This document shows, in pieces, positions 1 through 64,000 of a stretch of 64,000 nt of DNA. Below the pieces are notes generated by a model that saw only the letters and a program-made list of their open reading frames with translations, was not told the origin of the DNA and searched no databases. A program made the translations under genes and the position numbers. Position 1 is the first letter of the stretch; every line of letters starts with the position of its first letter. Source of the DNA: Sphingomicrobium marinum (GTDB lineage Bacteria; Pseudomonadota; Alphaproteobacteria; Sphingomonadales; Sphingomonadaceae); contig NZ_JANPVQ010000001.1 of NCBI RefSeq assembly GCF_026157105.1, forward strand, positions 1,233,501-1,297,500, written 5' to 3'.

Positions 1-1306
1 CTTGCCCCCAGTTCGTCAGCAAGCGGCGATCCCACCTGGCACCCGCGAATGCGCGCTGCGTATCCTGGCCATCAACGCGCAGGATGGCGAGGCTGTTGGC
101 CTGCAATTCCACCCGCCCGCCAACGGGCAGGTCGCTCAATCGCCAGCGCGCGTCGATCGCCGGCAACGCGACCGGTGTCGTCGCAAGCTCGTCATCGACC
201 CGCAGGCCCTGGAACGCCCAGCCGGCGATCGAGATATAGGCGTCTTCGCTGAAACGCTCGAGATTGAGGAAACTGCGCAGCCGATCATCGCGCGTGATGT
301 CGTAGCGACGGGTAACCGTCTTGTCCGAAGCGACCCGGCCTGATCCGGTCAGGCGCCAGTTCTCATCGAACTGGAGGCGTCCATTAGCTTCGAGATAACC
401 GCGAACGTCGCGCTCCAGAACGGCATTGGGGTTCGAGAGCAGCTCGTCCTCGACCTCGCCATAGGTGAGGAAGCCGCCCACCTGCACCGCGCCTGTTGTC
501 GTCAGCTGGCGATAAAAAGCCTCGATGGAGGGGAAGGCACCCGAATAGACCGTCGGTGTCAGCGTGAAATCGCGGTTGCGTGCCAGGCGCCAGTAATAAG
601 GCTGGCTGATCTCGAGCCCGTTGATGCCCGAAATCGCAACCTCGGGGACGAGAAAGCCGGTAATGCCGCCAATCGGCCCCGGCTGTCCGATCGAGAATGA
701 CGGGATCGCGGGAAGCGCCACGCCGAAAAAGGTGAACTGTCCGCCCTTGAAGGTGAGCGTGCCGGTTTCCGCATCGCGGATGACTTGCGCGGCGCGGATC
801 GACCAGCTCGGATTTTCAGGGCAGCCTGCGGCGGGGCTGATCGTGCATGGCGAATATATCGCGTTCTCCAGCGTGAGGTCGCCGTCGACGCTGGTAGCGC
901 GCTCGGCCGCGATACGCCCGCCGGTATCGAGCGCGAGGAGCAAATTCTCGCTCATCCCGTTGGAAAATGCTTCGTCGAGCTCGACGTGATCGCCGATCAC
1001 GCGGTCGCCCGTGGGCGAGAGCAGGACGACATTTCCTTCGGCCACGATCAGCCCGGTGCTGCGGTCCCAGGTGACGCGGTCGGCCGCGACATAATAGCCA
1101 TCGCGGTTGGCCCGCACCTGGCCGGTTGCGGTGACGACCTGGTTGGCGCCGTCATAGGCGATCTCGTCGGCGCTGAAGACGATCAGGTCTTCTTGCGCCG
1201 CAGCCGCGATCGACGGATCGTCCTGCACGGCGGCAAGGGCAGGGGAGGCCATCCCCAGGATCAGCAGACTCGCGCCGCTCAACAACCGATTTGCACTACC
1301 GCTCAT
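1..1306 (-). CDS. lptD: LPS-assembly outer-membrane protein LptD (3' end outside window)
   Basis: LptD is the outer-membrane beta-barrel that inserts lipopolysaccharide into the outer leaflet, working with the plug lipoprotein LptE. About 435 N-terminal residues are visible. They begin with a signal peptide ending ...GMASPALA, followed by an OstA-type domain with the repeated pattern DEIAYDGANQVVTATGQV and VIGDHVELDEAF, which is typical of the LptD periplasmic region. The rest looks like the start of the barrel, with alternating aromatic and polar stretches. The frame is open to the left edge, so the C-terminus is missing here. The ATG start is preceded by a GGGGG stretch, and the gene is divergent from pepA with about 108 bases between them. 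Identification rests on domain pattern and neighbourhood. Confidence 0.9.
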   Translation of the reverse strand, partial: MSGSANRLLSGASLLILGMASPALAAVQDDPSIAAAAQEDLIVFSADEIAYDGANQVVTATGQVRANRDGYYVAADRVTWDRSTGLIVAEGNVVLLSPTGDRVIGDHVELDEAFSNGMSENLLLALDTGGRIAAERATSVDGDLTLENAIYSPCTISPAAGCPENPSWSIRAAQVIRDAETGTLTFKGGQFTFFGVALPAIPSFSIGQPGPIGGITGFLVPEVAISGINGLEISQPYYWRLARNRDFTLTPTVYSGAFPSIEAFYRQLTTTGAVQVGGFLTYGEVEDELLSNPNAVLERDVRGYLEANGRLQFDENWRLTGSGRVASDKTVTRRYDITRDDRLRSFLNLERFSEDAYISIAGWAFQGLRVDDELATTPVALPAIDARWRLSDLPVGGRVELQANSLAILRVDGQDTQRAFAGARWDRRLLTNWGQ

Positions 1307-1414
1307 CGCCCCCGCTATTGCAGCTTGGCGCAGGGGCGGCAATCCGCCTTTGCCTTTTGACCCGCGCTTGTCTTATGTCGCGCACAAATTATCGAACATT
1401 TCGAGGTGTATTTC

Positions 1415-2878
1415 ATGCAGATCCGTTTCGCCGACAACCGCCCCGCCGGGGATTTTGCCCTTGTCCTGCCCGCTTCCGGCCAGGGCGATGACAAGCTGGA
1501 AACGCTGGGAAGCGATCTCGACGTCGTCAAGGCCGCGATGCGCCGCCAGCGTTTCGAGGGCAAGAAGGGCCAGGTCGCCAGCGCATGGCTCGCCGCCGAC
1601 AACGGCCGCCGCCTGCTGGTTGTGGGCGAGGGCAAGGGCGATGGCGAGGCGGCCGAGGCGCTGGGCGCGAAGATCAGCGCGACCTTGCTGACATCGGGCG
1701 AAACGCATGGCGTTCTCGATCTCACCGGCAGCGATTTCGATGCCGACGAAGCCGCGCGCATCGCCTTTGGCGCCGCGTTGCGGGCATGGCGTTACGATCG
1801 CTATCGCACCACGCAGAAGGATCACCAGAAGGTGACGTTCGTCACGTTGACCATCGTCGGTGCTGCGGACGGTGCCGAAGACGCCTGGACGGGCACCTTC
1901 GAAGGCATCGCCAAGGGCGTGGCGCTGACCAAGGAACTGGTCACCGAGCCCGCCAACATCATCTACCCCGAAAGCTTCGTCGAGCGCGTGCGCGAGCATG
2001 CCAAGGGCACCGATCTTGTGATCGAGACGCTCGGCCAGGAAGAGATGGAAAAGCTCGGCATGAACGCGCTGCTGGGCGTCAACCAGGGCTCCCGCCGCGA
2101 ACCGCGCCTGCTGATCATGAAGTGGAAGGGCGGCGACGGCGAAAAATTCGATACCGCCTTCGTCGGCAAGGGCGTGACCTTCGATACGGGCGGCATCTCG
2201 ATCAAGCCCGCCGCGGGCATGGAAGCGATGAAGTGGGACATGGGCGGCGCCGGCGCTGTTGCGGGCGCGATGGTCGCGCTGGCCGCGCGCAAGGCCAAGG
2301 CCAACGTGATTGGCATCTGCGGCCTCGTCGAGAATATGCCCGATGGCAATGCACAGCGCCCCGGCGATGTCGTCACCTCGATGAACGGGCAGACGATCGA
2401 AGTCATCAACACCGACGCCGAGGGCCGCCTCGTCCTGTGCGACGCGCTCGAATATGTGCAGACCGAATATTCGCCCAAGACGGTGATCGACCTTGCCACG
2501 CTGACCGGTGCAATGATCATCAGCCTGGGGCATGAACATGCGGGCATCTTCTCGAACGACGACGATCTCGTCGAACACCTGATCGAAGCGGGCAAGGATA
2601 GCGGCGATCGTCTGTGGCACCTGCCGATCGGGCCGGCCTACGACAAGCTGATCGACAGCCCCATCGCCGACATGAAGAATGTCGGCCCGCGCGGCGCGGG
2701 GTCGATCACTGCAGCGCAGTTCCTCCATCGCTTCATTCACGACGACGTGAAGTGGGCGCACCTCGACATTGCGGGCATGGCGTGGAGCGACAAGGACAAG
2801 ACGACCTTCGGCAAGGGAGCGACGGGCTTTGGCGTGCGCGTGCTCGACCGCTACGTGGCCGACAAGCTGGAAGGCTAG
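1415..2878 (+). CDS. pepA: leucyl aminopeptidase (cytosol aminopeptidase, M17)
   Basis: Cytoplasmic two-metal aminopeptidase that removes N-terminal residues from peptides; some homologues also bind DNA. The M17 signature NTDAEGRLVLCDAL starts near residue 332. The metal and active-site segment GKGVTFDTGGISIKP lies around residues 251-265, with the catalytic lysine near 252. The length of 487 residues is normal. I chose the ATG at 1415 because a GAGGTG ribosome-binding site lies seven bases upstream; an in-frame GTG at 1406 is part of that site. The stop codon is followed almost at once by holC in the same reading frame, so the two are probably co-translated. Confidence 0.95.
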   Translation: MQIRFADNRPAGDFALVLPASGQGDDKLETLGSDLDVVKAAMRRQRFEGKKGQVASAWLAADNGRRLLVVGEGKGDGEAAEALGAKISATLLTSGETHGVLDLTGSDFDADEAARIAFGAALRAWRYDRYRTTQKDHQKVTFVTLTIVGAADGAEDAWTGTFEGIAKGVALTKELVTEPANIIYPESFVERVREHAKGTDLVIETLGQEEMEKLGMNALLGVNQGSRREPRLLIMKWKGGDGEKFDTAFVGKGVTFDTGGISIKPAAGMEAMKWDMGGAGAVAGAMVALAARKAKANVIGICGLVENMPDGNAQRPGDVVTSMNGQTIEVINTDAEGRLVLCDALEYVQTEYSPKTVIDLATLTGAMIISLGHEHAGIFSNDDDLVEHLIEAGKDSGDRLWHLPIGPAYDKLIDSPIADMKNVGPRGAGSITAAQFLHRFIHDDVKWAHLDIAGMAWSDKDKTTFGKGATGFGVRVLDRYVADKLEG

Positions 2879-2881
2879 GCG

Positions 2882-3325
2882 CTGCGCGTCGATTTCTACC
2901 AGCTGGACGGTGAGGGTGTCCGTGCTGGCGTCCTCGCCGCCATTGCCGGAAAACTTACCGCCGATGGCGAGCGCCTGCTAGTGGTCGCCGAGGACGAGGC
3001 ACTGCTTGCCAGTCTCAATCGCCAGCTTTGGGAAGAAGGCGGCAAGGGCAGTTTCCTGGCACATGGCATCGTCGATGAAGGCGATGACCAGCGCCAGCCG
3101 ATCCTGCTGTCGACGCGGACCGTTGCCGCCAACCGTGCGCGGCATATCGCGCTGGCCGATGGTGTGTGGCGCGCCGCCGCGCTCAATTTCGATCGCGCCT
3201 TCTTCATCTTCGACCCCGAGACGATCGATGCCGCGCGCACGGCGTGGAAGGATCTCGCATCCGACGACGGGGTCGAGCGCCACTATTGGGCGCGAGAGGA
3301 CGGCAAGTGGGTCGAAAGGGGCTAG
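2882..3325 (+). CDS. holC: DNA polymerase III chi subunit, apparent CTG start
   Basis: Chi subunit of the DNA polymerase III clamp-loader complex, which links the holoenzyme to single-strand binding protein. The protein reads xRVDFYQLDGEGVRAG at the start, contains LSTRTVAANRARHIALADGV in the middle and ends WAREDGKWVERG, as in alphaproteobacterial HolC; length is about 147 residues. No ATG, GTG or TTG exists in frame between the pepA stop (2876-2878) and the conserved N-terminus. The CTG at 2882 is the codon where the family normally has its start, and GGAAGG at 2869-2874 gives well-spaced ribosome binding. Family assignment is firm; use of CTG is inferred. The first conventional in-frame start is an ATG at 2981, which would delete the first third. 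Confidence 0.82.
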   Translation: MRVDFYQLDGEGVRAGVLAAIAGKLTADGERLLVVAEDEALLASLNRQLWEEGGKGSFLAHGIVDEGDDQRQPILLSTRTVAANRARHIALADGVWRAAALNFDRAFFIFDPETIDAARTAWKDLASDDGVERHYWAREDGKWVERG

Positions 3326-3383
3326 CGCTCCTCGGCGCTGCTCGCTAAGGGCGCGCCAAATCCCTCAGTAGTGGAGAACTGAC

Positions 3384-3806
3384 ATGGCGGTCACCCGCAC
3401 CTTTTCGATCATCAAGCCCGACGCCACGCGTCGCAACCTCACTGGCGCCGTCACCAAGATGCTGGAAGAAGCCGGCCTTCGCGTCGTCGCCTCCAAGCGC
3501 ATCCATATGAGCCGCGAGCAGGCCGAAGGCTTTTATGCGGTCCACAAGGAACGCCCCTTCTTCGGCGAACTGGTCGAGTTCATGATGAGCGAGCCGGTTG
3601 TCGTCCAGGTGCTCGAAGGCGAAGACGCCGTGAAGCGCAACCGCGACATCATGGGCGCCACCAACCCGGCCGAAGCCGCCGAAGGCACGATCCGCAAGGA
3701 ACACGCACTTTCGATCGGCGAAAACACGGTCCACGGTTCGGACAGCGATGAAAACGCGAAGATCGAAATCGACTTCTTCTTTAATGAAGACGAGATTGTC
3801 GGCTAA
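3384..3806 (+). CDS. ndk: nucleoside diphosphate kinase
   Basis: Transfers the gamma phosphate of ATP to nucleoside diphosphates through a phosphohistidine, balancing NTP and dNTP pools. The sequence begins [17 protein letters not shown] and contains the active-site segment [16 protein letters not shown] with the catalytic histidine at about residue 117. The 140-residue length is full for the family. TGGAGAA upstream of the ATG serves as ribosome-binding site. A hairpin terminator follows at 3831. A decayed, in-frame copy of roughly codons 32-86 of this gene lies about 1.1 kb downstream (4588-4738). Confidence 0.97.
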
Positions 3807-3830
3807 GCGCTTACGCCAAGCAAATCAGGA

Positions 3831-3861
3831 AGGCCGCTGGAGAAACCTGGCGGCCTTTTCT
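3831..3861 (+). terminator. intrinsic terminator after ndk
   Basis: AGGCCGC at 3831-3837 pairs with GCGGCCT at 3850-3856 across a 12-base loop, followed by a short T-rich tract (TTTTCTGTCT, counting the last stem base). It lies 24 bases after the ndk stop codon and before the convergent hypothetical gene. Confidence 0.75.
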
Positions 3862-3911
3862 GTCTGGAATGGGGTGCAGAGCGGACCTGCAAAAGGGGAG
3901 GGCGGCCTCGC

Positions 3912-4436
3912 TCAATCCTGGTCGTTGGAGTTCGGAATAATATCCTCATAGAGGCCCTCCGAAACTTGAACTTCGGAATCCATGATCGCATCGATGTACG
4001 CTTGAAATTCGGGATAGAAGATTGATTTTCTTTGTTCCCAATACCGAGCGAACCCGGGTTGGTCCCTCACTCCAGCAACAATCACCGCAAGCGAGTTTTG
4101 GATCTCTGTGTCGAGCGTGCCTTCTGCATTGAGATAGTAACTGTTCTGCAGGTTCAGCATCAAAGCATGCATATTGAGCACGAATTGATACCACTCTGCA
4201 GGCGTGAGCGAATCTGGGGATGACAATGCACTCCAGAATATTGAGCTAGCCTGCTCGTTGTTAGCAATCCGCGAGTACCAGGAACTTATGGAAGCGTTGG
4301 TGGCGTTGGCTGATGCGTACTGGGTCGCCTGGGCATTACTTCTGAGTTGCAGCCCAACGAAAATAAGCGACAGGACAATCGCTACCGCACTTATGACTTC
4401 CGCGATCTGTGCCCATTGCTTCAATTTGAATTTCAT
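3912..4436 (-). CDS. hypothetical single-helix membrane protein
   Basis: I do not recognise a named family. The 174-residue product has a basic N-terminus (MKFKLKQWAQ), one hydrophobic helix at about residues 12-29 (VISAVAIVLSLIFVGLQL), then a soluble region rich in Gln, Asn, Ser and Trp. Similar small proteins with an N-terminal WAQIAEVISA-type helix are common in marine and sphingomonad genomes and lack a known role. GGGGGAG just upstream of the ATG at 4436 supports this start; a GTG two codons earlier is possible. Base composition is close to half GC in parts, lower than the flanking core genes, which suggests acquired DNA. It is convergent with ndk. Confidence 0.7.
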   Translation of the reverse strand: MKFKLKQWAQIAEVISAVAIVLSLIFVGLQLRSNAQATQYASANATNASISSWYSRIANNEQASSIFWSALSSPDSLTPAEWYQFVLNMHALMLNLQNSYYLNAEGTLDTEIQNSLAVIVAGVRDQPGFARYWEQRKSIFYPEFQAYIDAIMDSEVQVSEGLYEDIIPNSNDQD

Positions 4437-4587
4437 AGCCACTCCCCCAATGGCAAAAGAACATCCGAGCTATTCGGCAACCTTGGTCAGTTCACGAATA
4501 TCAGAGGTTAAGCAAGAGGCGGCCGCGAGAATTGATTTAGAAATCAACAGCGTCTTGCGCCTTCAAGTGGGAATCGACAGCCATAAT

Positions 4588-4752
4588 TGCCATCGCGGCG
4601 TCGCCTCCTAGCGCATCCACATGAGCCGCGAGCAGGCCAAAGGGGACCGTCCTTTCTTCGGCGAACTGGTCGAGTTCATGATGAGCGAGCCGGTCGTCGT
4701 CCAGGTGCTCGAAGGCGAAGACGCAGTAAAGCGCAACCCCGCGCTTACTTGA
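4588..4752 (+). pseudogene. degenerate partial copy of ndk
   Basis: This stretch aligns without frameshift to about codons 32-86 of the intact ndk at 3384-3806. It reads [11 protein letters not shown], then [19 protein letters not shown], then [12 protein letters not shown], and departs from ndk after 4738. Compared with ndk it lacks 18 bases (six codons, FYAVHK) and has a nonsense codon TAG at 4609-4611 where ndk has AAG. Most other differences are synonymous (CAT/CAC, GTT/GTC, GCC/GCA, GTG/GTA). A 43-codon open frame remains from the ATG at 4621 to the TGA at 4752 but cannot encode a working kinase. The rest of the 4437-4744 interval shows no other gene. Confidence 0.85.
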
Positions 4753-5596
4753 TTATAATGCCCTCTTTCATGAGTGTTTTCTGGGTCGCCTCGTCAAGTT
4801 CCCTTTTTTCGAGTCTCAATTTGAAGTCGGCACAGACGATCAAGTCAGCCGAGGTCACGCTTAGGAGTTGTGATCGCCGTGAAAGACGAGGGCAACGCGA
4901 CCTCCAAAATTCCAACGCTGGAACGCTGCCTCGAGAACTAGCGTACGTAACTTTTTCCGCTTCGGAGCGCACTTCAACAGGCCCCAGCCCGTTCCCTGCC
5001 AAGATGAAATCAAGCGGACTAAGCGACCTCCACGTTTTTCTGAAGTCAATTGGGCCCTCAGTTCTGCGATCTCTGATACAGTCCAACAGATAATTCGATC
5101 GCGCAGAAATTATCGGATTTCGACTTAACATCTTTGCGTACAGGAAAACGTTCAAGGCCGCCGCGGGCGCATCTTCGCAAGTGACCGGCTCTTGTCGCGC
5201 CAAGCATATGTCCCTTGCCATCGCTAAGACCAAAAACCGTTTTGTTCTCTCATCGTATGGATCGAGGTGAGCAAAGCTATCTTCAGCCGCCAATTCGTCT
5301 TCTCGATGCACGGTCGTAATACATTGCTCCGCCCAAACCTCGACCAAGAGAAGTCTTTCTAACGCCTCCGTAGCCGCATCTCTCTGGGCTAAAGGGGATG
5401 GCGCTGCCTCGAAGTAAGCTGCATGTGCTCTGCCGATCTCAGTGCCCATGTAGCCGGACGGCGCAGCGTATGCCGCAAGCAAAAATGTCAGCGCACCAAA
5501 GAATGAGAAGCGCGCATTGGGTTTGGAAATCCGGGTAGCATTACCGATCTCGAACTTGTTCAAGCAACTTCTCGACGCTGACAGCCAAAATCGCAT
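4745..5596 (-). CDS. hypothetical protein, probably exported or membrane-anchored
   Basis: No family recognised. From the ATG at 5596 the product has about 283 residues: a basic start ([18 protein letters not shown]), a hydrophobic segment [17 protein letters not shown] near residues 31-47 that could be a late signal anchor, and a soluble region with several cysteines and many charged residues. AGGTGAGG lies directly before 5596; upstream in-frame ATGs at 5611 and 5617 are possible. Codon use is less GC-biased than in neighbouring core genes. Its 3' end overlaps the last eight bases of the open frame in the ndk remnant. It belongs to the accessory segment between ndk and purN. Confidence 0.6.
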
Positions 5597-5635
5597 AAAC
5601 CTCACCTGCATACACATCAGTACCGTTGGTGACTT

Positions 5636-6535
5636 CTAGTCAGGGTTCGCCACCATCCCCACAATCGCGATCCGCTCGCCATCAGGGCTAACCGCAATGC
5701 GATAACCACCGTCAATCCCGTGCGCGTCCAAGTCCGAAATCTCTTCCCAGCCGCCGCCGCCTTCGCGCCAGCGGTGGAGCTTGTTGTCCTCGATCTGCAG
5801 GATCGATCCGTCCGGGCCCCACGTATAGTTGGCGTTGGTGCCGACGATGGGGGTTAGCGGGCGCACGGCCCTGGTCTCGGGGTCGAACGCCTTGATCCAC
5901 ACCTGCTCGTTTGTCTGGCGGTGGACGAAGCTGAAGGTGTTGGTGCCGGGGATCAAGTGCGGGGTGGAGGGCACCGCGTGGCCCGACACGAAATGGTTGT
6001 CGCCATCGGCGTCGGTGTACGCGACGTTGTAGCCAAAGCGCGACCAGTAGAACACGTCGCCCGTCGCAAAGTTGCGCGCGAAATAGCCGACCGGCTCGAC
6101 CACGCCCGGCGCCTCGAGCGCCCAGCGCGGTGTGCCCGGCGCCGAGCGATCGATCTCCCACACCGATCCGTTGCGCTCGGATACCATCGAGATGGTCCGG
6201 TTGTCAGGCGAGGGCGTCGGCGAATATTCATTCTCCGGCGTGTTGGTGATGCGCGTGTGCGTGCCGGCCGCGATGTCATATTCGTAGATATCGATCTGTT
6301 TGTCATCGGCACGGGCATAGAGGAACGTGTCGCTGCCCGCCGTGAAGAAAGGCTGGTTGTCGTAGAGCGGCTGGTCGGTGACGTTGAGCCCGCCCGACAG
6401 CACGTCCTCTTCATTGTCGGCATCGTAGGCGAACAGGAAGATGTCGGGCTGTGGCGAGGGCGTGTCTTGGGCGTAGGCCGCTCCTGAAAGCGCTAGCAGG
6501 CTGCAGCTGGCAATCGTCATGAGGCGGATCGGCAT
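5636..6535 (-). CDS. exported TolB-like beta-propeller protein
   Basis: 299-residue protein with a signal peptide (SCSLLALSGAAYAQ). Repeated blade motifs follow: YSPTPSPDNRTISMVSERNG, NYTWGPDGSILQIEDNK and IAVSPDGERIAIVGM. These S/G-PDG turns are typical of TolB/WD40-like propellers of the kind fused to S9 peptidases, but no peptidase domain is present, so it is probably a binding or scaffolding protein in the periplasm. AGGAGAACGAA precedes the ATG. GC content returns to the genome norm here, unlike the two genes to its left. The exact ligand or partner cannot be told. Confidence 0.75.
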   Translation of the reverse strand: MPIRLMTIASCSLLALSGAAYAQDTPSPQPDIFLFAYDADNEEDVLSGGLNVTDQPLYDNQPFFTAGSDTFLYARADDKQIDIYEYDIAAGTHTRITNTPENEYSPTPSPDNRTISMVSERNGSVWEIDRSAPGTPRWALEAPGVVEPVGYFARNFATGDVFYWSRFGYNVAYTDADGDNHFVSGHAVPSTPHLIPGTNTFSFVHRQTNEQVWIKAFDPETRAVRPLTPIVGTNANYTWGPDGSILQIEDNKLHRWREGGGGWEEISDLDAHGIDGGYRIAVSPDGERIAIVGMVANPD

Positions 6536-6638
6536 TTCGTTCTCCTGGTCGCTTGAAGGCGTGGCTGCATCTTTCCAACCTCCGTCGCCCGAGCACAAGA
6601 GGAAGTAATGTCTCGCATCGTGGCCGTCCGGCCCGATG

Positions 6639-7238
6639 CTAGTTTCGTCGCTCGATCCACCGGATTGCGAGATCGCAAAAAGAACCGTCGGGGAAGAAGA
6701 AACCGCCGCCCGAGTCGCGCTCCCTGGCAGCGCGACAGGCGTCCAGCGCTTCGCCCTGTCGGTCCGATACGATAAGCGCTGGAACCATGGCGGAGATATA
6801 GCTGTCCGCGTCGGCGCCACCGGCACGGCACAGGTCGATGAACTGGTCGATCGAATATCTTTCGAGGTCTTTCAGCGATGCATTGGCCAATTCCAACAAG
6901 CGCGCCGCAACTGCTTCGGGGTTCTCTGCCTCTTCGATGGCAGTTTCGCGAAATGTCGGCTCCCGGCAGGTGAAGGCCCCGGTCAGGCGGAAAGACAATG
7001 GCTGCTGCTTATTTTCCGGCAGACCAACGATTTCCCAGAACAAGGGATCGATCGACATTGGCTTTGCCCGCACCACGCCGCGCGTCGATGCCGCGTTGAG
7101 GGCGACGACGGGCGATGCGCTGACGAACCAGTCGTCAAATTCGCGGAAAAGGCATCCCTGACTGGCGCGCCATCCGCTTTTCTTGCTCACGGTACGAACG
7201 GCTCTCGCCACGTCGCGGCGAAATTGGGTGCGTTTCAT
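6639..7238 (-). CDS. hypothetical protein, 199 residues
   Basis: No family is recognised with confidence. The start MKRTQFRRDVARAVRTVSKK, followed by a region with conserved-looking aromatic residues (FREFDDWFVSASP, PLFWEIVGLPENK), is reminiscent of DUF4304-type cytosolic proteins, but this is only an impression. There is no signal peptide or membrane helix. A strong ribosome-binding site GAGGAGG sits nine bases before the ATG, supporting real translation. It is the last gene of the accessory block before purN, on the same strand as purN-purM and 36 bases beyond the purN stop, so it might be a distal member of that transcript. Confidence 0.65.
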   Translation of the reverse strand: MKRTQFRRDVARAVRTVSKKSGWRASQGCLFREFDDWFVSASPVVALNAASTRGVVRAKPMSIDPLFWEIVGLPENKQQPLSFRLTGAFTCREPTFRETAIEEAENPEAVAARLLELANASLKDLERYSIDQFIDLCRAGGADADSYISAMVPALIVSDRQGEALDACRAARERDSGGGFFFPDGSFCDLAIRWIERRN

Positions 7239-7274
7239 TAATCCGCCTCCTCGGCAAGTGGTTGAGCGTAAGCT

Positions 7275-8231
7275 CTAAAACTCAGCCGCGGCCTTGTGCA
7301 GCTTCGCGACCCGCGCGGGGGCGCATTCGACCCAGCTGCGGTACAGCCAGCTTTCGATATGTTCCCAGTCGGTATCGGGGCGGTCGATGCGGATGCCGAT
7401 CCAGTTGGACGGGCCGTAATATTGCGGGCGGAAATAGAGGTCGGGATCGGCCTCGATCAGCCCCGCCATCTCGTCCTGTCCCGCGCATTTGACGAGTAGC
7501 CCGACATGATCCTCGCCGTGATGGCGGATCCACATAATGGCGAAGAATTTGCCCGAGCTTTTGCTGCCGACGCGCCAGGCGGGCGAACCGTGGCTGGTCT
7601 TGGCCAAGGTCTCGGGCAAGGCGAGGGCGCGCTGCGCGACCTGCTCGGTCAGCCATTCGGGATCGCTGAAGCGGCCGAGGTAATCGGACAGGACCTTGGG
7701 GTAAAGCTGGTGTTCGGCGATGAGCACGCGATCGGCGAGCGTTTCGACCGTATCGCCCGGCATCACCGCGACCTCGACCTGGCCGAGAATGTTGCCTGAA
7801 TCGAGTTTGGGGATGACCTTGTGCACGCTGGCGCCCGTCACCTTTTCGCCCGCTTCCAGCACGGCCTCGTGCACGCCGATGCCCTTGTGCTTGGGCAGGA
7901 GCGAGGGGTGGATGTTGACGATCTTGCCGTCCCACTTTTCAAGGAAATCGCGCGGGATGATGCGCATGAAACCCGCCAGCGCGATCATTTCGGCGCCGTG
8001 GGCCTTCAGCTTTTCGTGCAATGTTTCCCAGAAGCCCGTTGCCTTGCCGTCGAGCCGTTCGACGGCGACACCTTCGGCTTCGGCCAGGTCGAGGCCCGGC
8101 GCATCGGGCTTGTTGCCGCTCACCAGCACCGGCTCATAGGGGCAATCCTCGGCCTTTGCGGCGTAAATGAGCGCGGCCATATTGCTGCCGCGCCCCGAAA
8201 TAAGGATGGCAAGGCGGGTGCGCCTAGGCAT
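7275..8231 (-). CDS. purN: phosphoribosylglycinamide formyltransferase fused to a YjbR/MmcQ-like domain
   Basis: Residues 1-187 are GAR transformylase PurN, which transfers a formyl group from 10-formyl-THF in purine synthesis. The phosphate loop ISGRGSN (11-17) and catalytic Asn106, His108 (NIHPSLLP) and Asp144 (KLDSGN) fall at the same positions as in the E. coli enzyme. Residues 188-318 form a second domain ([17 protein letters not shown], then [13 protein letters not shown]) matching the YjbR/MmcQ DNA-binding-like family; its role is unknown. The start ATG overlaps the purM stop (ATGCCTAG), which fixes the start and couples translation. PurN alone is usually about 200 residues, so the fusion is clear from length. 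Confidence 0.92.
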
Positions 8232-9312
8232 CGTGGCTGGCCGACCAGCCATCCCCGACGACACTGCAACCGCGCAGGCCATTCACGATTCTACCGATGC
8301 GCAGCACGTTCTCGCCGGCATCTTCGAGCGCCTTGGTGACTGGCCCGACATGATCGGCATCGACCAAGGCGACCATGCCGATGCCGCAATTGAAGGTGCG
8401 CACCATTTCCGAATTGGCGATGTTCCCGGCATCGCGCAGCATGGCGAACAGCGGGGGAAGCGTTAGGTTTGACAGCGAGACTTGGGCACGCAGGCCTTCG
8501 GGCAGGATGCGCGGAATATTTTCCAGCAGGCCGCCACCCGTGATGTGCGCGAGCGCCTTGATGTCGCCCGCGCGCACCAGCGGCAGCAGCGCCTGCACAT
8601 AGATGCGCGTCGGTTCGAGCAGCGCTTCGCCGATCGTCCTGTCGGCGTCGTAGGGCAGGGGGTCATCGAGCTTCCAGCCTTCCTGCTCGATGATGCGCCG
8701 CACCAGCGAGAAGCCGTTCGAATGTACGCCCGAGCTTTCGAGCCCGATCAGCAGGTCGCCTTCGCTGGCTTCATTGCCGACCAGCGCACCCGCGCGTTCC
8801 ACCGCGCCCACACAAAAGCCTGCAAGGTCATAATCATCTTCGCCGTACATGCCCGGCATTTCCGCGGTTTCGCCGCCGATCAACGCACAGCCGGCTTCTC
8901 GGCATCCCGCGGCAATGCTGGCGACCACCGCCTCGGCGACGTCATTGTCGAGCTTTCCGGTGGCGTAATAGTCGAGGAAAAAAAGCGGCTCGGCGCCCTG
9001 CACAATGAGATCGTTGACGCACATCGCGACAAGGTCGATGCCCACGCCGTCATGGCGTCCCGCTTCGATCGCCAGTTTGAGCTTGGTGCCAACCCCATCA
9101 TTGGCCGCGACCAGCAGCGGGTCCTTGTATCCGGCAGCCTTGAGATCGAAAAAGCCCCCGAATCCGCCCAATTGCGCGTTGGCGCCGGGGCGCGCAGTGC
9201 TTTTGGCATGAGGGCCGATCTGGCCGACCAACCTGTTACCCGCGTCGATGGAAACGCCAGCATCGGCGTAGGTAAGGCCTTTTTTCTCGCTCATGCGGGG
9301 TGTGCTAGCCAT
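8224..9312 (-). CDS. purM: phosphoribosylformylglycinamidine cyclo-ligase (AIR synthetase)
   Basis: ATP-dependent ring closure of FGAM to aminoimidazole ribotide, in the same pathway as the adjacent purN. Family motifs are present: [18 protein letters not shown] at the N-terminus, [11 protein letters not shown], the glycine-rich [28 protein letters not shown] and [13 protein letters not shown]. Length is about 362 residues. I placed the start at the ATG at 9312 ([11 protein letters not shown]), which has AAGG five bases upstream. The ATG at 9294 (MSEKKGLTY) matches many family members equally well but lacks a ribosome site. It overlaps purN by eight bases and is divergent from the DUF2066-like gene. 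Confidence 0.93.
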
Positions 9313-9356
9313 ATCGGCCTTGGATTTCCACGCCATTGTCGCCAAAAGCGACATTC

Positions 9357-10532
9357 ATGAGCGGATATCATCCCATCCTAAGGCCCGTCGTCTGGGTCAT
9401 CCTCCTGATGGTGCTGGGCGGGGTCGCCGTTGCGCAGATGGAAAGCGGCGATCGCGGCATTCCCCCGATCGCCAGCGAAGGCCTGCTCGATGTCGGCGGG
9501 ATCGAGGTCGATGTCGGCGGCGAAACTGCGCAGGAAGCGCGCCTTGCGGGCTGGCGCATCGCGCAGCGCGAAGGGTTTGCGAAACTGTGGGCGAGCAATA
9601 GCGGCCGTCCCGCCAGCCAAGCGCCGCGCCTGTCCGATTCCACCCTCGACAGCTTGGTCAGCGCGATCGTGGTCGAGGAAGAGCGCATCGGTCCCAAGCG
9701 CTATATCGCGCGGCTCGGCGTCCAGTTCGACCGCCAGCGCGCAAGCCAGTATGTCGGCCTGTCGGGCGCACGCCGGCGCAGCGCGCCGATGTTGCTGGTG
9801 CCGGTCATCGCGACCGCGGGCATGGAATTTTCGATGGAGCGCCGTAACCCGTGGCAGGCGGCCTGGGCGCAATATCGCACCGCAGCGACGCCCATCGATT
9901 ATATCCGCCTGTCGGGCGTCGGCTCCGATCCGTTGCTGGTCAACGCTGCTGCCGTGCGTCGCAAGAACGCGCGTTACTGGAAATCGGTCGCCGATTTCTA
10001 CGGCGCCAACAATATCCTGATCGCGCAGGTGCAGCTGCATCACCGCTATCCGGGCGGTCCCGCAACGGGCAATTTCGCGGCATTTTATGGTCTCGACCGT
10101 GAGCCGCTCGGCAGTTTCACGCTGACGAGCGAAGGAGAAGACGGCGTGCCCGCCATGATGAATGAGGGGGTCGAGCGCATGAACGGCCTGTTCGCTGCGG
10201 CCTTCCGTAGGGGCACGATCAAGGCCGATCCCAACCTTATCATTCAGGAAGCTGCGCCGCCGCCAATCGAAGAGGTTATCTTCGCGGAGATACCCTTCCA
10301 GATCCAACTCGTTTCGCCGTCTGCTGCCGATTATGATGCCGGGGTTGGAATGCTGCGCGCCATCCCGGGCGTGACGGCAGTCACCGAAACGAGCCTGGCG
10401 ATCGGCGGGACGTCCAATCTCGTGATTACGTATCGCGGCACTGCCGACGGATTGCGCAGTGCGATCGGCGCAGCAGGCTGGAGTGCCGAATATTCGGGCG
10501 GCGCGCTCAGGGTCTCGCGTCCGGGGGCGTGA
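9357..10532 (+). CDS. DUF2066-like exported/membrane protein
   Basis: 391-residue protein with one N-terminal hydrophobic segment (PVVWVILLMVLGGVAVAQ), so exported or anchored. The mature part contains GGIEVDVGGETAQEARLAGW and QREGFAKLW, resembling DUF2066 proteins, in which a region near the N-terminus follows the pattern 'A...R..A...G...A...L'. The C-terminal 80 residues (IPFQIQLVSPSAADYDAG, MLRAIPGVTAVTETSL) look like a small alpha-beta domain of the heavy-metal-associated or secretin-like type. Function is unknown. The ATG at 9357 is preferred to an in-frame TTG at 9336. It overlaps hdaA by one base (TGATG), so the pair is translationally coupled, an arrangement I recall from other sphingomonads. 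Confidence 0.75.
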   Translation: MSGYHPILRPVVWVILLMVLGGVAVAQMESGDRGIPPIASEGLLDVGGIEVDVGGETAQEARLAGWRIAQREGFAKLWASNSGRPASQAPRLSDSTLDSLVSAIVVEEERIGPKRYIARLGVQFDRQRASQYVGLSGARRRSAPMLLVPVIATAGMEFSMERRNPWQAAWAQYRTAATPIDYIRLSGVGSDPLLVNAAAVRRKNARYWKSVADFYGANNILIAQVQLHHRYPGGPATGNFAAFYGLDREPLGSFTLTSEGEDGVPAMMNEGVERMNGLFAAAFRRGTIKADPNLIIQEAAPPPIEEVIFAEIPFQIQLVSPSAADYDAGVGMLRAIPGVTAVTETSLAIGGTSNLVITYRGTADGLRSAIGAAGWSAEYSGGALRVSRPGA

Positions 10533-11140
10533 TGTCCACCCAGATCGCGCTTCCCCTCGATTGGCCGCAGGACGATGATGGCGGACGCTTCATTGCCAGT
10601 GCGGCAAATACCGCCGCGCTCGATCATCTCGAACGCTGGGCGCAGTGGCCGGTCAAGGCGACGATCATCACCGGGCCGCGCCGTTCGGGTCGTTCGCTGC
10701 TGGCGCGTACTTTTGTCGACCGGGTCGGAGGGCGCCTCTTCGACAACGCCGAAGACCATGACGAGGAAGCGCTATTTCATGCCTGGAACCAGGCCCAGGA
10801 GACGGGCCATCCGATGGTCATGGTGGCGGACCGCGTGCCGCCAGCCTGGGAAGCGCAGCTGCCGGATCTTCGCACCCGTCTTGCCGTCACCCCGACGACC
10901 GAGATCGAGGACCCCGACGACGCCTTGTTCGGTCAGCTGCTGGCCCTGCACTTTGCCGATCGCGGGCTGCATTTGTCCGAAGAAGCGCAGCGCTATATCG
11001 CAATTCGGGTCGAAAGGACCTATTTTGCTGCCGAGCGCATTGTGGAAATGATCGATCGGCACGCGATTGCCGAGAAGGCGCGATTGACGATCCCGACCAT
11101 CCGCAAGGCGCTGGAAGCCATGAGCGAGGGTGCGCGATGA
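10532..11140 (+). CDS. hdaA: DnaA-related replication regulator HdaA
   Basis: Hda-type proteins act with the beta clamp to stimulate ATP hydrolysis by DnaA and so prevent over-initiation of replication. The product (202 residues) starts STQIALPLDWPQDDDGG, where QIALPLDW includes the N-terminal clamp-binding motif (QIALPL). It then has a DnaA-like AAA+ fold, with the Walker A region at TGPRRSGRSLLART and sensor-like ERTYFAAERIVEMIDR. The Walker A lysine is replaced by arginine (GRS instead of GKS/T). The start overlaps the stop of the upstream DUF2066-like gene and its end overlaps ppk1 by four bases. Assignment relies on size, clamp motif and DnaA-like C-terminal half. Confidence 0.85.
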   Translation: MSTQIALPLDWPQDDDGGRFIASAANTAALDHLERWAQWPVKATIITGPRRSGRSLLARTFVDRVGGRLFDNAEDHDEEALFHAWNQAQETGHPMVMVADRVPPAWEAQLPDLRTRLAVTPTTEIEDPDDALFGQLLALHFADRGLHLSEEAQRYIAIRVERTYFAAERIVEMIDRHAIAEKARLTIPTIRKALEAMSEGAR

Positions 11141-13284
11141 ACGAGATGGCGAGCATTGAAGGAGCGAGCGCGGTCGGCCCCGAGCGCTTCACCAATCGTG
11201 AGCTGTCCTGGCTGGAATTCAATCGCCGCGTTCTCGAAGAAGCGCGCAACGAGAACCACCCGTTGCTCGAACGCCTGCGCTTCCTGTCGATATCGGGCTC
11301 CAACCTCGACGAGTTTTTCATGGTGCGCGTTGCGGGCCTCAAGCAGCAGCAGGTCCAAGGGATCGAGGAACGCTCGATGGATGGCATGACCCCGACGCAG
11401 CAGCTCAATGCCATCAGCAAGGTCGCCGACCAGCTGGGCGCCGAAGCGCAGGCGATCTGGGGCGATCTCAGCGACGCGCTGGAAAAAGCCGGCATCGATA
11501 TCATCCATCGCCAGGAACTGACCCAGCGCGAACGGACCTATCTGTCGAACCGCTTCGATGCGGAAATACTGCCGGTGCTGACCCCGCAGGCGGTCGATAA
11601 CGTCAATCCGTTCCCCTTCGTGCCCAATGCGGGCTTCGGGCTGATCTTCAACCTGTTCGATCCCAAGTCTGGCGAGAACATCATCGAATTGCTGATGATC
11701 CCGCAAGCATTGCCGCGCTTTTTCACCTTGCCCTGCCGCGGCAGGAAAAAGCGCGTCATCGCCATCGAAAGCGTCATCCGCGAGTTTTTCGACCGAATCT
11801 TTCCCGATTTCGAGCGCTTGGAAGCGGGCGCGTTCCGCGTGTTGCGCGATAGCGATATCGAGATCGAGGAAGAGGCCGAAGATCTGGTCATGACCTTCCG
11901 CTCGGCGATCAAGCGACGCCGCCGCGGGCGTGTCATCCGCCTAGAAATGGCTGCCGACACGCCTGAAACCCTGCAGCATATCATTCGCGAGGGGCTGGAA
12001 GCCGATCACGCTTTGATCGTGGAGAGCGCGGGCTTTATCGGCATCACCGACCTCGCGGGTATCGTCGAAGTCGATCGGCCCGATCTGAAGTTCGAACCCT
12101 ATTCGCCGCGCTTTCCTGAACGCATCAAGGAATATGGCGGCGACTGCTTTGCCGCGATCAAAGCCAAGGACATCATCGTCCAGCACCCCTACGAGACCTT
12201 CGATGTGGTCGTGAGCTTCCTGCGCCAGGCGGCCGAAGACCCCGATGTAATCGCGATCAAGCAGACGCTGTATCGCGCCGGTAAACAGTCCGAAATCATC
12301 GATGCACTCGCCGCTGCCGCCGAAGCGGGCAAATCGGTGACCGCGGTGGTCGAACTCAAGGCGCGCTTCGATGAAGAACAGAATTTGCTTTGGGCCGCGC
12401 GGCTCGAACGTGCGGGCGTCCAGGTGGTCTACGGCTTCTTCGAATGGAAAACCCACGCCAAGGTGTCGATGGTGGTGCGCCGCGAAGGCGCCAAGATGCG
12501 CACCTACACGCACTGGGGTACGGGCAATTACCACCCGGTCACTTCCAAGATTTATACCGATCTAAGCTATTTCACCGCTTCGACCCGTGCCGCGCGCGAT
12601 GCTGCCAAGCTGTTCAACCTCGTCACCGGTTTCGTCCAGCCCAAGGGTCTCGAAATGGTGACGATGAGCCCCAGCGGGCTGCGCGATCGCATCATGACGC
12701 TGATCGACCGCGAAATCGAGAATTCGAAAGAAGGCAGGTCAGCCGCCATTTGGGCCAAGATGAACCAGTTGACCGACGAGGCCGTCATCGATCGCCTCTA
12801 CGAAGCGAGCCAGGCCGGTGTGTCGATCGATCTGGTGGTGCGCGGTATCTGTTGCCTGCGTCCGGGGATCGAAGGCCTTTCCGAGAATATCCGGGTCAAG
12901 TCGATCGTTGGGCGATTCCTCGAACATTCGCGCATTTTCGTGTTCGCCAACGGCGAGCGCTTGCCGCATCGCAAGGCCCGCGTGCTCATCAGTTCGGCCG
13001 ACTGGATGCAGCGCAACTTCGACCGGCGCGTGGAATATATGATGCCGCTGGAAAACCCCACCGTGCACGCACAGGTGCTCGACCAGATCATGATCGCCAA
13101 CCTGATCGACAATGAGCAGAGCTGGAGCCTCAACCCCGACGGCAGTTACGACCGGCTGCAGCCCGGCAAACGACGCTTCAACCTGCATCATTATTTCATG
13201 AACAACCCGTCATTGTCCGGACGCGGTGCGGCACTGGCGGGCAAGCGCGTACCCAAACTCAAACTCATCCAGCGAGGCGGATGA
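11137..13284 (+). CDS. ppk1: polyphosphate kinase 1
   Basis: Membrane-associated enzyme that polymerises the gamma phosphate of ATP into inorganic polyphosphate through a phosphohistidine. The N-terminal signature FTNRELSWLEFNRRVLEEA, the segment GSNLDEFFMVRVAGL and the PLD-like core are all present. The catalytic histidine is about residue 440 in EWKTHAKVSMVVRREG, followed by THWGTGNYHP. A second conserved histidine lies in LPHRKARVLISSADWM. Full family length (715 residues). It overlaps hdaA and ppx by four bases at each end, forming one translational unit with the exopolyphosphatase that degrades its product. Confidence 0.97.
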   Translation: MNEMASIEGASAVGPERFTNRELSWLEFNRRVLEEARNENHPLLERLRFLSISGSNLDEFFMVRVAGLKQQQVQGIEERSMDGMTPTQQLNAISKVADQLGAEAQAIWGDLSDALEKAGIDIIHRQELTQRERTYLSNRFDAEILPVLTPQAVDNVNPFPFVPNAGFGLIFNLFDPKSGENIIELLMIPQALPRFFTLPCRGRKKRVIAIESVIREFFDRIFPDFERLEAGAFRVLRDSDIEIEEEAEDLVMTFRSAIKRRRRGRVIRLEMAADTPETLQHIIREGLEADHALIVESAGFIGITDLAGIVEVDRPDLKFEPYSPRFPERIKEYGGDCFAAIKAKDIIVQHPYETFDVVVSFLRQAAEDPDVIAIKQTLYRAGKQSEIIDALAAAAEAGKSVTAVVELKARFDEEQNLLWAARLERAGVQVVYGFFEWKTHAKVSMVVRREGAKMRTYTHWGTGNYHPVTSKIYTDLSYFTASTRAARDAAKLFNLVTGFVQPKGLEMVTMSPSGLRDRIMTLIDREIENSKEGRSAAIWAKMNQLTDEAVIDRLYEASQAGVSIDLVVRGICCLRPGIEGLSENIRVKSIVGRFLEHSRIFVFANGERLPHRKARVLISSADWMQRNFDRRVEYMMPLENPTVHAQVLDQIMIANLIDNEQSWSLNPDGSYDRLQPGKRRFNLHHYFMNNPSLSGRGAALAGKRVPKLKLIQRGG

Positions 13285-14747
13285 GCATACAGGTCCCCTT
13301 CGGTCCTGTCGGCATCATCGACATCGGTTCAAACTCGGTGCGCCTCGTCGTCTATGGCGGGACCGAGCGGGTGCCCTCCATTCTCTATAACGAAAAGGTT
13401 ATGGCCGGCCTCGGGCGCACGATCGGCGCGGACGGCAATATGAGCGATGAAGCGATGGAGATGGCGCTTGGCGCGCTGGCCCGCTTTCGTAAGGTCACCC
13501 GCCGCATCGGCACGCGCCGCCTGCGCACCGTGGCGACTGCTGCCGTCCGCGACGCCAAGAACGGGCCCGATTTCCTCGCCGCCTGCGCGAAAATCGGGAT
13601 CCGGCCGGCGCTGATTTCGGGCGAGGAAGAGGCGGTCGGCGCGGCCTTTGGCGTCCTCAGCGCTTTCCCGCGCGCAGGCGGTGTCGTGGCCGATCTTGGC
13701 GGCGGCAGTCTTGAACTGGCGGGGGTCGCGCGGGGTGCCGTCGGCAACGTCGTGAGCCTGCCGCTAGGCGTGCTTCGCGTAGGTGAGGAGCCCGATGTCA
13801 GGCATATTGCAGACACGCTCGATGCGGCGCTCGATGATAGCCGCCTTCGCGATGCCGCGCGGGGCAAGAAACTCTATCTGGTCGGGGGCAGCTTCCGCTC
13901 GGTCGCGATGCTCGAGATGATGTTATCGGGTCACCCGTTACCGATCGTCCATGCGCACAGGCTGGACGTCGGCCAGCTCGATGCGCTTGCCGACTTTGTC
14001 GATCGCGCGCGCAAGAAGGACATCAAGCAGTTCGGTCGCATTTCGACCGACCGCATTCCGCATATGCCTGCGGCCATCGCGATCCTGAAGCAGTTGGCTC
14101 AAAAGCTCGGGCCGGGGCGGGTGCTGGTTTCAAGCTACGGTCTGCGCGAAGGCCTGCTCTATGCCGACCTGTCGGAAAAGAAACGATCGGAAGATCCGCT
14201 GCTCGCCGCCGCGCTAGAGGTGGGTAGGCGTCTGGGCCGTTTCGGCGATCATGGCGCGCTGCTCGATCAATATATTTCGCCGCTGTTCGTGGGCGAGGGG
14301 GCAAAGACGCAGCGGCTACGCCTCTGCTCCTGCCTGCTTGGCGATATTGCGTGGAATGCGCATCCCGATTTTCGCGCCGAACGTGCGGTCGACCTGGCAA
14401 CGCACGGCAACTGGGTCGGCATCAACGCGCATGGGCGGGCCAAGATCGGGCTTGCGCTCTATACCGCGTTCGGGGGCGACGGTGGGTATGACGAGAAGCT
14501 CTCATCGCTGCTCTCGCTCAAGGATATCGGGCGCGCGCAGGCTTGGGGCAAGGCGATCCGCTTTGCGCAGCGCCTGTCGGCGGGCACGGCCAATATCCTC
14601 AAGAAAACAAGCCTCGAACTGGTCAAGGACACCATCGTGCTGACGCTTCCGGAGAAAGAGTGTACGCTTTATTCGGACGCCGTCATGAAGCGGTTCGACC
14701 AGCTTGGTCAGGCGATGGGCAAGGACCTGGCGGTCCGCTTTTCCTAG
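13281..14747 (+). CDS. ppx: exopolyphosphatase / guanosine pentaphosphate phosphatase family
   Basis: Ppx/GppA-family enzyme that removes terminal phosphates from polyphosphate and may also act on pppGpp. It has the sugar-kinase/HSP70-type fold motifs: phosphate-1 loop IIDIGSNSVRLVVYGG, the segment TAAVRDAKNGPDFL, catalytic GEEEAVGAAFGVL, and phosphate-2 loop VVADLGGGSLELA. The 488-residue length includes the C-terminal HD-like part found in longer Ppx proteins. Overlap with ppk1 (GATGAG) indicates co-expression of synthesis and degradation. The stop codon overlaps the convergent I78 inhibitor gene by four bases (CTAG). Confidence 0.95.
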   Translation: MSIQVPFGPVGIIDIGSNSVRLVVYGGTERVPSILYNEKVMAGLGRTIGADGNMSDEAMEMALGALARFRKVTRRIGTRRLRTVATAAVRDAKNGPDFLAACAKIGIRPALISGEEEAVGAAFGVLSAFPRAGGVVADLGGGSLELAGVARGAVGNVVSLPLGVLRVGEEPDVRHIADTLDAALDDSRLRDAARGKKLYLVGGSFRSVAMLEMMLSGHPLPIVHAHRLDVGQLDALADFVDRARKKDIKQFGRISTDRIPHMPAAIAILKQLAQKLGPGRVLVSSYGLREGLLYADLSEKKRSEDPLLAAALEVGRRLGRFGDHGALLDQYISPLFVGEGAKTQRLRLCSCLLGDIAWNAHPDFRAERAVDLATHGNWVGINAHGRAKIGLALYTAFGGDGGYDEKLSSLLSLKDIGRAQAWGKAIRFAQRLSAGTANILKKTSLELVKDTIVLTLPEKECTLYSDAVMKRFDQLGQAMGKDLAVRFS

Positions 14748-15034
14748 CCGCAGTCGACCTTCGCGATGTTACCAGCTTCATCGAGATAGACGGTAAGCCG
14801 ATCGGGGCGGTAGTCCGCGGTCACAACCATATCGTGACCAGCCCAGCGGAAAATGCGGGCCCCCGAAATCGACTGCATTTCCGCCGCCAATTCCTGTGTT
14901 CCCTTCTGCCCGATAAAGCGATCGAGTTCCTCGGTCGAACAGGACCCGTCGGCGCCTCTGATCGGGGGTTCGTCCATCTCAGGTACAGCGCAGGCCATCA
15001 GCGCCAGCGGCGCGATAATAAGAGATACTCGCAT
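14744..15034 (-). CDS. I78-family peptidase-inhibitor lipoprotein
   Basis: 96-residue precursor with a lipoprotein signal: LIIAPLALMAC, lipobox LMAC with the lipidated cysteine at about residue 15. The mature part matches peptidase inhibitor family I78 (elastase/subtilisin inhibitors): a Cys, then LDRFIGQKGTQELAAEM, SGARIFRWAGHDMVVT, YRPDRLTVYLDEAGNI and a C-terminal KVDCG. It would sit in the periplasm, probably anchored to a membrane, and guard against serine peptidases. Its start overlaps the stop of rnd by two bases (TAATG), so it is likely translated from the rnd transcript. Confidence 0.85.
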   Translation of the reverse strand: MRVSLIIAPLALMACAVPEMDEPPIRGADGSCSTEELDRFIGQKGTQELAAEMQSISGARIFRWAGHDMVVTADYRPDRLTVYLDEAGNIAKVDCG

Positions 15035-16206
15035 TACTCATCTCCGATCCGGCTCATCTTGAGCTTTCCGTTTTCGGTCGCGAAGGCGAGACGGCCTTCT
15101 ACCAGATCCAGCGCATCGCGGCCGAATTCTTCATAACGCCAGCCCTTGAGGATATCCAAATCCTCGCGCACCCCGGCGGCAAGCAATTCCAGATCGCTCG
15201 CCCGCGCAATCAGGCGCGCCGCCACGTTGGCTTCTTTCGAACGAATCTTGAGCAGCAGTTTCAACAGATCGCTGACAAGCGCCGCATCCTTGGTGAGACC
15301 GGGACGGCGCGGTTTCTTGGGCGGCATCTCGTCCGGCGACAGCGGTTCGGCATGTTGCACGGCTTCCATCAGCCGCGCGCCGATATCGTTGTCACGCCAA
15401 CCCTTGGACAGGCCACGGATCTTGACGAGATCCGACTGGTGCTTGGGAGGGTGATTGGCGATCTCGCCGAGCGAATCATCCTTGACGATACGACCGCGCG
15501 GCAGGTTCTTCTCGCGCGCTTCGCGTTCGCGCCAGGCCGCCAGGGCCTTGAGGCGCCCGAGCACCGCCGGATTGCGTCCCGGCAGCCGCAGCCGCTTCCA
15601 CGCGTCTTCGGGTTCGAATGCGAATGTCGACGGATCGGCCAGCCGTTCCATCTCCTCGTTAAGCCAGCGACCGCGGTCCAGTTCGACGAGCTGGTCGAGC
15701 AACTTTGGAAACATCTCGACCAGGTGCGTGACGTCGGCAATCGCATAATCAATCTGGCGCTTGTCGAGCGGACGGCGCGACCAGTCGGTAAAACGCGCGC
15801 CCTTGTCGAGCTGGATACCGAGGACAGCCGATACGAGGTTCGCGTATCCGATCTGCTCGCCATAGCCCAGCGCCATGCCCGCAATCTGCGTATCGAACAG
15901 CGGAAAAGGGACCTTTCCGGTTAGGTTGTGAAATATCTCGAGGTCCTGCCCGCCCGCATGGAAGACCTTGAGGACGTCCTCGTTCTCGACGAGCAGGTCG
16001 AGCAGGCTCGACATGTCTATCCCATCGGCCAGCGGATCGATCGCGGCAGCTTCGTCGGGCGAGGCGATCTGGATCAGGCACAGTTCGGGCCAATAGGTGT
16101 TCTCGCGCATGAACTCGGTGTCCACGGCGACGAATTCGTGGGTAGCGAGGCGTTCGACCAGCGCGTCCAGATCTTCGGTTTTGGTAATTAGCTTGTGAAT
16201 TTTCAT
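15034..16206 (-). CDS. rnd: ribonuclease D
   Basis: 3'-5' exoribonuclease that trims tRNA precursors and other structured RNAs. The DEDD catalytic motifs are visible: Exo I EFVAVDTEFMRE (Asp29, Glu31), Exo II VFHAGGQDLEIF and Exo III QIDYAIADVTHL. An HRDC domain follows (LKALAAWREREAREKNLPRG) and a C-terminal helical part (KIRSKEANVAARLIA). Length is 390 residues. The start MKIHKLITK at 16206 matches the conserved N-terminus; further upstream codons are not supported. It is divergent from aspS, with 113 bases between the two starts that contain a TTGACA box at 16239. Confidence 0.95.
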   Translation of the reverse strand: MKIHKLITKTEDLDALVERLATHEFVAVDTEFMRENTYWPELCLIQIASPDEAAAIDPLADGIDMSSLLDLLVENEDVLKVFHAGGQDLEIFHNLTGKVPFPLFDTQIAGMALGYGEQIGYANLVSAVLGIQLDKGARFTDWSRRPLDKRQIDYAIADVTHLVEMFPKLLDQLVELDRGRWLNEEMERLADPSTFAFEPEDAWKRLRLPGRNPAVLGRLKALAAWREREAREKNLPRGRIVKDDSLGEIANHPPKHQSDLVKIRGLSKGWRDNDIGARLMEAVQHAEPLSPDEMPPKKPRRPGLTKDAALVSDLLKLLLKIRSKEANVAARLIARASDLELLAAGVREDLDILKGWRYEEFGRDALDLVEGRLAFATENGKLKMSRIGDE

Positions 16207-16319
16207 ACTTGGGGGCCGCTCTAGCCGCTTTCCTTCGCTTGACAAAGGGGGGATGAAACGGTTGAGCGACGCGCGCGACTTTTTCGCAACTGCACATCAC
16301 CATTTCAGACGGGTTTTTC

Positions 16320-18143
16320 ATGCACGCCTACCGCACTCATCATTGTGCCGCCCTTACTGCCAGCAACGTTGGCGATACGGTCCGCCTTTCGGGCTGGATC
16401 CATCGCAAACGCGATCATGGCGGCGTGCTTTTCGTCGACCTGCGGGACCATCACGGCATCACCCAGATCGTCGCCGATGACGATTCGCCGGCATTGCCGA
16501 TCCTCGAAAAGCTGCGCGTGGAAAGCGTCGTCACCATCGATGGTGACGTGAAAGCGCGTAGCGAAAGCACCGTGAACAAGAACCTGCCGACGGGCGAGAT
16601 CGAAGTGTTCGCGCGCAAAGTGGCGATCCAGTCCGAAGCCAACGAATTGCCGTTGCCGGTCGCGGGCGAACAGGATTATCCCGAGGATATCCGCCTCAAA
16701 TACCGCTTCGTCGATTTGCGCCGCGACACCATGCACAAGAACATCGTGTTGCGGTCCAAGGTGATCAGCTCGCTGCGCCGCCGCATGGAAGAGCAGGGGT
16801 TCACTGAATTCCAGACGCCGATCCTGGGTGCCTCGAGCCCCGAAGGCGCGCGCGATTATCTCGTGCCGAGCCGTCTGCACCCGGGCCGCTTCTACGCGCT
16901 GCCGCAGGCGCCGCAGATGTTCAAGCAGCTGCTGATGGTCGCGGGCTTCGACCGCTATTTCCAGATCGCGCCGTGCTTCCGTGATGAAGACCTGCGCGCC
17001 GACCGCAGCCCCGAATTCTACCAGCTCGACTTCGAAATGAGCTTCGTCACGCAGGAAGACGTCTTCCAGGCGATCGAACCGGTGCTTGCGGGCGTGTTCG
17101 AAGAATTTGCCGACGGGCGCAGCGTGACCCCCGCGGGCGAATTTCCGCGCATCCCATACAAGGAAGCGATGCTCAAATACGGCACCGACAAGCCCGACCT
17201 TCGCAACCCGATCATCATCTCGGATGTCGGCGGCCACTTCGAAGGCTCGGGCTTCGGCCTGTTCGCGAACCTCGTGTCACAGGGCAAGAAGATCCGCGCC
17301 ATTCCTGCACCGGGCACCGCGGAAAAGAGCCGCAAGTTCTTCGACGAGATGAACGACTGGGCGCGCGGCGAAGGCTTCCCGGGGCTTGGCTATGCGACCC
17401 GCAAGGGCGGCGAGTGGGGTGGCCCCATCGCCAAGAACCACGGCCCCGAAAACATGGACAAGATCGCCGACGAACTCGGCCTTGGCCCCGATGACGGGCT
17501 GTTCTTCGCTGCGGGCGACGAAAAGGACGCCGCCAAGCTGGCGGGTCTCGCGCGCACCCGCGTCGGCCAGAGCCTCGATCTTATCCCCGAAGGCGAATTC
17601 AAGTTCTGCTGGATCGTCGATTTTCCGATGTTCGAGTTCGACGAAGAGCGCCAGAAGGTCGACTTCTCGCACAACCCCTTCTCGATGCCGCAGGGCGAGA
17701 TGGAAGCGCTGCAAACCAAGGATCCGCTCGATATCCTCGCCTGGCAGTACGACATCGTCTGCAACGGCTACGAATTGTCTTCGGGCGCCATTCGTAACCA
17801 CCGCCCGGACATCATGTACAAGGCGTTCGAGATCGCCGGCTATTCGAAGGCCGATGTCGACGAGAATTTCTCGGGCATGATCGAAGCCTTCAAGCTTGGC
17901 GCGCCGCCGCACGGCGGTTCGGCGCCGGGTATCGATCGCATCGTCATGCTGATCGCCGACGAGCCCAACATCCGCGAAGTCATCGCTTTCCCGATGAACC
18001 AGCGCGCGCAAGACCTGATGATGGGCGCCCCCAGTTTGGTGAGCGAGCGCCAGCTCAACGAATTGTCGATCCAGCTCGACTTGCCGCCCGAAGAAGACGA
18101 AACTTCGGACGGCGCGCCGGTCGCCGACCTCGTGGAAGAGTAA
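16320..18143 (+). CDS. aspS: aspartate--tRNA ligase
   Basis: Class II aminoacyl-tRNA synthetase. The N-terminal OB-fold anticodon-binding domain ([20 protein letters not shown]) is followed by motif 1 ([20 protein letters not shown]), motif 2 ([30 protein letters not shown]), a bacterial GAD insertion (residues about 290-420) and motif 3 ([14 protein letters not shown]). Length is 607 residues, the bacterial type. Without knowing whether gatCAB and AsnRS exist elsewhere, it cannot be said whether it also charges tRNA-Asn. The start is the ATG at 16320; the upstream ribosome site is weak (GACGGG). Confidence 0.97.
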
Positions 18144-18160
18144 GGCGCGTGACAGGTCGG

Positions 18161-18301
18161 ATGCGTCGCAAGGGCGATCTTCCGACCAAGGTCTGCGCTG
18201 CGTGCGGTCGTCCGTTCACGTGGCGCAAGAAATGGCAAAAGGTTTGGGACGAGGTCAAATATTGCTCGGACCGCTGCCGCGGTGAGCGTAGCAAGGCTTA
18301 G
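18161..18301 (+). CDS. DUF2256 mini-protein (four-cysteine zinc-ribbon-like)
   Basis: 46-residue protein too short for many gene finders. It carries CAACGRPFTWRKKWQKVWDE and then VKYCSDRCRGERSKA, the full DUF2256 pattern: two CxxC-like pairs (CAAC and CSDRC) flanking a basic aromatic stretch, suggesting a zinc ribbon and nucleic-acid binding. Function is unknown. The ATG at 18161 follows an AGG and lies 17 bases after the aspS stop, so it is probably co-transcribed. An in-frame GTG at 18149 is an alternative start. Its stop overlaps the convergent amidohydrolase stop by four bases (TTAG). Confidence 0.88.
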   Translation: MRRKGDLPTKVCAACGRPFTWRKKWQKVWDEVKYCSDRCRGERSKA

Positions 18302-19176
18302 TCATCGAGTCGGAAAAAGCGCGCCGCGTTCTCTCGCAATATTGCGCCGCGTTGTTCCTTGGTTAGCCAGTCGATCGCATAGAGTCGTTCGATGATCGCA
18401 TCGACGGGCAGCATGTCACTGCCGAACATGATGCGATCGCCAAATCCCGCTTTGATCAATCGCGCCAGCGTTGCTTCATATTGCTCTAGTGGCATGGCGC
18501 CGTTCGTGATCGAAAGATCGACGTAAACATTGGGATAGTCACCGAGCAGCGACAGAGTCTCGTCCCAATAGGGTTGGTATTCGCCTCGACCCGCGCCGAC
18601 ATGCTGGACCCAGACCCGCAATCCGGGGTGTCGGTCGAGAACAGGCCGGAGCAGCGCGGGATTTCCCATGGCCGGATCGTAGTCGGGGCAACAACTATCG
18701 CTTGAGCGCGTGCTGTTTCGAGCACCCGGTCGAGGGCCGCGCTGCGTATGGACGCCCACCGGTATGTCGTAGCGAGCGGCAAGCGCCCAGTATGGCCTGA
18801 TGCGCGGGTTGTCCGGTGAAATGCCATAGGTGTTGGGATTGAGTTCGTGCAGGGCGTGCACGCGTCCTGCCTTTATTTCCGTTTCGAGCCATTCCAGGTC
18901 GGCCCACCCATCGGTGGAAGGAAAACAGATATATCGTGGTTCCGACAGATTTCGCGGGCAGAATGGTCTGACGCCAACGATAAAGCGGGTATGGGACCAT
19001 CGCTCGGGTTCGTCATAGTCTGTGACCGACGTGACAGCGGTCTCCAAACCGATGGCGTCGATGCGGGCGACGTCCGCAGCCTTGGCCTGCTCCTTGTCGT
19101 CATACGCCCATCCTGCGTGCCGATGGACATCGATCACCGGCACCGATTGCAGCGCGGCTAGTGCGGTCAAAAGCAT
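18298..19176 (-). CDS. amidohydrolase-2 family metal-dependent hydrolase
   Basis: 292-residue TIM-barrel hydrolase of the amidohydrolase_2 type. The N-terminal metal motif DVHRHAG (HxH) lies near residues 17-23. Further expected ligands are present: histidines in DIPVGVHTQRG and VWVQHVGAGRG, and the aspartate of IMFGSDMLPVDA. The C-terminus ILRENAARFFRLDD is typical of the family, where the last helix follows the metal-site aspartate. The first 12 residues are hydrophobic and could be a poor signal peptide, so the location is uncertain. Substrate unknown. Confidence 0.82.
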   Translation of the reverse strand: MLLTALAALQSVPVIDVHRHAGWAYDDKEQAKAADVARIDAIGLETAVTSVTDYDEPERWSHTRFIVGVRPFCPRNLSEPRYICFPSTDGWADLEWLETEIKAGRVHALHELNPNTYGISPDNPRIRPYWALAARYDIPVGVHTQRGPRPGARNSTRSSDSCCPDYDPAMGNPALLRPVLDRHPGLRVWVQHVGAGRGEYQPYWDETLSLLGDYPNVYVDLSITNGAMPLEQYEATLARLIKAGFGDRIMFGSDMLPVDAIIERLYAIDWLTKEQRGAILRENAARFFRLDD

Positions 19177-19200
19177 TTGCCTTCCCCTCGGTGATGCAGA

Positions 19201-19689
19201 TTAGCGCATGGGATAGGAAATCGCCAAGACCTCGTAGAAACGTTCGCCCGCCGGAAGCCGGACCGAGCGCTCGTCGCCGACCTTGGCACCGATGAAGGCG
19301 CGGGTGAGGGGGGCTGACCAGCCAATGCGGCCCTTGCCTGCGTCGGTCTCGTCATCGCCGACGATGGTCACGACGCGTTCGACGTCATCTTCGTCTACCA
19401 GCGTCACCGTCGCGCCGAAGCGCACTTCATCGCGTCGCTCGGACTTGGCCGGATCGATGACCTTGGCTTCTTTCATGACCTTGGAAAGGTAGCCCAGCCG
19501 CCGGTCGATCTCGCGCAGCTTCTTGCGGCCATAGATATAGTCGCCGTTTTCGGAGCGATCGCCATTGCCCGCGGCCCAGCTGATCACTTCGACCAGTTCA
19601 GGCCGGTCCTTGCCGAATAGCTGGTCATATTCGGCGCGAATTGCCGCGAACCCTTCTGGCGTGATGTAGCGCGGGCGCTTGCCGCTCAA
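19201..19689 (-). CDS. greB: transcription elongation factor GreB, TTG start
   Basis: Gre factors enter the RNA polymerase secondary channel and stimulate cleavage of backtracked transcripts. The N-terminal coiled coil (RYITPEGFAAIRAEYDQLFG) carries the tip acidic loop GDRSENGDYIYGRKKLREID; the arrangement WAAGNGDRSENGDY matches GreB rather than GreA. The C-terminal FKBP-like domain has IGWSAPLTRAFIGAKVGDE. The reading starts at TTG 19689, overlapping the slt stop (TTGA), which gives 162 residues, the normal GreB size. A longer open frame upstream lies inside slt and is not real. Translation probably depends on coupling to slt. Confidence 0.9.
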   Translation of the reverse strand: MSGKRPRYITPEGFAAIRAEYDQLFGKDRPELVEVISWAAGNGDRSENGDYIYGRKKLREIDRRLGYLSKVMKEAKVIDPAKSERRDEVRFGATVTLVDEDDVERVVTIVGDDETDAGKGRIGWSAPLTRAFIGAKVGDERSVRLPAGERFYEVLAISYPMR

Positions 19690-21668
19690 CCCGGGCGCCC
19701 CGGCTTGCCGATGTGACGCGACACGTGCACCGCGCCGTAGGCAGGCACGTAAGGGTTGAGCCGGTCGTATACCGCCGCATTCTCGATCACCCGCTGCACG
19801 TAGCTGCGCGTTTCGGAGAAGGGGATGCTTTCGATCCACATTATGGTATCGGTTGAGGACGAACGCGGATCGCCGTAGCGCCCGATCCACTGCCGGGCGC
19901 GGCCATAGCCGGCATTGTAGCTTGCCAGCGCCAGCGGCACATTGCCGTCCCACTGGCGCAGTCGCAGCGCGAAATAGCTGCTACCCAGACGCACGTTGTA
20001 GGCTGGGTCGCTGGTCAGCCGACCGAAATCGTAGCCGATGCCCTCACGGCGGGCCTGGTCGCGCGCCGTGCCGGGCAATAGCTGCATCATGCCATAGGCA
20101 TTGGCGGGGCTGCGCACATATTGGTCGAAGCTCGATTCCTGCCGCGTGATGCCGTGGGCAAGGCTCCAGAGCTCGCCGCCGGGCGCACCGCTGGAGTGCA
20201 CGGGGAAAGCTTCGCGGTAATAAAAGGCGTTACCGCTGTTGCGGGCACCGCGTGCCACCCAGACGGCAAGGTCGGGGCGTCCCACCGTGGTGGCATATTG
20301 CGTCGCCATGATGCGCTCGTCGCGGCTGTCGACGGCAGCGGACAGCGCGCGCACGAAGTCGGTCTGCTCGCTGCGGCTGTTGGCAAGCCGGGCGATGACC
20401 GCAGGCAAAACGCTTGCATTGAAGGCAGCGCGCACTTGCGGATTAACCTCGGAAACAGGCATCGGCTGCGGCACGGGGATTTCGCGTCCCAACCGTTCGA
20501 GCGCCAGTTGGCCATAGAACAGCTCGGGCATGTCGGCGGCGCGCGCCCAATAGCCGCGCGCGCCTTCGCTATTGCCGGCGACTTCGAGCGCACGCCCGGC
20601 CCAGTAATAACCCTTCGAGGCCACCTGCAGCGATCGCCCGCCGTTGGCGTAGCGATCGAACATCGATGCTGCATCCACCGGGCGATTCAGGCGCGTGAGA
20701 GCGGTCTGGCCTGCCAGCCAGGCAAGGCTCGTATAATGATCGCGCACTTCATAGGGCTGCAGTGTCAGGTCTTCGCCGGCCGGGAAGGCATCGTCGAGTT
20801 GGCGCGCGATGTTGAACGCGGTGGCGTGATCGCCCCGCTCGGCAGCGCCGTTCGCGCCGATCAGCAACATTTCGTACCACCGCCCCGGATCGCTCGGCCG
20901 CGTGGTGAAATTATGCGTCTGCGCGAGGAGGGCGCGAAGCCCGGCATCATCGTTACGCGCGCGAAGGTAGCGCGCGCGATCCATCATCAGGCCGGCATCG
21001 CTGAGCGCCAGCGTGCGCACCGCATCATAGCGTTGCTCGGCATCCGCATCGCCGCGCTGGAGCGCGATCCGGGCGCCATCGACCTGGCGGCGCGCGGGCG
21101 TGCCCGATTCCAGCCAGCGCAGCGCAGAGCTTGGTTCCTTGTCCCACAGCAGCGCATCGACCCGCGCGTCGTGATCGGCGCGCGTGAACTGGCTGCCAAA
21201 GCGCTGGTAAATCATGCTTTCTTCATCGCCAGGCAGGTCGGCGCTTGCCCAGGCGCTACGCGCTGCCGAGAGGGCTTCGGCGCCGCGGCCAAGCTGCTGG
21301 TAGCTCAGCGCGAGCCATGCCCAGCCATGCCCGGTCTGCGGTGGGCGCGTGCGGAAAAATTCGGCAACGAGCGCGGGCGGCGCGCTGCTGTTGAGCGCGC
21401 GTTCGGCCCGCAGCCGGATCGAATCGAAGCCGCGATCGGAATGGACGCGCGGAAAATTGGGATAAGTGATGGCGAATACCGCAGCGGAGCGGAAATCGGG
21501 ATTGCGATTATCCTTGAGCGCGCGCCAATCGCGGATCGCGGCGTCGACGGTCGCGATACTGGGCGCCTGGCCCGTCGCTGCCTGCGTGGCCGCCACGTTT
21601 TCGAATTGACTAATCGCCGCGCCGGAGAGGGCAAGACATACGGCACCAAGGATCGCAATCGTTCGCAT
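19686..21668 (-). CDS. slt: soluble lytic murein transglycosylase
   Basis: Periplasmic enzyme that cleaves peptidoglycan between MurNAc and GlcNAc, forming 1,6-anhydro ends. The 660-residue precursor has a signal peptide (AILGAVCLALSGAAIS), a long alpha-helical superhelix (U and L domains, residues about 40-480) and a C-terminal catalytic domain: GITRQESSFD with catalytic Glu near 511, NAYGMMQLLPGTA, and LALASYNAGYGRARQW. This is the Slt70 layout. It is divergent from dapA and shares its transcript with greB downstream. Confidence 0.94.
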   Translation of the reverse strand: MRTIAILGAVCLALSGAAISQFENVAATQAATGQAPSIATVDAAIRDWRALKDNRNPDFRSAAVFAITYPNFPRVHSDRGFDSIRLRAERALNSSAPPALVAEFFRTRPPQTGHGWAWLALSYQQLGRGAEALSAARSAWASADLPGDEESMIYQRFGSQFTRADHDARVDALLWDKEPSSALRWLESGTPARRQVDGARIALQRGDADAEQRYDAVRTLALSDAGLMMDRARYLRARNDDAGLRALLAQTHNFTTRPSDPGRWYEMLLIGANGAAERGDHATAFNIARQLDDAFPAGEDLTLQPYEVRDHYTSLAWLAGQTALTRLNRPVDAASMFDRYANGGRSLQVASKGYYWAGRALEVAGNSEGARGYWARAADMPELFYGQLALERLGREIPVPQPMPVSEVNPQVRAAFNASVLPAVIARLANSRSEQTDFVRALSAAVDSRDERIMATQYATTVGRPDLAVWVARGARNSGNAFYYREAFPVHSSGAPGGELWSLAHGITRQESSFDQYVRSPANAYGMMQLLPGTARDQARREGIGYDFGRLTSDPAYNVRLGSSYFALRLRQWDGNVPLALASYNAGYGRARQWIGRYGDPRSSSTDTIMWIESIPFSETRSYVQRVIENAAVYDRLNPYVPAYGAVHVSRHIGKPGRPG

Positions 21669-21726
21669 ACTGGCTTTCTACAACACACGCCCTTATCAAG
21701 CGCTGAACAAAATGAAGCGTTTGCAA

Positions 21727-21740
21727 GTTTCCAAGGAAAC
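21727..21740. repeat. short inverted repeat in the slt-dapA promoter region
   Basis: GTTTCC and GGAAAC arms separated by AA lie 24 bases before the dapA start and within the divergent slt-dapA spacer. It could be an operator or just chance; no regulator can be assigned. Confidence 0.3.
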
Positions 21741-21763
21741 GCCGTTAACTAAGGACTTATTGC

Positions 21764-22639
21764 ATGTTTACCGGGTCAATCCCCGCCCTTGTGACTCCAT
21801 TCACCGATGGCAAAGTCGATCTGGTCGCATTTGCCGACCATGTCGAATGGCAAATCAGCGAAGGCAGCCACGGGTTGGTGCCCTGCGGGACGACGGGCGA
21901 AGTCGCGACATTGAACGCGCAGGAGCATCGCGATGTCGTCGTGACTTGCGTCGAGACGACCAACAAGCGCGTGCCCGTAATCGCGGGGTGCGGCGGCTAC
22001 GATACGCGCGCGGTCGCGGCCAATATCGAGATGGTGGCTTCGGTCGGTGCCGATGCGGCGCTGTGCGTCGTGCCTTATTACAACAAGCCGAGCCAGGAGG
22101 GGTTGGTCGCCCACTTCACACACCTGGCGGAAATGTCGCCGATCCCGATCATGGTCTATAACGTGCCCGGGCGAACGGTGGCGGACATCAGCGTCGAAAG
22201 CCTTGGCGAGATCGCCAAGCTCGACAAGATCGTTGCGATCAAGGATGCGACCGGCAATCTCGGCCGGGTAACCGAACAGCGCGCGGCCTGCGGCAAAGAC
22301 TTTATCCAGCTTTCGGGCGACGATCCCACCGCACTGGCGTTCAATGCGCTGGGCGGGGTGGGCTGCGTTTCGGTTACGGGGAATGTCGCGCCAAAGCTGT
22401 GCGCGGAATTCCAGAATGCCATGGCAGCCGGAGACATGGACAAGGCGCGCAAATATCAGGATCGGCTCTATCCGCTCCATGTCGCGATGTTTGCTGATGC
22501 TTCCCCCGGTCCATGCAAATACGCATTGTCGCGGGTGCGCGAGGGTTTTTCGACCGAGGTGCGCCTGCCGATGACTGAACCCAAGGGGTCGGCCAAGCAT
22601 ATCGTAGATGCTGCGCTGGAGCATGCAGGACTGATCTGA
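21764..22639 (+). CDS. dapA: 4-hydroxy-tetrahydrodipicolinate synthase
   Basis: Condenses pyruvate with aspartate semialdehyde in lysine and diaminopimelate synthesis. The TIM-barrel signatures are present: [13 protein letters not shown] at the pyruvate site, [16 protein letters not shown], Tyr132 in VYNVPGRTV and the Schiff-base lysine Lys160 in [10 protein letters not shown]. Length of 291 residues is normal. Its stop overlaps the smpB start (TGATG). The later pathway enzyme DapF is encoded at 55752-56549. Confidence 0.96.
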
Positions 22640-23109
22640 TGGCCAAGCCCTTCAACAAGGTCAAAGTCGTCGCGGATAACCGCAAGGCGCATTACGATTA
22701 TGCCATCGAAGAACGCTTCGAGGCAGGGATCGAGCTGCAAGGTACCGAGGTAAAGGCGCTGCGCGTAGGCGAGGGCTCGATCAAGGAGAGCTATGCCACC
22801 GTGGAAGACGGCGAAGTATGGCTGGTGAACGCCAATATCCCGCAATACAGCCACGGCAACCGTATGAACCACGATCCCAAGCGCCGCCGCAAATTGTTGC
22901 TCCACGCGCGCGAGATCAACAAGCTGTTCGGCGGCATCAACCGCCAGGGCATGACGCTGGTGCCGCTGTCGATCTATTTCAACAGCGATGGCCGCGCGAA
23001 AGTCGAGATCGCGCTCGCCAAGGGCAAGAAGGCGCACGACAAGCGTGCCTCGATCAAGGAACGCGATTGGAAAAGGGAGCAGGGACGCTTACTTAGGAAG
23101 CATGGGTAG
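22639..23109 (+). CDS. smpB: SsrA-binding protein SmpB
   Basis: Partner of tmRNA in rescue of stalled ribosomes. The start [20 protein letters not shown], then [20 protein letters not shown] and the C-terminal helix region [16 protein letters not shown] are diagnostic of SmpB, and 156 residues is the usual length. It overlaps dapA by one base and the next gene by eight. The tmRNA gene itself was not found in this window. Confidence 0.96.
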
Positions 23110-23668
23110 GCACCCCTCTTTCCTGCGGCGATTCTTGCACCGCCACGCTCCGTCACGGCATGAATTGGCGGAAAGCCGGTGGCTCAAGCCGGTGAAGAAA
23201 TACATCCTGGCGTCGGAATATTGGCGTTTTACGCGGCGCAGCGTGCCGCGCGCGGTACTGGCCGGCACCTTTATCGGCATTTTCCTCATGATTCCGGGCC
23301 TTCAGATGATCGGGGCGACGATGATGGCGATTCCGATGCGCGCCAATATCCCGCTGGCCGCTGCGATGACCTGGATTTCCAATCCGTTCACGACGCCGGT
23401 TTTCCTGATCGGCGCGCTTGAGGTGGGAAGCATGTTCGGTTTCCAGACCGATTTCAGAGCCTTCAACGAGTTGCTCGCGAGCGGCGCAAGCCTACGCGAA
23501 TGGTCGGACTGGCTGGCCTCGTCTGCAGCACCGTCGATGGTTGTAGGGCTGCTGGTGATCGCGGTCCTCTTGTCGTTGGTCGCTTATTGGGTTTCACTCA
23601 TCGGATGGCGCTTGTGGGTTGGCCGCCGCTGGAGACAGCGTCTCGCGCGCGAAGGCACTATTTTCTGA
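23102..23668 (+). CDS. DUF2062 membrane protein
   Basis: 188-residue integral membrane protein. It has a basic N-terminus, a conserved segment [20 protein letters not shown] and [20 protein letters not shown], which together mark the DUF2062 family, and two or three hydrophobic helices including [20 protein letters not shown] near the C-terminus. Function is unknown. I selected the ATG at 23102, which has TAGGAAG just upstream and overlaps the end of smpB by eight bases. It ends 20 bases before the M13 peptidase. Confidence 0.85.
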
Positions 23669-23688
23669 TCTTCCCAGGGAGGGGATAT

Positions 23689-25740
23689 ATGAGCAAGTTT
23701 GTTACCGGTCTTTTGGCCACCACGATGCTGGCAATGCCCGCAATGGCGCAGGACGCCGCTAACGACACCGAAACGCGGATCACCGCCGCAGCAGAGCGCG
23801 GCAATGAGCTCGGCACTTTCGGGTTCGAAACGACCGGCATGGATCTAAGCGTCGATCCGGGCGACGATTTTTATGCCTATGCCAACGGGACATGGGCCGC
23901 GAACACCGAGATTCCGTCGGACAAGTCCAACTATTCGATGTTCGGCGCGCTCGATGACCTGTCGCAAAAGCGCACGCGGGTCATCATCGAGGAAGAAGCA
24001 GCCGATCCCGAGAGCCGTATCGGCGCGCTTTATCGCAGCTACATGGATGTCGACGCGATCAATGCGAAGGGTCTCGAGCCCATCCAGGACTTCCGCGCCA
24101 GCCTCGCTGAAGTATCCAATCTCGCTGAATATGCCGCCTTCCTTGGTGACAATACTAAATATGGTGTCGGCGCGACCTTTGCGCCTTATGTCGGGCAGGA
24201 CGACAAGGATCCCACGAAGTATATGGTCAAGTTCTGGCAGGCCGGTCTCGGTATGCCCGATCGCGATTATTATCTCGAAGACAACGACCGCATGAAGGGT
24301 TTCCGCGAAGCCTATCTCGCCTACATCACCGACATGATGACGATGGCGGGCGAGGAGAATGCTGCCCAGCGCGCGGCCAACCTGATCGCGTTCGAAACGA
24401 AGCTTGCCGACGCGCACTGGAGCCGCGTCCAGAGCCGCGACAGCAACGCGCGCTACAACAAGATGAGCGTTGCCGAGCTGCAGGCGCTCACCGGCGACTT
24501 CGACATTGTCACGCTGCTCGATCGCGCAGGGTATCCGACGACCGGCGACGTCATCGTCGCGCAGCCCGATGCGTTCCAGAAGATGGGCCACATCGTCGCC
24601 GACACCGATATCCAGGTGCTCAAGGACCTTGTCCTGATGTCGACGCTGACCAACACCGCCGCGATGCTCCCGAGCCAGTTCGACGAACGTCAGTTCGCCT
24701 TTTACGGCACGACCCTGTCGGGCACGCCCGAACAGCAGGAACGCTGGAAGCGCGCGGTGGCCTACACCGTCAACACGCTGACTGATGAGGTGAGCGCGGC
24801 CTATGTCGCCAAATATTATCCGCCCGAGACCGAGGCGGAGATGCAAAAGCTCGTCGACAATGTCATCGATGCGATGGGCAAGCGCATCGATGGCGTCGCG
24901 TGGATGCAGCCGGAAACCAAACAACGCGCCCGCGCCAAGCTGCTCAATTTCACGACCAAGATCGGTTATCCCAGCCAGTGGCAGGATTACAGCGACATCG
25001 AAATTACCGAAGGCGACCTCATCGGAACGTCGATGAGCGCTGCTGTCTGGGCACATAACGATGCGCTGTCCAAACTCGGCAGCCCCATCCGCCGCTGGGA
25101 ATGGGGCATGACGCCGATGACGGTGAACGCCTATGCCAATTTCGGCATGCAGGAAATCGTCTTCCCGGCGTCGATCCTCCAGCCGCCATTCTTCGATCCG
25201 GACGCCGATCCGGCGATCAATTACGGTGCCATCGGCGCAGTGATCGGACACGAGATCAGCCATCACTTCGATGACCAGGGCGCCAAGTATAACGAGCGCG
25301 GCGAGCTCGACAGCTGGTGGACCGACGAGGACGTCGCGGCCTTCACCGCTGCGGGCAAGCGACTGGTCGACCAGTACAACCAGTACGAGATTTTCGACGG
25401 CGAATACGTCGACGGCGAATACACGCTGGGCGAAAATATCGGCGACCTTGCCGGTCTTGCCATCGCGTATGACGCCTACAAGGCCTCGCTGAACGGCGAA
25501 GAGGCCCCGGTGATCGACGGCACGACGGGCGACCAACGCTTCTTCCTTGGTTGGGCGCAGGTCTGGCGCCGCAACTATCGCGATGAAGAACTGAAACGTC
25601 GCCTCAAGACCGACAGCCACTCGCCGTCGATCCAGCGTGTTTGGGTCATCCGCAATATTGACGCCTGGTACGACGCCTTCGACGTCAGCGAAGACGATGC
25701 CATGTACCTGCCGCCCGAAGAACGCGTCAAAGTCTGGTAA
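23689..25740 (+). CDS. exported M13-family metallopeptidase (PepO/neprilysin type)
   Basis: 683-residue zinc endopeptidase of the neprilysin family with a signal peptide (TTMLAMPAMAQ), hence periplasmic or lipid-associated. The catalytic HExxH is at about residues 521-525 (GHEISHHFDDQG), the third ligand Glu582 is in GENIGDLAGLAIAYDAY, and the substrate-binding region reads MTVNAYANFGMQEIVFPASI. The C-terminal VWVIRNIDAWYDAFDV is also typical. The ATG follows GGGAGGGG. Its stop codon overlaps the cckA start (TAATG), an unusual pairing of a secreted peptidase with a cell-cycle kinase. Confidence 0.93.
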   Translation: MSKFVTGLLATTMLAMPAMAQDAANDTETRITAAAERGNELGTFGFETTGMDLSVDPGDDFYAYANGTWAANTEIPSDKSNYSMFGALDDLSQKRTRVIIEEEAADPESRIGALYRSYMDVDAINAKGLEPIQDFRASLAEVSNLAEYAAFLGDNTKYGVGATFAPYVGQDDKDPTKYMVKFWQAGLGMPDRDYYLEDNDRMKGFREAYLAYITDMMTMAGEENAAQRAANLIAFETKLADAHWSRVQSRDSNARYNKMSVAELQALTGDFDIVTLLDRAGYPTTGDVIVAQPDAFQKMGHIVADTDIQVLKDLVLMSTLTNTAAMLPSQFDERQFAFYGTTLSGTPEQQERWKRAVAYTVNTLTDEVSAAYVAKYYPPETEAEMQKLVDNVIDAMGKRIDGVAWMQPETKQRARAKLLNFTTKIGYPSQWQDYSDIEITEGDLIGTSMSAAVWAHNDALSKLGSPIRRWEWGMTPMTVNAYANFGMQEIVFPASILQPPFFDPDADPAINYGAIGAVIGHEISHHFDDQGAKYNERGELDSWWTDEDVAAFTAAGKRLVDQYNQYEIFDGEYVDGEYTLGENIGDLAGLAIAYDAYKASLNGEEAPVIDGTTGDQRFFLGWAQVWRRNYRDEELKRRLKTDSHSPSIQRVWVIRNIDAWYDAFDVSEDDAMYLPPEERVKVW

Positions 25741-28133
25741 TGCTCGAGCGTCACGCCGCCTTGTTGGAGCCTCGGCCCCTTGAAGGCGGCGTGCGCTGGC
25801 TTGTGCCTGCGCTTGTTGCACTGGCGGCGCTGTCGGGCGCGGTGTTGTTTTGGGCGCTCGGCCAGCCCTATGCGGCGGGCCTGTTCCTCGCCGGCCTTGC
25901 CGCCATGCTGGTCGCAGCCTTCGTCATTGATCGCCGCAGCGTTGCGGTCGCTTCAAGCGATGGCATGGCGATCACCAAGCCGGATCTCTCGCTGGTTGCT
26001 GCTGCGCTAAGCCTCCAGAAAGAGGCAGCTGCCGTCACCGATGCTTCGGGCGCGCTGTTGGCGGCCAACGCCGCCTATCGCGACCGGTTCGGCCTTTCGA
26101 CGTCTCCGCTCGGGATCGCCCATGACGAAGAAAGCGCCGAGGCGCTCGACGCGGCGCGCCGGATTGCCCTGCGTGACGGGCTGGGCTCGGCTTCCGGTAT
26201 CTCGACGATTAGTTCACCCATCAACGTTGATCTCCTCAAGGTGGGTGCGGGGAGCGGCGCGTCGCTCCTGTGGAGTTTTCCCAAGGCGTCCAAGCCCAAC
26301 CTGCTGAAGGTGGCTGCAGGCCGCATTGCAGGGACAACGGGTAATCGACTTGCAGCTGCCGGCGTCATGGCCGCGTTGATCAACGAGGAAGGCATCCTGC
26401 TTGCGGGCAACCAGCCCTTCAGCGATCGCGCGGTTGAAGACAACCACGAAGGTCCGGTTCATTTCACCGACCTCGTCACGACAACGCAAGATGGCCTTCT
26501 CCATCTCAAGCGGGAGGGCGAAAGCGGCCCCGCACTGCGCGGCGTGCACATCCCCGTCGATCCCGAAAAAGATAGCGGGGCCGGTACCTTTCTGCTGTTC
26601 GATGCGACCGAAAAAGCGAGCCTTGCCAACAGCGACAATGTCCAGGTCCTGCTCGAACTATTGCCGCTTGGTCTGGCACTAGTCGATCGCGATGGGCGCT
26701 TCCTCACCATGAACACCGCTTTTCGCGTCGCGGGCGGACTCGATGTCGAGGAGAAGCCGTCTTATCCAGGCGATCTTGTCGTGAAGGAAGACAAGGGTGC
26801 CGTTGCCGACGCGGTGCGTCGTCATGCGCGCGGTCCTGCCATTTCTAGCGATCTCGCGGTTCGCCTCGGCCATAATCCCAAGGAACCGGTCGCTTTGACG
26901 GTCGCCGGGCTACGCGGAATTGGCGATGCCGCGGTTCTCCTCCTGCTGAAAGACAATAGCGAGGAAGCCAAGCTCAAGCGCCAGATCGCGCAAGCCACCA
27001 AGATGCAGGCGGTCGGGCAGTTGGCCGGCGGTGTCGCGCACGATTTCAACAATATCCTGACAGCCATCCTTGGCCACTGCGATCTCATGCTGATGCGCCA
27101 TACGCCTGGCGACAGCGATTATGACGATATCCAGCAGATCAAGTCGAACTCCAACCGCGCCGCGGGGCTAACGCGCCAGTTGCTCGCCTTCTCGCGCCAG
27201 CAGACGCTGCGCCCGCAGGTGCTCCAGCTGCCCGACGTCATCAGCGAGGTCAGTCACCTGCTCAAACGCCTGCTCGGTGAAACCGTCCAGTTGAAGGTGA
27301 AGCATGGCCGCGATCTGGGCTCGGTCCGTGCCGATCCCGGCCAGCTGGAACAGGTCATCGTCAATCTGTCGGTCAACGCCCGCGATGCGATGGCATCGAA
27401 AGGTGGCGGTACGCTCACCATCCGCACCTTCTCGGTCCGCGCCGAAGAGGTTGCAGATCTAGGCAGCGAAATTCTCCCCGTTGCCGATTACAGCGCGATA
27501 TCTATCGAAGACACCGGCTCGGGTATTCCGCCCGCCGTGCTCGGCAAGATTTTTGAGCCGTTTTTCACGACCAAGGAGATCGGCAAGGGGACGGGCCTCG
27601 GGCTGTCGACCGTATACGGCATCGTCAAACAGTCGGGGGGCTACATCTTTGCCGATAGCAAGGTGGGTGTGGGGACCAATTTCGTCATCTATTTCCCGGT
27701 CCACCAGGTACAGGAAGCGGAGGCGGCCGAGCGCACTGCCGTCAAGACCGAAGAAAACGAGCTTTGGGGCTCGGGCACGGTCTTGCTGGTGGAAGACGAA
27801 CCGATGGTCCGCAAGGTCGCCGAACGTGCGCTGACGCGTCACGGTTATGAGGTGATCACCGCTAACAATGGCGAAGAAGCGCTCGAAATCCTGCGCCGCG
27901 GCGAAGAGATCAGCCTGCTGGTTTCCGATGTCGTCATGCCGCTGATGGATGGCCCAACGATGGGCCGCGAGGCGCGCAAGGACCGACCCGGATTGCCGAT
28001 CCTGTTCATGTCTGGCTACGCCGAAGAACAGCTGCGAAAATCGATCGACATCGATAATGTGGACTTCCTGCCCAAGCCGTTCTCGGTCCAGGAGTTGGCC
28101 GAAGCAGTCCGCAAGACGCTGTCGGACAATTGA
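25740..28133 (+). CDS. cckA: hybrid histidine kinase CckA
   Basis: Bifunctional kinase/phosphatase that feeds phosphate through ChpT to CtrA and CpdR in alphaproteobacteria. Order: two membrane helices (residues about 18-66), PAS-like sensory region (about 80-415), HisKA with the phosphorylated His434 in GGVAHDFNNILTAILGHCDL, HATPase with VNLSVNARDAMASKGGGTL, GSGIPPAVLGKIFEPFFTTK and GTGLGLSTVYGIVKQSGG, then a receiver with Asp730 in LLVSDVVMPLMDG and lysine in FLPKPFS. Length of 797 residues and layout fit CckA. The start overlaps the M13 peptidase stop. ChpT is encoded at 38009. Confidence 0.92.
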   Translation: MLERHAALLEPRPLEGGVRWLVPALVALAALSGAVLFWALGQPYAAGLFLAGLAAMLVAAFVIDRRSVAVASSDGMAITKPDLSLVAAALSLQKEAAAVTDASGALLAANAAYRDRFGLSTSPLGIAHDEESAEALDAARRIALRDGLGSASGISTISSPINVDLLKVGAGSGASLLWSFPKASKPNLLKVAAGRIAGTTGNRLAAAGVMAALINEEGILLAGNQPFSDRAVEDNHEGPVHFTDLVTTTQDGLLHLKREGESGPALRGVHIPVDPEKDSGAGTFLLFDATEKASLANSDNVQVLLELLPLGLALVDRDGRFLTMNTAFRVAGGLDVEEKPSYPGDLVVKEDKGAVADAVRRHARGPAISSDLAVRLGHNPKEPVALTVAGLRGIGDAAVLLLLKDNSEEAKLKRQIAQATKMQAVGQLAGGVAHDFNNILTAILGHCDLMLMRHTPGDSDYDDIQQIKSNSNRAAGLTRQLLAFSRQQTLRPQVLQLPDVISEVSHLLKRLLGETVQLKVKHGRDLGSVRADPGQLEQVIVNLSVNARDAMASKGGGTLTIRTFSVRAEEVADLGSEILPVADYSAISIEDTGSGIPPAVLGKIFEPFFTTKEIGKGTGLGLSTVYGIVKQSGGYIFADSKVGVGTNFVIYFPVHQVQEAEAAERTAVKTEENELWGSGTVLLVEDEPMVRKVAERALTRHGYEVITANNGEEALEILRRGEEISLLVSDVVMPLMDGPTMGREARKDRPGLPILFMSGYAEEQLRKSIDIDNVDFLPKPFSVQELAEAVRKTLSDN

Positions 28134-28175
28134 TACTGATTTGAAAAGAAAGAGGGAGCGCTTTAAGATCAGCCT

Positions 28176-28535
28176 ATGGGGGAAGCACGCCGCATCCTGA
28201 TTGTGGAAGACGAGCCGCTCATCGCGATGATGTTGGGCGACCTCATCGCCGATCTCGGTCATGAGGTCGAAGGGGTGTGCGACACATTGGCGGAGGCGCA
28301 TGCCGCGGTAGATGCTGGCGGCTTCGACCTGGCGATCCTTGACGTTCACTTGGGCGACGAAGACGTGTGGCCCGTCGCGGAAGCATTGCAGCAGCAAGGA
28401 ACGCCCTTCCTGGTCGCCAGTGGCGGACATATCGATCCACCTCCGCGGGCGTTCGAACATTGTCCGATGCTGGCCAAGCCCTATACGCGCGAAATGCTCG
28501 GGTCACTCTTGCACGAGGCGCTCGCAGACACTTAA
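28176..28535 (+). CDS. single-domain response regulator
   Basis: 119-residue stand-alone receiver domain with no output domain. It has the acidic pocket VEDEP near residues 10-14, the phosphoacceptor Asp56 in AILDVHLGDEDVWP and the conserved lysine in MLAKPYTREML. The VHLGDE after the Asp differs from the MPxMDG loop of CheY and resembles alphaproteobacterial receivers of the type seen next to HWE or CckA kinases. It starts 43 bases after cckA on the same strand, so it may act as a phosphate sink or shuttle for CckA, but this is inference. The ribosome site is weak. Confidence 0.85.
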   Translation: MGEARRILIVEDEPLIAMMLGDLIADLGHEVEGVCDTLAEAHAAVDAGGFDLAILDVHLGDEDVWPVAEALQQQGTPFLVASGGHIDPPPRAFEHCPMLAKPYTREMLGSLLHEALADT

Positions 28536-28536
28536 T

Positions 28537-28551
28537 GTTCCCCTCTTGTTC
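28537..28551 (+). promoter_or_regulatory. SOS (LexA) box upstream of recA
   Basis: GTTC at 28537-28540 and GTTC at 28548-28551 are separated by seven bases, the direct-repeat LexA operator known for alphaproteobacteria (GTTC-N7-GTTC). It begins one base after the response-regulator stop codon and lies 74 bases before the recA ATG. The second half site also forms an inverted repeat with GAAC at 28557-28560. Confidence 0.8.
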
Positions 28552-28625
28552 TTCGAGAACAAATGCGGTACATGTTCGTCAACCAGGGCGGCAATCACGC
28601 CATCCGTTGACGTAGGGGAATAGCC

Positions 28626-29702
28626 ATGGCAGCGCAGCTGAAAGTCGTAGACGGGGATAAGATGAGTACTGACCGGCAGAAGGCGCTCGACGCCGCTCTC
28701 GCACAAATTGATCGCGCATTCGGCAAGGGTTCGGCGATGAAGCTGGGCAGCCGCGAAAAGCTCGAGATCGAATCAATTTCGACCGGGAGCCTCGGGCTCG
28801 ACATCGCGCTTGGCATCGGGGGATTGCCGCGGGGTCGCATCGTGGAAATTTACGGTCCTGAAAGCTCGGGCAAGACGACGCTCGCGCTGCACGCCATTGC
28901 CGAAGCGCAAAAGATCGGTGGCACCGCGGCCTTCGTCGATGCCGAACACGCGCTCGATCCCGTTTATGCCAAGAAGCTTGGCGTGGACATCGACGAATTA
29001 ATCGTCTCGCAGCCCGACACGGGTGAGCAGGCGCTCGAAATCGTCGATACGTTGGTGCGCTCCAACGCGATCGACGTGCTGGTCGTCGACTCGGTTGCAG
29101 CCCTCGTGCCGCGCGCCGAGATCGAAGGTGAAATGGGCGACAGCCATGTCGGCCTCCAGGCTCGCCTGATGAGCCAGGCGCTGCGCAAGCTTACGGGTTC
29201 GATCAATCGGTCGAAGACCATGGTGATCTTCATCAATCAGGTCCGCATGAAGATCGGCGTGATGTACGGCAATCCCGAAACCACGACCGGCGGCAACGCG
29301 CTAAAATTCTATGCCTCGGTGCGTCTCGATATTCGTCGCACCGGTCAGATCAAGGACCGCGACGAGGTGGTCGGCAACTCGACCCGCGTGAAGGTCGTCA
29401 AGAACAAGGTGGCGCCGCCGTTCAAGCAGGTCGAATTCGACATCATGTACGGCAAGGGCATCAGCAAGATGGGCGAAGTGCTCGACCTTGGCGTCAAGGC
29501 CGGTGTCGTCGACAAATCGGGCAGCTGGTTCAGCTACGATTCCACCCGCATCGGGCAGGGTCGTGAAAACGCCAAGACCTTCCTTCTCGAAAATCCCGAG
29601 ATGGCCAACGAGATCGAACAGGTGATCCGCGGCAACAAGCAGGAAGAGCTGGAAGACGCGATGATGACCGGTCCCGACTCGGATGACGCCGGCGACGCAT
29701 AA
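28626..29702 (+). CDS. recA: recombinase RecA
   Basis: Strand-exchange protein and SOS co-protease. Diagnostic segments: Walker [10 protein letters not shown] (residues about 77-85), the glutamate region [17 protein letters not shown], loop L1 [20 protein letters not shown], Walker [16 protein letters not shown] and loop L2 [20 protein letters not shown]. 358 residues with an acidic C-terminal tail ([18 protein letters not shown]), as usual. The ATG at 28626 has AGGGGAA upstream; an internal ATG at 28662 (MSTDRQK) is also conserved in many relatives. An SOS box precedes it and a terminator follows. Confidence 0.98.
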
Positions 29703-29730
29703 CTCGCTGTCAAAGATTGCAACCGGAGAA

Positions 29731-29755
29731 GCGGGCCCATCGCGGCCCGCTTTTT
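29731..29755 (+). terminator. intrinsic terminator after recA
   Basis: GCGGGCC at 29731-29737 pairs with GGCCCGC at 29744-29750 over a six-base loop, followed by five T residues. It lies 28 bases after the recA stop and just before the convergent MFS gene. Confidence 0.88.
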
Positions 29756-29759
29756 CGTA

Positions 29760-31043
29760 TCAGCTGCCGTCGGGGGCGGGACAATGTTCGGGCACGTGAG
29801 GGCGCGGGGTGCCCTGGCTCATCAGCCGACCCCGTTCGGTCACCAGCACGATGAAAACGGCGATGCTGCCCGCAATTGCGAACCATGTGAGGTACGGCAT
29901 CTGCGTCCCGTCATAACTTTGGCCGATGATGAGGCCCAGCGTGCCTGCGCCAATCGTCGCGACGGTGCCGTGTACCGAGGCGGCGGTTCCTGCAACGGAT
30001 GCCATGTTGGTCATCGCCAGCGTGCCGAAATTGGCCGTAGTGAAGGCGAAGAACACGAAAGTCGCTGACTGGAGCGCGGCGAACAGCCACAGATTTTCGC
30101 CGATCGTGGATGCCACGAGCAAGTGGATCGCGCTGACGCCGGCAAAGCCGAACATGCCGATGTGCCCGACCGTTCGCAGGCCGAAGCGTTCGACGATCCG
30201 GCTATTGCCCCAGCTTGCCAGGCTCATCGGGGCCGCGATGATCGCGAAGACGAGGCCGATCGTCTCGGGCTGACCGAAGGTCACACCGACGATTTGCTGG
30301 ATCGACGCCAGGTAACTCGTCAGCGCGCTGAAGACAAAGGTCAGTGCCAGCGTGTAGCCCAGCGACAACCGGTCGCGGAGCGCGATGGTGCTGGCCTCCG
30401 CGATCGAACGCAGGTCGAAGCTGCGCCTGAATTCGGGCTTGAGCGTTTCGGGCAGGCGTAGCCAACCCCAGACCAGCACCGCGAGCCCGTAGAATGCGAG
30501 CCCGTAGAAAATTACCCGCCAGTCGCCGAATGCCCATAGGATCAACTGGCCGATCGACGGCGCGATTACCGGGACCACCATGAAAACCATCATGGTCAGG
30601 CTCATCACCTTGGCCATCTCCTCGCCTTCGTAGAGGTCGCGGGTGATGGCGTTGACCAGGACGCGGCTGACCGAGCCTGCAGCCCCCATGCAAAACCGGG
30701 CGGCAATCATCAGGGTGAAATCCTGCGCCGCGGCTGCGACCAGCGCGAACAGGAAATAGAGCGCCGTGCCGCTCGCGAGGATGCGTTTGCGCCCGAACCG
30801 GTCGGCGAGCGGCCCCCACAGCATCTGGCTCGACCCGAAGCCGAAGATATAGGCCAGGATGACGAGCTGGCGGCGATTTTCCTCGGTCACATCAAGGTCC
30901 GCGCCGATCATCGGGAGCGCGGGCAGCATGGTATCGAGGGCAAAGGCGTTGAGCGCCATGAAGCCTGCCAGCAGCAGGACGATCTCGCGCTGACCGGTGC
31001 GTATGGGGCGACTTGTCGGATTCACCCACGCCAACTGGCGCAA
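29760..31043 (-). CDS. MFS multidrug efflux transporter (Bcr/CflA type)
   Basis: 12-helix major facilitator superfamily exporter. The first helix ALNAFALDTMLPALPMIGAD is characteristic of the Bcr/CflA drug:H+ antiporter family, and the loop 2-3 motif is GPLADRFGRKRIL. A second motif, AARFCMGAAGSVSRVLVNAI, matches motif B/C of that family. About 427 residues. The start is uncertain: TTG at 31043, TTG at 31034 or GTG at 31025 are in frame and no ATG occurs before the first helix; I kept 31043, which has an AGGG a few bases upstream. It is divergent from the GST gene. Substrate unknown. Confidence 0.85.
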   Translation of the reverse strand: MRQLAWVNPTSRPIRTGQREIVLLLAGFMALNAFALDTMLPALPMIGADLDVTEENRRQLVILAYIFGFGSSQMLWGPLADRFGRKRILASGTALYFLFALVAAAAQDFTLMIAARFCMGAAGSVSRVLVNAITRDLYEGEEMAKVMSLTMMVFMVVPVIAPSIGQLILWAFGDWRVIFYGLAFYGLAVLVWGWLRLPETLKPEFRRSFDLRSIAEASTIALRDRLSLGYTLALTFVFSALTSYLASIQQIVGVTFGQPETIGLVFAIIAAPMSLASWGNSRIVERFGLRTVGHIGMFGFAGVSAIHLLVASTIGENLWLFAALQSATFVFFAFTTANFGTLAMTNMASVAGTAASVHGTVATIGAGTLGLIIGQSYDGTQMPYLTWFAIAGSIAVFIVLVTERGRLMSQGTPRPHVPEHCPAPDGS

Positions 31044-31084
31044 AAGCCCTGCTCATGCAACATGAGGCGCAAAGGAGACCTGCC

Positions 31085-31708
31085 ATGATCACCGTGCATC
31101 ATCTCGAAAACAGCCGTTCGCAGCGCATCCTCTGGCTGCTCGAGGAACTGGGCCTTGAGTATGAGATCAGGCGCTACGAGCGCGACCCCAAGACGATGCG
31201 CGCGCCGAGCGACCTCAAGAAGGTGCATCCGCTTGGCAAATCGCCGCTTGTCGAGGAAGACGCCGTCGTGCTGGCGGAGAGCGGTGCGATCATGGAGCAT
31301 CTGGTGGCACGGCACGGGCGTTTTGGTGCGCCGGAAGACCCGGTTCTGGCGCGGCACCATCATTTCTATATGCATTATGCCGAAGGTTCGCTCATGCCGC
31401 CGCTGTTCGGCATGCTGATCGTCAATAAGCTTGGTCTTTTGGGCATGCCGGCGCGAAAGCCCGTGCGCGGCATGCTCGCGGAGCATTTCGCGTTCCTCGA
31501 CCGCGAATTGGCAGGCCGTAAGTGGTTCGCCGGTCCCGACCTCACTGCCGCGGACATGATGATGAGCTTCCCGCTCGAAGCATCGCAGGCGCGCGCCGGT
31601 CTCGATGATCGCTATCCCAACATCACCGCTTGGCTCAAACGCTGCCATGATCGCCCCGCCTATCAGCGCGGGCTCGAGCGCGGCGGTGAATATGCCTATG
31701 CCGGTTGA
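31085..31708 (+). CDS. glutathione S-transferase family protein
   Basis: 207-residue cytosolic protein with the thioredoxin-like N-terminal domain of GSTs (MITVHHLENSRSQRILWLLE, HPLGKSPLVEEDAVVLAESG, where the SPL and ESG segments bind glutathione) and an all-helical C-terminal domain (FAGPDLTAADMMMSFPLEA, PNITAWLKRCHDRPAYQRGL). AAAGGAGACC precedes the ATG, which fixes the start. It is divergent from the MFS exporter, so the pair could serve detoxification, but no regulator is nearby. The precise GST class cannot be stated. Confidence 0.9.
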   Translation: MITVHHLENSRSQRILWLLEELGLEYEIRRYERDPKTMRAPSDLKKVHPLGKSPLVEEDAVVLAESGAIMEHLVARHGRFGAPEDPVLARHHHFYMHYAEGSLMPPLFGMLIVNKLGLLGMPARKPVRGMLAEHFAFLDRELAGRKWFAGPDLTAADMMMSFPLEASQARAGLDDRYPNITAWLKRCHDRPAYQRGLERGGEYAYAG

Positions 31709-31766
31709 CGCGGGCGCTTCATCGGGCTTCACAGTTGGCAGCAAGTTTTAGGCGAGGGGGACCTTC

Positions 31767-33083
31767 ATGGAAGTAGCGGAGAAAAAGGGCGGCATCGGCC
31801 TCCAGTGGCAGATGCTGATCGGGTTCCTAGTCGGCCTGATTGCCGGGCTGGTCGTTTACGCGACCTCGGCAGGCGCCGATTGGGTCGACGATGTCACTGC
31901 AGTGACGGGCTTCATCGGCTCATTGTTCCTGCGACTGCTCTTCATGCTCGTCATTCCATTGCTCGTATCGGCCCTAATTGTGGGGATCGCGGAGATGGGC
32001 GATGCCCGTCAGCTAAAACGCGTTGGCCTCAAAACGCTCGCTTTCACGGTCGTGGTATCGGGCATTGCCGTGGTGCTGGCGCTGCTTGTCGCCAACGTCT
32101 TCGAACCCGGCGCGGGTGTCGACCGGGCCCTCGCGGCGCAGCTACTCGAGGATGCAGCCGACGGCGCCGGTGCCATCATCCAGCGCAACGCCGAAACGCC
32201 GAGCGGGCTCGATGCCGTGCTTGCGATCATTCCCTCCAATGTCATCGGTGCGATGGGCGCCAACGACATCCTCGCGGTCATGTTCTTCGCGCTGTTCTTC
32301 GGTATCGGCCTGCTGTTCACCGACAGCAAGCCGGCCAATGCGCTCCAGAGCGCGATCGAAGGCGTCTTCCACGTGTCGATGAAGCTGATCATGTGGGTGA
32401 TCCGCATCGCGCCGATCGCCGTCGCCTGCTTCATGTTCAACCTGGCCGCCGTGTTCGGATGGGATATCCTGATCCGGCTGTCGGCCTATGTCGGCGTCGT
32501 CCTGCTCGCGCTCGGCACGCACATGTTCGTGGTCTATCCGTTGGTCCTGCGTATTGCCGGCGGGGTCAGCCCGGTCTGGTTCTTCAAGAATATTCAGGAA
32601 GCCATGGTGATGGCCTTCTCGACCGCCAGTTCCAACGCCACGCTGCCCTATGCGCTCAAGGTCGCTGACGAAAACCTGAAGCTGCCCCGCGCACCGGCGC
32701 GCTTTGTGCTCACGATCGGCGCGACCGCCAACCAGAACGGTACTGCCATCTTCGAAGGCGTCACGGTCCTGTTCCTGGCCCAATTCTTCGGGGTCGACCT
32801 GACGATCGGCCAGCAGGTCATCGTGCTCCTGATGTGTATCCTTGGCGGCATCGGTACCGCCGGCGTGCCCGCAGGTTCGCTGCCCGTGGTCGCGCTCATC
32901 CTTGCGATGGTCGGGGTGCCGCCCGAAGGCATCGGGATCGTGCTGGGCGTCGATCGTTTCCTCGACATGTGCCGCACGACGCTCAACGTGACAGGCGACC
33001 TTGCCTGCGCAACGGTGGTCAGCCGCGGTGAGGAGCGAGCACCCGAACCCGAGCCTTCGGAGCCAATGGCACAGGCCGCGTGA
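31767..33083 (+). CDS. dicarboxylate/amino acid:cation symporter (DAACS)
   Basis: 438-residue membrane transporter of the glutamate/aspartate and C4-dicarboxylate family (GltP/DctA relatives). Eight hydrophobic segments and the two hairpin regions are visible. The serine-rich HP1 motif is AFSTASSNATLPYALKVA, the TM7 cation motif is TIGATANQNGTAIFEGV, HP2 is GIGTAGVPAGSLPVVALIL, and the substrate aspartate/asparagine helix is VDRFLDMCRTTLNVTGDL. These motifs identify the family firmly; the substrate is not resolved. Its end overlaps the HAD gene start (GTGA). Confidence 0.93.
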   Translation: MEVAEKKGGIGLQWQMLIGFLVGLIAGLVVYATSAGADWVDDVTAVTGFIGSLFLRLLFMLVIPLLVSALIVGIAEMGDARQLKRVGLKTLAFTVVVSGIAVVLALLVANVFEPGAGVDRALAAQLLEDAADGAGAIIQRNAETPSGLDAVLAIIPSNVIGAMGANDILAVMFFALFFGIGLLFTDSKPANALQSAIEGVFHVSMKLIMWVIRIAPIAVACFMFNLAAVFGWDILIRLSAYVGVVLLALGTHMFVVYPLVLRIAGGVSPVWFFKNIQEAMVMAFSTASSNATLPYALKVADENLKLPRAPARFVLTIGATANQNGTAIFEGVTVLFLAQFFGVDLTIGQQVIVLLMCILGGIGTAGVPAGSLPVVALILAMVGVPPEGIGIVLGVDRFLDMCRTTLNVTGDLACATVVSRGEERAPEPEPSEPMAQAA

Positions 33084-33868
33084 CGCTCGACGAGCTACCA
33101 GAGCGCTATTCAACCATCCTGTGCGATGTCTGGGGCGTGATCCATGACGGCGCGCGCCTCTATCCCGGCGTGGAGCGACGCTTTGCGCGCTGGCGTGACG
33201 AAGGGCGCACCGTCGTGCTCGTCACCAACGCGCCGCGCCCGGCCGATCGGGTCATCAGCGATCTCGATTTGCTCGGGCTGGACCGGGACCTCTATGCGGC
33301 GGTGACGAGCAGCGGGCAGGCGGGGATAGCCGCGGTGACCGAACCGCCGCGCGCCGTCGGTTTCTGCGGGACAAGGGACGACTTCGCAGACCTTGAGGAG
33401 CATGGCGTCCGCTTTGCCGCTGCGCAGGAGCCGCACGATGAAATCGCGCTGATCGGCCTCGATGAATATCGCAACAGCGTACGCGAATACGAGTCCGACC
33501 TCGCGGCGTGGCGGGAGCGGGGGATGCTGCTCCATTGCTTCAATCCTGATCGGATCGTCGTGCACCGCGGCCAACGCCTTGTCTGCGCTGGGGCGCTAGC
33601 CGATGCCTATGAGGGCATGGGCGGCAAGGTCATCTGGTACGGCAAGCCCAATGCGCCAATTTTCGATCATGCCATCCGCCTCGCAGGTAGTCCTGACCGA
33701 GACAGCGTGGTCATGATCGGCGATGGCCCGCACACCGACATGCTCGGCGCCAAGAATGCCGGGATCGACGGTATCTTCGTCACTGGCGGCATCAATGAGG
33801 GTGACAGCCATCAATGGGGCGCCGAGTTCGAAAACTGGCGCCCCATCATGACGATTGCGCAGATCTAG
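33080..33868 (+). CDS. HAD-superfamily class IIA hydrolase (TIGR01459-like)
   Basis: 262-residue cytosolic phosphatase-type protein. Motif I is ILCDVWGVIHDGARLYPGV (nucleophile Asp16), motif II is VVLVTNAPRP, the cap segment contains GFCGTRDDFADLEEHGVRF, and the C-terminal motif is VVMIGDGPHTDMLGAKNAG. The DVWGV start is characteristic of the alphaproteobacterial HAD-IIA group described as TIGR01459. It begins with GTG overlapping the symporter stop by four bases, so the two are co-translated. Substrate unknown; related enzymes act on small phosphorylated metabolites. The stop overlaps that of the convergent EF-G-like gene (CTAG). Confidence 0.88.
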   Translation: MTLDELPERYSTILCDVWGVIHDGARLYPGVERRFARWRDEGRTVVLVTNAPRPADRVISDLDLLGLDRDLYAAVTSSGQAGIAAVTEPPRAVGFCGTRDDFADLEEHGVRFAAAQEPHDEIALIGLDEYRNSVREYESDLAAWRERGMLLHCFNPDRIVVHRGQRLVCAGALADAYEGMGGKVIWYGKPNAPIFDHAIRLAGSPDRDSVVMIGDGPHTDMLGAKNAGIDGIFVTGGINEGDSHQWGAEFENWRPIMTIAQI

Positions 33869-35901
33869 GCGGGCACCTCGTCGCCCCGTTCGCGCTCGAC
33901 GACGCGATCCGCAAGCGTACCGTTCAGTTCGGCAAGGTGATCATATCGCGCCTCGAAGCTGGCCAGCCCCTGGCTTTGGGCGCGCAGTTCGGCCTCCAGC
34001 CCGTCGAGCTCGCTCGAGGGAATGAGCATCTCGACCCGCTCCCATTGATCCCATCCTTCGCGCGGTGTCATGCCGAGCATCTGTCCTCGCTTGGCGGCCA
34101 AAGAAGAGCTGATCCGGCTTGCCGAGCTGGTCGGCGCGACAATGTCGATCTTGTGCACCGGTTCGAGCAAATGCGGCGTTGCCGATGCCAATGCCTCCTG
34201 CATCGCGATACGGCCCGCCGTCCGGAACGCCAGTTCGCTGCTGTCGACGCTGTGGTAGCTGCCGTCCACCAGCGTCACCGCTACATCGACGACCGGAAAG
34301 CCCAGCGGTCCCTTGACCATTGCATCTTTCACCCCGGCTTCGACCGCGGGGATATACTGCTTGGGCACGTTGCCGCCTTTCACCCGCTCGTCGAACTGGA
34401 AGCCCGATCCACGGGGAAGGGGGCGAACCTCGATCAGCACGTCGCCATACTGGCCGTGCCCGCCTGATTGCTTCTTGTGCTTGCCGCGCTGTTCGACCGG
34501 TTTGCGAATGCTCTCGCGATACGGGATTTTCGGTCGCCGCGAATTGATCGCTACGCCGTAGCGATTTTCGAGTCTTTGCAGCACGACCATGAGATGTTCT
34601 TCGCTATTCCCCTTGAGGATAAGCTCGCCTTCTTCCTGCGCGATGGTGAGCCCAGCATCCTCCTCAATGACCTTGGCCAGCGCCGAGGACAGGCGGACGT
34701 CGTCCTTGCGATTAACAGGCTCAATCGCGAGCGCCGCATTCTTGGGACGCTTCTCGATGTCAGGCTGCGGGGGAAGTGTGTCACCGCCCGCCCAGTGTCC
34801 CGCCTTGAGTTCGTCGGCTTTCGCGATGCCGATGAGCGAGCCGTTCAATGCCGTATCGATCTTCTCCTGATTGCCACCTTGCAGCTTGAGCATCGAGCCG
34901 AGCCGCAGTTCCTTGCCGGTGTCGGTGACGACATCGGCGCCTTCATCGAAGCTGCCGCCGAGCACGCGGGCAATCGTCAATCTGCCCACCGGGCTGCCAT
35001 GATAGGTCTTGGCCGCATAGATGGCGGGCGCATCGAGACCGAGCCGCTGCGCGGTGATCTCCGGCCCGGGCGCATCGTGGCGGAGTGATTTCAATAGCCG
35101 CCTGACGCCCCATTCGCCGGTGGCCGATCCGAACAATACGGACACGCCCAGATTTTCCTCGGTCTCGTGATGGAGATCGGCGAAAATGGTGGAGTCATCG
35201 GGCTCCTGATCTTCGAGCAGTTGTTCGAGCAGCGTGTCGTCATGATCGGCGAGCTGTTCGAGCATGTGCGTGCGCGCCTCGGCTTCGGCATCAGCCATGT
35301 CCTCGGGCATGTCGATCTGCTCGGAGGCCTGACCCGGGCGATAGTGGAACGCCCGCTCAAGCGCCAGATCGACAAAGCCTGTCACCTGGTCATCCTCGCG
35401 GATCGGCAATTGCCGCGCGATCAGCGGAGAGACGCTCATCGGCTGCAATGCTTCCAGCAGTTCGCGGATTGAGCCGCGGGCCTGATCGATGCGGTTGACG
35501 AAGATGAGATGCGGAATGCCCTGCTCGTCGAGCATCTTGAGGGCAGGGGCGGCCAAGGGGGCGCGTGCAGGATCGGGGTCGACCACGACGATGGCGCAGT
35601 CCGCCACTGCGACCGCGCGCGCCGCGTCTTCCGAAAAGCTTGCCGAGCCCGGTGCATCGACGATCGCGAATTCGTCGCCGAGGTAGGAGAAATGCATGAA
35701 ATTGGTTTCGGTCGATCCGCCGCGCGCGCGTGCTTCGGCGCTTGCATCGCCGACCGTGTTCCCATCATCGACGCGACCCTGTCGATTCACCGCGCCTGCC
35801 GCGTGCAACAAGGCTTCCGCCAGACTGGTCTTGCCCGCACCCGCCGGTCCGACGAGTGCGATCAGTTTGGCGCCTTTTTCATCTCCTGCGGCTCTTCCCA
35901 T
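33865..35901 (-). CDS. EF-G-like translational GTPase with altered G domain
   Basis: 678-residue protein with EF-G domain order: G domain (1-270), domain II (AAKTYHGSPVGRLTIARVLG), domain III (LTIAQEEGELILKGNSEEHL), domain IV (GHGQYGDVLIEVRPL, VKGGNVPKQYIPAVEAGVKD) and domain V (AAKRGQMLGMTPREGWD). Walker A is intact (GPAGAGKTSL) and G4 is NRID, but the G2 effector loop is degenerate and G3 reads DAPGSASF, lacking the catalytic histidine of DTPGH. It is therefore not the housekeeping EF-G; its role may be in ribosome recycling or a stress function. The start at 35901 follows AGGGGAGA. Confidence 0.88.
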   Translation of the reverse strand: MGRAAGDEKGAKLIALVGPAGAGKTSLAEALLHAAGAVNRQGRVDDGNTVGDASAEARARGGSTETNFMHFSYLGDEFAIVDAPGSASFSEDAARAVAVADCAIVVVDPDPARAPLAAPALKMLDEQGIPHLIFVNRIDQARGSIRELLEALQPMSVSPLIARQLPIREDDQVTGFVDLALERAFHYRPGQASEQIDMPEDMADAEAEARTHMLEQLADHDDTLLEQLLEDQEPDDSTIFADLHHETEENLGVSVLFGSATGEWGVRRLLKSLRHDAPGPEITAQRLGLDAPAIYAAKTYHGSPVGRLTIARVLGGSFDEGADVVTDTGKELRLGSMLKLQGGNQEKIDTALNGSLIGIAKADELKAGHWAGGDTLPPQPDIEKRPKNAALAIEPVNRKDDVRLSSALAKVIEEDAGLTIAQEEGELILKGNSEEHLMVVLQRLENRYGVAINSRRPKIPYRESIRKPVEQRGKHKKQSGGHGQYGDVLIEVRPLPRGSGFQFDERVKGGNVPKQYIPAVEAGVKDAMVKGPLGFPVVDVAVTLVDGSYHSVDSSELAFRTAGRIAMQEALASATPHLLEPVHKIDIVAPTSSASRISSSLAAKRGQMLGMTPREGWDQWERVEMLIPSSELDGLEAELRAQSQGLASFEARYDHLAELNGTLADRVVERERGDEVPA

Positions 35902-35917
35902 GGCGTAATCTCCCCTG

Positions 35918-35986
35918 GCTTCGTAATCACGAAGCGCGAGTCGCACAGGAAGCGGCAGGCGCTTCTCGAAACGAAAAGCGTCTGCC
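35918..35986 (-). promoter_or_regulatory. two hairpins in the leader of the EF-G-like gene
   Basis: Proximal hairpin: 35918-35935, seven perfect base pairs (GCTTCGT/ACGAAGC) with a four-base loop, directly before the ribosome site. Distal hairpin: 35954-35986, arms GGCAG...CGCTTTTCG and CGAGAAGCG...CTGCC with one mismatch. Either may modulate translation or transcription of the GTPase gene; neither has a T tract. No known riboswitch or ribosomal leader was recognised. Confidence 0.45.
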
Positions 35987-36023
35987 TGTTGAGCTACTTT
36001 GTCTAGGGGGTGGTCCCTATTTT

Positions 36024-36932
36024 TTAGGCGGCATCGCTAAGGTAGCGCTGCTCTTCGGCCATCTTGATGAGGGCGGCCTGCAATTTCTCGAACGCGCGGA
36101 CCTCGATCTGGCGGATACGTTCCCGGCTGACGTCATAGACCTGCGACAGGTCTTCGAGCGTCTTGGGGTTTTCGGTCAGGCGGCGTTCGGTAAGGATGTG
36201 CTTCTCGCGTTCGTTGAGCGCATCCATCGCCTTGACCAGCAGATCATGGCGAACGCGGGCTTCTTCTTCGTCGGCGACGATCTCGTCCTGCAGCGGCTCG
36301 TCGGCGCGCAGCAGGTCCATCCACTGGCTCTCGCCATCGTCGTCAGCATTGCGCATCGGCGCGTTCAAGGAGCTGTCGCCGCCGCGCATCATGCGGCGGT
36401 TCATCGAGACGACCTCGTCCTCGTTGACGCCAAGCTCGTTGGCGATTTTCTTGACGTCATCGGGATGGAGGTCACCATCCTCGAACGCTTCGATCTGGTT
36501 CTTCATCCGGCGAAGGTTGAAGAACAGCTTCTTCTGCGCCGCAGTGGTGCCCATCTTGACGAGGCTCCAGCTGCGCAGGATGAATTCCTGAATCGATGCG
36601 CGGATCCACCACATCGCATAGGTGGCGAGGCGAAAGCCTTTATCGGGCTCGAACTTTTTCACGCCCTGCATCAGTCCGATATTGCCTTCGCTGATGAGTT
36701 CGCTGACGGGCAGGCCGTAGCCGCGATAGCCCATGGCGATCTTGGCCACGAGCCGCAGGTGCGAATTCACCAGCTGCGCGGCCGCATCCGTATCCCCATG
36801 CTCCTTGAACCGCTTGGCGAGCATATATTCCTGCTCGGGTTCGAGTATGGGAAACTTCTTGATTTCCGCGAGGTAACGGTTGAGCCCGTTCTCGCCGCCT
36901 GTTGCGGGAATGGAAATCGCTTGCTTGGCCAT
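36024..36932 (-). CDS. rpoH: RNA polymerase sigma-32 factor
   Basis: Heat-shock sigma factor. Region 2 is clear (NSHLRLVAKIAMGYRGYGLP, SELISEGNIGLMQGVKKFEP, GFRLATYAMWWIRASIQEF), and the RpoH box QKKLFFNLRRMKNQ that distinguishes sigma-32 is present. Region 4 helix-turn-helix is LEDLSQVYDVSRERIRQIE. 302 residues from the ATG at 36932, which has AGGAGACATC upstream. Sphingomonads often carry more than one rpoH; only this one is in the window. Its 67-base leader after the rluD stop has no clear thermometer fold that I could find. Confidence 0.96.
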   Translation of the reverse strand: MAKQAISIPATGGENGLNRYLAEIKKFPILEPEQEYMLAKRFKEHGDTDAAAQLVNSHLRLVAKIAMGYRGYGLPVSELISEGNIGLMQGVKKFEPDKGFRLATYAMWWIRASIQEFILRSWSLVKMGTTAAQKKLFFNLRRMKNQIEAFEDGDLHPDDVKKIANELGVNEDEVVSMNRRMMRGGDSSLNAPMRNADDDGESQWMDLLRADEPLQDEIVADEEEARVRHDLLVKAMDALNEREKHILTERRLTENPKTLEDLSQVYDVSRERIRQIEVRAFEKLQAALIKMAEEQRYLSDAA

Positions 36933-36999
36933 GATGTCTCCTGATGCGCCGGAAAGGACCCTCCCGCGCGTGGGGTCAGCTGTATTAGCCGGTCTTCTA

Positions 37000-37947
37000 C
37001 TATACGCCAAGTGCTTCTAACAGTTCCGAAAAATCCGACGGAAGGGCGGATGTGAACGACAAACGGTCTCCGCTTGCCGGATGGATAAAACCGAGCTCGG
37101 ACGCGTGCAAAGCCTGTCGATTAAAGTTCATTTCTTTCAGTAGGTTACGGTGCGCCTTTCTCGTCCGTCCGTAAAAGGGATCGCCGACCAGCGGATGGCC
37201 GATCGACGCCATGTGGACGCGGACCTGGTGGGTCCGGCCCGTTTCCAGCTGACATTCGACCAACGCCGCTTCCTTGAGGTTCGTGACCTTGCGCCAATGG
37301 GTTACAGCGCGCTTGCCGCGCGGCGCTTCGACCACGGCCATCTTCTTGCGGTTGTGCGATGAACGGGCAAGGTTTGCATCGACCGTCCCTTCGCCGGCAA
37401 GCGGAATGCCGGAGACGATTGCCTTATAAAGGCGGTGGATTGAATGGTCTCTGAATTGACGAGCCAGGCCCTCATGCGCCGGGTCGGTCTTGGCCACCAC
37501 AAGCAAGCCGGAGGTGTCCTTGTCGATCCGATGGACGATACCGGGGCGCGCGACGCCGCCGATGCCCGACAGGCGCCCAGCGCAATGATGCAGTAGCGCG
37601 TTGACCAGCGTGCCGTCTGGATTTCCTGCCGCCGGATGCACCACCATGCCTGCGGGCTTGTCGACGATCAGGAGATGTTCGTCTTCATGGACGATGATGA
37701 GTGGAATATCCTGCGGCTCGGCGTGGTGCGGGCGTGGTTCGGGTACCGTCAGGGTGAAGATTTCGCCGCCCTTCATCTTTGTTGCCGGATCGCGCAGCGG
37801 GCCCTTGGCACCTTCGAGTGCGCCTTCGCTGATCAGTTTCTTGATGCGTTCGCGCGACAGCGTGCCGACAACGTCGGTGACCGCTCGATCGACGCGCCAT
37901 CCGGCATGCTCCGATCCGAGCGTGATATGGTAAAGCCCCCCAGCCAT
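37000..37947 (-). CDS. rluD: RluA-family 23S rRNA pseudouridine synthase (RluD type)
   Basis: 315-residue enzyme that isomerises uridines in helix 69 of 23S rRNA, if it is the RluD orthologue. An N-terminal S4 domain (WRVDRAVTDVVGTLSRERIKK, LISEG) precedes the catalytic domain with the motif GIVHRIDKDTSGLLVVAKT; the nucleophile is Asp142. Downstream ARSSHNRKKMAVV and LETGRTHQVRVHMASIGHPL are conserved in the family. The ATG at 37947 follows AAAGC and ATATCACG is in the coding start. It lies just upstream of rpoH on the same strand and is divergent from chpT. Confidence 0.93.
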   Translation of the reverse strand: MAGGLYHITLGSEHAGWRVDRAVTDVVGTLSRERIKKLISEGALEGAKGPLRDPATKMKGGEIFTLTVPEPRPHHAEPQDIPLIIVHEDEHLLIVDKPAGMVVHPAAGNPDGTLVNALLHHCAGRLSGIGGVARPGIVHRIDKDTSGLLVVAKTDPAHEGLARQFRDHSIHRLYKAIVSGIPLAGEGTVDANLARSSHNRKKMAVVEAPRGKRAVTHWRKVTNLKEAALVECQLETGRTHQVRVHMASIGHPLVGDPFYGRTRKAHRNLLKEMNFNRQALHASELGFIHPASGDRLSFTSALPSDFSELLEALGV

Positions 37948-38008
37948 CGCGCCGATATGGCGGCTCTCGCCTCCGTATCAAGGGTTGAAGCTTGGTCACG
38001 CTTCGACC

Positions 38009-38650
38009 ATGCCTGTCGCCATGGACAAATTAGACTTTTCCGCGCTGCTGTGCAGCCGCTTGTGCCACGATCTCCTGTCGCCGGTGGGGGCGATGAATAA
38101 TGGGCTCGAACTGCTGGCTGACGAGACCGACCCCGAGATGCGCGAACAGGTGCTCGAGTTGCTTGGCGACAGCGCCCGCGCCGCAGCATCGAAGCTCAAA
38201 TTCTTCCGCCTGGCTTTCGGTGCGGCCGGCGGATACGGCGCCGAGATCGATACCGGCGAGGCCAAGGCCGCGCTCGAAGGCCTGGTGGGCGCCGAAGGCA
38301 AGATCGAGCTTGGCTGGATGGTAGCCGAACCTAAATTGCCCAAGGACGCGGTCAAACTGCTGCTCAATATCGCCATGATCGTCGGCGACGGACTGGTACG
38401 CGGCGGCAGGCTCGACGTGGGTGCCGAAAAAGGCGCGGGCAGGCTTGAGATGGTCATTCGCGGCGAGGGGCCCCACCTGATGATCGATCCGGCGATCCGC
38501 GATGTGCTTAGCAATGGCGCCGATGATGTCGAGCCGCGCACGTCGGCCGCCTATCTCGCGCACAGCCTCGCCGCCAAGGAAGGCGGTGCCATCCAGATCA
38601 GCGCTCCGGACGATCAGCATATCGTCGTTGGCGTGACGCTCCCCGAGTGA
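38009..38650 (+). CDS. chpT: histidine phosphotransferase ChpT
   Basis: Carries phosphate from CckA to CtrA and CpdR. The protein begins with a DHp-like helix with the phosphorylated histidine in ALLCSRLCHDLLSPVGAMNN (His20), followed by a second helix and a degenerate ATPase-like C-terminal domain (LPKDAVKLLLNIAMIVGDG, AAYLAHSLAAKEGG), the layout of Caulobacter and Brucella ChpT. Length 213 residues. No strong ribosome site marks the start: ATGs at 38009 and 38021 are both reasonable and an in-frame TTG exists at 37985. Its position next to cheA is notable, since both relay phosphate to response regulators. Confidence 0.88.
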   Translation: MPVAMDKLDFSALLCSRLCHDLLSPVGAMNNGLELLADETDPEMREQVLELLGDSARAAASKLKFFRLAFGAAGGYGAEIDTGEAKAALEGLVGAEGKIELGWMVAEPKLPKDAVKLLLNIAMIVGDGLVRGGRLDVGAEKGAGRLEMVIRGEGPHLMIDPAIRDVLSNGADDVEPRTSAAYLAHSLAAKEGGAIQISAPDDQHIVVGVTLPE

Positions 38651-38723
38651 AACGCAGCTAACGCGCCGTTAACTCCTTTGCGCCATAGGGGAGGCTGTTG
38701 TTGCAGTCTCGTTGGGGCCAAGG

Positions 38724-41042
38724 ATGGACGATCTGATCGCCGATTTCGTGGCGGAATGCAGGGAAATGCTGGAAGCGCTGGGCGGCGAAATCGTCGCCTG
38801 GGAGGCGGCGCCTGAAGATCGCGCGCGCCTCGACAGCATTTTCCGCTTCGTTCACACGGTCAAGGGCAATTGCGGTTTCTTCGACCTGCCGCGTCTCGAA
38901 GCATTGAGCCACGCCGCAGAGGATGCGCTCGCCGATGTGCGCGCCGGCCGCCGCGAACCCGATGCCGCGCTGGTGACCGCGGTGCTCGCGATCATCGACC
39001 GCATCGCCGAGATGATCGAGATCATCGACGCTGGCGATGACCTGCCCGAAGGCGATGACAGTGCGCTCGTTGCCGCTCTGGAGCCCTCCGAGGAAGAGAC
39101 GGCACCGGTACAGGTCGCCGCCCGTCCCGCATCGAGCGATACCGATAACAAGCCCACGGCAGCGCCGCGCACGATCCGCTTGTCGGTCGAATTGCTCGAC
39201 CGGGTCATGAGCGGCGTGTCGGACATGGTGCTGGCGCGTAACGAACTTGCCCGCCGCCTGCGCGAAACCGAAACCGCGGTCGAAGTCGACGGCGCGTTTG
39301 AGCGCCTGTCGGCGATCATCGCCGAGATGCGCGATGCCATCACGCAAACGCGGATGCAGCGGATCGAAAACCTGTTCGTGATGCTGCCGCGCATGGTGCG
39401 CGACCTTTCGGCCGAACTCGATAAGCAGGTCATGGTCGATATTGATGGCGGCGACGTGGAACTGGACCGTGAGATGATCGAGATGATCCGCGATCCGCTG
39501 ACGCATATCATCCGCAACGCTGTCGACCACGGTATCGAAGCACCTGCCGAGCGCCTCGCCGCGGGCAAGCGCGAGATCGGCATGCTCAAGGTATCGGCAC
39601 GCCAGTCGGGCAACCAGATCCTCATCCTTATCGAGGATGACGGCAAGGGCATCGACGGCGACAAGCTCGTCAAAAAGGCGATCCAGGCGGGTACGCTCGA
39701 TCCGAAACGCGCGGAGTCTTTCGATCGTCGCCAGCGACTCGACCTCATCTTCGCGGCGGGACTTTCGACCGCGCAGGAGGTGTCTTCGATTTCGGGGCGC
39801 GGTGTCGGGATGGACGTCGTTCGGTCCAACATCGAACGCATTGGCGGGGTTGTTGATGTTGAGAGCGAACCGGGGCAGGGAACCCGCATGACCCTCCGGG
39901 TCCCGCTTACGCTAACCATCATACCGGCCCTGACCGTGTCGATTGCGGAGCAGCATTTCGCCATTCCGCGCAGCGCGATCGACGAGATCGTGCGCGCCAA
40001 CAGCCAGGCGGTTACGTTGGAGACTATCGGCGGCGCCGGTGTCGCGACCATCCGCGATCGCCGCATTCCGCAAATCGTTCTCGCTGATGTGCTCGGCCTC
40101 GACAGTGATGTTGCGCCTGATGAGCGCACCCTGATCGTCCTCCAGCCCGCTGGCGGCGAGCCCTATGCCTTGGCTGTCGATCACATTCACGATCACGAAG
40201 AGCTGGTGGTCAAACCCGCCGCGCCCTCGGTGATGGCCACAGGGATTTACGCGGGTACGACCCTCGCCGACGATGGTAGCCCGATCCTGTTGTTTGATGC
40301 GGCAGGCGTTGCCGAAGCAGGCGGGGTCAAGATGGAAGGGCAGCGCGATGCCGCGCCGGTAGAAAAAGTGGAGGACAAATCGGGTCCCAAAGCCGATCTG
40401 CTGGTCTTCCGCGGTCTCGATGGCAAGCGCCGCGCGCTGCACCTCGGTCTGGTCGACCGGATCGAAGAAGTCAGCGGCGAGGCCGTTGCCGATAGTGCCG
40501 GGCGCCAGCGCGTACAGCTCGGCGAGACCATCCTGCCGCTGGCAGGCCTGTGTGGCGATCTGCCCGTAAAATTGCGTGTGTTCCGCCTCAGTGATGGCGA
40601 AAACGAGGTCGCCTATGCGTTTGATCAGGTGCTCGATCAGTGCGTGCTCGAGCATGACGTCACGCCCGCCGATACGAGCGGCGAGATCGCCGGTGTCGCC
40701 CTGGTCGGCGCGGAGCCTGCGGAGATCCTCGATATTCACTGGCTGTTCGCCAACATGACGTCGCGCGCGCCTACCCACGCCAAGCGGCGCTGCCGCATTC
40801 CTGCCGATGACCCGTGGATGCAGCACATGCTCCGCCCGATCGTCGAGGCCGTAGGCTATGAGGTGGTCACGGACGGTGAAGCGGATCTGGTCATCAAGAG
40901 CGAAGAAGAGGCGATCGAGGCCGATGCCGAGGCGCGGTGCCTGGTGATCCGTGCCCGCCCGGAAGGCGACGATAGTACTATCTACCGTTACGACCGCGCC
41001 GGCCTGATGCTCGCGCTGAAGTCGGCAGGAGACGCAGCATGA
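38724..41042 (+). CDS. cheA: chemotaxis histidine kinase CheA
   Basis: Kinase that phosphorylates CheY and CheB. Order: HPt (P1) with His44 in FRFVHTVKGNCGFF; a short linker at about 105-140 with no recognisable P2 domain; dimerisation helices (IRLSVELLDRVMSGVSDMVL); ATPase with HIIRNAVDHGIEAPAERL and GRGVGMDVVRSNIERIGG; a CheW-like P5 domain; a second CheW-like region (about 555-680); and roughly 95 extra residues (PWMQHMLRPIVEAVGYEVV) resembling the start of a receiver but without a phosphoacceptor. 772 residues. The ATG at 38724 has GGGG and AGG just upstream. It overlaps cheW by four bases. Confidence 0.92.
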   Translation: MDDLIADFVAECREMLEALGGEIVAWEAAPEDRARLDSIFRFVHTVKGNCGFFDLPRLEALSHAAEDALADVRAGRREPDAALVTAVLAIIDRIAEMIEIIDAGDDLPEGDDSALVAALEPSEEETAPVQVAARPASSDTDNKPTAAPRTIRLSVELLDRVMSGVSDMVLARNELARRLRETETAVEVDGAFERLSAIIAEMRDAITQTRMQRIENLFVMLPRMVRDLSAELDKQVMVDIDGGDVELDREMIEMIRDPLTHIIRNAVDHGIEAPAERLAAGKREIGMLKVSARQSGNQILILIEDDGKGIDGDKLVKKAIQAGTLDPKRAESFDRRQRLDLIFAAGLSTAQEVSSISGRGVGMDVVRSNIERIGGVVDVESEPGQGTRMTLRVPLTLTIIPALTVSIAEQHFAIPRSAIDEIVRANSQAVTLETIGGAGVATIRDRRIPQIVLADVLGLDSDVAPDERTLIVLQPAGGEPYALAVDHIHDHEELVVKPAAPSVMATGIYAGTTLADDGSPILLFDAAGVAEAGGVKMEGQRDAAPVEKVEDKSGPKADLLVFRGLDGKRRALHLGLVDRIEEVSGEAVADSAGRQRVQLGETILPLAGLCGDLPVKLRVFRLSDGENEVAYAFDQVLDQCVLEHDVTPADTSGEIAGVALVGAEPAEILDIHWLFANMTSRAPTHAKRRCRIPADDPWMQHMLRPIVEAVGYEVVTDGEADLVIKSEEEAIEADAEARCLVIRARPEGDDSTIYRYDRAGLMLALKSAGDAA

Positions 41043-41494
41043 ACGAGACACTGCTTCTGGTCGCCTCGATCGCCGGTAGCCGGGTCGCGCTGCCCGCAGC
41101 CGATGTCGAAGGCGTCATCGAACTCGACGCCCTCATTCCGGTGCCTTGCGCCCCGCCGCACATCGCCGGACTGTCGGCGCTGCGCAGCCGTGTCCTGACC
41201 GTGATCGACTGCCAACGCGCGCTCGGCCTGGGCGAGACCGATTTCACCCGCCCGATCCAGGAAGCGGCCGTCGTTGAATTGGACGGGCATCATTATGCCC
41301 TTTCTGTCGATGCCGTCGAGGATGTCTGCGAAGCGCTGGGCAAGCCGACGCCTGTTCTTGCCGCCATGGATGGCGGCTGGGAGCGTGTTGGCAGCGGTAT
41401 GGTGGAGACCGAACAGGGCCCACTTCTATTGGTCGATATCGCCAAGCTCATTGCCGGCGACGACGACCAGGAGACGGATCGCAAAGTCGCTTAA
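41039..41494 (+). CDS. cheW: chemotaxis coupling protein CheW
   Basis: 151-residue scaffold that couples CheA to chemoreceptors. The fold is recognisable from LLLVASIAGSRVALPAADVE, PHIAGLSALRSRVLTVIDCQ, EAAVVELDGHHYALSVDAVED and GPLLLVDIAKLIAG. Its start overlaps the cheA stop by four bases (ATGA). No chemoreceptor gene is in this window, so the partners must be encoded elsewhere. Confidence 0.92.
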   Translation: MNETLLLVASIAGSRVALPAADVEGVIELDALIPVPCAPPHIAGLSALRSRVLTVIDCQRALGLGETDFTRPIQEAAVVELDGHHYALSVDAVEDVCEALGKPTPVLAAMDGGWERVGSGMVETEQGPLLLVDIAKLIAGDDDQETDRKVA

Positions 41495-41560
41495 ACCAAT
41501 CGTTACCATTTGCACGCTACAGCCGTAGCGAAGCACGAAAAGAGGGGCTCGAGTGTTAGT

Positions 41561-41926
41561 ATGAAGACCTGTTTGATCGTCGACGACAGCAAGGTGATCC
41601 GCAAGGTCGCCCGCCACATCCTTGAGACGCTGGAATTCAAGGTTGAAGAAGCCGGCGATGGCCGCGAGGCCCTGTCGCATTGCGAAGACTCGATGCCGGA
41701 CGTGGTATTGCTCGATTGGAACATGCCCGTGATGAGCGGCATGGAATTTCTTCAGCTCCTTCGTAAGGGCGGTCATGAAAACCAGCCCAAGGTTGTTTTC
41801 TGCACCACTGAAAATGACATGAGCCACATTCGCGCTGCGCTGGAAGCCGGTGCCGACGAATATGTCATGAAGCCCTTTGACCGCGAAACGCTGCACGTAA
41901 AACTCCAGCTCGTCGGTGTAGCCTAA
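41561..41926 (+). CDS. cheY: chemotaxis response regulator CheY
   Basis: 121-residue single receiver domain: CLIVDDSKVIRKVARHILE at the start, phosphoacceptor aspartate in VVLLDWNMPVMSGMEF, threonine in VVFCTTENDMSHI and lysine in EYVMKPFDRETL. This is the CheY signature, including TTEND at beta-4. The MKTCLIVDD start at 41561 lies 66 bases after cheW. The ribosome site (AGAGGGG) is rather far upstream, so coupling or a longer leader is possible. Confidence 0.94.
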   Translation: MKTCLIVDDSKVIRKVARHILETLEFKVEEAGDGREALSHCEDSMPDVVLLDWNMPVMSGMEFLQLLRKGGHENQPKVVFCTTENDMSHIRAALEAGADEYVMKPFDRETLHVKLQLVGVA

Positions 41927-41936
41927 GAGTAGCGCC

Positions 41937-43040
41937 ATGGCCGGCGCACTCGCCTCCAATCATATCCGTAGGCCCAGCGCCCAAGAGCGCGTGCGTCTGA
42001 TGATCGTCGATGATTCGATGGTCGCGCGCGCGGTTCTTTCGCGCATCGTCAGCAACGATCCGCGGTTTGAGATTGTCGCTGTCGCGGGCACTGCCGAAGA
42101 TGCCGTCACTGCGCTCCAATATACGCGTGTCGACATCATCCTGCTCGACCTGGAAATGCCGGGAGCAGGGGGGCTCAAGCATCTTCCCAAGATCATCGAG
42201 GTTGCGCGGGGTGCACAGGTGCTGATCGTCTCCTCGCTTGCCGACGAGGGCGCCGAAGTCACCGTCCAGGCGCTTGCGCTTGGTGCTGCGGACACGCTTC
42301 CAAAGCCCGGCACCGGCAAGTTCCGCGGGCGATTTTCCGAAGTGTTGCTTGGCAAGCTGGGCGAACTTGCGAGCGGCACCGTCGCTTTCGCCGCGTCGCG
42401 TGAGCAGCAGGTGTTGCCGCTACCAGACACGCCGGCACCCGGGCTTCGCCTTATGCCGGACGCGCCGCTCGAGCTCTTGGCGATTGGCGCTTCCACCGGC
42501 GGTATCCATGCCTTGTCGATGTTCTTCCATTCGCTGCCGCCCAAGATCGGTGTGCCGATCCTGGTGACGCAGCATCTGCCGGCAGCCTTCATGTCGGTCT
42601 TTGCCCGGCAGCTCGGCAGCGCCGCCCTGCGTCCTTGTTGGGTCGCTGAAAACGGCATGAAACTTGAGGCGGACCAGGTCTATGTTGCCCCCGGCGAGAA
42701 GCATTTGAGCGTCGAGCGGCGGGAAGACGGAGCTTATGCACGCCTTTCTTCTCAGCCTGCGCGCTCGGGCTGCTGCCCGTCGGTCGATCCGATGTTCGAC
42801 AGCGCGGCCCGCGAATTCGGCGAAGGGGCAATCGGGGTCGTGTTGACGGGAATGGGCCGTGACGGAACCGATGGCGCCGCCAAACTCGTAGCGTGCGGAG
42901 GCGCCGTAATCGCGCAAGACGAAAATAGCAGCGCGGTGTGGGGCATGCCCCGCGCCGTTGCCGATGCGGGGCTGATCGCTGCCAGTGGCACACCGGGCGA
43001 ATTGGCCGACTTGGTCGCCAATCGACTGGAGCGCGACTGA
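41937..43040 (+). CDS. cheB: chemotaxis methylesterase CheB
   Basis: Removes methyl groups from receptors when phosphorylated. The receiver domain (residues 19-130) has Asp71 in IILLDLEMPGAGGLKHL; the esterase domain (about 178-360) has the catalytic triad Ser186 (GASTGGIHAL), His213 (VTQHLPAAFM) and Asp309 (GMGRDGTDGA). 367 residues. It starts ten bases after cheY and overlaps cheR by one base (TGATG). Confidence 0.95.
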   Translation: MAGALASNHIRRPSAQERVRLMIVDDSMVARAVLSRIVSNDPRFEIVAVAGTAEDAVTALQYTRVDIILLDLEMPGAGGLKHLPKIIEVARGAQVLIVSSLADEGAEVTVQALALGAADTLPKPGTGKFRGRFSEVLLGKLGELASGTVAFAASREQQVLPLPDTPAPGLRLMPDAPLELLAIGASTGGIHALSMFFHSLPPKIGVPILVTQHLPAAFMSVFARQLGSAALRPCWVAENGMKLEADQVYVAPGEKHLSVERREDGAYARLSSQPARSGCCPSVDPMFDSAAREFGEGAIGVVLTGMGRDGTDGAAKLVACGGAVIAQDENSSAVWGMPRAVADAGLIAASGTPGELADLVANRLERD

Positions 43041-43888
43041 TGGAAGTGTCGGACAGCTCGAGCCGCATCCTCGCAGGACTTCTTGAAGGGCGCACCGGCC
43101 AGCAATTGACCCTCAGCCGTCGCTGGCGGATCGAGACCGCATTGTCCTCGGTCCTGCGTGCGCGGCGGATCGCGACGCTCGATGAACTCATCACCCTGCT
43201 GGTAATGGGCAAGGACCCCGGTCTTGCCGACGAGGTCGTCGAAGCGCTGCTCAACAACGAAACCTATTTCTTCCGCGATCGCACGCCGTTTGACACGATC
43301 CGCGACCAGCTTCTGCCCGACCTGATGGAAAAGCGCGCGGCAACGCGCCGCATTCGCATCTGGTCTGCAGGCTGCTCGAGCGGGCAGGAGCCCTACAGCC
43401 TCGCCATGATGTTCGCGGACGATCCGCACAAATGGGCAGGTTGGAATATCGAAATCTACGCAAGCGACATCAGCGGCAGCATCATCCGCAAGGCGCGAAA
43501 CGGTCGCTACACGCAGTTCGAAGTCCAACGCGGCCTCGGCATCCAGCAGACAATTCGCTGGTTCGAAGAAGACGAAGACGGCTGGGTGGTAAGCGACAAG
43601 CTGCGCCAGATGGTGAACTTCGAAACGCGCAACCTGCTCGACGATCCGCCAAACGGGTCGTTCGACCTGGTGCTGTGCCGCAACGTCCTGCTCTACCTCA
43701 ACCACGAACGCCGCCGTGAAGCATTCGATCGCATCGGCTCGGTCGTCGCGTCCGATGGCGCGCTGGTCCTGGGGGCAGGGGAAACAGTTATTGGTCAGAC
43801 AGAGTTGTTTGCCGCCGACCGGAACATTCGCGGCCTGTACCGCCTGCAGCAGAACGAGAATGCCGACCGCCGCGCCATGAGGGCTTGA
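43040..43888 (+). CDS. cheR: chemotaxis methyltransferase CheR
   Basis: SAM-dependent methyltransferase that methylates receptor glutamates. Conserved segments: NNETYFFRDRTPFDTIRDQL, the SAM loop IRIWSAGCSSGQEPYSLAMM, EIYASDISGSIIRKARNGRY and FDLVLCRNVLLYLNHERRR. 282 residues. It is the last gene of cheA-W-Y-B-R; no cheD, MCP or flagellar genes follow. Confidence 0.95.
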   Translation: MEVSDSSSRILAGLLEGRTGQQLTLSRRWRIETALSSVLRARRIATLDELITLLVMGKDPGLADEVVEALLNNETYFFRDRTPFDTIRDQLLPDLMEKRAATRRIRIWSAGCSSGQEPYSLAMMFADDPHKWAGWNIEIYASDISGSIIRKARNGRYTQFEVQRGLGIQQTIRWFEEDEDGWVVSDKLRQMVNFETRNLLDDPPNGSFDLVLCRNVLLYLNHERRREAFDRIGSVVASDGALVLGAGETVIGQTELFAADRNIRGLYRLQQNENADRRAMRA

Positions 43889-43922
43889 CCTTACGCCTGT
43901 TTTTGGTGGCAAGGTGCGCGCC

Positions 43923-44597
43923 ATGATTGAGCGGCCATCACCCAATCATAACGAACGCGAGCTGCCGGTCTCGATGATCGTGCTGCATTATACCGGCATG
44001 GAAAGCGCAGAGGCGGCGCTGGATCGTCTCACCAGCCCAGACGCGCAGGTCAGCGCCCATTATTGCATCGACGAGGATGGCACGACCTACCGGCTTGTCG
44101 ACGAACGCCGGCGCGCCTGGCACGCGGGCAAGAGCTATTGGCGCGGAGTGACCGACATCAACAGCGCCAGTGTCGGCATCGAACTGGTCAATCCGGGCCA
44201 TGAATTCGGCTATCGCGAATTTCCCGACGAGCAGATCGCGGCGCTGTTGCCGTTATTGGCCGACATCAAGGATCGCCACGGCATCACGCGGGGCAACGTG
44301 GTGGGGCACAGCGATGTCGCGCCGGCGCGCAAGGAAGATCCGGGCGAGCTATTTCCCTGGTGGGAACTGGCCAAGCGACGGCTGGCATTGCCGAGCCCGA
44401 CCAAGGACCTGATGGACCCGTTCTGGACCGATGCGGGCTTCATGCTGGCACTGGAGCGGTTTGGCTATGATGTGACTGATCCCGAAAAGGCGGTGATCGC
44501 CTTCCAGCGCCGCTTCCGCCCCGACATGATCGACGGGATTGTCGATGGCGAATGTCGCGCAAAATTGCTTGCCCTCTTGCTCCCGCGCCCTCAATAG
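43923..44597 (+). CDS. N-acetylmuramoyl-L-alanine amidase (Amidase_2/AmpD-like)
   Basis: 224-residue zinc amidase that cleaves the lactyl-alanine bond in peptidoglycan or its fragments. Zinc ligands: His22 in MIVLHYTGME, and His129 and Asp139 in VVGHSDVAPARKEDPGELFP. A C-terminal part (FMLALERFGYDV, AVIAFQRRFRPDMIDG) resembles a peptidoglycan-binding domain. No signal peptide is evident, so an AmpD-like cytosolic recycling role is likely but not proven. The ATG at 43923 has AAGG upstream and is preferred to a GTG at 43914. The TAG stop overlaps the 5' end of the RNase P RNA. Confidence 0.88.
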   Translation: MIERPSPNHNERELPVSMIVLHYTGMESAEAALDRLTSPDAQVSAHYCIDEDGTTYRLVDERRRAWHAGKSYWRGVTDINSASVGIELVNPGHEFGYREFPDEQIAALLPLLADIKDRHGITRGNVVGHSDVAPARKEDPGELFPWWELAKRRLALPSPTKDLMDPFWTDAGFMLALERFGYDVTDPEKAVIAFQRRFRPDMIDGIVDGECRAKLLALLLPRPQ

Positions 44598-44962
44598 ACC
44601 ATATCGCCCGCCTGCCAGGGGACCGGGCGGCCGCGCGATGAGCGAGGAAAGTCCGGGCTCCACGGGAAAACGGTGCCGGGTAACGCCCGGCGGCCCTTCG
44701 GGGTCAGGGACAGTGCCACAGAAAGCAATCCGCCGCTCTTCGGGGCGGTCAGGGCGAAAGGGTGCGGTAAGAGCGCACCGCGGTTCCGGCAACGGCGCCG
44801 GCACGGTAAACCCCACCGGGAGCAAGACCGAATAGGGACGGCACATGCGGTTTCCCGCCGCGCCGTCCGGGTTGGTCGCTAGAGGTGAGGGGCAATCCTC
44901 ACCCCAGATGAATGGTCGCCCATCCTCTCACGAGGTGGACAGAACCCGGCTTACAGGTCTCC
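44596..44962 (+). ncRNA. rnpB: RNase P RNA (class A)
   Basis: Catalytic RNA of RNase P, which matures tRNA 5' ends. The universal conserved parts are present in order: GAGGAAAGTCCGGGCTCCA (44643 onward), ACAGTGCCACAGAAA, GGTAAGAGCGCACC, the AGATGAATGGTCGCC segment, and the 3' block ACAGAACCCGGCTTACAG. AGACC at 44596-44600 pairs with GGTCT at 44956-44960 to close P1, which sets both ends to within a few bases. A stable hairpin (GGTGGCGGA/TCCGCTACC, with one G-T pair) follows at 44978-44999 and may mark the end of transcription, though without a T tract. Confidence 0.93.
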
Positions 44963-45016
44963 TGGCTTAATCTCTTTGGTGGCGGATCCTTCCGCTACCT
45001 ATTAGGCTTAAGGGCT

Positions 45017-45553
45017 ATGGCAAGACGACAGCGATCCGACGATTGGGGCTTCCCCCGCTGGCGCTCCTACGGGGAGAAGGGCCGCGAGGCGTCCAAGGTG
45101 CGACTGTGCGATCGCGTCAACTGCCGCGAGGTCGGCGATCGGCCAGCGCCCAAATCTCCCAACAGCCCCGAACGCTGGTACTTCTGCGAGAAGCACGCGG
45201 CCGAGTATAACAAGAACTGGAACTATTTCGCGGGCCTCGATGAAGCCGAAGCCAAGAAGCGCGCACAGGATGAGAGCCGCGATGCGTCGGGTTTTCGCCA
45301 GAGCGCGCACTACCAATGGGCCGGCCCTGGTGACGGCAGTCGAAGCCGCGACGAGATGCGCGCGCTCGATGTGCTCGGGCTCGATCCCGATGTGGATTTT
45401 GAAGAGGTGAAGAAAGCGTACCGCGCGCTAGCCAAACAGTTTCACCCCGATCGCAATCCCGACGATGATGATGCAGCGGAGGAATTCGCGAAAGTGCAAG
45501 CCGCCTACGATGTCCTCAAGACAAATGAGGAAGCGCGACAAGCGCTGGGCTAG
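45017..45553 (+). CDS. J-domain protein with cysteine-containing N-terminal domain
   Basis: 178-residue co-chaperone. The C-terminal J domain (ALDVLGLDPDVDFEEVKKAY, RALAKQFHPDRNPDDDDAAE) has the HPD motif needed to stimulate DnaK. The N-terminal part carries RLCDRVNCREVGD and WYFCEKHAAEYNKNWNYF, a Cys-x4-Cys ... Cys-x2-His pattern that may bind zinc. It lacks the G/F and zinc-finger regions of DnaJ itself, so it is a specialised partner. The ATG at 45017 follows AAGGG. The stop overlaps the convergent thioesterase stop (CTAG). Confidence 0.88.
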   Translation: MARRQRSDDWGFPRWRSYGEKGREASKVRLCDRVNCREVGDRPAPKSPNSPERWYFCEKHAAEYNKNWNYFAGLDEAEAKKRAQDESRDASGFRQSAHYQWAGPGDGSRSRDEMRALDVLGLDPDVDFEEVKKAYRALAKQFHPDRNPDDDDAAEEFAKVQAAYDVLKTNEEARQALG

Positions 45554-45999
45554 GGGTTGCGGATATAGGTCCCGACGACGTTGGCGACCACGCGCTCTTC
45601 ATCGATGAACGCCTTGCCGCGCACGAACGCGATGGACTTGGTCATCTTGTAGCATTCGCACCGCGCCAGGACGGTATCGCCGGCATGCGCTGGGCGCAGG
45701 TAATCGAGCCTGAGGTCCACCGTCGCGATCGGTTCGAACTTGCCCATTTTCTGCCAGACAGCGGCCCCGCCGCACGCATCGACCAGGCTGATGATCGCAC
45801 CGCTGGCGAGGATGCCCGTTTCGGGAACGCCGACGATTTCGGGCCGGAACGGAAGCGACATTTCGACCCAGTCGTTGCCATGATCCTGGTATTTGTAGCC
45901 GAGCGCGGCGCCGTGTCCGTAATGTTCGGCGATATCGAGAAACTTCTTGGGATCGAAGACATCGGCGATACGCGCGTGGTCCTCCGGGTGCGCGGTCAT
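45550..45999 (-). CDS. PaaI-family hotdog thioesterase
   Basis: 149-residue hotdog-fold protein likely to hydrolyse acyl-CoA thioesters. Typical parts: LPFRPEIVGVPETGILASGA (active-site turn before the central helix), IISLVDACGGAAVWQKM and ATVDLRLDYLRPAHAGDTVL. No membrane segment. The start overlaps the sufE stop by four bases (ATGA), so it is the last gene of the Psp-sufE strand. Substrate unknown. Confidence 0.88.
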   Translation of the reverse strand: MTAHPEDHARIADVFDPKKFLDIAEHYGHGAALGYKYQDHGNDWVEMSLPFRPEIVGVPETGILASGAIISLVDACGGAAVWQKMGKFEPIATVDLRLDYLRPAHAGDTVLARCECYKMTKSIAFVRGKAFIDEERVVANVVGTYIRNP

Positions 46000-46403
46000 G
46001 TGAGCCGCTCGGCGGTCTTGCGCACGAGCGCGATCATGTTGGGCACGCCCTGCGTCCGGTTCGACGACAGTTCACGGGTCAGGTCGAACGGTTCGAGCGC
46101 TGCGGCAATGTCGGTCGCCGCAACCTCGGCGGCTGGCTTGTCCTGCACCGCCGCCAGCACCAGCGCGACCACGCCCTTGGTGATCGCCGCATTGCTATCG
46201 GCAAGGAAGTGCAGCTTGCCGTCCTGGCTGGTGGGATAGACCCACACGCTGGCCGAACAGCCGCGCACCTTGGTGGCATCGGTCTTCAACGCATCGGGCA
46301 TCGGTTCGAGCTTGCGGCCGAGATCGATCAGCAGCCGGTAGCGATCTTCGCTATCGAGGAATTCATATTCGTCCTGGAGGTCGGACAAGGTGGGCAAACT
46401 CAT
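45996..46403 (-). CDS. sufE: cysteine desulfuration protein SufE
   Basis: Takes persulfide sulfur from the desulfurase SufS for iron-sulfur cluster assembly. The active cysteine is Cys49 in KVRGCSASVWVYPTSQDGK; the rest (ADSNAAITKGVVALVLAAVQ, ELSSNRTQGVPNMI) fits SufE. 135 residues, normal. It follows the small coiled-coil membrane genes with a gap of 21 bases, so it might be read from the same transcript, though a functional link is not established. suf genes proper are not nearby. Confidence 0.93.
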   Translation of the reverse strand: MSLPTLSDLQDEYEFLDSEDRYRLLIDLGRKLEPMPDALKTDATKVRGCSASVWVYPTSQDGKLHFLADSNAAITKGVVALVLAAVQDKPAAEVAATDIAAALEPFDLTRELSSNRTQGVPNMIALVRKTAERLT

Positions 46404-46424
46404 GCTGGCGGCAATAGCCCCGCG

Positions 46425-46667
46425 CTAGCGGTCGCGCAATTGCTCGATCTGGCGCGTGAGGCTGTCCTCTTTCTCCACCGCGATCCGTTCAAGGGTCTCG
46501 ACGCGGTCGCGCAGGCGGGCCACCTCGGATTCCAGTCTCGGGTTGGCTGCCGCATCACTGCTTTCGATCCGGGACTGGTCGCGATACTTATATTTCCAGC
46601 GCGCCGTCATCATCACCGTCACCATGACCATGAGCACAATGAAGGCGACCATCTCATATTCGTTCAC
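46425..46667 (-). CDS. small membrane coiled-coil protein of Psp locus, paralogue 5
   Basis: 80-residue protein: one helix (MVAFIVLMVMVTVMMTARW) and a coiled coil RLESEVARLRDRVETLERI that continues AVEKEDSLTRQIEQLRDR. The ending matches the other four small genes here and the PspC tail. GTG start overlaps the stop of the preceding paralogue (GTGA), so translation is coupled. Closest to paralogue 2 by eye. Not PspB itself, which is encoded at 48293. Probably an inner-membrane Psp-complex component; no function is known. Confidence 0.78.
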   Translation of the reverse strand: MNEYEMVAFIVLMVMVTVMMTARWKYKYRDQSRIESSDAAANPRLESEVARLRDRVETLERIAVEKEDSLTRQIEQLRDR

Positions 46668-46999
46668 TTGGCCTTTTCCTTCGATAGGTCTGACGACAGG
46701 TCGCTCAGCGCGTCGATTTCAGCGGCCAGACGTGCCGGCTTGTCAGTGGCGATGCGTTCCAGTGTCTCCACCCGCTCGCTGATCTTTTCGAGCCGGTTCA
46801 TCAAGTCGCGATTTTCCGCGGTCAGTTGTTTGATTTCCTGAAGGTCTTCGGGGTTGCTCTTGTGGATCAGGTTGCCGTCATCGTCAGACAGCGGGTAGCC
46901 ATTCTTGATCTTCATATAGTCAAGAAAAATCCAGCCGAAGATGGCCACGAGGCCAAGCAACATGCCGAGGATGGGTATCGAAAGCCCGATGATCTTGAT
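46664..46999 (-). CDS. small membrane coiled-coil protein of Psp locus, paralogue 4 (start unclear)
   Basis: About 111 residues: helix IGLSIPILGMLLGLVAIFGW, a KIKNGYPLSDDDGN linker shared with paralogue 3, and a coiled coil ending NRLEKISERVETLERIATDK then LAAEIDALSD. The expected start follows TAGGAGC directly after the upstream stop, but the codon there is ATC (46999), not ATG. The next in-frame ATG is at 46963 and would clip the helix; an upstream ATG at 47077 lies inside paralogue 3. I used 46999 because the length then matches paralogue 3 and the ribosome site is perfectly placed. Confidence 0.68.
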   Translation of the reverse strand: MKIIGLSIPILGMLLGLVAIFGWIFLDYMKIKNGYPLSDDDGNLIHKSNPEDLQEIKQLTAENRDLMNRLEKISERVETLERIATDKPARLAAEIDALSDLSSDLSKEKAK

Positions 47000-47003
47000 G
47001 CTC

Positions 47004-47336
47004 CTACTGGATCTTCTTGGGTTCGCCGCGCAGTGCTTCGATCTCTTTGGCAATACCATGAGACTCGTCGGTGACAATACGTTCGACCGTCTCGAGCCGG
47101 TCCTTCATCGACCCCATCTCGGCGCGGAGCTGCGCGTTCTCGTTGGTCAACAGCTTGATGCGTTCCTGGCTTTCCTTGTCGGTCTTGGGCCCGATCGCAT
47201 TGCCCCAGCTTCCTTCGAGTGGATAGCCGTTGCGGATGCGCAGCCATGTGCTGATCACCGATCCGGCGACCATCAGTCCGACGATCATGGCGACAAAGGG
47301 CGCCAACTCGATTGCCAGGCGATATTCTTCGTTCAT
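47004..47336 (-). CDS. small membrane coiled-coil protein of Psp locus, paralogue 3
   Basis: 110 residues: a helix (IELAPFVAMIVGLMVAGSVI), the linker RIRNGYPLEGSWGNAIG, and a coiled coil ERIKLLTNENAQLRAEM followed by KDRLETVERIVTDESHGIAK and EIEALRG. The NGYPL linker and overall length match paralogue 4, suggesting a recent duplication. ATG start overlaps the stop of paralogue 2 by four bases (ATGA). Confidence 0.8.
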   Translation of the reverse strand: MNEEYRLAIELAPFVAMIVGLMVAGSVISTWLRIRNGYPLEGSWGNAIGPKTDKESQERIKLLTNENAQLRAEMGSMKDRLETVERIVTDESHGIAKEIEALRGEPKKIQ

Positions 47337-47602
47337 TTGTTCCTCAAATCTTCGATTTCACGGGCAAGGCTGTTTTCCTTGTCGACGGTGATGCGTTCCA
47401 GGACATGCAATCGATCGCGAAGATCGCCGATTTCCTTGCGCAGTTCCCGGTTCTCGGCCTCCAGCTTCGGATCCGCAACATGCCTTTCGCTTTTGCCGGC
47501 TGCCTGTCCCTTGGCTTTGGCAAAGCTTCTTAAAACGCCGCCAATGGTGGTGATAAGGATGATGAGGATGACGAAATTGAAAGGAAATCCAAGCGCTTCC
47601 AT
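47333..47602 (-). CDS. small membrane coiled-coil protein of Psp locus, paralogue 2
   Basis: 89 residues: a helix (FVILIILITTIGGVL), a basic linker (RSFAKAKGQAAGKSERH) and a coiled coil (LEAENRELRKEIGDLRDRLH, VLERITVDKENSLAREIEDL). The heptad-like Leu spacing is regular. Start ATG uses the A of the upstream TGA stop (TGATG). It resembles PspB in size and layout but its tail carries the LAxEIxxLR ending found in the PspC tail instead of the PspB ending. Confidence 0.8.
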   Translation of the reverse strand: MEALGFPFNFVILIILITTIGGVLRSFAKAKGQAAGKSERHVADPKLEAENRELRKEIGDLRDRLHVLERITVDKENSLAREIEDLRNK

Positions 47603-47874
47603 CAGTTCGTACTTTCCTTTCGTTCGGGCAGTTGCCGCAATGCCTCGATCTGCGCCGCGGTTTCCGCACCACTATCGATGGCAAGTTGTTCTAGCACAGC
47701 TACGCGGTCTTCAAGAACCTTGTTCTGAACGGCATATTGCGCAGCCTTCTCGGCAGCGTAGTTCGCCTCGATTTGCTGCTTCCGTTCGGCGTGCTTGAAC
47801 GCGAAGCGGAGGATGTAGACGATCAGGACAAAGGGCAGCAAAAGCGCCAGGGCCGAGATGAGTGTATCGCCCAC
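47602..47874 (-). CDS. small membrane coiled-coil protein of Psp locus, paralogue 1
   Basis: 90 residues: a helix (LISALALLLPFVLIVYILRF), a basic then Ala/Gln-rich coiled coil (ANYAAEKAAQYAVQNKVLED) and the tail RVAVLEQLAIDSGAETAAQI then EALRQL. It starts with GTG after a well-placed AGGAG, 11 bases downstream of the pspC stop. The most divergent of the five in its coiled coil, but the tail motif is retained. Confidence 0.8.
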   Translation of the reverse strand: MGDTLISALALLLPFVLIVYILRFAFKHAERKQQIEANYAAEKAAQYAVQNKVLEDRVAVLEQLAIDSGAETAAQIEALRQLPERKESTN

Positions 47875-47885
47875 GGGATCCGCTC

Positions 47886-48290
47886 CTACTTCAGGTCGTC
47901 GATCTGCTGCGCCAGCACGCGGTTTTCGCTGGTGACGAAGCTTTCGATGTCGGCAAGCCGCCGGTCGATGTCGCGGAACTGCGAATGAATCTGGCGGGCT
48001 GATTTGCGCGGTGAGGCACGCACGCCTTGCCAGAACTTCTGTTCGTCAGCGGTCTGCCCTTCAAGCTCGTAAGGGCGGTCGGGCACAAAGAAGCCGGCGA
48101 GCAGGTAGAACAGGATGGTGGGCGATCCCGGGATCAGGAACGTCATTAGCATGCCGAGCCGGACCAGCGCGACGTCGAAGCCGGTATAGTCGGCAATGCC
48201 GGCACAAACGCCGAGGAACTTGGCATTCTTCTTGTCGCGATAGAATTTGGTGTGACGCGGCGGGCCTTCATAGATGGGCGAGCGTGCCAT
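47886..48290 (-). CDS. pspC: phage shock protein C (PspC domain)
   Basis: 134-residue inner-membrane protein of the phage-shock response. The PspC domain is YRDKKNAKFLGVCAGIADYT, GFDVALVRLGMLMTFLIPGS and PTILFYLLAGFFVPDRPYE, ending with a helix. The C-terminal tail RRLADIESFVTSENRVLAQQ then IDDLK is a short coiled coil, like the leucine-zipper tail of E. coli PspC. Start ATG follows AAAGGACGC, two bases after the pspB stop. With PspB it likely senses membrane stress and sequesters PspA. Confidence 0.92.
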   Translation of the reverse strand: MARSPIYEGPPRHTKFYRDKKNAKFLGVCAGIADYTGFDVALVRLGMLMTFLIPGSPTILFYLLAGFFVPDRPYELEGQTADEQKFWQGVRASPRKSARQIHSQFRDIDRRLADIESFVTSENRVLAQQIDDLK

Positions 48291-48292
48291 GA

Positions 48293-48622
48293 TCAGCGTC
48301 CTTTCCGGCTCAGCAGTCGTTCCTGTTCGGCGAGCAATTCGTCGGCACGGCCCAACAGGCCCGCATCATCGTCTTTGTAACGCTCCATCGGCAGCGCTTT
48401 CTGTTTCCAGTCGGGATTTTCGGCGCTCATGATGCGCTCGATCGTTTCGAGCCGGTCATTCAGACGTTTCGCAGCACTGTGAAGCTCGTCTAGCAGTTTC
48501 TCGTCAGGCACGGACAGGGTGGCCTGCTGCTTCCACTTTGTGATGTAGTGGAAAATGATCCACGGCATCGCGATGAAGAGCGCGAAGATCCCCAAAATCG
48601 GGATGATGATACTTTCGTCCAC
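48293..48622 (-). CDS. pspB: phage shock protein B
   Basis: 109-residue protein: N-terminal helix (IIIPILGIFALFIAMPWIIF), then HYITKWKQQATLSVPDEKLL and the conserved PspB ending AAKRLNDRLETIERIMSAEN followed by PDWKQKA. An extra C-terminal tail of about 30 charged residues extends it beyond the usual 75. It starts with GTG; AAAGGGGAAAAC serves as ribosome site. A CCCTTT/AAAGGG hairpin lies in the 33-base gap after pspA and might dampen downstream transcription. Confidence 0.9.
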   Translation of the reverse strand: MDESIIIPILGIFALFIAMPWIIFHYITKWKQQATLSVPDEKLLDELHSAAKRLNDRLETIERIMSAENPDWKQKALPMERYKDDDAGLLGRADELLAEQERLLSRKGR

Positions 48623-48655
48623 TTTGTTTTCCCCTTTGCCCGCATAAAGGGCTGG

Positions 48656-49327
48656 TTAGCTTGATTTCTTGGCCTTCAAGGCGGCTTTCATCGCCTCCAA
48701 CTCGGCATCGACCTTGTCGGAGGAGCGGAGGTCGGAAATTTCCTGCTCGAGACTCTTAGGCCCTTCAAGGCCGAGCGCTTCGGCCGTGCCTTCCGCCATG
48801 TCGGCGCGCTTTTCGAGCATTTCGAAGCGAGAGAAGGCATCCTGCGTGCGGCTGCTGTGCAGCACTTCGCGGGCCTTGGCGCGGGTAATCGCGCTCTCGA
48901 GACGGTTCTGGATGGCAGCCTGACGAGCCCGTGCCTCACGCAATTTTGCCTGGAGCTTGGCGATATCGGCTTCGTACTGCTTGAGCGTCTCGTCGATGGC
49001 GGCAATTTCCTCGCGCAGTCCGTCGGCCATATCGGCGGCCTTCTGGCGTTCAATCAGCGCCTGTTTGGCTAGATCCTCGCGGTCCTTGGACAGTGCCAAT
49101 TCGGCCTTTTCCGTCCAGCTGTCCTGCAAATCGTCGAGGCGAGTGAGGGCGCGGCGCATTTCCTTGCCGTCCGCGATAGTCCGTGCGGCCGATGCCCTGA
49201 CTTCCACAAGTGTCTCTTCCATCTCGAGGATGATCATTCGGATCATCCGCGCCGGATCTTCGGCGCGATCGAGGATTTCGGTCATGTTCGCCGCGAAGAT
49301 ATCTTTGACGCGAGAAAAAACTGCCAT
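48656..49327 (-). CDS. pspA: phage shock protein A
   Basis: Membrane-repair ESCRT-III-like protein that also inhibits PspF. 223 residues: amphipathic N-terminal helix MAVFSRVKDIFAANMTEILD, the hairpin helices (ARMIRMIILEMEETLVEVRA, SAARTIADGKEMRRALTRL) and long coiled coil (LKQYEADIAKLQAKLREARA). This is the standard PspA/Vipp1 layout. The start at 49327 follows GGAGCACC. It is the first gene of the operon under a sigma-54 promoter. Confidence 0.95.
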   Translation of the reverse strand: MAVFSRVKDIFAANMTEILDRAEDPARMIRMIILEMEETLVEVRASAARTIADGKEMRRALTRLDDLQDSWTEKAELALSKDREDLAKQALIERQKAADMADGLREEIAAIDETLKQYEADIAKLQAKLREARARQAAIQNRLESAITRAKAREVLHSSRTQDAFSRFEMLEKRADMAEGTAEALGLEGPKSLEQEISDLRSSDKVDAELEAMKAALKAKKSS

Positions 49328-49363
49328 TTGGTGCTCCAATTAGGACCCTGTCGAAGAAATATA

Positions 49364-49379
49364 TGCGAGAAACATGCCA
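49364..49379 (-). promoter_or_regulatory. predicted sigma-54 promoter of pspA
   Basis: On the minus strand the site reads TGGCATGTTTCTCGCA, with GG and GC separated by ten bases, close to the consensus TGGCAC-N5-TTGCA. The GC element lies about 38 bases before the pspA ATG, leaving a leader of about 27 bases. PspF, a sigma-54 activator encoded next door, is the expected activator. Confidence 0.78.
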
Positions 49380-49416
49380 AGAACAGCTATATCCATAAAT
49401 TCCGTAATATCTGCAA

Positions 49417-49443
49417 TTTTTCGACCAATGGCGGTTCGAAAAA
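49417..49443. promoter_or_regulatory. inverted repeat, candidate PspF upstream activating site
   Basis: Eight-base perfect arms TTTTTCGA (49417-49424) and TCGAAAAA (49436-49443) with an 11-base spacer. It lies 60-90 bases upstream of the predicted pspA transcription start, the usual place for a PspF activating site. Function inferred from position. Confidence 0.5.
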
Positions 49444-49454
49444 TCTTGCCAAAT

Positions 49455-49470
49455 GGTGGGATTTCCCACC
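49455..49470. promoter_or_regulatory. perfect palindrome before pspF
   Basis: GGTGGGA and TCCCACC are perfect seven-base arms around TT. It ends a few bases before the pspF ribosome site AAGGAA. It may be a second PspF site, giving autoregulation, or a hairpin near the pspF start. Confidence 0.45.
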
Positions 49471-49480
49471 AAGGAATAGT

Positions 49481-50533
49481 ATGGATCGCGGCAAGCAACT
49501 GATTGGCCAAAGCCTTGCATTTCTCGACGCCAGCGAGCGCGCAAGCCGCGCCGCGCCGCTCAACCGCCCCGTGCTCGTTATCGGCGAACGCGGTACGGGC
49601 AAGGAGCTGATTGCGGAAAAACTCCACCATTTGTCGCAGCGCTGGTCGGGGCCTCTCGTTACCATGAATTGCGCGGCGCTTCCTGAAAACCTGATCGAGG
49701 CCGAGCTGTTTGGCCATGAAGCGGGTAGCTTTACCGGCGCCTCGAAAAGTCGCCAGGGTCGCTTTGAGGAGGCAGATAGCGGCACGCTCTTCCTCGATGA
49801 ACTGGCGACGTTGTCATCGGCGGCGCAGGATCGCCTCTTGCGCGCGGTGGAATATGGCGAAGTGACGCCGATTGGCGCGTCGAAGCCGATATCCGTCGAT
49901 GTGCGTATCGTGGCGGCCACCAACGAACATCTACCCAGCCTCGTACAACAGGGCCGCTTTCGCGCCGACCTGCTCGACCGCCTGAGTTTCGAGGTCGTCA
50001 CGCTGCCGCCACTGCGCGATCGCGAGGGCGATATCGAGCTGCTGGCCGATTTCTTCGGTCGCCGGATGGCGGTCGAGCTCGAGTGGCCCAACTGGCCAGG
50101 GTTCTCGAAAAAGGCGATAGAACGGCTCGAGAATTATCCGTGGCCCGGCAACGTGCGCGAATTGCGCAATGTCGTCGAGCGCGCCGTCTACCGTGCCCAA
50201 GATCCAGAGCGCGAGGTCGACAAGATCAATTTCGATCCCTTCCGTTCGCCCTGGGCGCCGCTCATCAAGATGGACTCGGAAGTCGAAGCTGCTGAATTCG
50301 ACGCGGCTGAAGAAGAAAGCGAGACCGGCGCGCCCGCGGCTGCTGCCCCTTATGCCAAGCTCGACACGGACGATTTCAAGGCCAGTATCGCAGAATATGA
50401 AAAGGCGGTAATCTCGAACGCGCTGGAAAAGAACCGCTATAATCAGCGCGCGACCGCCGAGGCGCTGGGCCTGAGCTATGACCAGCTTCGGCACGCCATG
50501 AAGCGCCTTCAGCTCAATGCCGAGGCGACCTAG
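49481..50533 (+). CDS. pspF: sigma-54-dependent activator PspF
   Basis: 350-residue AAA+ activator of the psp operon. Walker A is GERGTGKE (about 35-42), the sigma-54 contact loop reads GSFTGA (82-87, usually GAFTGA), Walker B is GTLFLDELATLSSAAQDRLL, and the arginine-finger and sensor segments RFRADLLDRLSFEVVTLPPL and WPGNVRELRNVVERAVY follow. The C-terminal helix-turn-helix is ATAEALGLSYDQLRHAMKRL. It has no regulatory N-terminal domain, as expected of PspF; PspA would inhibit it. The ATG follows AAGGAA. An acidic linker of about 60 residues lies before the DNA-binding part. Confidence 0.93.
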   Translation: MDRGKQLIGQSLAFLDASERASRAAPLNRPVLVIGERGTGKELIAEKLHHLSQRWSGPLVTMNCAALPENLIEAELFGHEAGSFTGASKSRQGRFEEADSGTLFLDELATLSSAAQDRLLRAVEYGEVTPIGASKPISVDVRIVAATNEHLPSLVQQGRFRADLLDRLSFEVVTLPPLRDREGDIELLADFFGRRMAVELEWPNWPGFSKKAIERLENYPWPGNVRELRNVVERAVYRAQDPEREVDKINFDPFRSPWAPLIKMDSEVEAAEFDAAEEESETGAPAAAAPYAKLDTDDFKASIAEYEKAVISNALEKNRYNQRATAEALGLSYDQLRHAMKRLQLNAEAT

Positions 50534-50627
50534 GCCGAGCGATTATCGCGCGGCAACCCGGTTGACGTGCAACGCAAGGGCGTTAGCTGCGTTGGCCAGT
50601 GGAATACATCCCAACAGGAGCAGACAG

Positions 50628-51257
50628 ATGGCCTTCGTACTTCCCGATCTTCCTTTCGCCAAAGACGCGCTGGGCGACAACATGTCGGCGGAAACGCTCG
50701 ATTATCATCACGGCAAGCACCACAAAGCCTATGTCGACAAGACGAACGGCATGGTCGAAGACGACAAGCACGACATCTCCGACAAGAGTCTGACCGGCGT
50801 CATCAAGCATGCCAAGGAACATGGCGAAAAGGGCCTGTTCAACAACAGCGCCCAGATCTGGAACCACAGCTTCTTCTGGTTGGGCCTTGCGCCTGAAGGC
50901 TCGACCAAGCCGTCGGAAAAGCTCCAGTCGATGATCGACAACGATTTTGGGTCGACCGATAAAATGCTCGAGGCGCTGCAGAACGAGAGCGCGAACCATT
51001 TCGCGTCGGGCTGGGGCTGGCTGATCCTCAACAACGGCAAGCTTGAAGTAACCAGCCTGCACGATGCCGACACGCCGGTGGTTCACGGCATGACGCCGCT
51101 CTTCACCGTCGATGTGTGGGAGCACGCTTATTACATCGACTACCGCAATGCGCGGCCCGATTATCTGAAGAGCGTTCTCAACAACATCGTGAACTGGGAC
51201 TTCGTCAGCCAGAACCTCGACGGCAACGGCATCAGCCGCGCCGATCAGGACGGCTGA
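50628..51257 (+). CDS. sodB: superoxide dismutase (Fe/Mn family)
   Basis: Dismutates superoxide to oxygen and peroxide. 209 residues. N-terminal helical domain with metal ligands in DYHHGKHHKAYVDKTNGMV and AQIWNHSFFWLGLAP; C-terminal ligands in LFTVDVWEHAYYIDYRNARP. The segment FASGWGWLILNNGKLEV is also typical. The iron form is likely in this group but cannot be settled by eye. AGGAGCAGACAG precedes the ATG. A terminator follows the stop. Confidence 0.95.
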   Translation: MAFVLPDLPFAKDALGDNMSAETLDYHHGKHHKAYVDKTNGMVEDDKHDISDKSLTGVIKHAKEHGEKGLFNNSAQIWNHSFFWLGLAPEGSTKPSEKLQSMIDNDFGSTDKMLEALQNESANHFASGWGWLILNNGKLEVTSLHDADTPVVHGMTPLFTVDVWEHAYYIDYRNARPDYLKSVLNNIVNWDFVSQNLDGNGISRADQDG

Positions 51258-51282
51258 CCGGTCGCAAGGCCAATGATTTCGG

Positions 51283-51313
51283 GCGGTGCCTTCGGGCGCC
51301 GCACTTAATTTTT
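51283..51313 (+). terminator. UUCG-loop terminator after sodB
   Basis: GCGGTGCC (51283-51290) and GGCGCCGC (51295-51302) pair over a TTCG tetraloop, followed after a few bases by a run of five T residues that reaches into the stop region of the convergent permease gene. Confidence 0.8.
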
Positions 51314-52066
51314 GAGGCGATGCCCTGTCTTGAAGATCCACGCGATCAGAGCGAGCGGCACGAGGATGCACAGCGCCATCGCCAGCACGCTCGTCCAGAT
51401 GGGCACGTCGGCCACCTCGAAGAAGGTCCAGCGATACCCGGACACGAGGTAGATGATCGGATTGATGAGCGTGATCGTGCGCCACGGCTCCGTCAGCGCC
51501 GAGACCGAGTAGAAAATGCCGCCCAGGAAGGCGAGGGGCGTGACGATCAGTAGCGGCGCGAACTGCAATTGTTCAAAATTGTTGGCCAGCAGCCCGATGA
51601 CAAATCCCATAAGACAAAAGCCGGTCGCGATCAGGAAGAGGAAGAGCAGCATCAGCAAGGGCTGCTCGACGCGCACGTCGACGAACAGCGTCGCCGTGGC
51701 CAGCGTGACCAATGCGAGGATGAAGCTTTTGGTCGTGGCTGCGCCGACATAAGCTGAAACCGTCTCCAGCGGTGAAATCGGCGCTGACAGGATTTCGTAG
51801 ATCGTGCCCGTAAACTTCGGAAAATAAATGCCAAAGCTGGCATTCGATATGCTTTGCGTCAAGACTGACAGGAGGATCAGGCCCGGCACGATGAAGCTGC
51901 CATAGTCGATGCCTGCCATGTCGCTCATCCGGCTTCCGATTGCCGATCCGAACACGAGGAAATAGAGCGCGGTGGTGATCACCGGCGCTACCAGGCTTTG
52001 CCAAAGCGTCCGGCGCCACCGCGCCATTTCGAACTTGTAGATCGCGAAGACGCCGTGCGGGTTCAT
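51305..52066 (-). CDS. ABC-2 type transporter permease
   Basis: 253-residue membrane protein with about six helices, e.g. [40 protein letters not shown]. The region [20 protein letters not shown] followed by [20 protein letters not shown] matches the ABC-2 (DrrB/NodJ) signature. It partners the ATPase upstream (ATGA overlap). The exported substrate is unknown; no specific homologue can be named. Confidence 0.88.
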
Positions 52067-52992
52067 GCCTCGTCTCCCCGGCGCACCAAGCTGACGAAGA
52101 TGTCCTCGAGGCTCGACTGGCGCGTGGTCAGGTCCTTCCAGCCGATCTGCAGCTCGTCAAGCTTGCGCATTAGCCGCGGGATACCCGTTTCCTCGGCGTG
52201 CCCGTCAAAATCGTAGCACAATGTCGCGCCTTCATCGGCGAGGCTGATCGATCCATCGTCGAGCGCGGCCGGGACCGCCGACATCGGCTGTTCAAGGAAG
52301 ATCTTGAGCGTGCGGCGGCCCATCTGCGCCATCAGCTCTTCCTTCTTGCCCACTGCAATCAATTCGCCGCCGCGGATGACGCCGACCCGGTCGGCCATTT
52401 CCTCGGCTTCCTCGATATAATGGGTGGTCAGGATGATAGTGGTCCCGTCGGACTGCAGCTTGCGCACCAGCGCCCACATGTCGCGGCGCAGCTCGACGTC
52501 GACGCCGGCGGTGGGCTCGTCGAGGAACAGGATTTCGGGCTCGTGGCTCAGCGCCTTGGCAATCATGACGCGCCGCTTCATGCCCCCCGACAATTCCATC
52601 ATCAGGCTATCGCGCTTGTCCCACAGGCTGAGCCGCTTGAGCAGCTCCTCGAGATAGGCATCGTTGCGCGGCTTGCCGAACAGGCCTCGGCTGAAGCTGA
52701 CAGTCGCCCAGACGCTTTCGAACGCGTCGGTCGTCAATTCCTGCGGGACGAGGCCGATCATGTCGCGTGCGGCGCGGTACTCGCTCTCGATGTCGTGCCC
52801 GCCTACGGTGACCGTCCCGGCGCTTTTGGTCACGATCCCGCAGACGATCGAGATCAGCGTCGTCTTGCCGGCGCCATTGGGGCCGAGCAGCGCAAAAATC
52901 TCACCTTTCTCGATCTCCAGGTCGACGCCCTTGAGCGCCTCGAACCCGCCGCCATAGACCTTCTTGAGGCCGTCGATGGCGATGACGCTCAT
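52063..52992 (-). CDS. ABC transporter ATP-binding protein (DrrA/CcmA-like)
   Basis: 309-residue ATPase. Walker [21 protein letters not shown]-loop [12 protein letters not shown], signature [20 protein letters not shown], Walker [16 protein letters not shown] and H-loop [13 protein letters not shown] are all intact. A C-terminal extension of about 85 residues follows the ATPase core, as in DrrA-type exporters. The ATG at 52992 overlaps the ispZ stop, and its end overlaps the permease start. Confidence 0.92.
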
Positions 52993-53624
52993 TCGGCCTT
53001 CTTGGCCTCGGGATCGACGTTCAACCCATGGCGCATCAGCATCGGCACGTTGGCCGCGGCAAAGACGAAGGTGAGGGGAAGCATCCCCCAGATCTTGAAG
53101 CCGATCCACTGGTCGGTGGTGAAATTGCGCCAGACAAATTCGTTGAGGATTGCCATCGCGACGAAGAAGAAGGCCCAGTTGCGCGTGAGCAGCATCCAGC
53201 CCCGCTCGGACAGGCCGGGATAGGCGCTCCCCAGCAAGGCCTTGAGCAGCGGCCGTCCGGTAAATAGCCCTACGAACAGCACGATCGCGGCAGCCCCGTA
53301 GAACAGGGTCGGCTTGATCTTGATGAACATTTCGCTCTGCAGGTAGATCGTCAAACCACCCATGATCAGCACGAGCACGGCCGAAAAGATCTGCATCGTG
53401 GTGACATGGCGCACCGCGGCGTAGGTGATCGCCATCGCGACGATGATCGCCACCATGAAGACACCGGTCGCCGCGAAAATCTTGGCCGCGTCCGGCACCG
53501 GCGCGAACTTGTTGGCGAGAAAGAAAAGGATCAGCGGCCCTAGGTCGAGCAGCAGCTGCTTGCCTGTCGACAGGCCTTCGCGCTTTTCCTGTTCGATCGA
53601 GGGGCCGGGGTTCACGTCACTCAT
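52989..53624 (-). CDS. inner-membrane septation protein IspZ/YciB
   Basis: 211-residue membrane protein of the YciB/IspZ family, linked to septation and envelope integrity. Five or more helices; [20 protein letters not shown] near the start, [20 protein letters not shown] and [20 protein letters not shown] are family hallmarks. The N-terminus carries an extra polar stretch ([17 protein letters not shown]) and the C-terminus a charged tail. It overlaps ftsY and the ABC ATPase by four bases at either end. Confidence 0.9.
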
Positions 53625-54538
53625 TCGGGGGGCAATCCTGCAATGGCGCGGGCAACCGCGCGCGGGTCGAAGGGGCGAAGGTCATTCACGCTCTCGCCAA
53701 CGCCGATCGCATGGATGGGGAGGCCGAACTTCTCGGCCGCCGCGACCAGCACGCCGCCGCGCGCGGTGCCGTCAAGCTTGGTCATGACGAGACCGGTCAC
53801 CTTGGCGACCTCCTGGAAAACTTCGATCTGGTTGAGGGCGTTCTGCCCCGTGGTGGCGTCGAGCACGAGGACGACGTCATGCGGGGCTTCCTCGTTAAGC
53901 TTGCCCAGAACGCGGCGGATCTTGGACAGTTCGTCCATCAGATAGCTCTTGTTCTGCAAGCGGCCCGCCGTGTCGACGACCAGCACGTCGATACCGGTCG
54001 CGGTCGCCTGCTTGACGCCATCGAACACGATCGAGGCCGGGTCGCCGCCTTCGGCGCCCGCAATCACCGGGGCACCGATGCGATCGCCCCAGATCTTGAG
54101 TTGTTCGATGGCGGCGGCGCGAAACGTGTCGCCCGCGGCCAGCAGGACGCCGTAATCCTGCTCTTTCAGATAATGGCCAAGCTTGCCGATTGTCGTGGTC
54201 TTGCCCGAACCGTTGACGCCGATCACGAGGATGACGTGCGGCCTGGGAAAGCCATAGATATCCAATGGTTTGGCGACAGGCCTTAAGATCTTTTCGATCT
54301 CTTCAGCGAGAATCGTGCGCAGGCCGCGTTCGTCCAGCTGATCAAACTTGCGCGCCGCGATCGCCTCGCGAATGCGGCTCGATGCTTCGGGGCCGAGATC
54401 CGAGGCGATCAGCGCCTCTTCGATATCGTCCAGCGTCGCGGTGTCGAGCGCCTGCTTGCTGGTCAGCCCGCTGATATTTTCGCCGACGCGATCGGCGGTC
54501 TTGCGAAACCCGCCGGTCAGGCGTTCGAGCCAACTCAT
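53621..54538 (-). CDS. ftsY: signal recognition particle receptor FtsY
   Basis: Membrane-associated GTPase that receives SRP-ribosome complexes. 305 residues: N domain (SKQALDTATLDDIEEALIAS), G1 GVNGSGKTTTIGKLG, G2 region AAGDTFRAAAIEQLKIW, G3 VVDTAGRLQNKSYLMDE, G4 VMTKLDGTARGGV and C-terminal IGVGESVNDLRPFDPRAVA. It lacks the long acidic A domain of E. coli FtsY, as is common in alphaproteobacteria. Its partner Ffh is at 58254. Confidence 0.96.
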   Translation of the reverse strand: MSWLERLTGGFRKTADRVGENISGLTSKQALDTATLDDIEEALIASDLGPEASSRIREAIAARKFDQLDERGLRTILAEEIEKILRPVAKPLDIYGFPRPHVILVIGVNGSGKTTTIGKLGHYLKEQDYGVLLAAGDTFRAAAIEQLKIWGDRIGAPVIAGAEGGDPASIVFDGVKQATATGIDVLVVDTAGRLQNKSYLMDELSKIRRVLGKLNEEAPHDVVLVLDATTGQNALNQIEVFQEVAKVTGLVMTKLDGTARGGVLVAAAEKFGLPIHAIGVGESVNDLRPFDPRAVARAIAGLPPE

Positions 54539-55749
54539 TCGAAAACCCCCGTCAAACCCTTGTCGTCAGCATCGATGATTCGCGCCTTGCCGTACGCACC
54601 GCGTGCGGCACCTTCAACCGTGATTGGCGCGAAGGCGTCGGTGTGACCCTTGCCGCCATTTTCAATCAGTGCGGGCTGGGTGGTGCCGACATAGGAGCGC
54701 AGCCAGGCCAAACGCCGCTCCGCCGCGCGGTCGCGCAGCCGCGCCGCGCGCACCTTGATGAGCCCGCGATCGAGTTGCGGCATGCGCGCTGCTGGCGTCA
54801 TTTCACGCGAGCTGAACGGAAAGATATGCGCCGCGACGATGTCGCAATCATCAAGCAGTTTCAGAGTATTTAGCGCCATGTCCTCAGTTTCAGTGGGAAA
54901 GCCTGCGATGAGGTCCGCGCCGATCGTCGCGTCGGGCCGCGCCGCCTTGATCTTCTCGACAATGTCGACGGCTTGAGCGCGGCTGTGGCGACGCTTCATG
55001 CGCTTGAGGATCATATCGTCGCCCGCCTGCAGCGACAGGTGGAAATGGGGCAATAGTCGCTCGTCACCCGCGAGCAGCTCGTAAAGCGGGCCGTCAATCT
55101 CGATGCTGTCGAGACTGGAAAGGCGGAGCCGCTTGAGCCGCGGTTCGTCGGCAAGAAGGCGCTGGAGCAGATGCCCGAGCGTCCGGCCGTCATCGTCGTA
55201 GCTCGTAATATCGACGCCCGTAATCACGATCTCCGCCGCCCCGCGATCGAGCTCGGCTGCAACCGCGCGGCGCACTTCGTCATAGGGCAGGCTGCGGCTG
55301 TTCCCGCGTCCATAGGGGATCGTGCAGAAGGTGCAGCGATGATCGCAGCCATTTTGGACGGCGACAAAACTGCGCACCTTGCCCTGGAACCCCGCCGCCA
55401 CCGGATCGGCTGTTGCCGCCATGACGTCACTCGGAAGTGCCTTCGATGATTGAAGAATTTTATCCAGGTGCAGCTTGTCGGCATTGCCGAGCAGCGCATC
55501 CACCTCGGGCATTTCCTGGAAGGTTTCAGGCTCGATCTGCGCCGCGCAGCCGGTCACCAGCACCTTGGCGTCTGGGTTGCGCTTCTTGGCCTTGCGGATC
55601 TGCTGGCGCGTGGTGCGCACCGCTTCGGCCGTCACCGCGCAGCTATTTACGATGACCAGGTTCTCGTCGCGGCCCTCGAGCTGGCTCGCCATCGTCTCGC
55701 TCTCGGCAAAGTTGAGCCGGCAGCCCAGCGTGATCGTCTCGACGCCCAT
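54535..55749 (-). CDS. mtaB: tRNA t6A37 methylthiotransferase MtaB
   Basis: Radical-SAM enzyme adding a methylthio group to t6A37 of tRNA. 404 residues. N-terminal UPF0004 domain with cluster cysteines (ITLGCRLNFAESE, VIVNSCAVTAEAVRTTRQQI, VLVTGCAAQIEPE), radical-SAM motif GCDHRCTFCTIPYGRGNSRS, HFHLSLQAGDDMILKRMKRR, and a C-terminal TRAM-like part (LIENGGKGHTDAFAPI). These fit MtaB rather than MiaB or RimO, judged from the short N-terminus and the LGCRLN start. The ATG at 55749 is two bases after the dapF stop. Confidence 0.9.
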   Translation of the reverse strand: MGVETITLGCRLNFAESETMASQLEGRDENLVIVNSCAVTAEAVRTTRQQIRKAKKRNPDAKVLVTGCAAQIEPETFQEMPEVDALLGNADKLHLDKILQSSKALPSDVMAATADPVAAGFQGKVRSFVAVQNGCDHRCTFCTIPYGRGNSRSLPYDEVRRAVAAELDRGAAEIVITGVDITSYDDDGRTLGHLLQRLLADEPRLKRLRLSSLDSIEIDGPLYELLAGDERLLPHFHLSLQAGDDMILKRMKRRHSRAQAVDIVEKIKAARPDATIGADLIAGFPTETEDMALNTLKLLDDCDIVAAHIFPFSSREMTPAARMPQLDRGLIKVRAARLRDRAAERRLAWLRSYVGTTQPALIENGGKGHTDAFAPITVEGAARGAYGKARIIDADDKGLTGVFE

Positions 55750-55751
55750 AC

Positions 55752-56549
55752 TTACAGCGCTTCCAGGTCGATCTGGCCGGTAAAGACGTGGGTGGCAGCG
55801 CCCGTCATGCGAATGGGGCCGCCCGGCTTCCAGTCGATGTGCAGCGTGCCCCCCGGCATCAGTACGATTACCGGCGAGATCGCCTTTTTGCGGCGGATCG
55901 CGGCGACTGCGCTGGCGCAGGCACCGGTGCCGCAGGCCTGTGTTAGGCCCGTACCGCGTTCCCATGTGCGGATGCGGATGCCGCGAGGGTCTTCTTCGAC
56001 GATGTTGACGTTGATGCGCTCGGGGAAGGCGGGATCGGTCTCGATCCGCGGTCCCAATTCGCCCAGCGGCACCGCGTCGACATCATCGACGAAGAAAACG
56101 AGATGCGGATTGCCGACATTGACGGCATCGGGCGCTTCCAGATCGTCCCAACCCATGGGCACGGGCGCGGTATCCATCGCATCGGCGATCGGGATCTCGT
56201 CATATCGGAAGCGGGGCTCGGGCAGGGTGACCGTTACCGAAAGGTCATTGACTTCACCCTCGAGCATCCCGCCATCGGTTTCGATTTTGCCCGCGCCTGT
56301 CAGTGCGACGACGCAGCGCGTCGCATTGCCGCACGCTTCGGCGGGCGAGCCATCGGCATTCCAGATATCCATCCGCACCTGCGCTTCGCTGCCCTTTGAC
56401 AGGCGGATCAGCTGGTCGCACCCGATCCCGCGATGACGATCACACAGCTTTTTCGCTAATGCCTCGTCCACGGCAATTGCCTCCTCGCGCGCGTCGAGGA
56501 TGACGAAGTCGTTGCCGAAGCCGTGCATCTTGTGGAAGGTGGTGGACAT
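55752..56549 (-). CDS. dapF: diaminopimelate epimerase
   Basis: Converts LL- to meso-diaminopimelate using two cysteines without cofactor. Active-site Cys73 is in AEACGNATRCVVAL and Cys206 in LTQACGTGACASAVAAI. The N-terminus FHKMHGFGNDFVILDAREEA is typical. 265 residues from the ATG at 56549. It heads the overlapping operon dapF-mtaB-ftsY-ispZ-ABC transporter; the earlier lysine enzyme DapA is at 21764. Confidence 0.96.
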   Translation of the reverse strand: MSTTFHKMHGFGNDFVILDAREEAIAVDEALAKKLCDRHRGIGCDQLIRLSKGSEAQVRMDIWNADGSPAEACGNATRCVVALTGAGKIETDGGMLEGEVNDLSVTVTLPEPRFRYDEIPIADAMDTAPVPMGWDDLEAPDAVNVGNPHLVFFVDDVDAVPLGELGPRIETDPAFPERINVNIVEEDPRGIRIRTWERGTGLTQACGTGACASAVAAIRRKKAISPVIVLMPGGTLHIDWKPGGPIRMTGAATHVFTGQIDLEAL

Positions 56550-56604
56550 TGCATGGGGACTTAGGGTGCATGCGTAAGGAGAGCAACAACTAGGGGGAAT
56601 AGTT

Positions 56605-57090
56605 ATGCTTCGTTGGATCAAGATTGCACTGGTGACGCTCGTCGGGCTGCACGCGTTGTTCTACCTTGCCCAGAACCTGGCAAACCTGGGCGCTGCGCAC
56701 AGCGCCCTGGCTTATGTGCTCAGCGGTGCCGAACACGAGGTTTACACACAAACCGCCTTTTTCCACTCGGGTAGCTCCTTGTTCGCCTGGATCGCATTGT
56801 CCTTCGTCCTGGCTGGCGAGGGACTGACGGCATTTTTCGGGCTCAAGGGCGGGTTTGACATGTTCAAGGCCCGCGGTGCGGCTCCCAATGCATTTCATAG
56901 AGCCAAACGGGCTGCAGTATATGCTGGTGCATTCGCGCTGCTGACCTGGTTTGGCATGTTCCTGACCTTCGGCGCCGCCTTTTTCCAGATGTGGCAGACG
57001 CAACTGGGTGCCGGCAGTTATGAAGGCGCCTTCATCTATGCGATGGCTTCGGCCGTCACCATCCTGTTCGTCTATCATACCGAGGACTGA
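56605..57090 (+). CDS. DUF2165 small integral membrane protein
   Basis: 161 residues with four predicted helices (IKIALVTLVGLHALFYLAQN, LFAWIALSFVLAGEGLTAFF, AAVYAGAFALLTWFGMFLTF, AFIYAMASAVTILFVYHTED). The pattern matches the DUF2165 family of predicted small membrane proteins. GGGGGAATAGTT lies before the ATG. Overlaps the DUF924 gene by one base and is divergent from dapF. Function unknown. Confidence 0.82.
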   Translation: MLRWIKIALVTLVGLHALFYLAQNLANLGAAHSALAYVLSGAEHEVYTQTAFFHSGSSLFAWIALSFVLAGEGLTAFFGLKGGFDMFKARGAAPNAFHRAKRAAVYAGAFALLTWFGMFLTFGAAFFQMWQTQLGAGSYEGAFIYAMASAVTILFVYHTED

Positions 57091-57656
57091 TGCCGCCAAG
57101 CCAGCAGACAATCGAACGCGCACAAGCGCAGGAGCTCATCGACTACTGGTTCGAGGAGGTCGGCGAAGAGGGCTGGTGGAAGAAGGACCGTGCGCTCGAT
57201 GAGGAAATCCGCGCGCGCTATGGCGACTTGCGTCAGCGCGTGATCGACACCCGGGCGGAGGAATGGCGCAAGGGGCCGCGCCGCATCCTCGCGGCGATCC
57301 TCATGCTCGACCAGTTCAGCCGCAACCTCTATCGCGGCAGCGCGGAGGCGTTCGCGCAGGACCCGCTCGCCCGCCGCCTGACGCGCCGCGCCATCGAGAA
57401 GGGCTGGGACCAGAAGCTGGAACCGCGCTACCGCAACTTCCTCTACATGCCGCTGATGCACAGCGAGAGCATGAGCGACCAGGACGAAAGCGTCCGCCTG
57501 TTCGACGCGCTGAGCAAGGACGGCCGCGACAAGTTCGCCCACCTCCACCGCGACCAGATCGAAACCTTTGGCCGCTTTCCGGGGCGCAATGAGGCACTGG
57601 GGCGCGAAAGCACGAGCGCCGAGCGGCAGGCGCTGGAGAATGGAGCGGCGTTTTAA
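57090..57656 (+). CDS. DUF924 family protein
   Basis: 188-residue cytosolic helical protein. Family pattern: ELIDYWFEEVGEEGWWKKDR at the start, RILAAILMLDQFSRNLYRGS with the conserved LDQFSRN, RNFLYMPLMHSESMSDQDES, and the C-terminal ETFGRFPGRNEALGRESTS, in which FGRFPxRNE is the DUF924 hallmark. The fold is TPR-like; activity unknown. The start shares the A of the DUF2165 stop (TGATG). Confidence 0.9.
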   Translation: MPPSQQTIERAQAQELIDYWFEEVGEEGWWKKDRALDEEIRARYGDLRQRVIDTRAEEWRKGPRRILAAILMLDQFSRNLYRGSAEAFAQDPLARRLTRRAIEKGWDQKLEPRYRNFLYMPLMHSESMSDQDESVRLFDALSKDGRDKFAHLHRDQIETFGRFPGRNEALGRESTSAERQALENGAAF

Positions 57657-58036
57657 GTTTGAGGGTCGAATTCCGCCTTCAGTTCAAGATAGGTCCTATA
57701 CCTCATTTCGCGAATTTCCTCAGGAGTGAACGGCTGTTCCCGTACCTCTTGATCGCAGCGATATCTTTTGATCGGTGGATCAGTGTCTTGGCACTCAATA
57801 AGCCGAACAAGAAGTTCAGATTTGACCGTATGTCCTGGTTGACTCCATCTTACGTGATATGCGTGGTCTTCCGTAGAACCAAACTCTAGCCCATTCACTG
57901 ATAATTCGAACTCTTCAAGTTCGGCATCATCGGTATCTGACCGGGTCGCTGAGAGGGTGACAGATGACACCGAGAGGTCGTCAGTCCCTGCGGTAGTAAG
58001 AAGTTCTCCATCTACGAACACTTGTAGCGCCAGCAT
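57653..58036 (-). CDS. hypothetical protein, 127 residues, lower GC
   Basis: No family recognised. The product is acidic and soluble with no signal peptide: MLALQVFVDGELLTTAGTDD, then DTDDAELEEFELSVNGLEFG, then YRTYLELKAEFDPQT. The first half looks like a small beta-rich domain. Ribosome site AAAGGG is well placed before the ATG. Base composition is visibly lower in GC than in the neighbours, and it sits alone between a DUF924 gene and ffh, pointing to acquisition. Its stop overlaps the DUF924 stop by four bases (TTAA). Confidence 0.62.
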   Translation of the reverse strand: MLALQVFVDGELLTTAGTDDLSVSSVTLSATRSDTDDAELEEFELSVNGLEFGSTEDHAYHVRWSQPGHTVKSELLVRLIECQDTDPPIKRYRCDQEVREQPFTPEEIREMRYRTYLELKAEFDPQT

Positions 58037-58104
58037 ACTATGCCCTTTCCAATTTGAATTGATCTCATTCCCAGTTCTGAATGAACAAACAGTTGCGCTG
58101 ACGC

Positions 58105-58133
58105 TTGACCCCGCCGCCTGCCTCGCCTAGAGG
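58105..58133 (+). promoter_or_regulatory. possible sigma-70 promoter for ffh
   Basis: TTGACC at 58105-58110 is followed after 17 bases by TAGAGG at 58128-58133. The -35 matches well, the -10 only partly. It lies about 120 bases before ffh in a 217-base spacer that otherwise shows no gene or RNA. Confidence 0.35.
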
Positions 58134-58253
58134 CGCGCTCGTCGATTAAGACAGACATATTGGGTGCACGGGCGTTGAAAAGCCCACGCTGGCCGACGAG
58201 GTTTCGTCCGCCGGCGTTTTTCGCGTTTTGCGCCCGATAGAGGAGAAGTGAGT

Positions 58254-59708
<1,455 letters not shown>

Positions 59709-59735
59709 ACTGATACCCGAAGAAGGAATAAGATT

Positions 59736-60296
59736 ATGGCAGTTGCAATTCGTCTCGCCCGTGGTGGCGCCAAGAAGCGTCCTTATTACCGCATCGTCGT
59801 GGCCGACAGCCGTCGTTCGCGCGACGGCAAGTTCATCGAACGCGTCGGCAGCTACAACCCGCTGCTGGGCAAGGATGACCCCGATCGCGTCAAGCTCGAC
59901 ACCGATCGCATCAAGCATTGGCTGAGCGTCGGTGCGCAACCGACCGACCGCGTCCTTCGCTTCCTCGACGCCGAAGGCATCATGAAGCGCGAACCGCGCA
60001 ACAATCCGCAGAAGGCGGAACCGGGCCAGCAGGCCAAGGATCGCGCCGAAGCCAAGGCTGCCAAGGAAGCCGAAGCTGCTGAAGCCGCCAAGGCTGCCGA
60101 AGAGGCGCCCGCTGAAGAAGCCAAGGAAGAAGTGACGGAAGAAGCGGCCACCGATGCGACGGAAGCGGCACCGGCCGAAGAAGCGGCTGCCGAGGAAGCC
60201 AAGGAAGAGGCTCCGGCTGAAGAAGCCAAGGAAGAAGCTCCGGCCGAAGAAGCCAAGGCCGACGACGCCGACGCGGACGCCGAGAAGGCCGAATAA
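59736..60296 (+). CDS. rpsP: 30S ribosomal protein S16 with long acidic Ala/Glu/Lys tail
   Basis: Residues 1-85 are standard S16 ([60 protein letters not shown]). The following 100 residues are a low-complexity extension of Ala, Glu and Lys repeats ([20 protein letters not shown], ending in DADAEKAE). S16 is normally 80-90 residues; tails of this kind occur in some alphaproteobacteria. It heads the operon rpsP-rimM-nit-trmD-rplS. AAGGAATAAG precedes the ATG. Confidence 0.95.
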
Positions 60297-60301
60297 CTGC
60301 C

Positions 60302-60808
60302 ATGACGTCACCGGCGGCGGAGGAACAGCGCGTGGCGCTCGCCGCCGTCGCCGGTGCGCACGGCATCAAGGGGGAGCTTCGCCTGAAGCTCTTCGCCGAG
60401 GGGCTCGACAGCCTTAAGGCGCATGACACGCTGATCGTTGGCGGAAAGCCCGCTAAGTTGGTCAGCATCCGCGATGGCGGCAAGGTGGCAGTAGCGCGCT
60501 TCGAGGGCGTCAATGACCGCGGCGCAGCGGAAAAGCTGCGCGGGACGCTGATCGAGGTCGAGCGCGACCAGTTGCCTTCGCTCGACGAAGGCGAATTCTA
60601 CTTTTCCGACCTGATTGATCTCCCCGTAGTCGATGACGCGGGCGAGCCCATCGGTCATGTCGTTGGCGTCGAGAATTTCGGTGCCTCCGATATCGTCGAA
60701 ATTGAAAAACCAAACGGCAAGCGCTTCATGGTTCCGTTGACCAAAGCCGCCGTGCCCGAATGGGATGCGGAAAAGCTGGTCGTGAACGCGGATTTCGTCG
60801 ATGCCTGA
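60302..60808 (+). CDS. rimM: 16S rRNA processing protein RimM
   Basis: Ribosome maturation factor that binds S19 and helps fold the 30S head. 168 residues: RimM N-terminal domain (VALAAVAGAHGIKGELRLKL) and PRC-barrel C-terminal domain (EFYFSDLIDLPVVDDAGEPI, EIEKPNGKRFMVPLTKAAVP). It starts five bases after the rpsP stop and overlaps the nitrilase-family gene by eight bases. Confidence 0.94.
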   Translation: MTSPAAEEQRVALAAVAGAHGIKGELRLKLFAEGLDSLKAHDTLIVGGKPAKLVSIRDGGKVAVARFEGVNDRGAAEKLRGTLIEVERDQLPSLDEGEFYFSDLIDLPVVDDAGEPIGHVVGVENFGASDIVEIEKPNGKRFMVPLTKAAVPEWDAEKLVVNADFVDA

Positions 60809-61766
60809 CGCAACGCTCAACGTCGCAATCTGCCAGGCCGCGCCTGTGCCGCTGCATATCGACAGCGGTATCGACAAGGCGGTGGGCCTCGCCAAGGCGG
60901 CGATCGCCGACGGTGCGCAGCTGGTGGCATTCGGCGAGACGTTCCTCGGCGGCTATCCGCTCTGGCTCGACGAGGCTCCGGGTGCCGCGCTGTGGGACCA
61001 TCCCGGCTCCAAGGCGATGCACCGCATCCTGATGGGGCAGGCGGTCGTCACTGGCGACGAGCGCCTCGCACCGCTGCAGGCGCTATGCGACGATCATGAC
61101 GCGATGATCTCGATCGGTGCGCACGAACGCGTGCGCTCCAGCCTCTACAACAACCAGCTGCTGCTGCGCCCCAATCAGAGGCCTTTGGACCACCGCAAGC
61201 TCGTGCCCACACACGGCGAGCGCCTCATCTGGATGCGCGGCGATGGCTCGACGCTCGGCGTGCATGACGCGGGCAAGGCCAAGGTCGGCAATTTGATCTG
61301 CTGGGAGCACTGGATGCCGCTGGCGCGCGCCGCGATGCACAACCTTCAGGAAAGCGTGCATATCGCCGCCTGGCCCACGGTGCGCGACACCTACGCCATC
61401 GCGTCGCGCCATTACGCGTTCGAAGGACGCTGCTTTGTCCTCGCTGCCGGCCTCGTCCAAACCAAGGCCGAGTTGATTGAGGGCATCGAACGCTGCGGCG
61501 GCGATGCCGATGCCGATGCGTTGGCACTCGCCCACGAGATCGAAGCCGAGACGATTAACCGTGGTGGCAGCATGATCATCGCGCCCGATGCGCGCATTCT
61601 TGCTGAGGCAGGTGAGGGCGAAGAAACCATTCACGCCGAGCTCGATCTTTCGGAGAGCGATGCCGCCAAGGCCAGCCTCGACACCGACGGCCACTATAGC
61701 CGCCCCGACATCTTCACGCTCGACGTGAACACCGCGCCCCAGCAGGGCGTGCGCTGGGACGATTAG
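60801..61766 (+). CDS. nitrilase-superfamily hydrolase (branch 1-like)
   Basis: 321-residue carbon-nitrogen hydrolase. The Glu-Lys-Cys triad is present: Glu46 in LVAFGETFLGGYPLW, Lys133 in RPLDHRKLVPTHGER, Cys167 in VGNLICWEHWMPLARAAM. The GGYPxW and CWEHxxPL sequences are those of true nitrilases and cyanide hydratases. It may hydrolyse an aromatic or aliphatic nitrile or amide; the substrate is not known. The gene overlaps rimM by eight bases and is followed immediately by trmD (TAGATG), so it is translated within the ribosome operon. Confidence 0.9.
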   Translation: MPDATLNVAICQAAPVPLHIDSGIDKAVGLAKAAIADGAQLVAFGETFLGGYPLWLDEAPGAALWDHPGSKAMHRILMGQAVVTGDERLAPLQALCDDHDAMISIGAHERVRSSLYNNQLLLRPNQRPLDHRKLVPTHGERLIWMRGDGSTLGVHDAGKAKVGNLICWEHWMPLARAAMHNLQESVHIAAWPTVRDTYAIASRHYAFEGRCFVLAAGLVQTKAELIEGIERCGGDADADALALAHEIEAETINRGGSMIIAPDARILAEAGEGEETIHAELDLSESDAAKASLDTDGHYSRPDIFTLDVNTAPQQGVRWDD

Positions 61767-62498
61767 ATGACCTTCCGCGCTTCCATTCTCACCCTCTACC
61801 CGGACATGTTTCCGGGGCCGCTCGGGCATTCGCTTGCGGGACGCGCGCTCGAGGACGGCAAGTGGTCGCTCGACGTCACCAACATCCGCGATTTCGCTGC
61901 CGACAAGCACAAGACGGTCGATGACACGCCGGCGGGCGGCGGTGCCGGCATGGTGCTGCGCTGCGATGTGCTTGCCGCCGCGCTCGACAGCGTTGCCGAT
62001 GGCCGGCCGATGCTCGCCATGACCCCGCGGGGACGCCCGCTCACGCAGGCCAAGGTGCGTGATCTGGCGGCGGGCGAGGGCGCCATCATCCTGTGCGGTC
62101 GTTTCGAAGGTTTTGACGAGCGCATCTTCGAGGCGCGCCCCATCGAGCCCGTCTCGATCGGCGACTATGTCCTCTCGGGCGGAGAGGTGGCCGCGATGGT
62201 TACCCTCGACGCTTGCATTCGCCTGCAAGGCGGGGTAATGGGCGCGGCCTCTAGCGGAGAGGACGAGAGTTTCGAAACCGGACTGCTCGAATATCCGCAT
62301 TATACCCGACCTCAAGAGTGGGAAGGGCGCACGATCCCCGAAGTGCTGCGATCTGGGGATCATGCGAAGATTGCCGCTTGGCGAAAGGCCAGGGCAATCG
62401 AAGATACAAGGTCACGGCGACCGGACTTATGGGAAGCTCATGGGGAGCCTCCGGTCCAATCGCCCTCTGGCGCGCGGTTGAAGAATGAAGAGAATTAG
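61767..62498 (+). CDS. trmD: tRNA (guanine37-N1)-methyltransferase
   Basis: Methylates G37 of tRNA to prevent frameshifting. 243 residues: [20 protein letters not shown] at the start, the disordered-loop segment [20 protein letters not shown], and the trefoil-knot SAM site [20 protein letters not shown] with [17 protein letters not shown]. The ATG directly abuts the stop of the nitrilase-family gene. Confidence 0.96.
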
Positions 62499-62501
62499 GA
62501 A

Positions 62502-62885
62502 ATGAACCTGATCCAAGAGCTCGAAAAAGAGCAGATCGAAGCGCTTACGAGCGAAAAGAAAATCCCGGACTTCCGCCCCGGTGACACGCTGCGCGTTGGC
62601 GTTCGCGTTGTCGAAGGCGAGCGGACCCGTATTCAGAACTTCGAAGGCGTGTGCATCGCGCGCGCCAACAAGGGCGTGAACTCCAACTTCACCGTACGCA
62701 AAGTGTCGTTCGGCGAAGGTGTCGAGCGCGTCTTCCCGCTTTATTCGCCCAACGTCGACAGCATCACTGTCGTGCGCAAGGGCGCCGTTCGTCGTGCCAA
62801 GCTCTACTATCTGCGTGGCCGCACCGGTAAGGCCGCTCGTATCGCCGAGCGCAAGGACAACCGTCCCGCCAAGACCGACGCGTAA
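62502..62885 (+). CDS. rplS: 50S ribosomal protein L19
   Basis: 127-residue protein of the 30S-50S interface. [60 protein letters not shown] and [20 protein letters not shown] are the expected L19 blocks, with the C-terminal [26 protein letters not shown] precedes the ATG. Last gene of the rpsP operon; a terminator follows. Confidence 0.97.
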
Positions 62886-62909
62886 GCGACGACAACTTGC
62901 GATTTCCAG

Positions 62910-62940
62910 GGGCGTCCGGCATCAACCGGGCGCCCTTTTT
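62910..62940 (+). terminator. intrinsic terminator after rplS
   Basis: GGGCGTCCGG (62910-62919) pairs with CCGGGCGCCC (62926-62935), one G-T pair, six-base loop, then TTTTT. It ends the rpsP-rimM-nit-trmD-rplS operon, 24 bases after rplS. Confidence 0.88.
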
Positions 62941-62955
62941 GTTTCCGGAGAGAAG

Positions 62956-64000
62956 ATGCGCATTGTTCTTGCTGCCGCCGCCGCTTTGGTCATGACCACC
63001 CCCGCCATGGCTGAAGATCTCACCCTCGAAGCCGTATTCGGCAGCCCGTCACTGAACGGGCCCAGCCCGCGCGCGATGAAATTGTCGCCTGACGGCACGT
63101 TGCTCACCATGCTGCGCCCGCGCGACGATGACCGCGAACGCTATGACCTTTGGGCGCTCGACACGTCGAGCGGCGAATGGCGCATGCTGGTCGACAGCGA
63201 GGAAGTCGGCACGGGCGCTGAACTGTCCGAAGCCGAAAAGATGCAGCGCGAACGCGCACGCATCGGATCGCTAAAGGGCATCGTCACCTATGACTGGTCG
63301 CCCGATGGACAATATCTGCTCGTCCCGCTCGACGGCGACCTTTATCTCGCCGGACGTGATGGTAGCGTTCAGCGCCTCACTGATACGGCCGAAGGCGAAC
63401 TCAATCCCGTGATCAGCCCCAAGGGCGGCTATGTCAGCTTCGTGCGCGATCGCCGGCTTTACGTAGGTGCGCTGGGCGAAGAGCCGCAGCCCATCACGCC
63501 GGCCGAAGAGAACGAGAACGTTTATTGGGGCGAAGCCGAATTCGTTGCGCAGGAAGAAATGGACCGCGACACCGGCTATTGGTGGAGCCCCAACGACGAC
63601 AGGATCGCCGTCCTGCGGTTCGACGAGAGCCCCGTTCGAGTAGTTACGCGCACATCGATCGGCGCCGAAAGCACCAGTAGTTTCGACCAGCGCTACCCGC
63701 TCGCCGGTACCGACAATGTCCTCAATGAACTGTGGATCGTAAATGCCGCCGATGGCGCGCGCGTCAAAGCGGATCTGGGGGACGAGACCGACATCTATAT
63801 TCCGCGCGTCGACTGGGGCCCCGATGGCAAGACGCTCTACGTCCAGCGTCAGAACCGTGCCCAGACGACACTGGACCTGCTGGCCGTCGATCCGCTTACC
63901 GGAGAGAGCCAGCTACTGTTTTCCGAAAAGGCAGCGGAGCGGCACTGGATCAATCTCACCAAGAATTATCGCTTCCTGAAGAATGGCGGCATCCTGTGGT
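62956..64000 (+). CDS. S9/DPP4-family peptidase (3' end outside window)
   Basis: 348 residues are visible, with a signal peptide (IVLAAAAALVMTTPAMA), so the protein is exported. The N-terminal propeller of dipeptidyl-peptidase IV type is present: LTLEAVFGSPSLNGPSPRAM, FVAQEEMDRDTGYWWSPNDD (the Glu-rich and 'YWWSPND' segments typical of bacterial DPP4), AVLRFDESPV and ELWIVNAADG. The catalytic alpha/beta-hydrolase domain would lie beyond the right edge, so activity cannot be confirmed here. ATG follows GGAGAGAAG. Confidence 0.88.
   Translation, partial: MRIVLAAAAALVMTTPAMAEDLTLEAVFGSPSLNGPSPRAMKLSPDGTLLTMLRPRDDDRERYDLWALDTSSGEWRMLVDSEEVGTGAELSEAEKMQRERARIGSLKGIVTYDWSPDGQYLLVPLDGDLYLAGRDGSVQRLTDTAEGELNPVISPKGGYVSFVRDRRLYVGALGEEPQPITPAEENENVYWGEAEFVAQEEMDRDTGYWWSPNDDRIAVLRFDESPVRVVTRTSIGAESTSSFDQRYPLAGTDNVLNELWIVNAADGARVKADLGDETDIYIPRVDWGPDGKTLYVQRQNRAQTTLDLLAVDPLTGESQLLFSEKAAERHWINLTKNYRFLKNGGILW

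Follow-up and report, generated by a model that had tools for sequence, protein, structure and literature searches.

In Yersinia, the C-terminal domain of PspC is reportedly exchanged between PspB and PspA. The Yersinia PspB-PspC complex switches from an off state to an on state; once it is on, the C-terminal domain of PspC captures PspA, and PspF is released (PMC5596341). In E. coli, a leucine-zipper region of PspC is required for the interaction with PspA (PMC3068692), and Zymomonas transcriptome papers report that pspABC is induced by stress. The closest precedent for the genes considered here is found in Ravi et al. 2024 (PMC11237479), the main text of which mentions psp operons with "PspB duplicates", as well as PspC fused to a "divergent C-terminal PspB" (AOL22920.1 is among its examples); very likely these cases represent the phenomenon described here, encountered one operon at a time. 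A preliminary description of the DNA analyzed here had known of no account of such genes, and the mention of duplicates corrects that statement in part. What remains of it is that the main text of the article treats neither arrays nor their tails nor their sphingomonad distribution: it offers no arrays of up to seven genes, no tail analysis and no family-wide linkage or loss data. The literature searched (most subscription journals lay outside its reach) yielded no description of the arrays, of the way they combine features of PspB and PspC, of their occurrence in nearly the whole family or of the split case discussed below. PspB duplicates in psp operons are already known; the sphingomonad arrays with PspC-type tails would be a new form of them.

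The psp locus of Sphingomicrobium marinum

The window, meaning the whole 64,000-nt stretch analyzed (Sphingomicrobium marinum, NZ_JANPVQ010000001.1 positions 1,233,501-1,297,500), contains a psp locus with the minus-strand order pspA-pspB-pspC-five small genes-sufE-thioesterase and a divergent pspF; all coordinates below are window positions unless a locus is named. The gene pspF (49481..50533, plus strand) encodes a sigma-54 enhancer-binding activator (TIGR02974, 483 bits, over cut-off, at 49499-50506). On the minus strand, pspA (48656..49327; TIGR02977, 254.7 bits, over cut-off) is followed by a canonical pspB (48293..48622; PF06667, 90.9 bits; TIGR02976, 82.2 bits) and by pspC (47886..48290; TIGR02978, 116 bits; PF04024, 63.6 bits), whose product joins a PspC domain to a C-terminal tail. 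The array then runs, on the same strand, from gene 1 (47602..47874, 90 residues, A type) through gene 2 (47333..47602, 89 residues, a terminal-like Z type), gene 3 (47004..47336, 110 residues, C type, with a GYPLExSWG linker) and gene 4 (46664 to about 46993, about 110 residues, D type, with a GYPLSDDDG linker) to gene 5 (46425..46667, 80 residues, Z type), the last before sufE (45996..46403, minus strand; named by similarity to an annotated neighbour in a RefSeq record). In one RefSeq record, three counterparts of the array genes carry the annotation "hypothetical protein". A gene for class A RNase P RNA (294.7 bits) lies at 44615-44969 on the plus strand.

The preliminary description placed five small membrane genes between pspC and sufE, at 46425-47874, with starts and stops that overlap or almost touch and with a common end motif, R(V/L)xxLExI followed by LAxEIxxL. 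All of this is borne out: the five are open reading frames on one strand, each with an N-terminal transmembrane (TM) helix, a cytoplasmic helix and the motif, and an HMM built from the five tails alone recovers the array genes. Junctions range from -4 to about +11 nt (pspC and gene 1 are 11 nt apart, genes 1 and 2 overlap by 1 nt, genes 2 and 3 by 4 nt, genes 3 and 4 are about 10 nt apart, and genes 4 and 5 overlap by 4 nt), and overlaps of 1 or 4 nt occur at 135 of the 264 internal array junctions in Sphingomonadaceae loci. A sigma-54 promoter-like site of the form GG-N10-GC, TTGGCATGTTTCTCGCAT (49363..49380, minus strand), lies 52 nt 5' of pspA, and the locus of the nearest relative, L053, has it unchanged; it agrees with 9 of 11 consensus positions, a score reached by 2.4% of shuffled upstream regions. 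A scan of 45400-49700 revealed no sigma-70-like promoter, and the terminator-like matches there were weak only, at about the shuffled rate. Because of this combination and the tight gene spacing, a single transcript from the pspA promoter across the array is likely.

Each array protein of the window is predicted to begin with a single hydrophobic helix, after which positive charge follows, and to continue as a long helix in the cytoplasm; the tail consensus is R(V/L)xxLExI-(T/V)(D/E)-LAxEIxxL. Over 379 array proteins, a TM helix is predicted in 365, the C-terminal side is the more positive in 373, and none has a second TM helix. Structure models of gene 3 and PspC, of moderate confidence (pTM about 0.3), place the helices of gene 3 at residues 3-35 and 53-104.

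Relationship of the array to PspB and PspC

An HMM built from the five tails was run against 16,338 open reading frames from 136 psp loci and recovered each of the 381 array genes at E<1e-3; it also picked up another 10 members of the array, as well as 8 PspC and 1 PspB. PspA, SufE and unrelated reading frames were absent at E<0.1, and the concern raised at the outset, that such a profile would match unrelated families, is not borne out among these reading frames. Since the model picks the array, then PspC and PspB, and no other reading frame, the motif is not a generic coiled coil; PspA, itself a long coiled coil, goes unmatched. A PDB sequence search returned coiled-coil look-alikes only, PADLOC gave no match, and there was no phage match, although one match fell on a large Sphingomonas replicon on which the psp operon itself sits.

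PspC ends in the same tail as the array, and part of that tail is also present in PspB, which the preliminary description had missed. The C-terminal helix of PspC (residues 94-134, at 47889..48011 on the minus strand; predicted helix 94-133) closes with the shared motif RRLADIESFVTSENRVLAQQIDDLK, while the PspB of the window holds the first part only, RLETIERIM. By single-profile search the link of the array to PspB and PspC is weak (best tail-HMM E-values 1e-4 to 1e-1), and a profile of all array tails retrieves no PspC at E<1e-3. Profile-profile comparison with hhalign gives 95.9% for the array against PspB, over almost the full length, and 95.1% for the last 39 residues of the array against the PspC tail, as opposed to 1.8% for PspA and 0.1% for SufE; the array-PspC relationship rests mainly on this comparison, in which reversed-sequence controls mostly scored 1-15% and one scored 77%, helical heptads inflating some scores. 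Between PspB and the PspC tail there is hardly any similarity (9.7%). Because the array matches both and they do not match one another, the array proteins are, as judged from these profiles, PspB-shaped with a PspC-type end.

The genes might still be nothing other than extra, divergent copies of pspB, giving redundant PspB dosage and no new property, and full-length similarity to PspB, the same topology (a single N-terminal TM helix and a C-terminal cytoplasmic amphipathic helix), the location in the psp operon and the duplicates named by Ravi et al. 2024 would all fit such a reading. However, the PxW end that follows the helix in PspB occurs in 0 of 381 array proteins, which have the PspC-type tail instead. 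Almost all array genes also fall under the PspB cut-offs: the best scores in the window are 20.2 of a required 25.6 bits for PF06667 and 28.5 of 51.7 bits for TIGR02976 (gene 5), and across 41 family genomes the Pfam PspB model finds 38 canonical PspB and only one further match over cut-off. Since a canonical pspB is retained beside the array, and distinct array classes persist across species, we consider mere PspB copies an unlikely explanation. Standard models overlook these genes in nearly all sphingomonads examined, and the present analysis gives them a name.

Distribution, ancestry and a split PspC

A profile search of the kind the preliminary description had proposed, for copy number and linkage to pspC, covered 118 Sphingomonadaceae psp loci (the window's own, those from 36 more genomes within the genus, and those from about 80 other genera). 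Array genes lie directly 3' of pspC in 116 of them, one to seven per locus: one gene in 7 loci, two in 20, three in 38, four in 33, five in 11, six in 6 and seven in 1. Array-bearing relatives include Sphingomonas, Sphingobium, Sphingopyxis, Novosphingobium, Blastomonas and Tsuneonella. Of the 19 loci from other families of the order, 17 have no array gene, and the other two have a single one, located after a second PspC that lacks the tail. When 289 genomes were drawn from across the class, just one from outside the family matched, by a pair of neighbouring genes not linked to psp, and two other families have one orphan array-like gene each, again away from psp. (Such orphans, similar to the last-gene type, lie at L167 3593-3826, L168 3680-3904 and L169 3727-4209, in other alphaproteobacterial families and away from psp.) When the tail profile was applied to whole genomes, 61 from the family, the matches listed all fell within about 3 kb of pspC except that of G098, which adjoins pspA instead. 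Eleven family genomes lack PspC at the survey threshold, 9 of them lacking both pspA and the array; in G154, which has no PspC match, pspF, pspA and pspB run to the contig end, and the last of the eleven is G098, described below. Strict linkage, shared loss and the shared tail support the original assignment of the array to the psp system. Between array and sufE, L250 has a 222-residue gene without a Pfam match (4354-5022), and a similar-sized gap is present in many other genera.

Against the nearest relative L053, dN/dS for genes 2 to 5 is 0.07, 0.05, 0.04 and 0.12; at 0.04-0.12, these are real genes under purifying selection. In a tree, the nearest relatives of each array gene of the window are genes of other species and not its neighbours (gene 3 is closest to L029 gene 4, clade support 0.96), so the paralogue classes are old. 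The resemblances noted earlier, of genes 3 and 4 in their GYPL linker and of genes 2 and 5 to each other, do hold and mark old classes; the stepwise duplication within the array that they had suggested does not, since the paralogues are older than the species. Recent duplication of adjacent genes was discarded as the source of the expansion, relatives across species being closer than neighbours.

Gene 1 has a different history. Its 5' part (bases 1-115 behind pspC) matches L053 gene 1 at 77% DNA identity and its 3' part (bases 114-290) matches L053 gene 2 at 89%, with the junction near 47771, and L053 still has these two parent paralogues as separate genes. By this DNA comparison gene 1 is a young hybrid in which two tandem paralogues have been fused in frame, with the loss of about 264 nt; arrays therefore change by recombination between paralogues. 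Gene 4 calls for another correction, as the 110-111 residues assigned to it require a non-standard start: no ATG, GTG or TTG is found at a position giving the full membrane helix (46961-47006). An internal ATG lies at 46963, and 5' of it L053 differs at third positions only. These third-position changes, and an AGGAG-N7-ATC common to the window and L053, make it likely that translation starts at ATC (AUC) 46993.

The psp locus of G098 (L255 3100-3910) has pspA, a tail-less PspC core, no pspB and then two array genes, and the PspC family model is split across it, with positions 3-67 on the PspC gene and 52-121 on the second array gene. Its near-perfect sigma-54 site and its pspF, which is elsewhere in the genome, are both intact. 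This pattern, from one genome, would be expected if array proteins can supply the missing PspC tail. Additional short, tail-less PspC-domain genes beside a normal pspC are seen in L014 and L039 (another family; exactly one array-like gene follows each), in L120, L134 and L141, and, without any array, in L045.

Candidate roles and comparison with known systems

Because the array resembles both PspB and the PspA-binding PspC tail, the leading idea is that its proteins may form mixed oligomers with PspB, PspC and PspA. We somewhat favour the view that they act as accessory subunits of the PspB/PspC membrane switch that binds PspA, their extra tails being exchanged with PspB, PspC and PspA. Each protein would have one TM anchor and a cytoplasmic C-terminus, as in PspB, and would offer a PspC-type docking helix. 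Array proteins would pair with PspB, with PspC and with each other and could hold PspA themselves, so that the PspB/PspC/PspA exchange would be widened by additional tails, each carried on a membrane helix of its own. Copy number would set the amount of PspA that can be held at the membrane, and the kind of disturbance that leads to its release or recruitment would depend on the differing membrane helices and linkers. From sequence we infer this binding of PspA, PspB and PspC, the sensing and the copy-number effect, as well as a possible division of labour and any effect on PspF. The two loci of another family in which a tail-less second PspC is paired with exactly one array gene speak for the accessory-subunit reading. 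Against it stand the weak single-profile link to PspB and PspC together with the reversed control at 77%, the array-like orphans that a few other families have at a distance from psp, the extra tail-less PspC genes found next to a normal PspC (L120, L134, L141) or where there is no array at all (L045), and the fact that the split PspC comes from one genome. A bolder version, possible although we doubt it, would have the array supply PspC tails that are uncoupled from PspC and can stand in for one another, each borne by a separate membrane sensor; PspA recruitment would then be decided by a combinatorial pool of up to nine competing membrane partners, which recombine into new chimeras.

It would appear rather improbable that the array proteins are effectors and not regulators, serving as membrane anchors that hold PspA oligomers for repair in a role like that of PspD or PspG. 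A tail related to the PspA-binding domain, co-ordinate multi-gene expression that suits a scaffold, and an array that persists alongside PspA in a genome that has lost PspB and the tail of PspC would all be in keeping with effectors, but a uniform anchor would hardly call for linkers and helices as varied as these. That the array consists of small coiled-coil membrane genes unrelated to psp, lying in the pspC-sufE gap by chance or serving SufE, is already disfavoured and very improbable. The genes do sit there, and coiled coils give spurious similarity (as in the reversed hhalign control), but the array accompanies pspC in 116 of 118 loci and is lost along with psp, its shared tail is absent from PspA and other reading frames, and several loci of other families have pspC beside sufE and no array.

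On the accessory-subunit reading, one bacterial family would have multiplied and diversified the capture module, and one genome would have split it from PspC. The array and the split genome give natural variants with which to ask where in PspB/PspC damage is sensed and by what means PspA is captured.

Set against PspB (PF06667, TIGR02976), the array proteins share one N-terminal TM helix, a cytoplasmic helix with RxxxLExI, the psp operon and an hhalign score of 96%, and differ in lying below the curated cut-offs, in lacking the PxW end, in their extra LAxEIxxL segment and in their several linker classes. With the C-terminal half of PspC (TIGR02978 positions about 50-121) they share the tail RxxxxExxxTxxxxxLxxEIxxL (hhalign 95%, weaker in single-profile search), but they are separate proteins without a PspC domain, PF04024 matching none of the five in the window. 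The enterobacterial pspABCDE system has no such array, and has PspA, PspB, PspC, PspF and sigma-54 control in common with this locus; whereas the stress sensor of E. coli has two parts, that of sphingomonads may have many that can replace one another.
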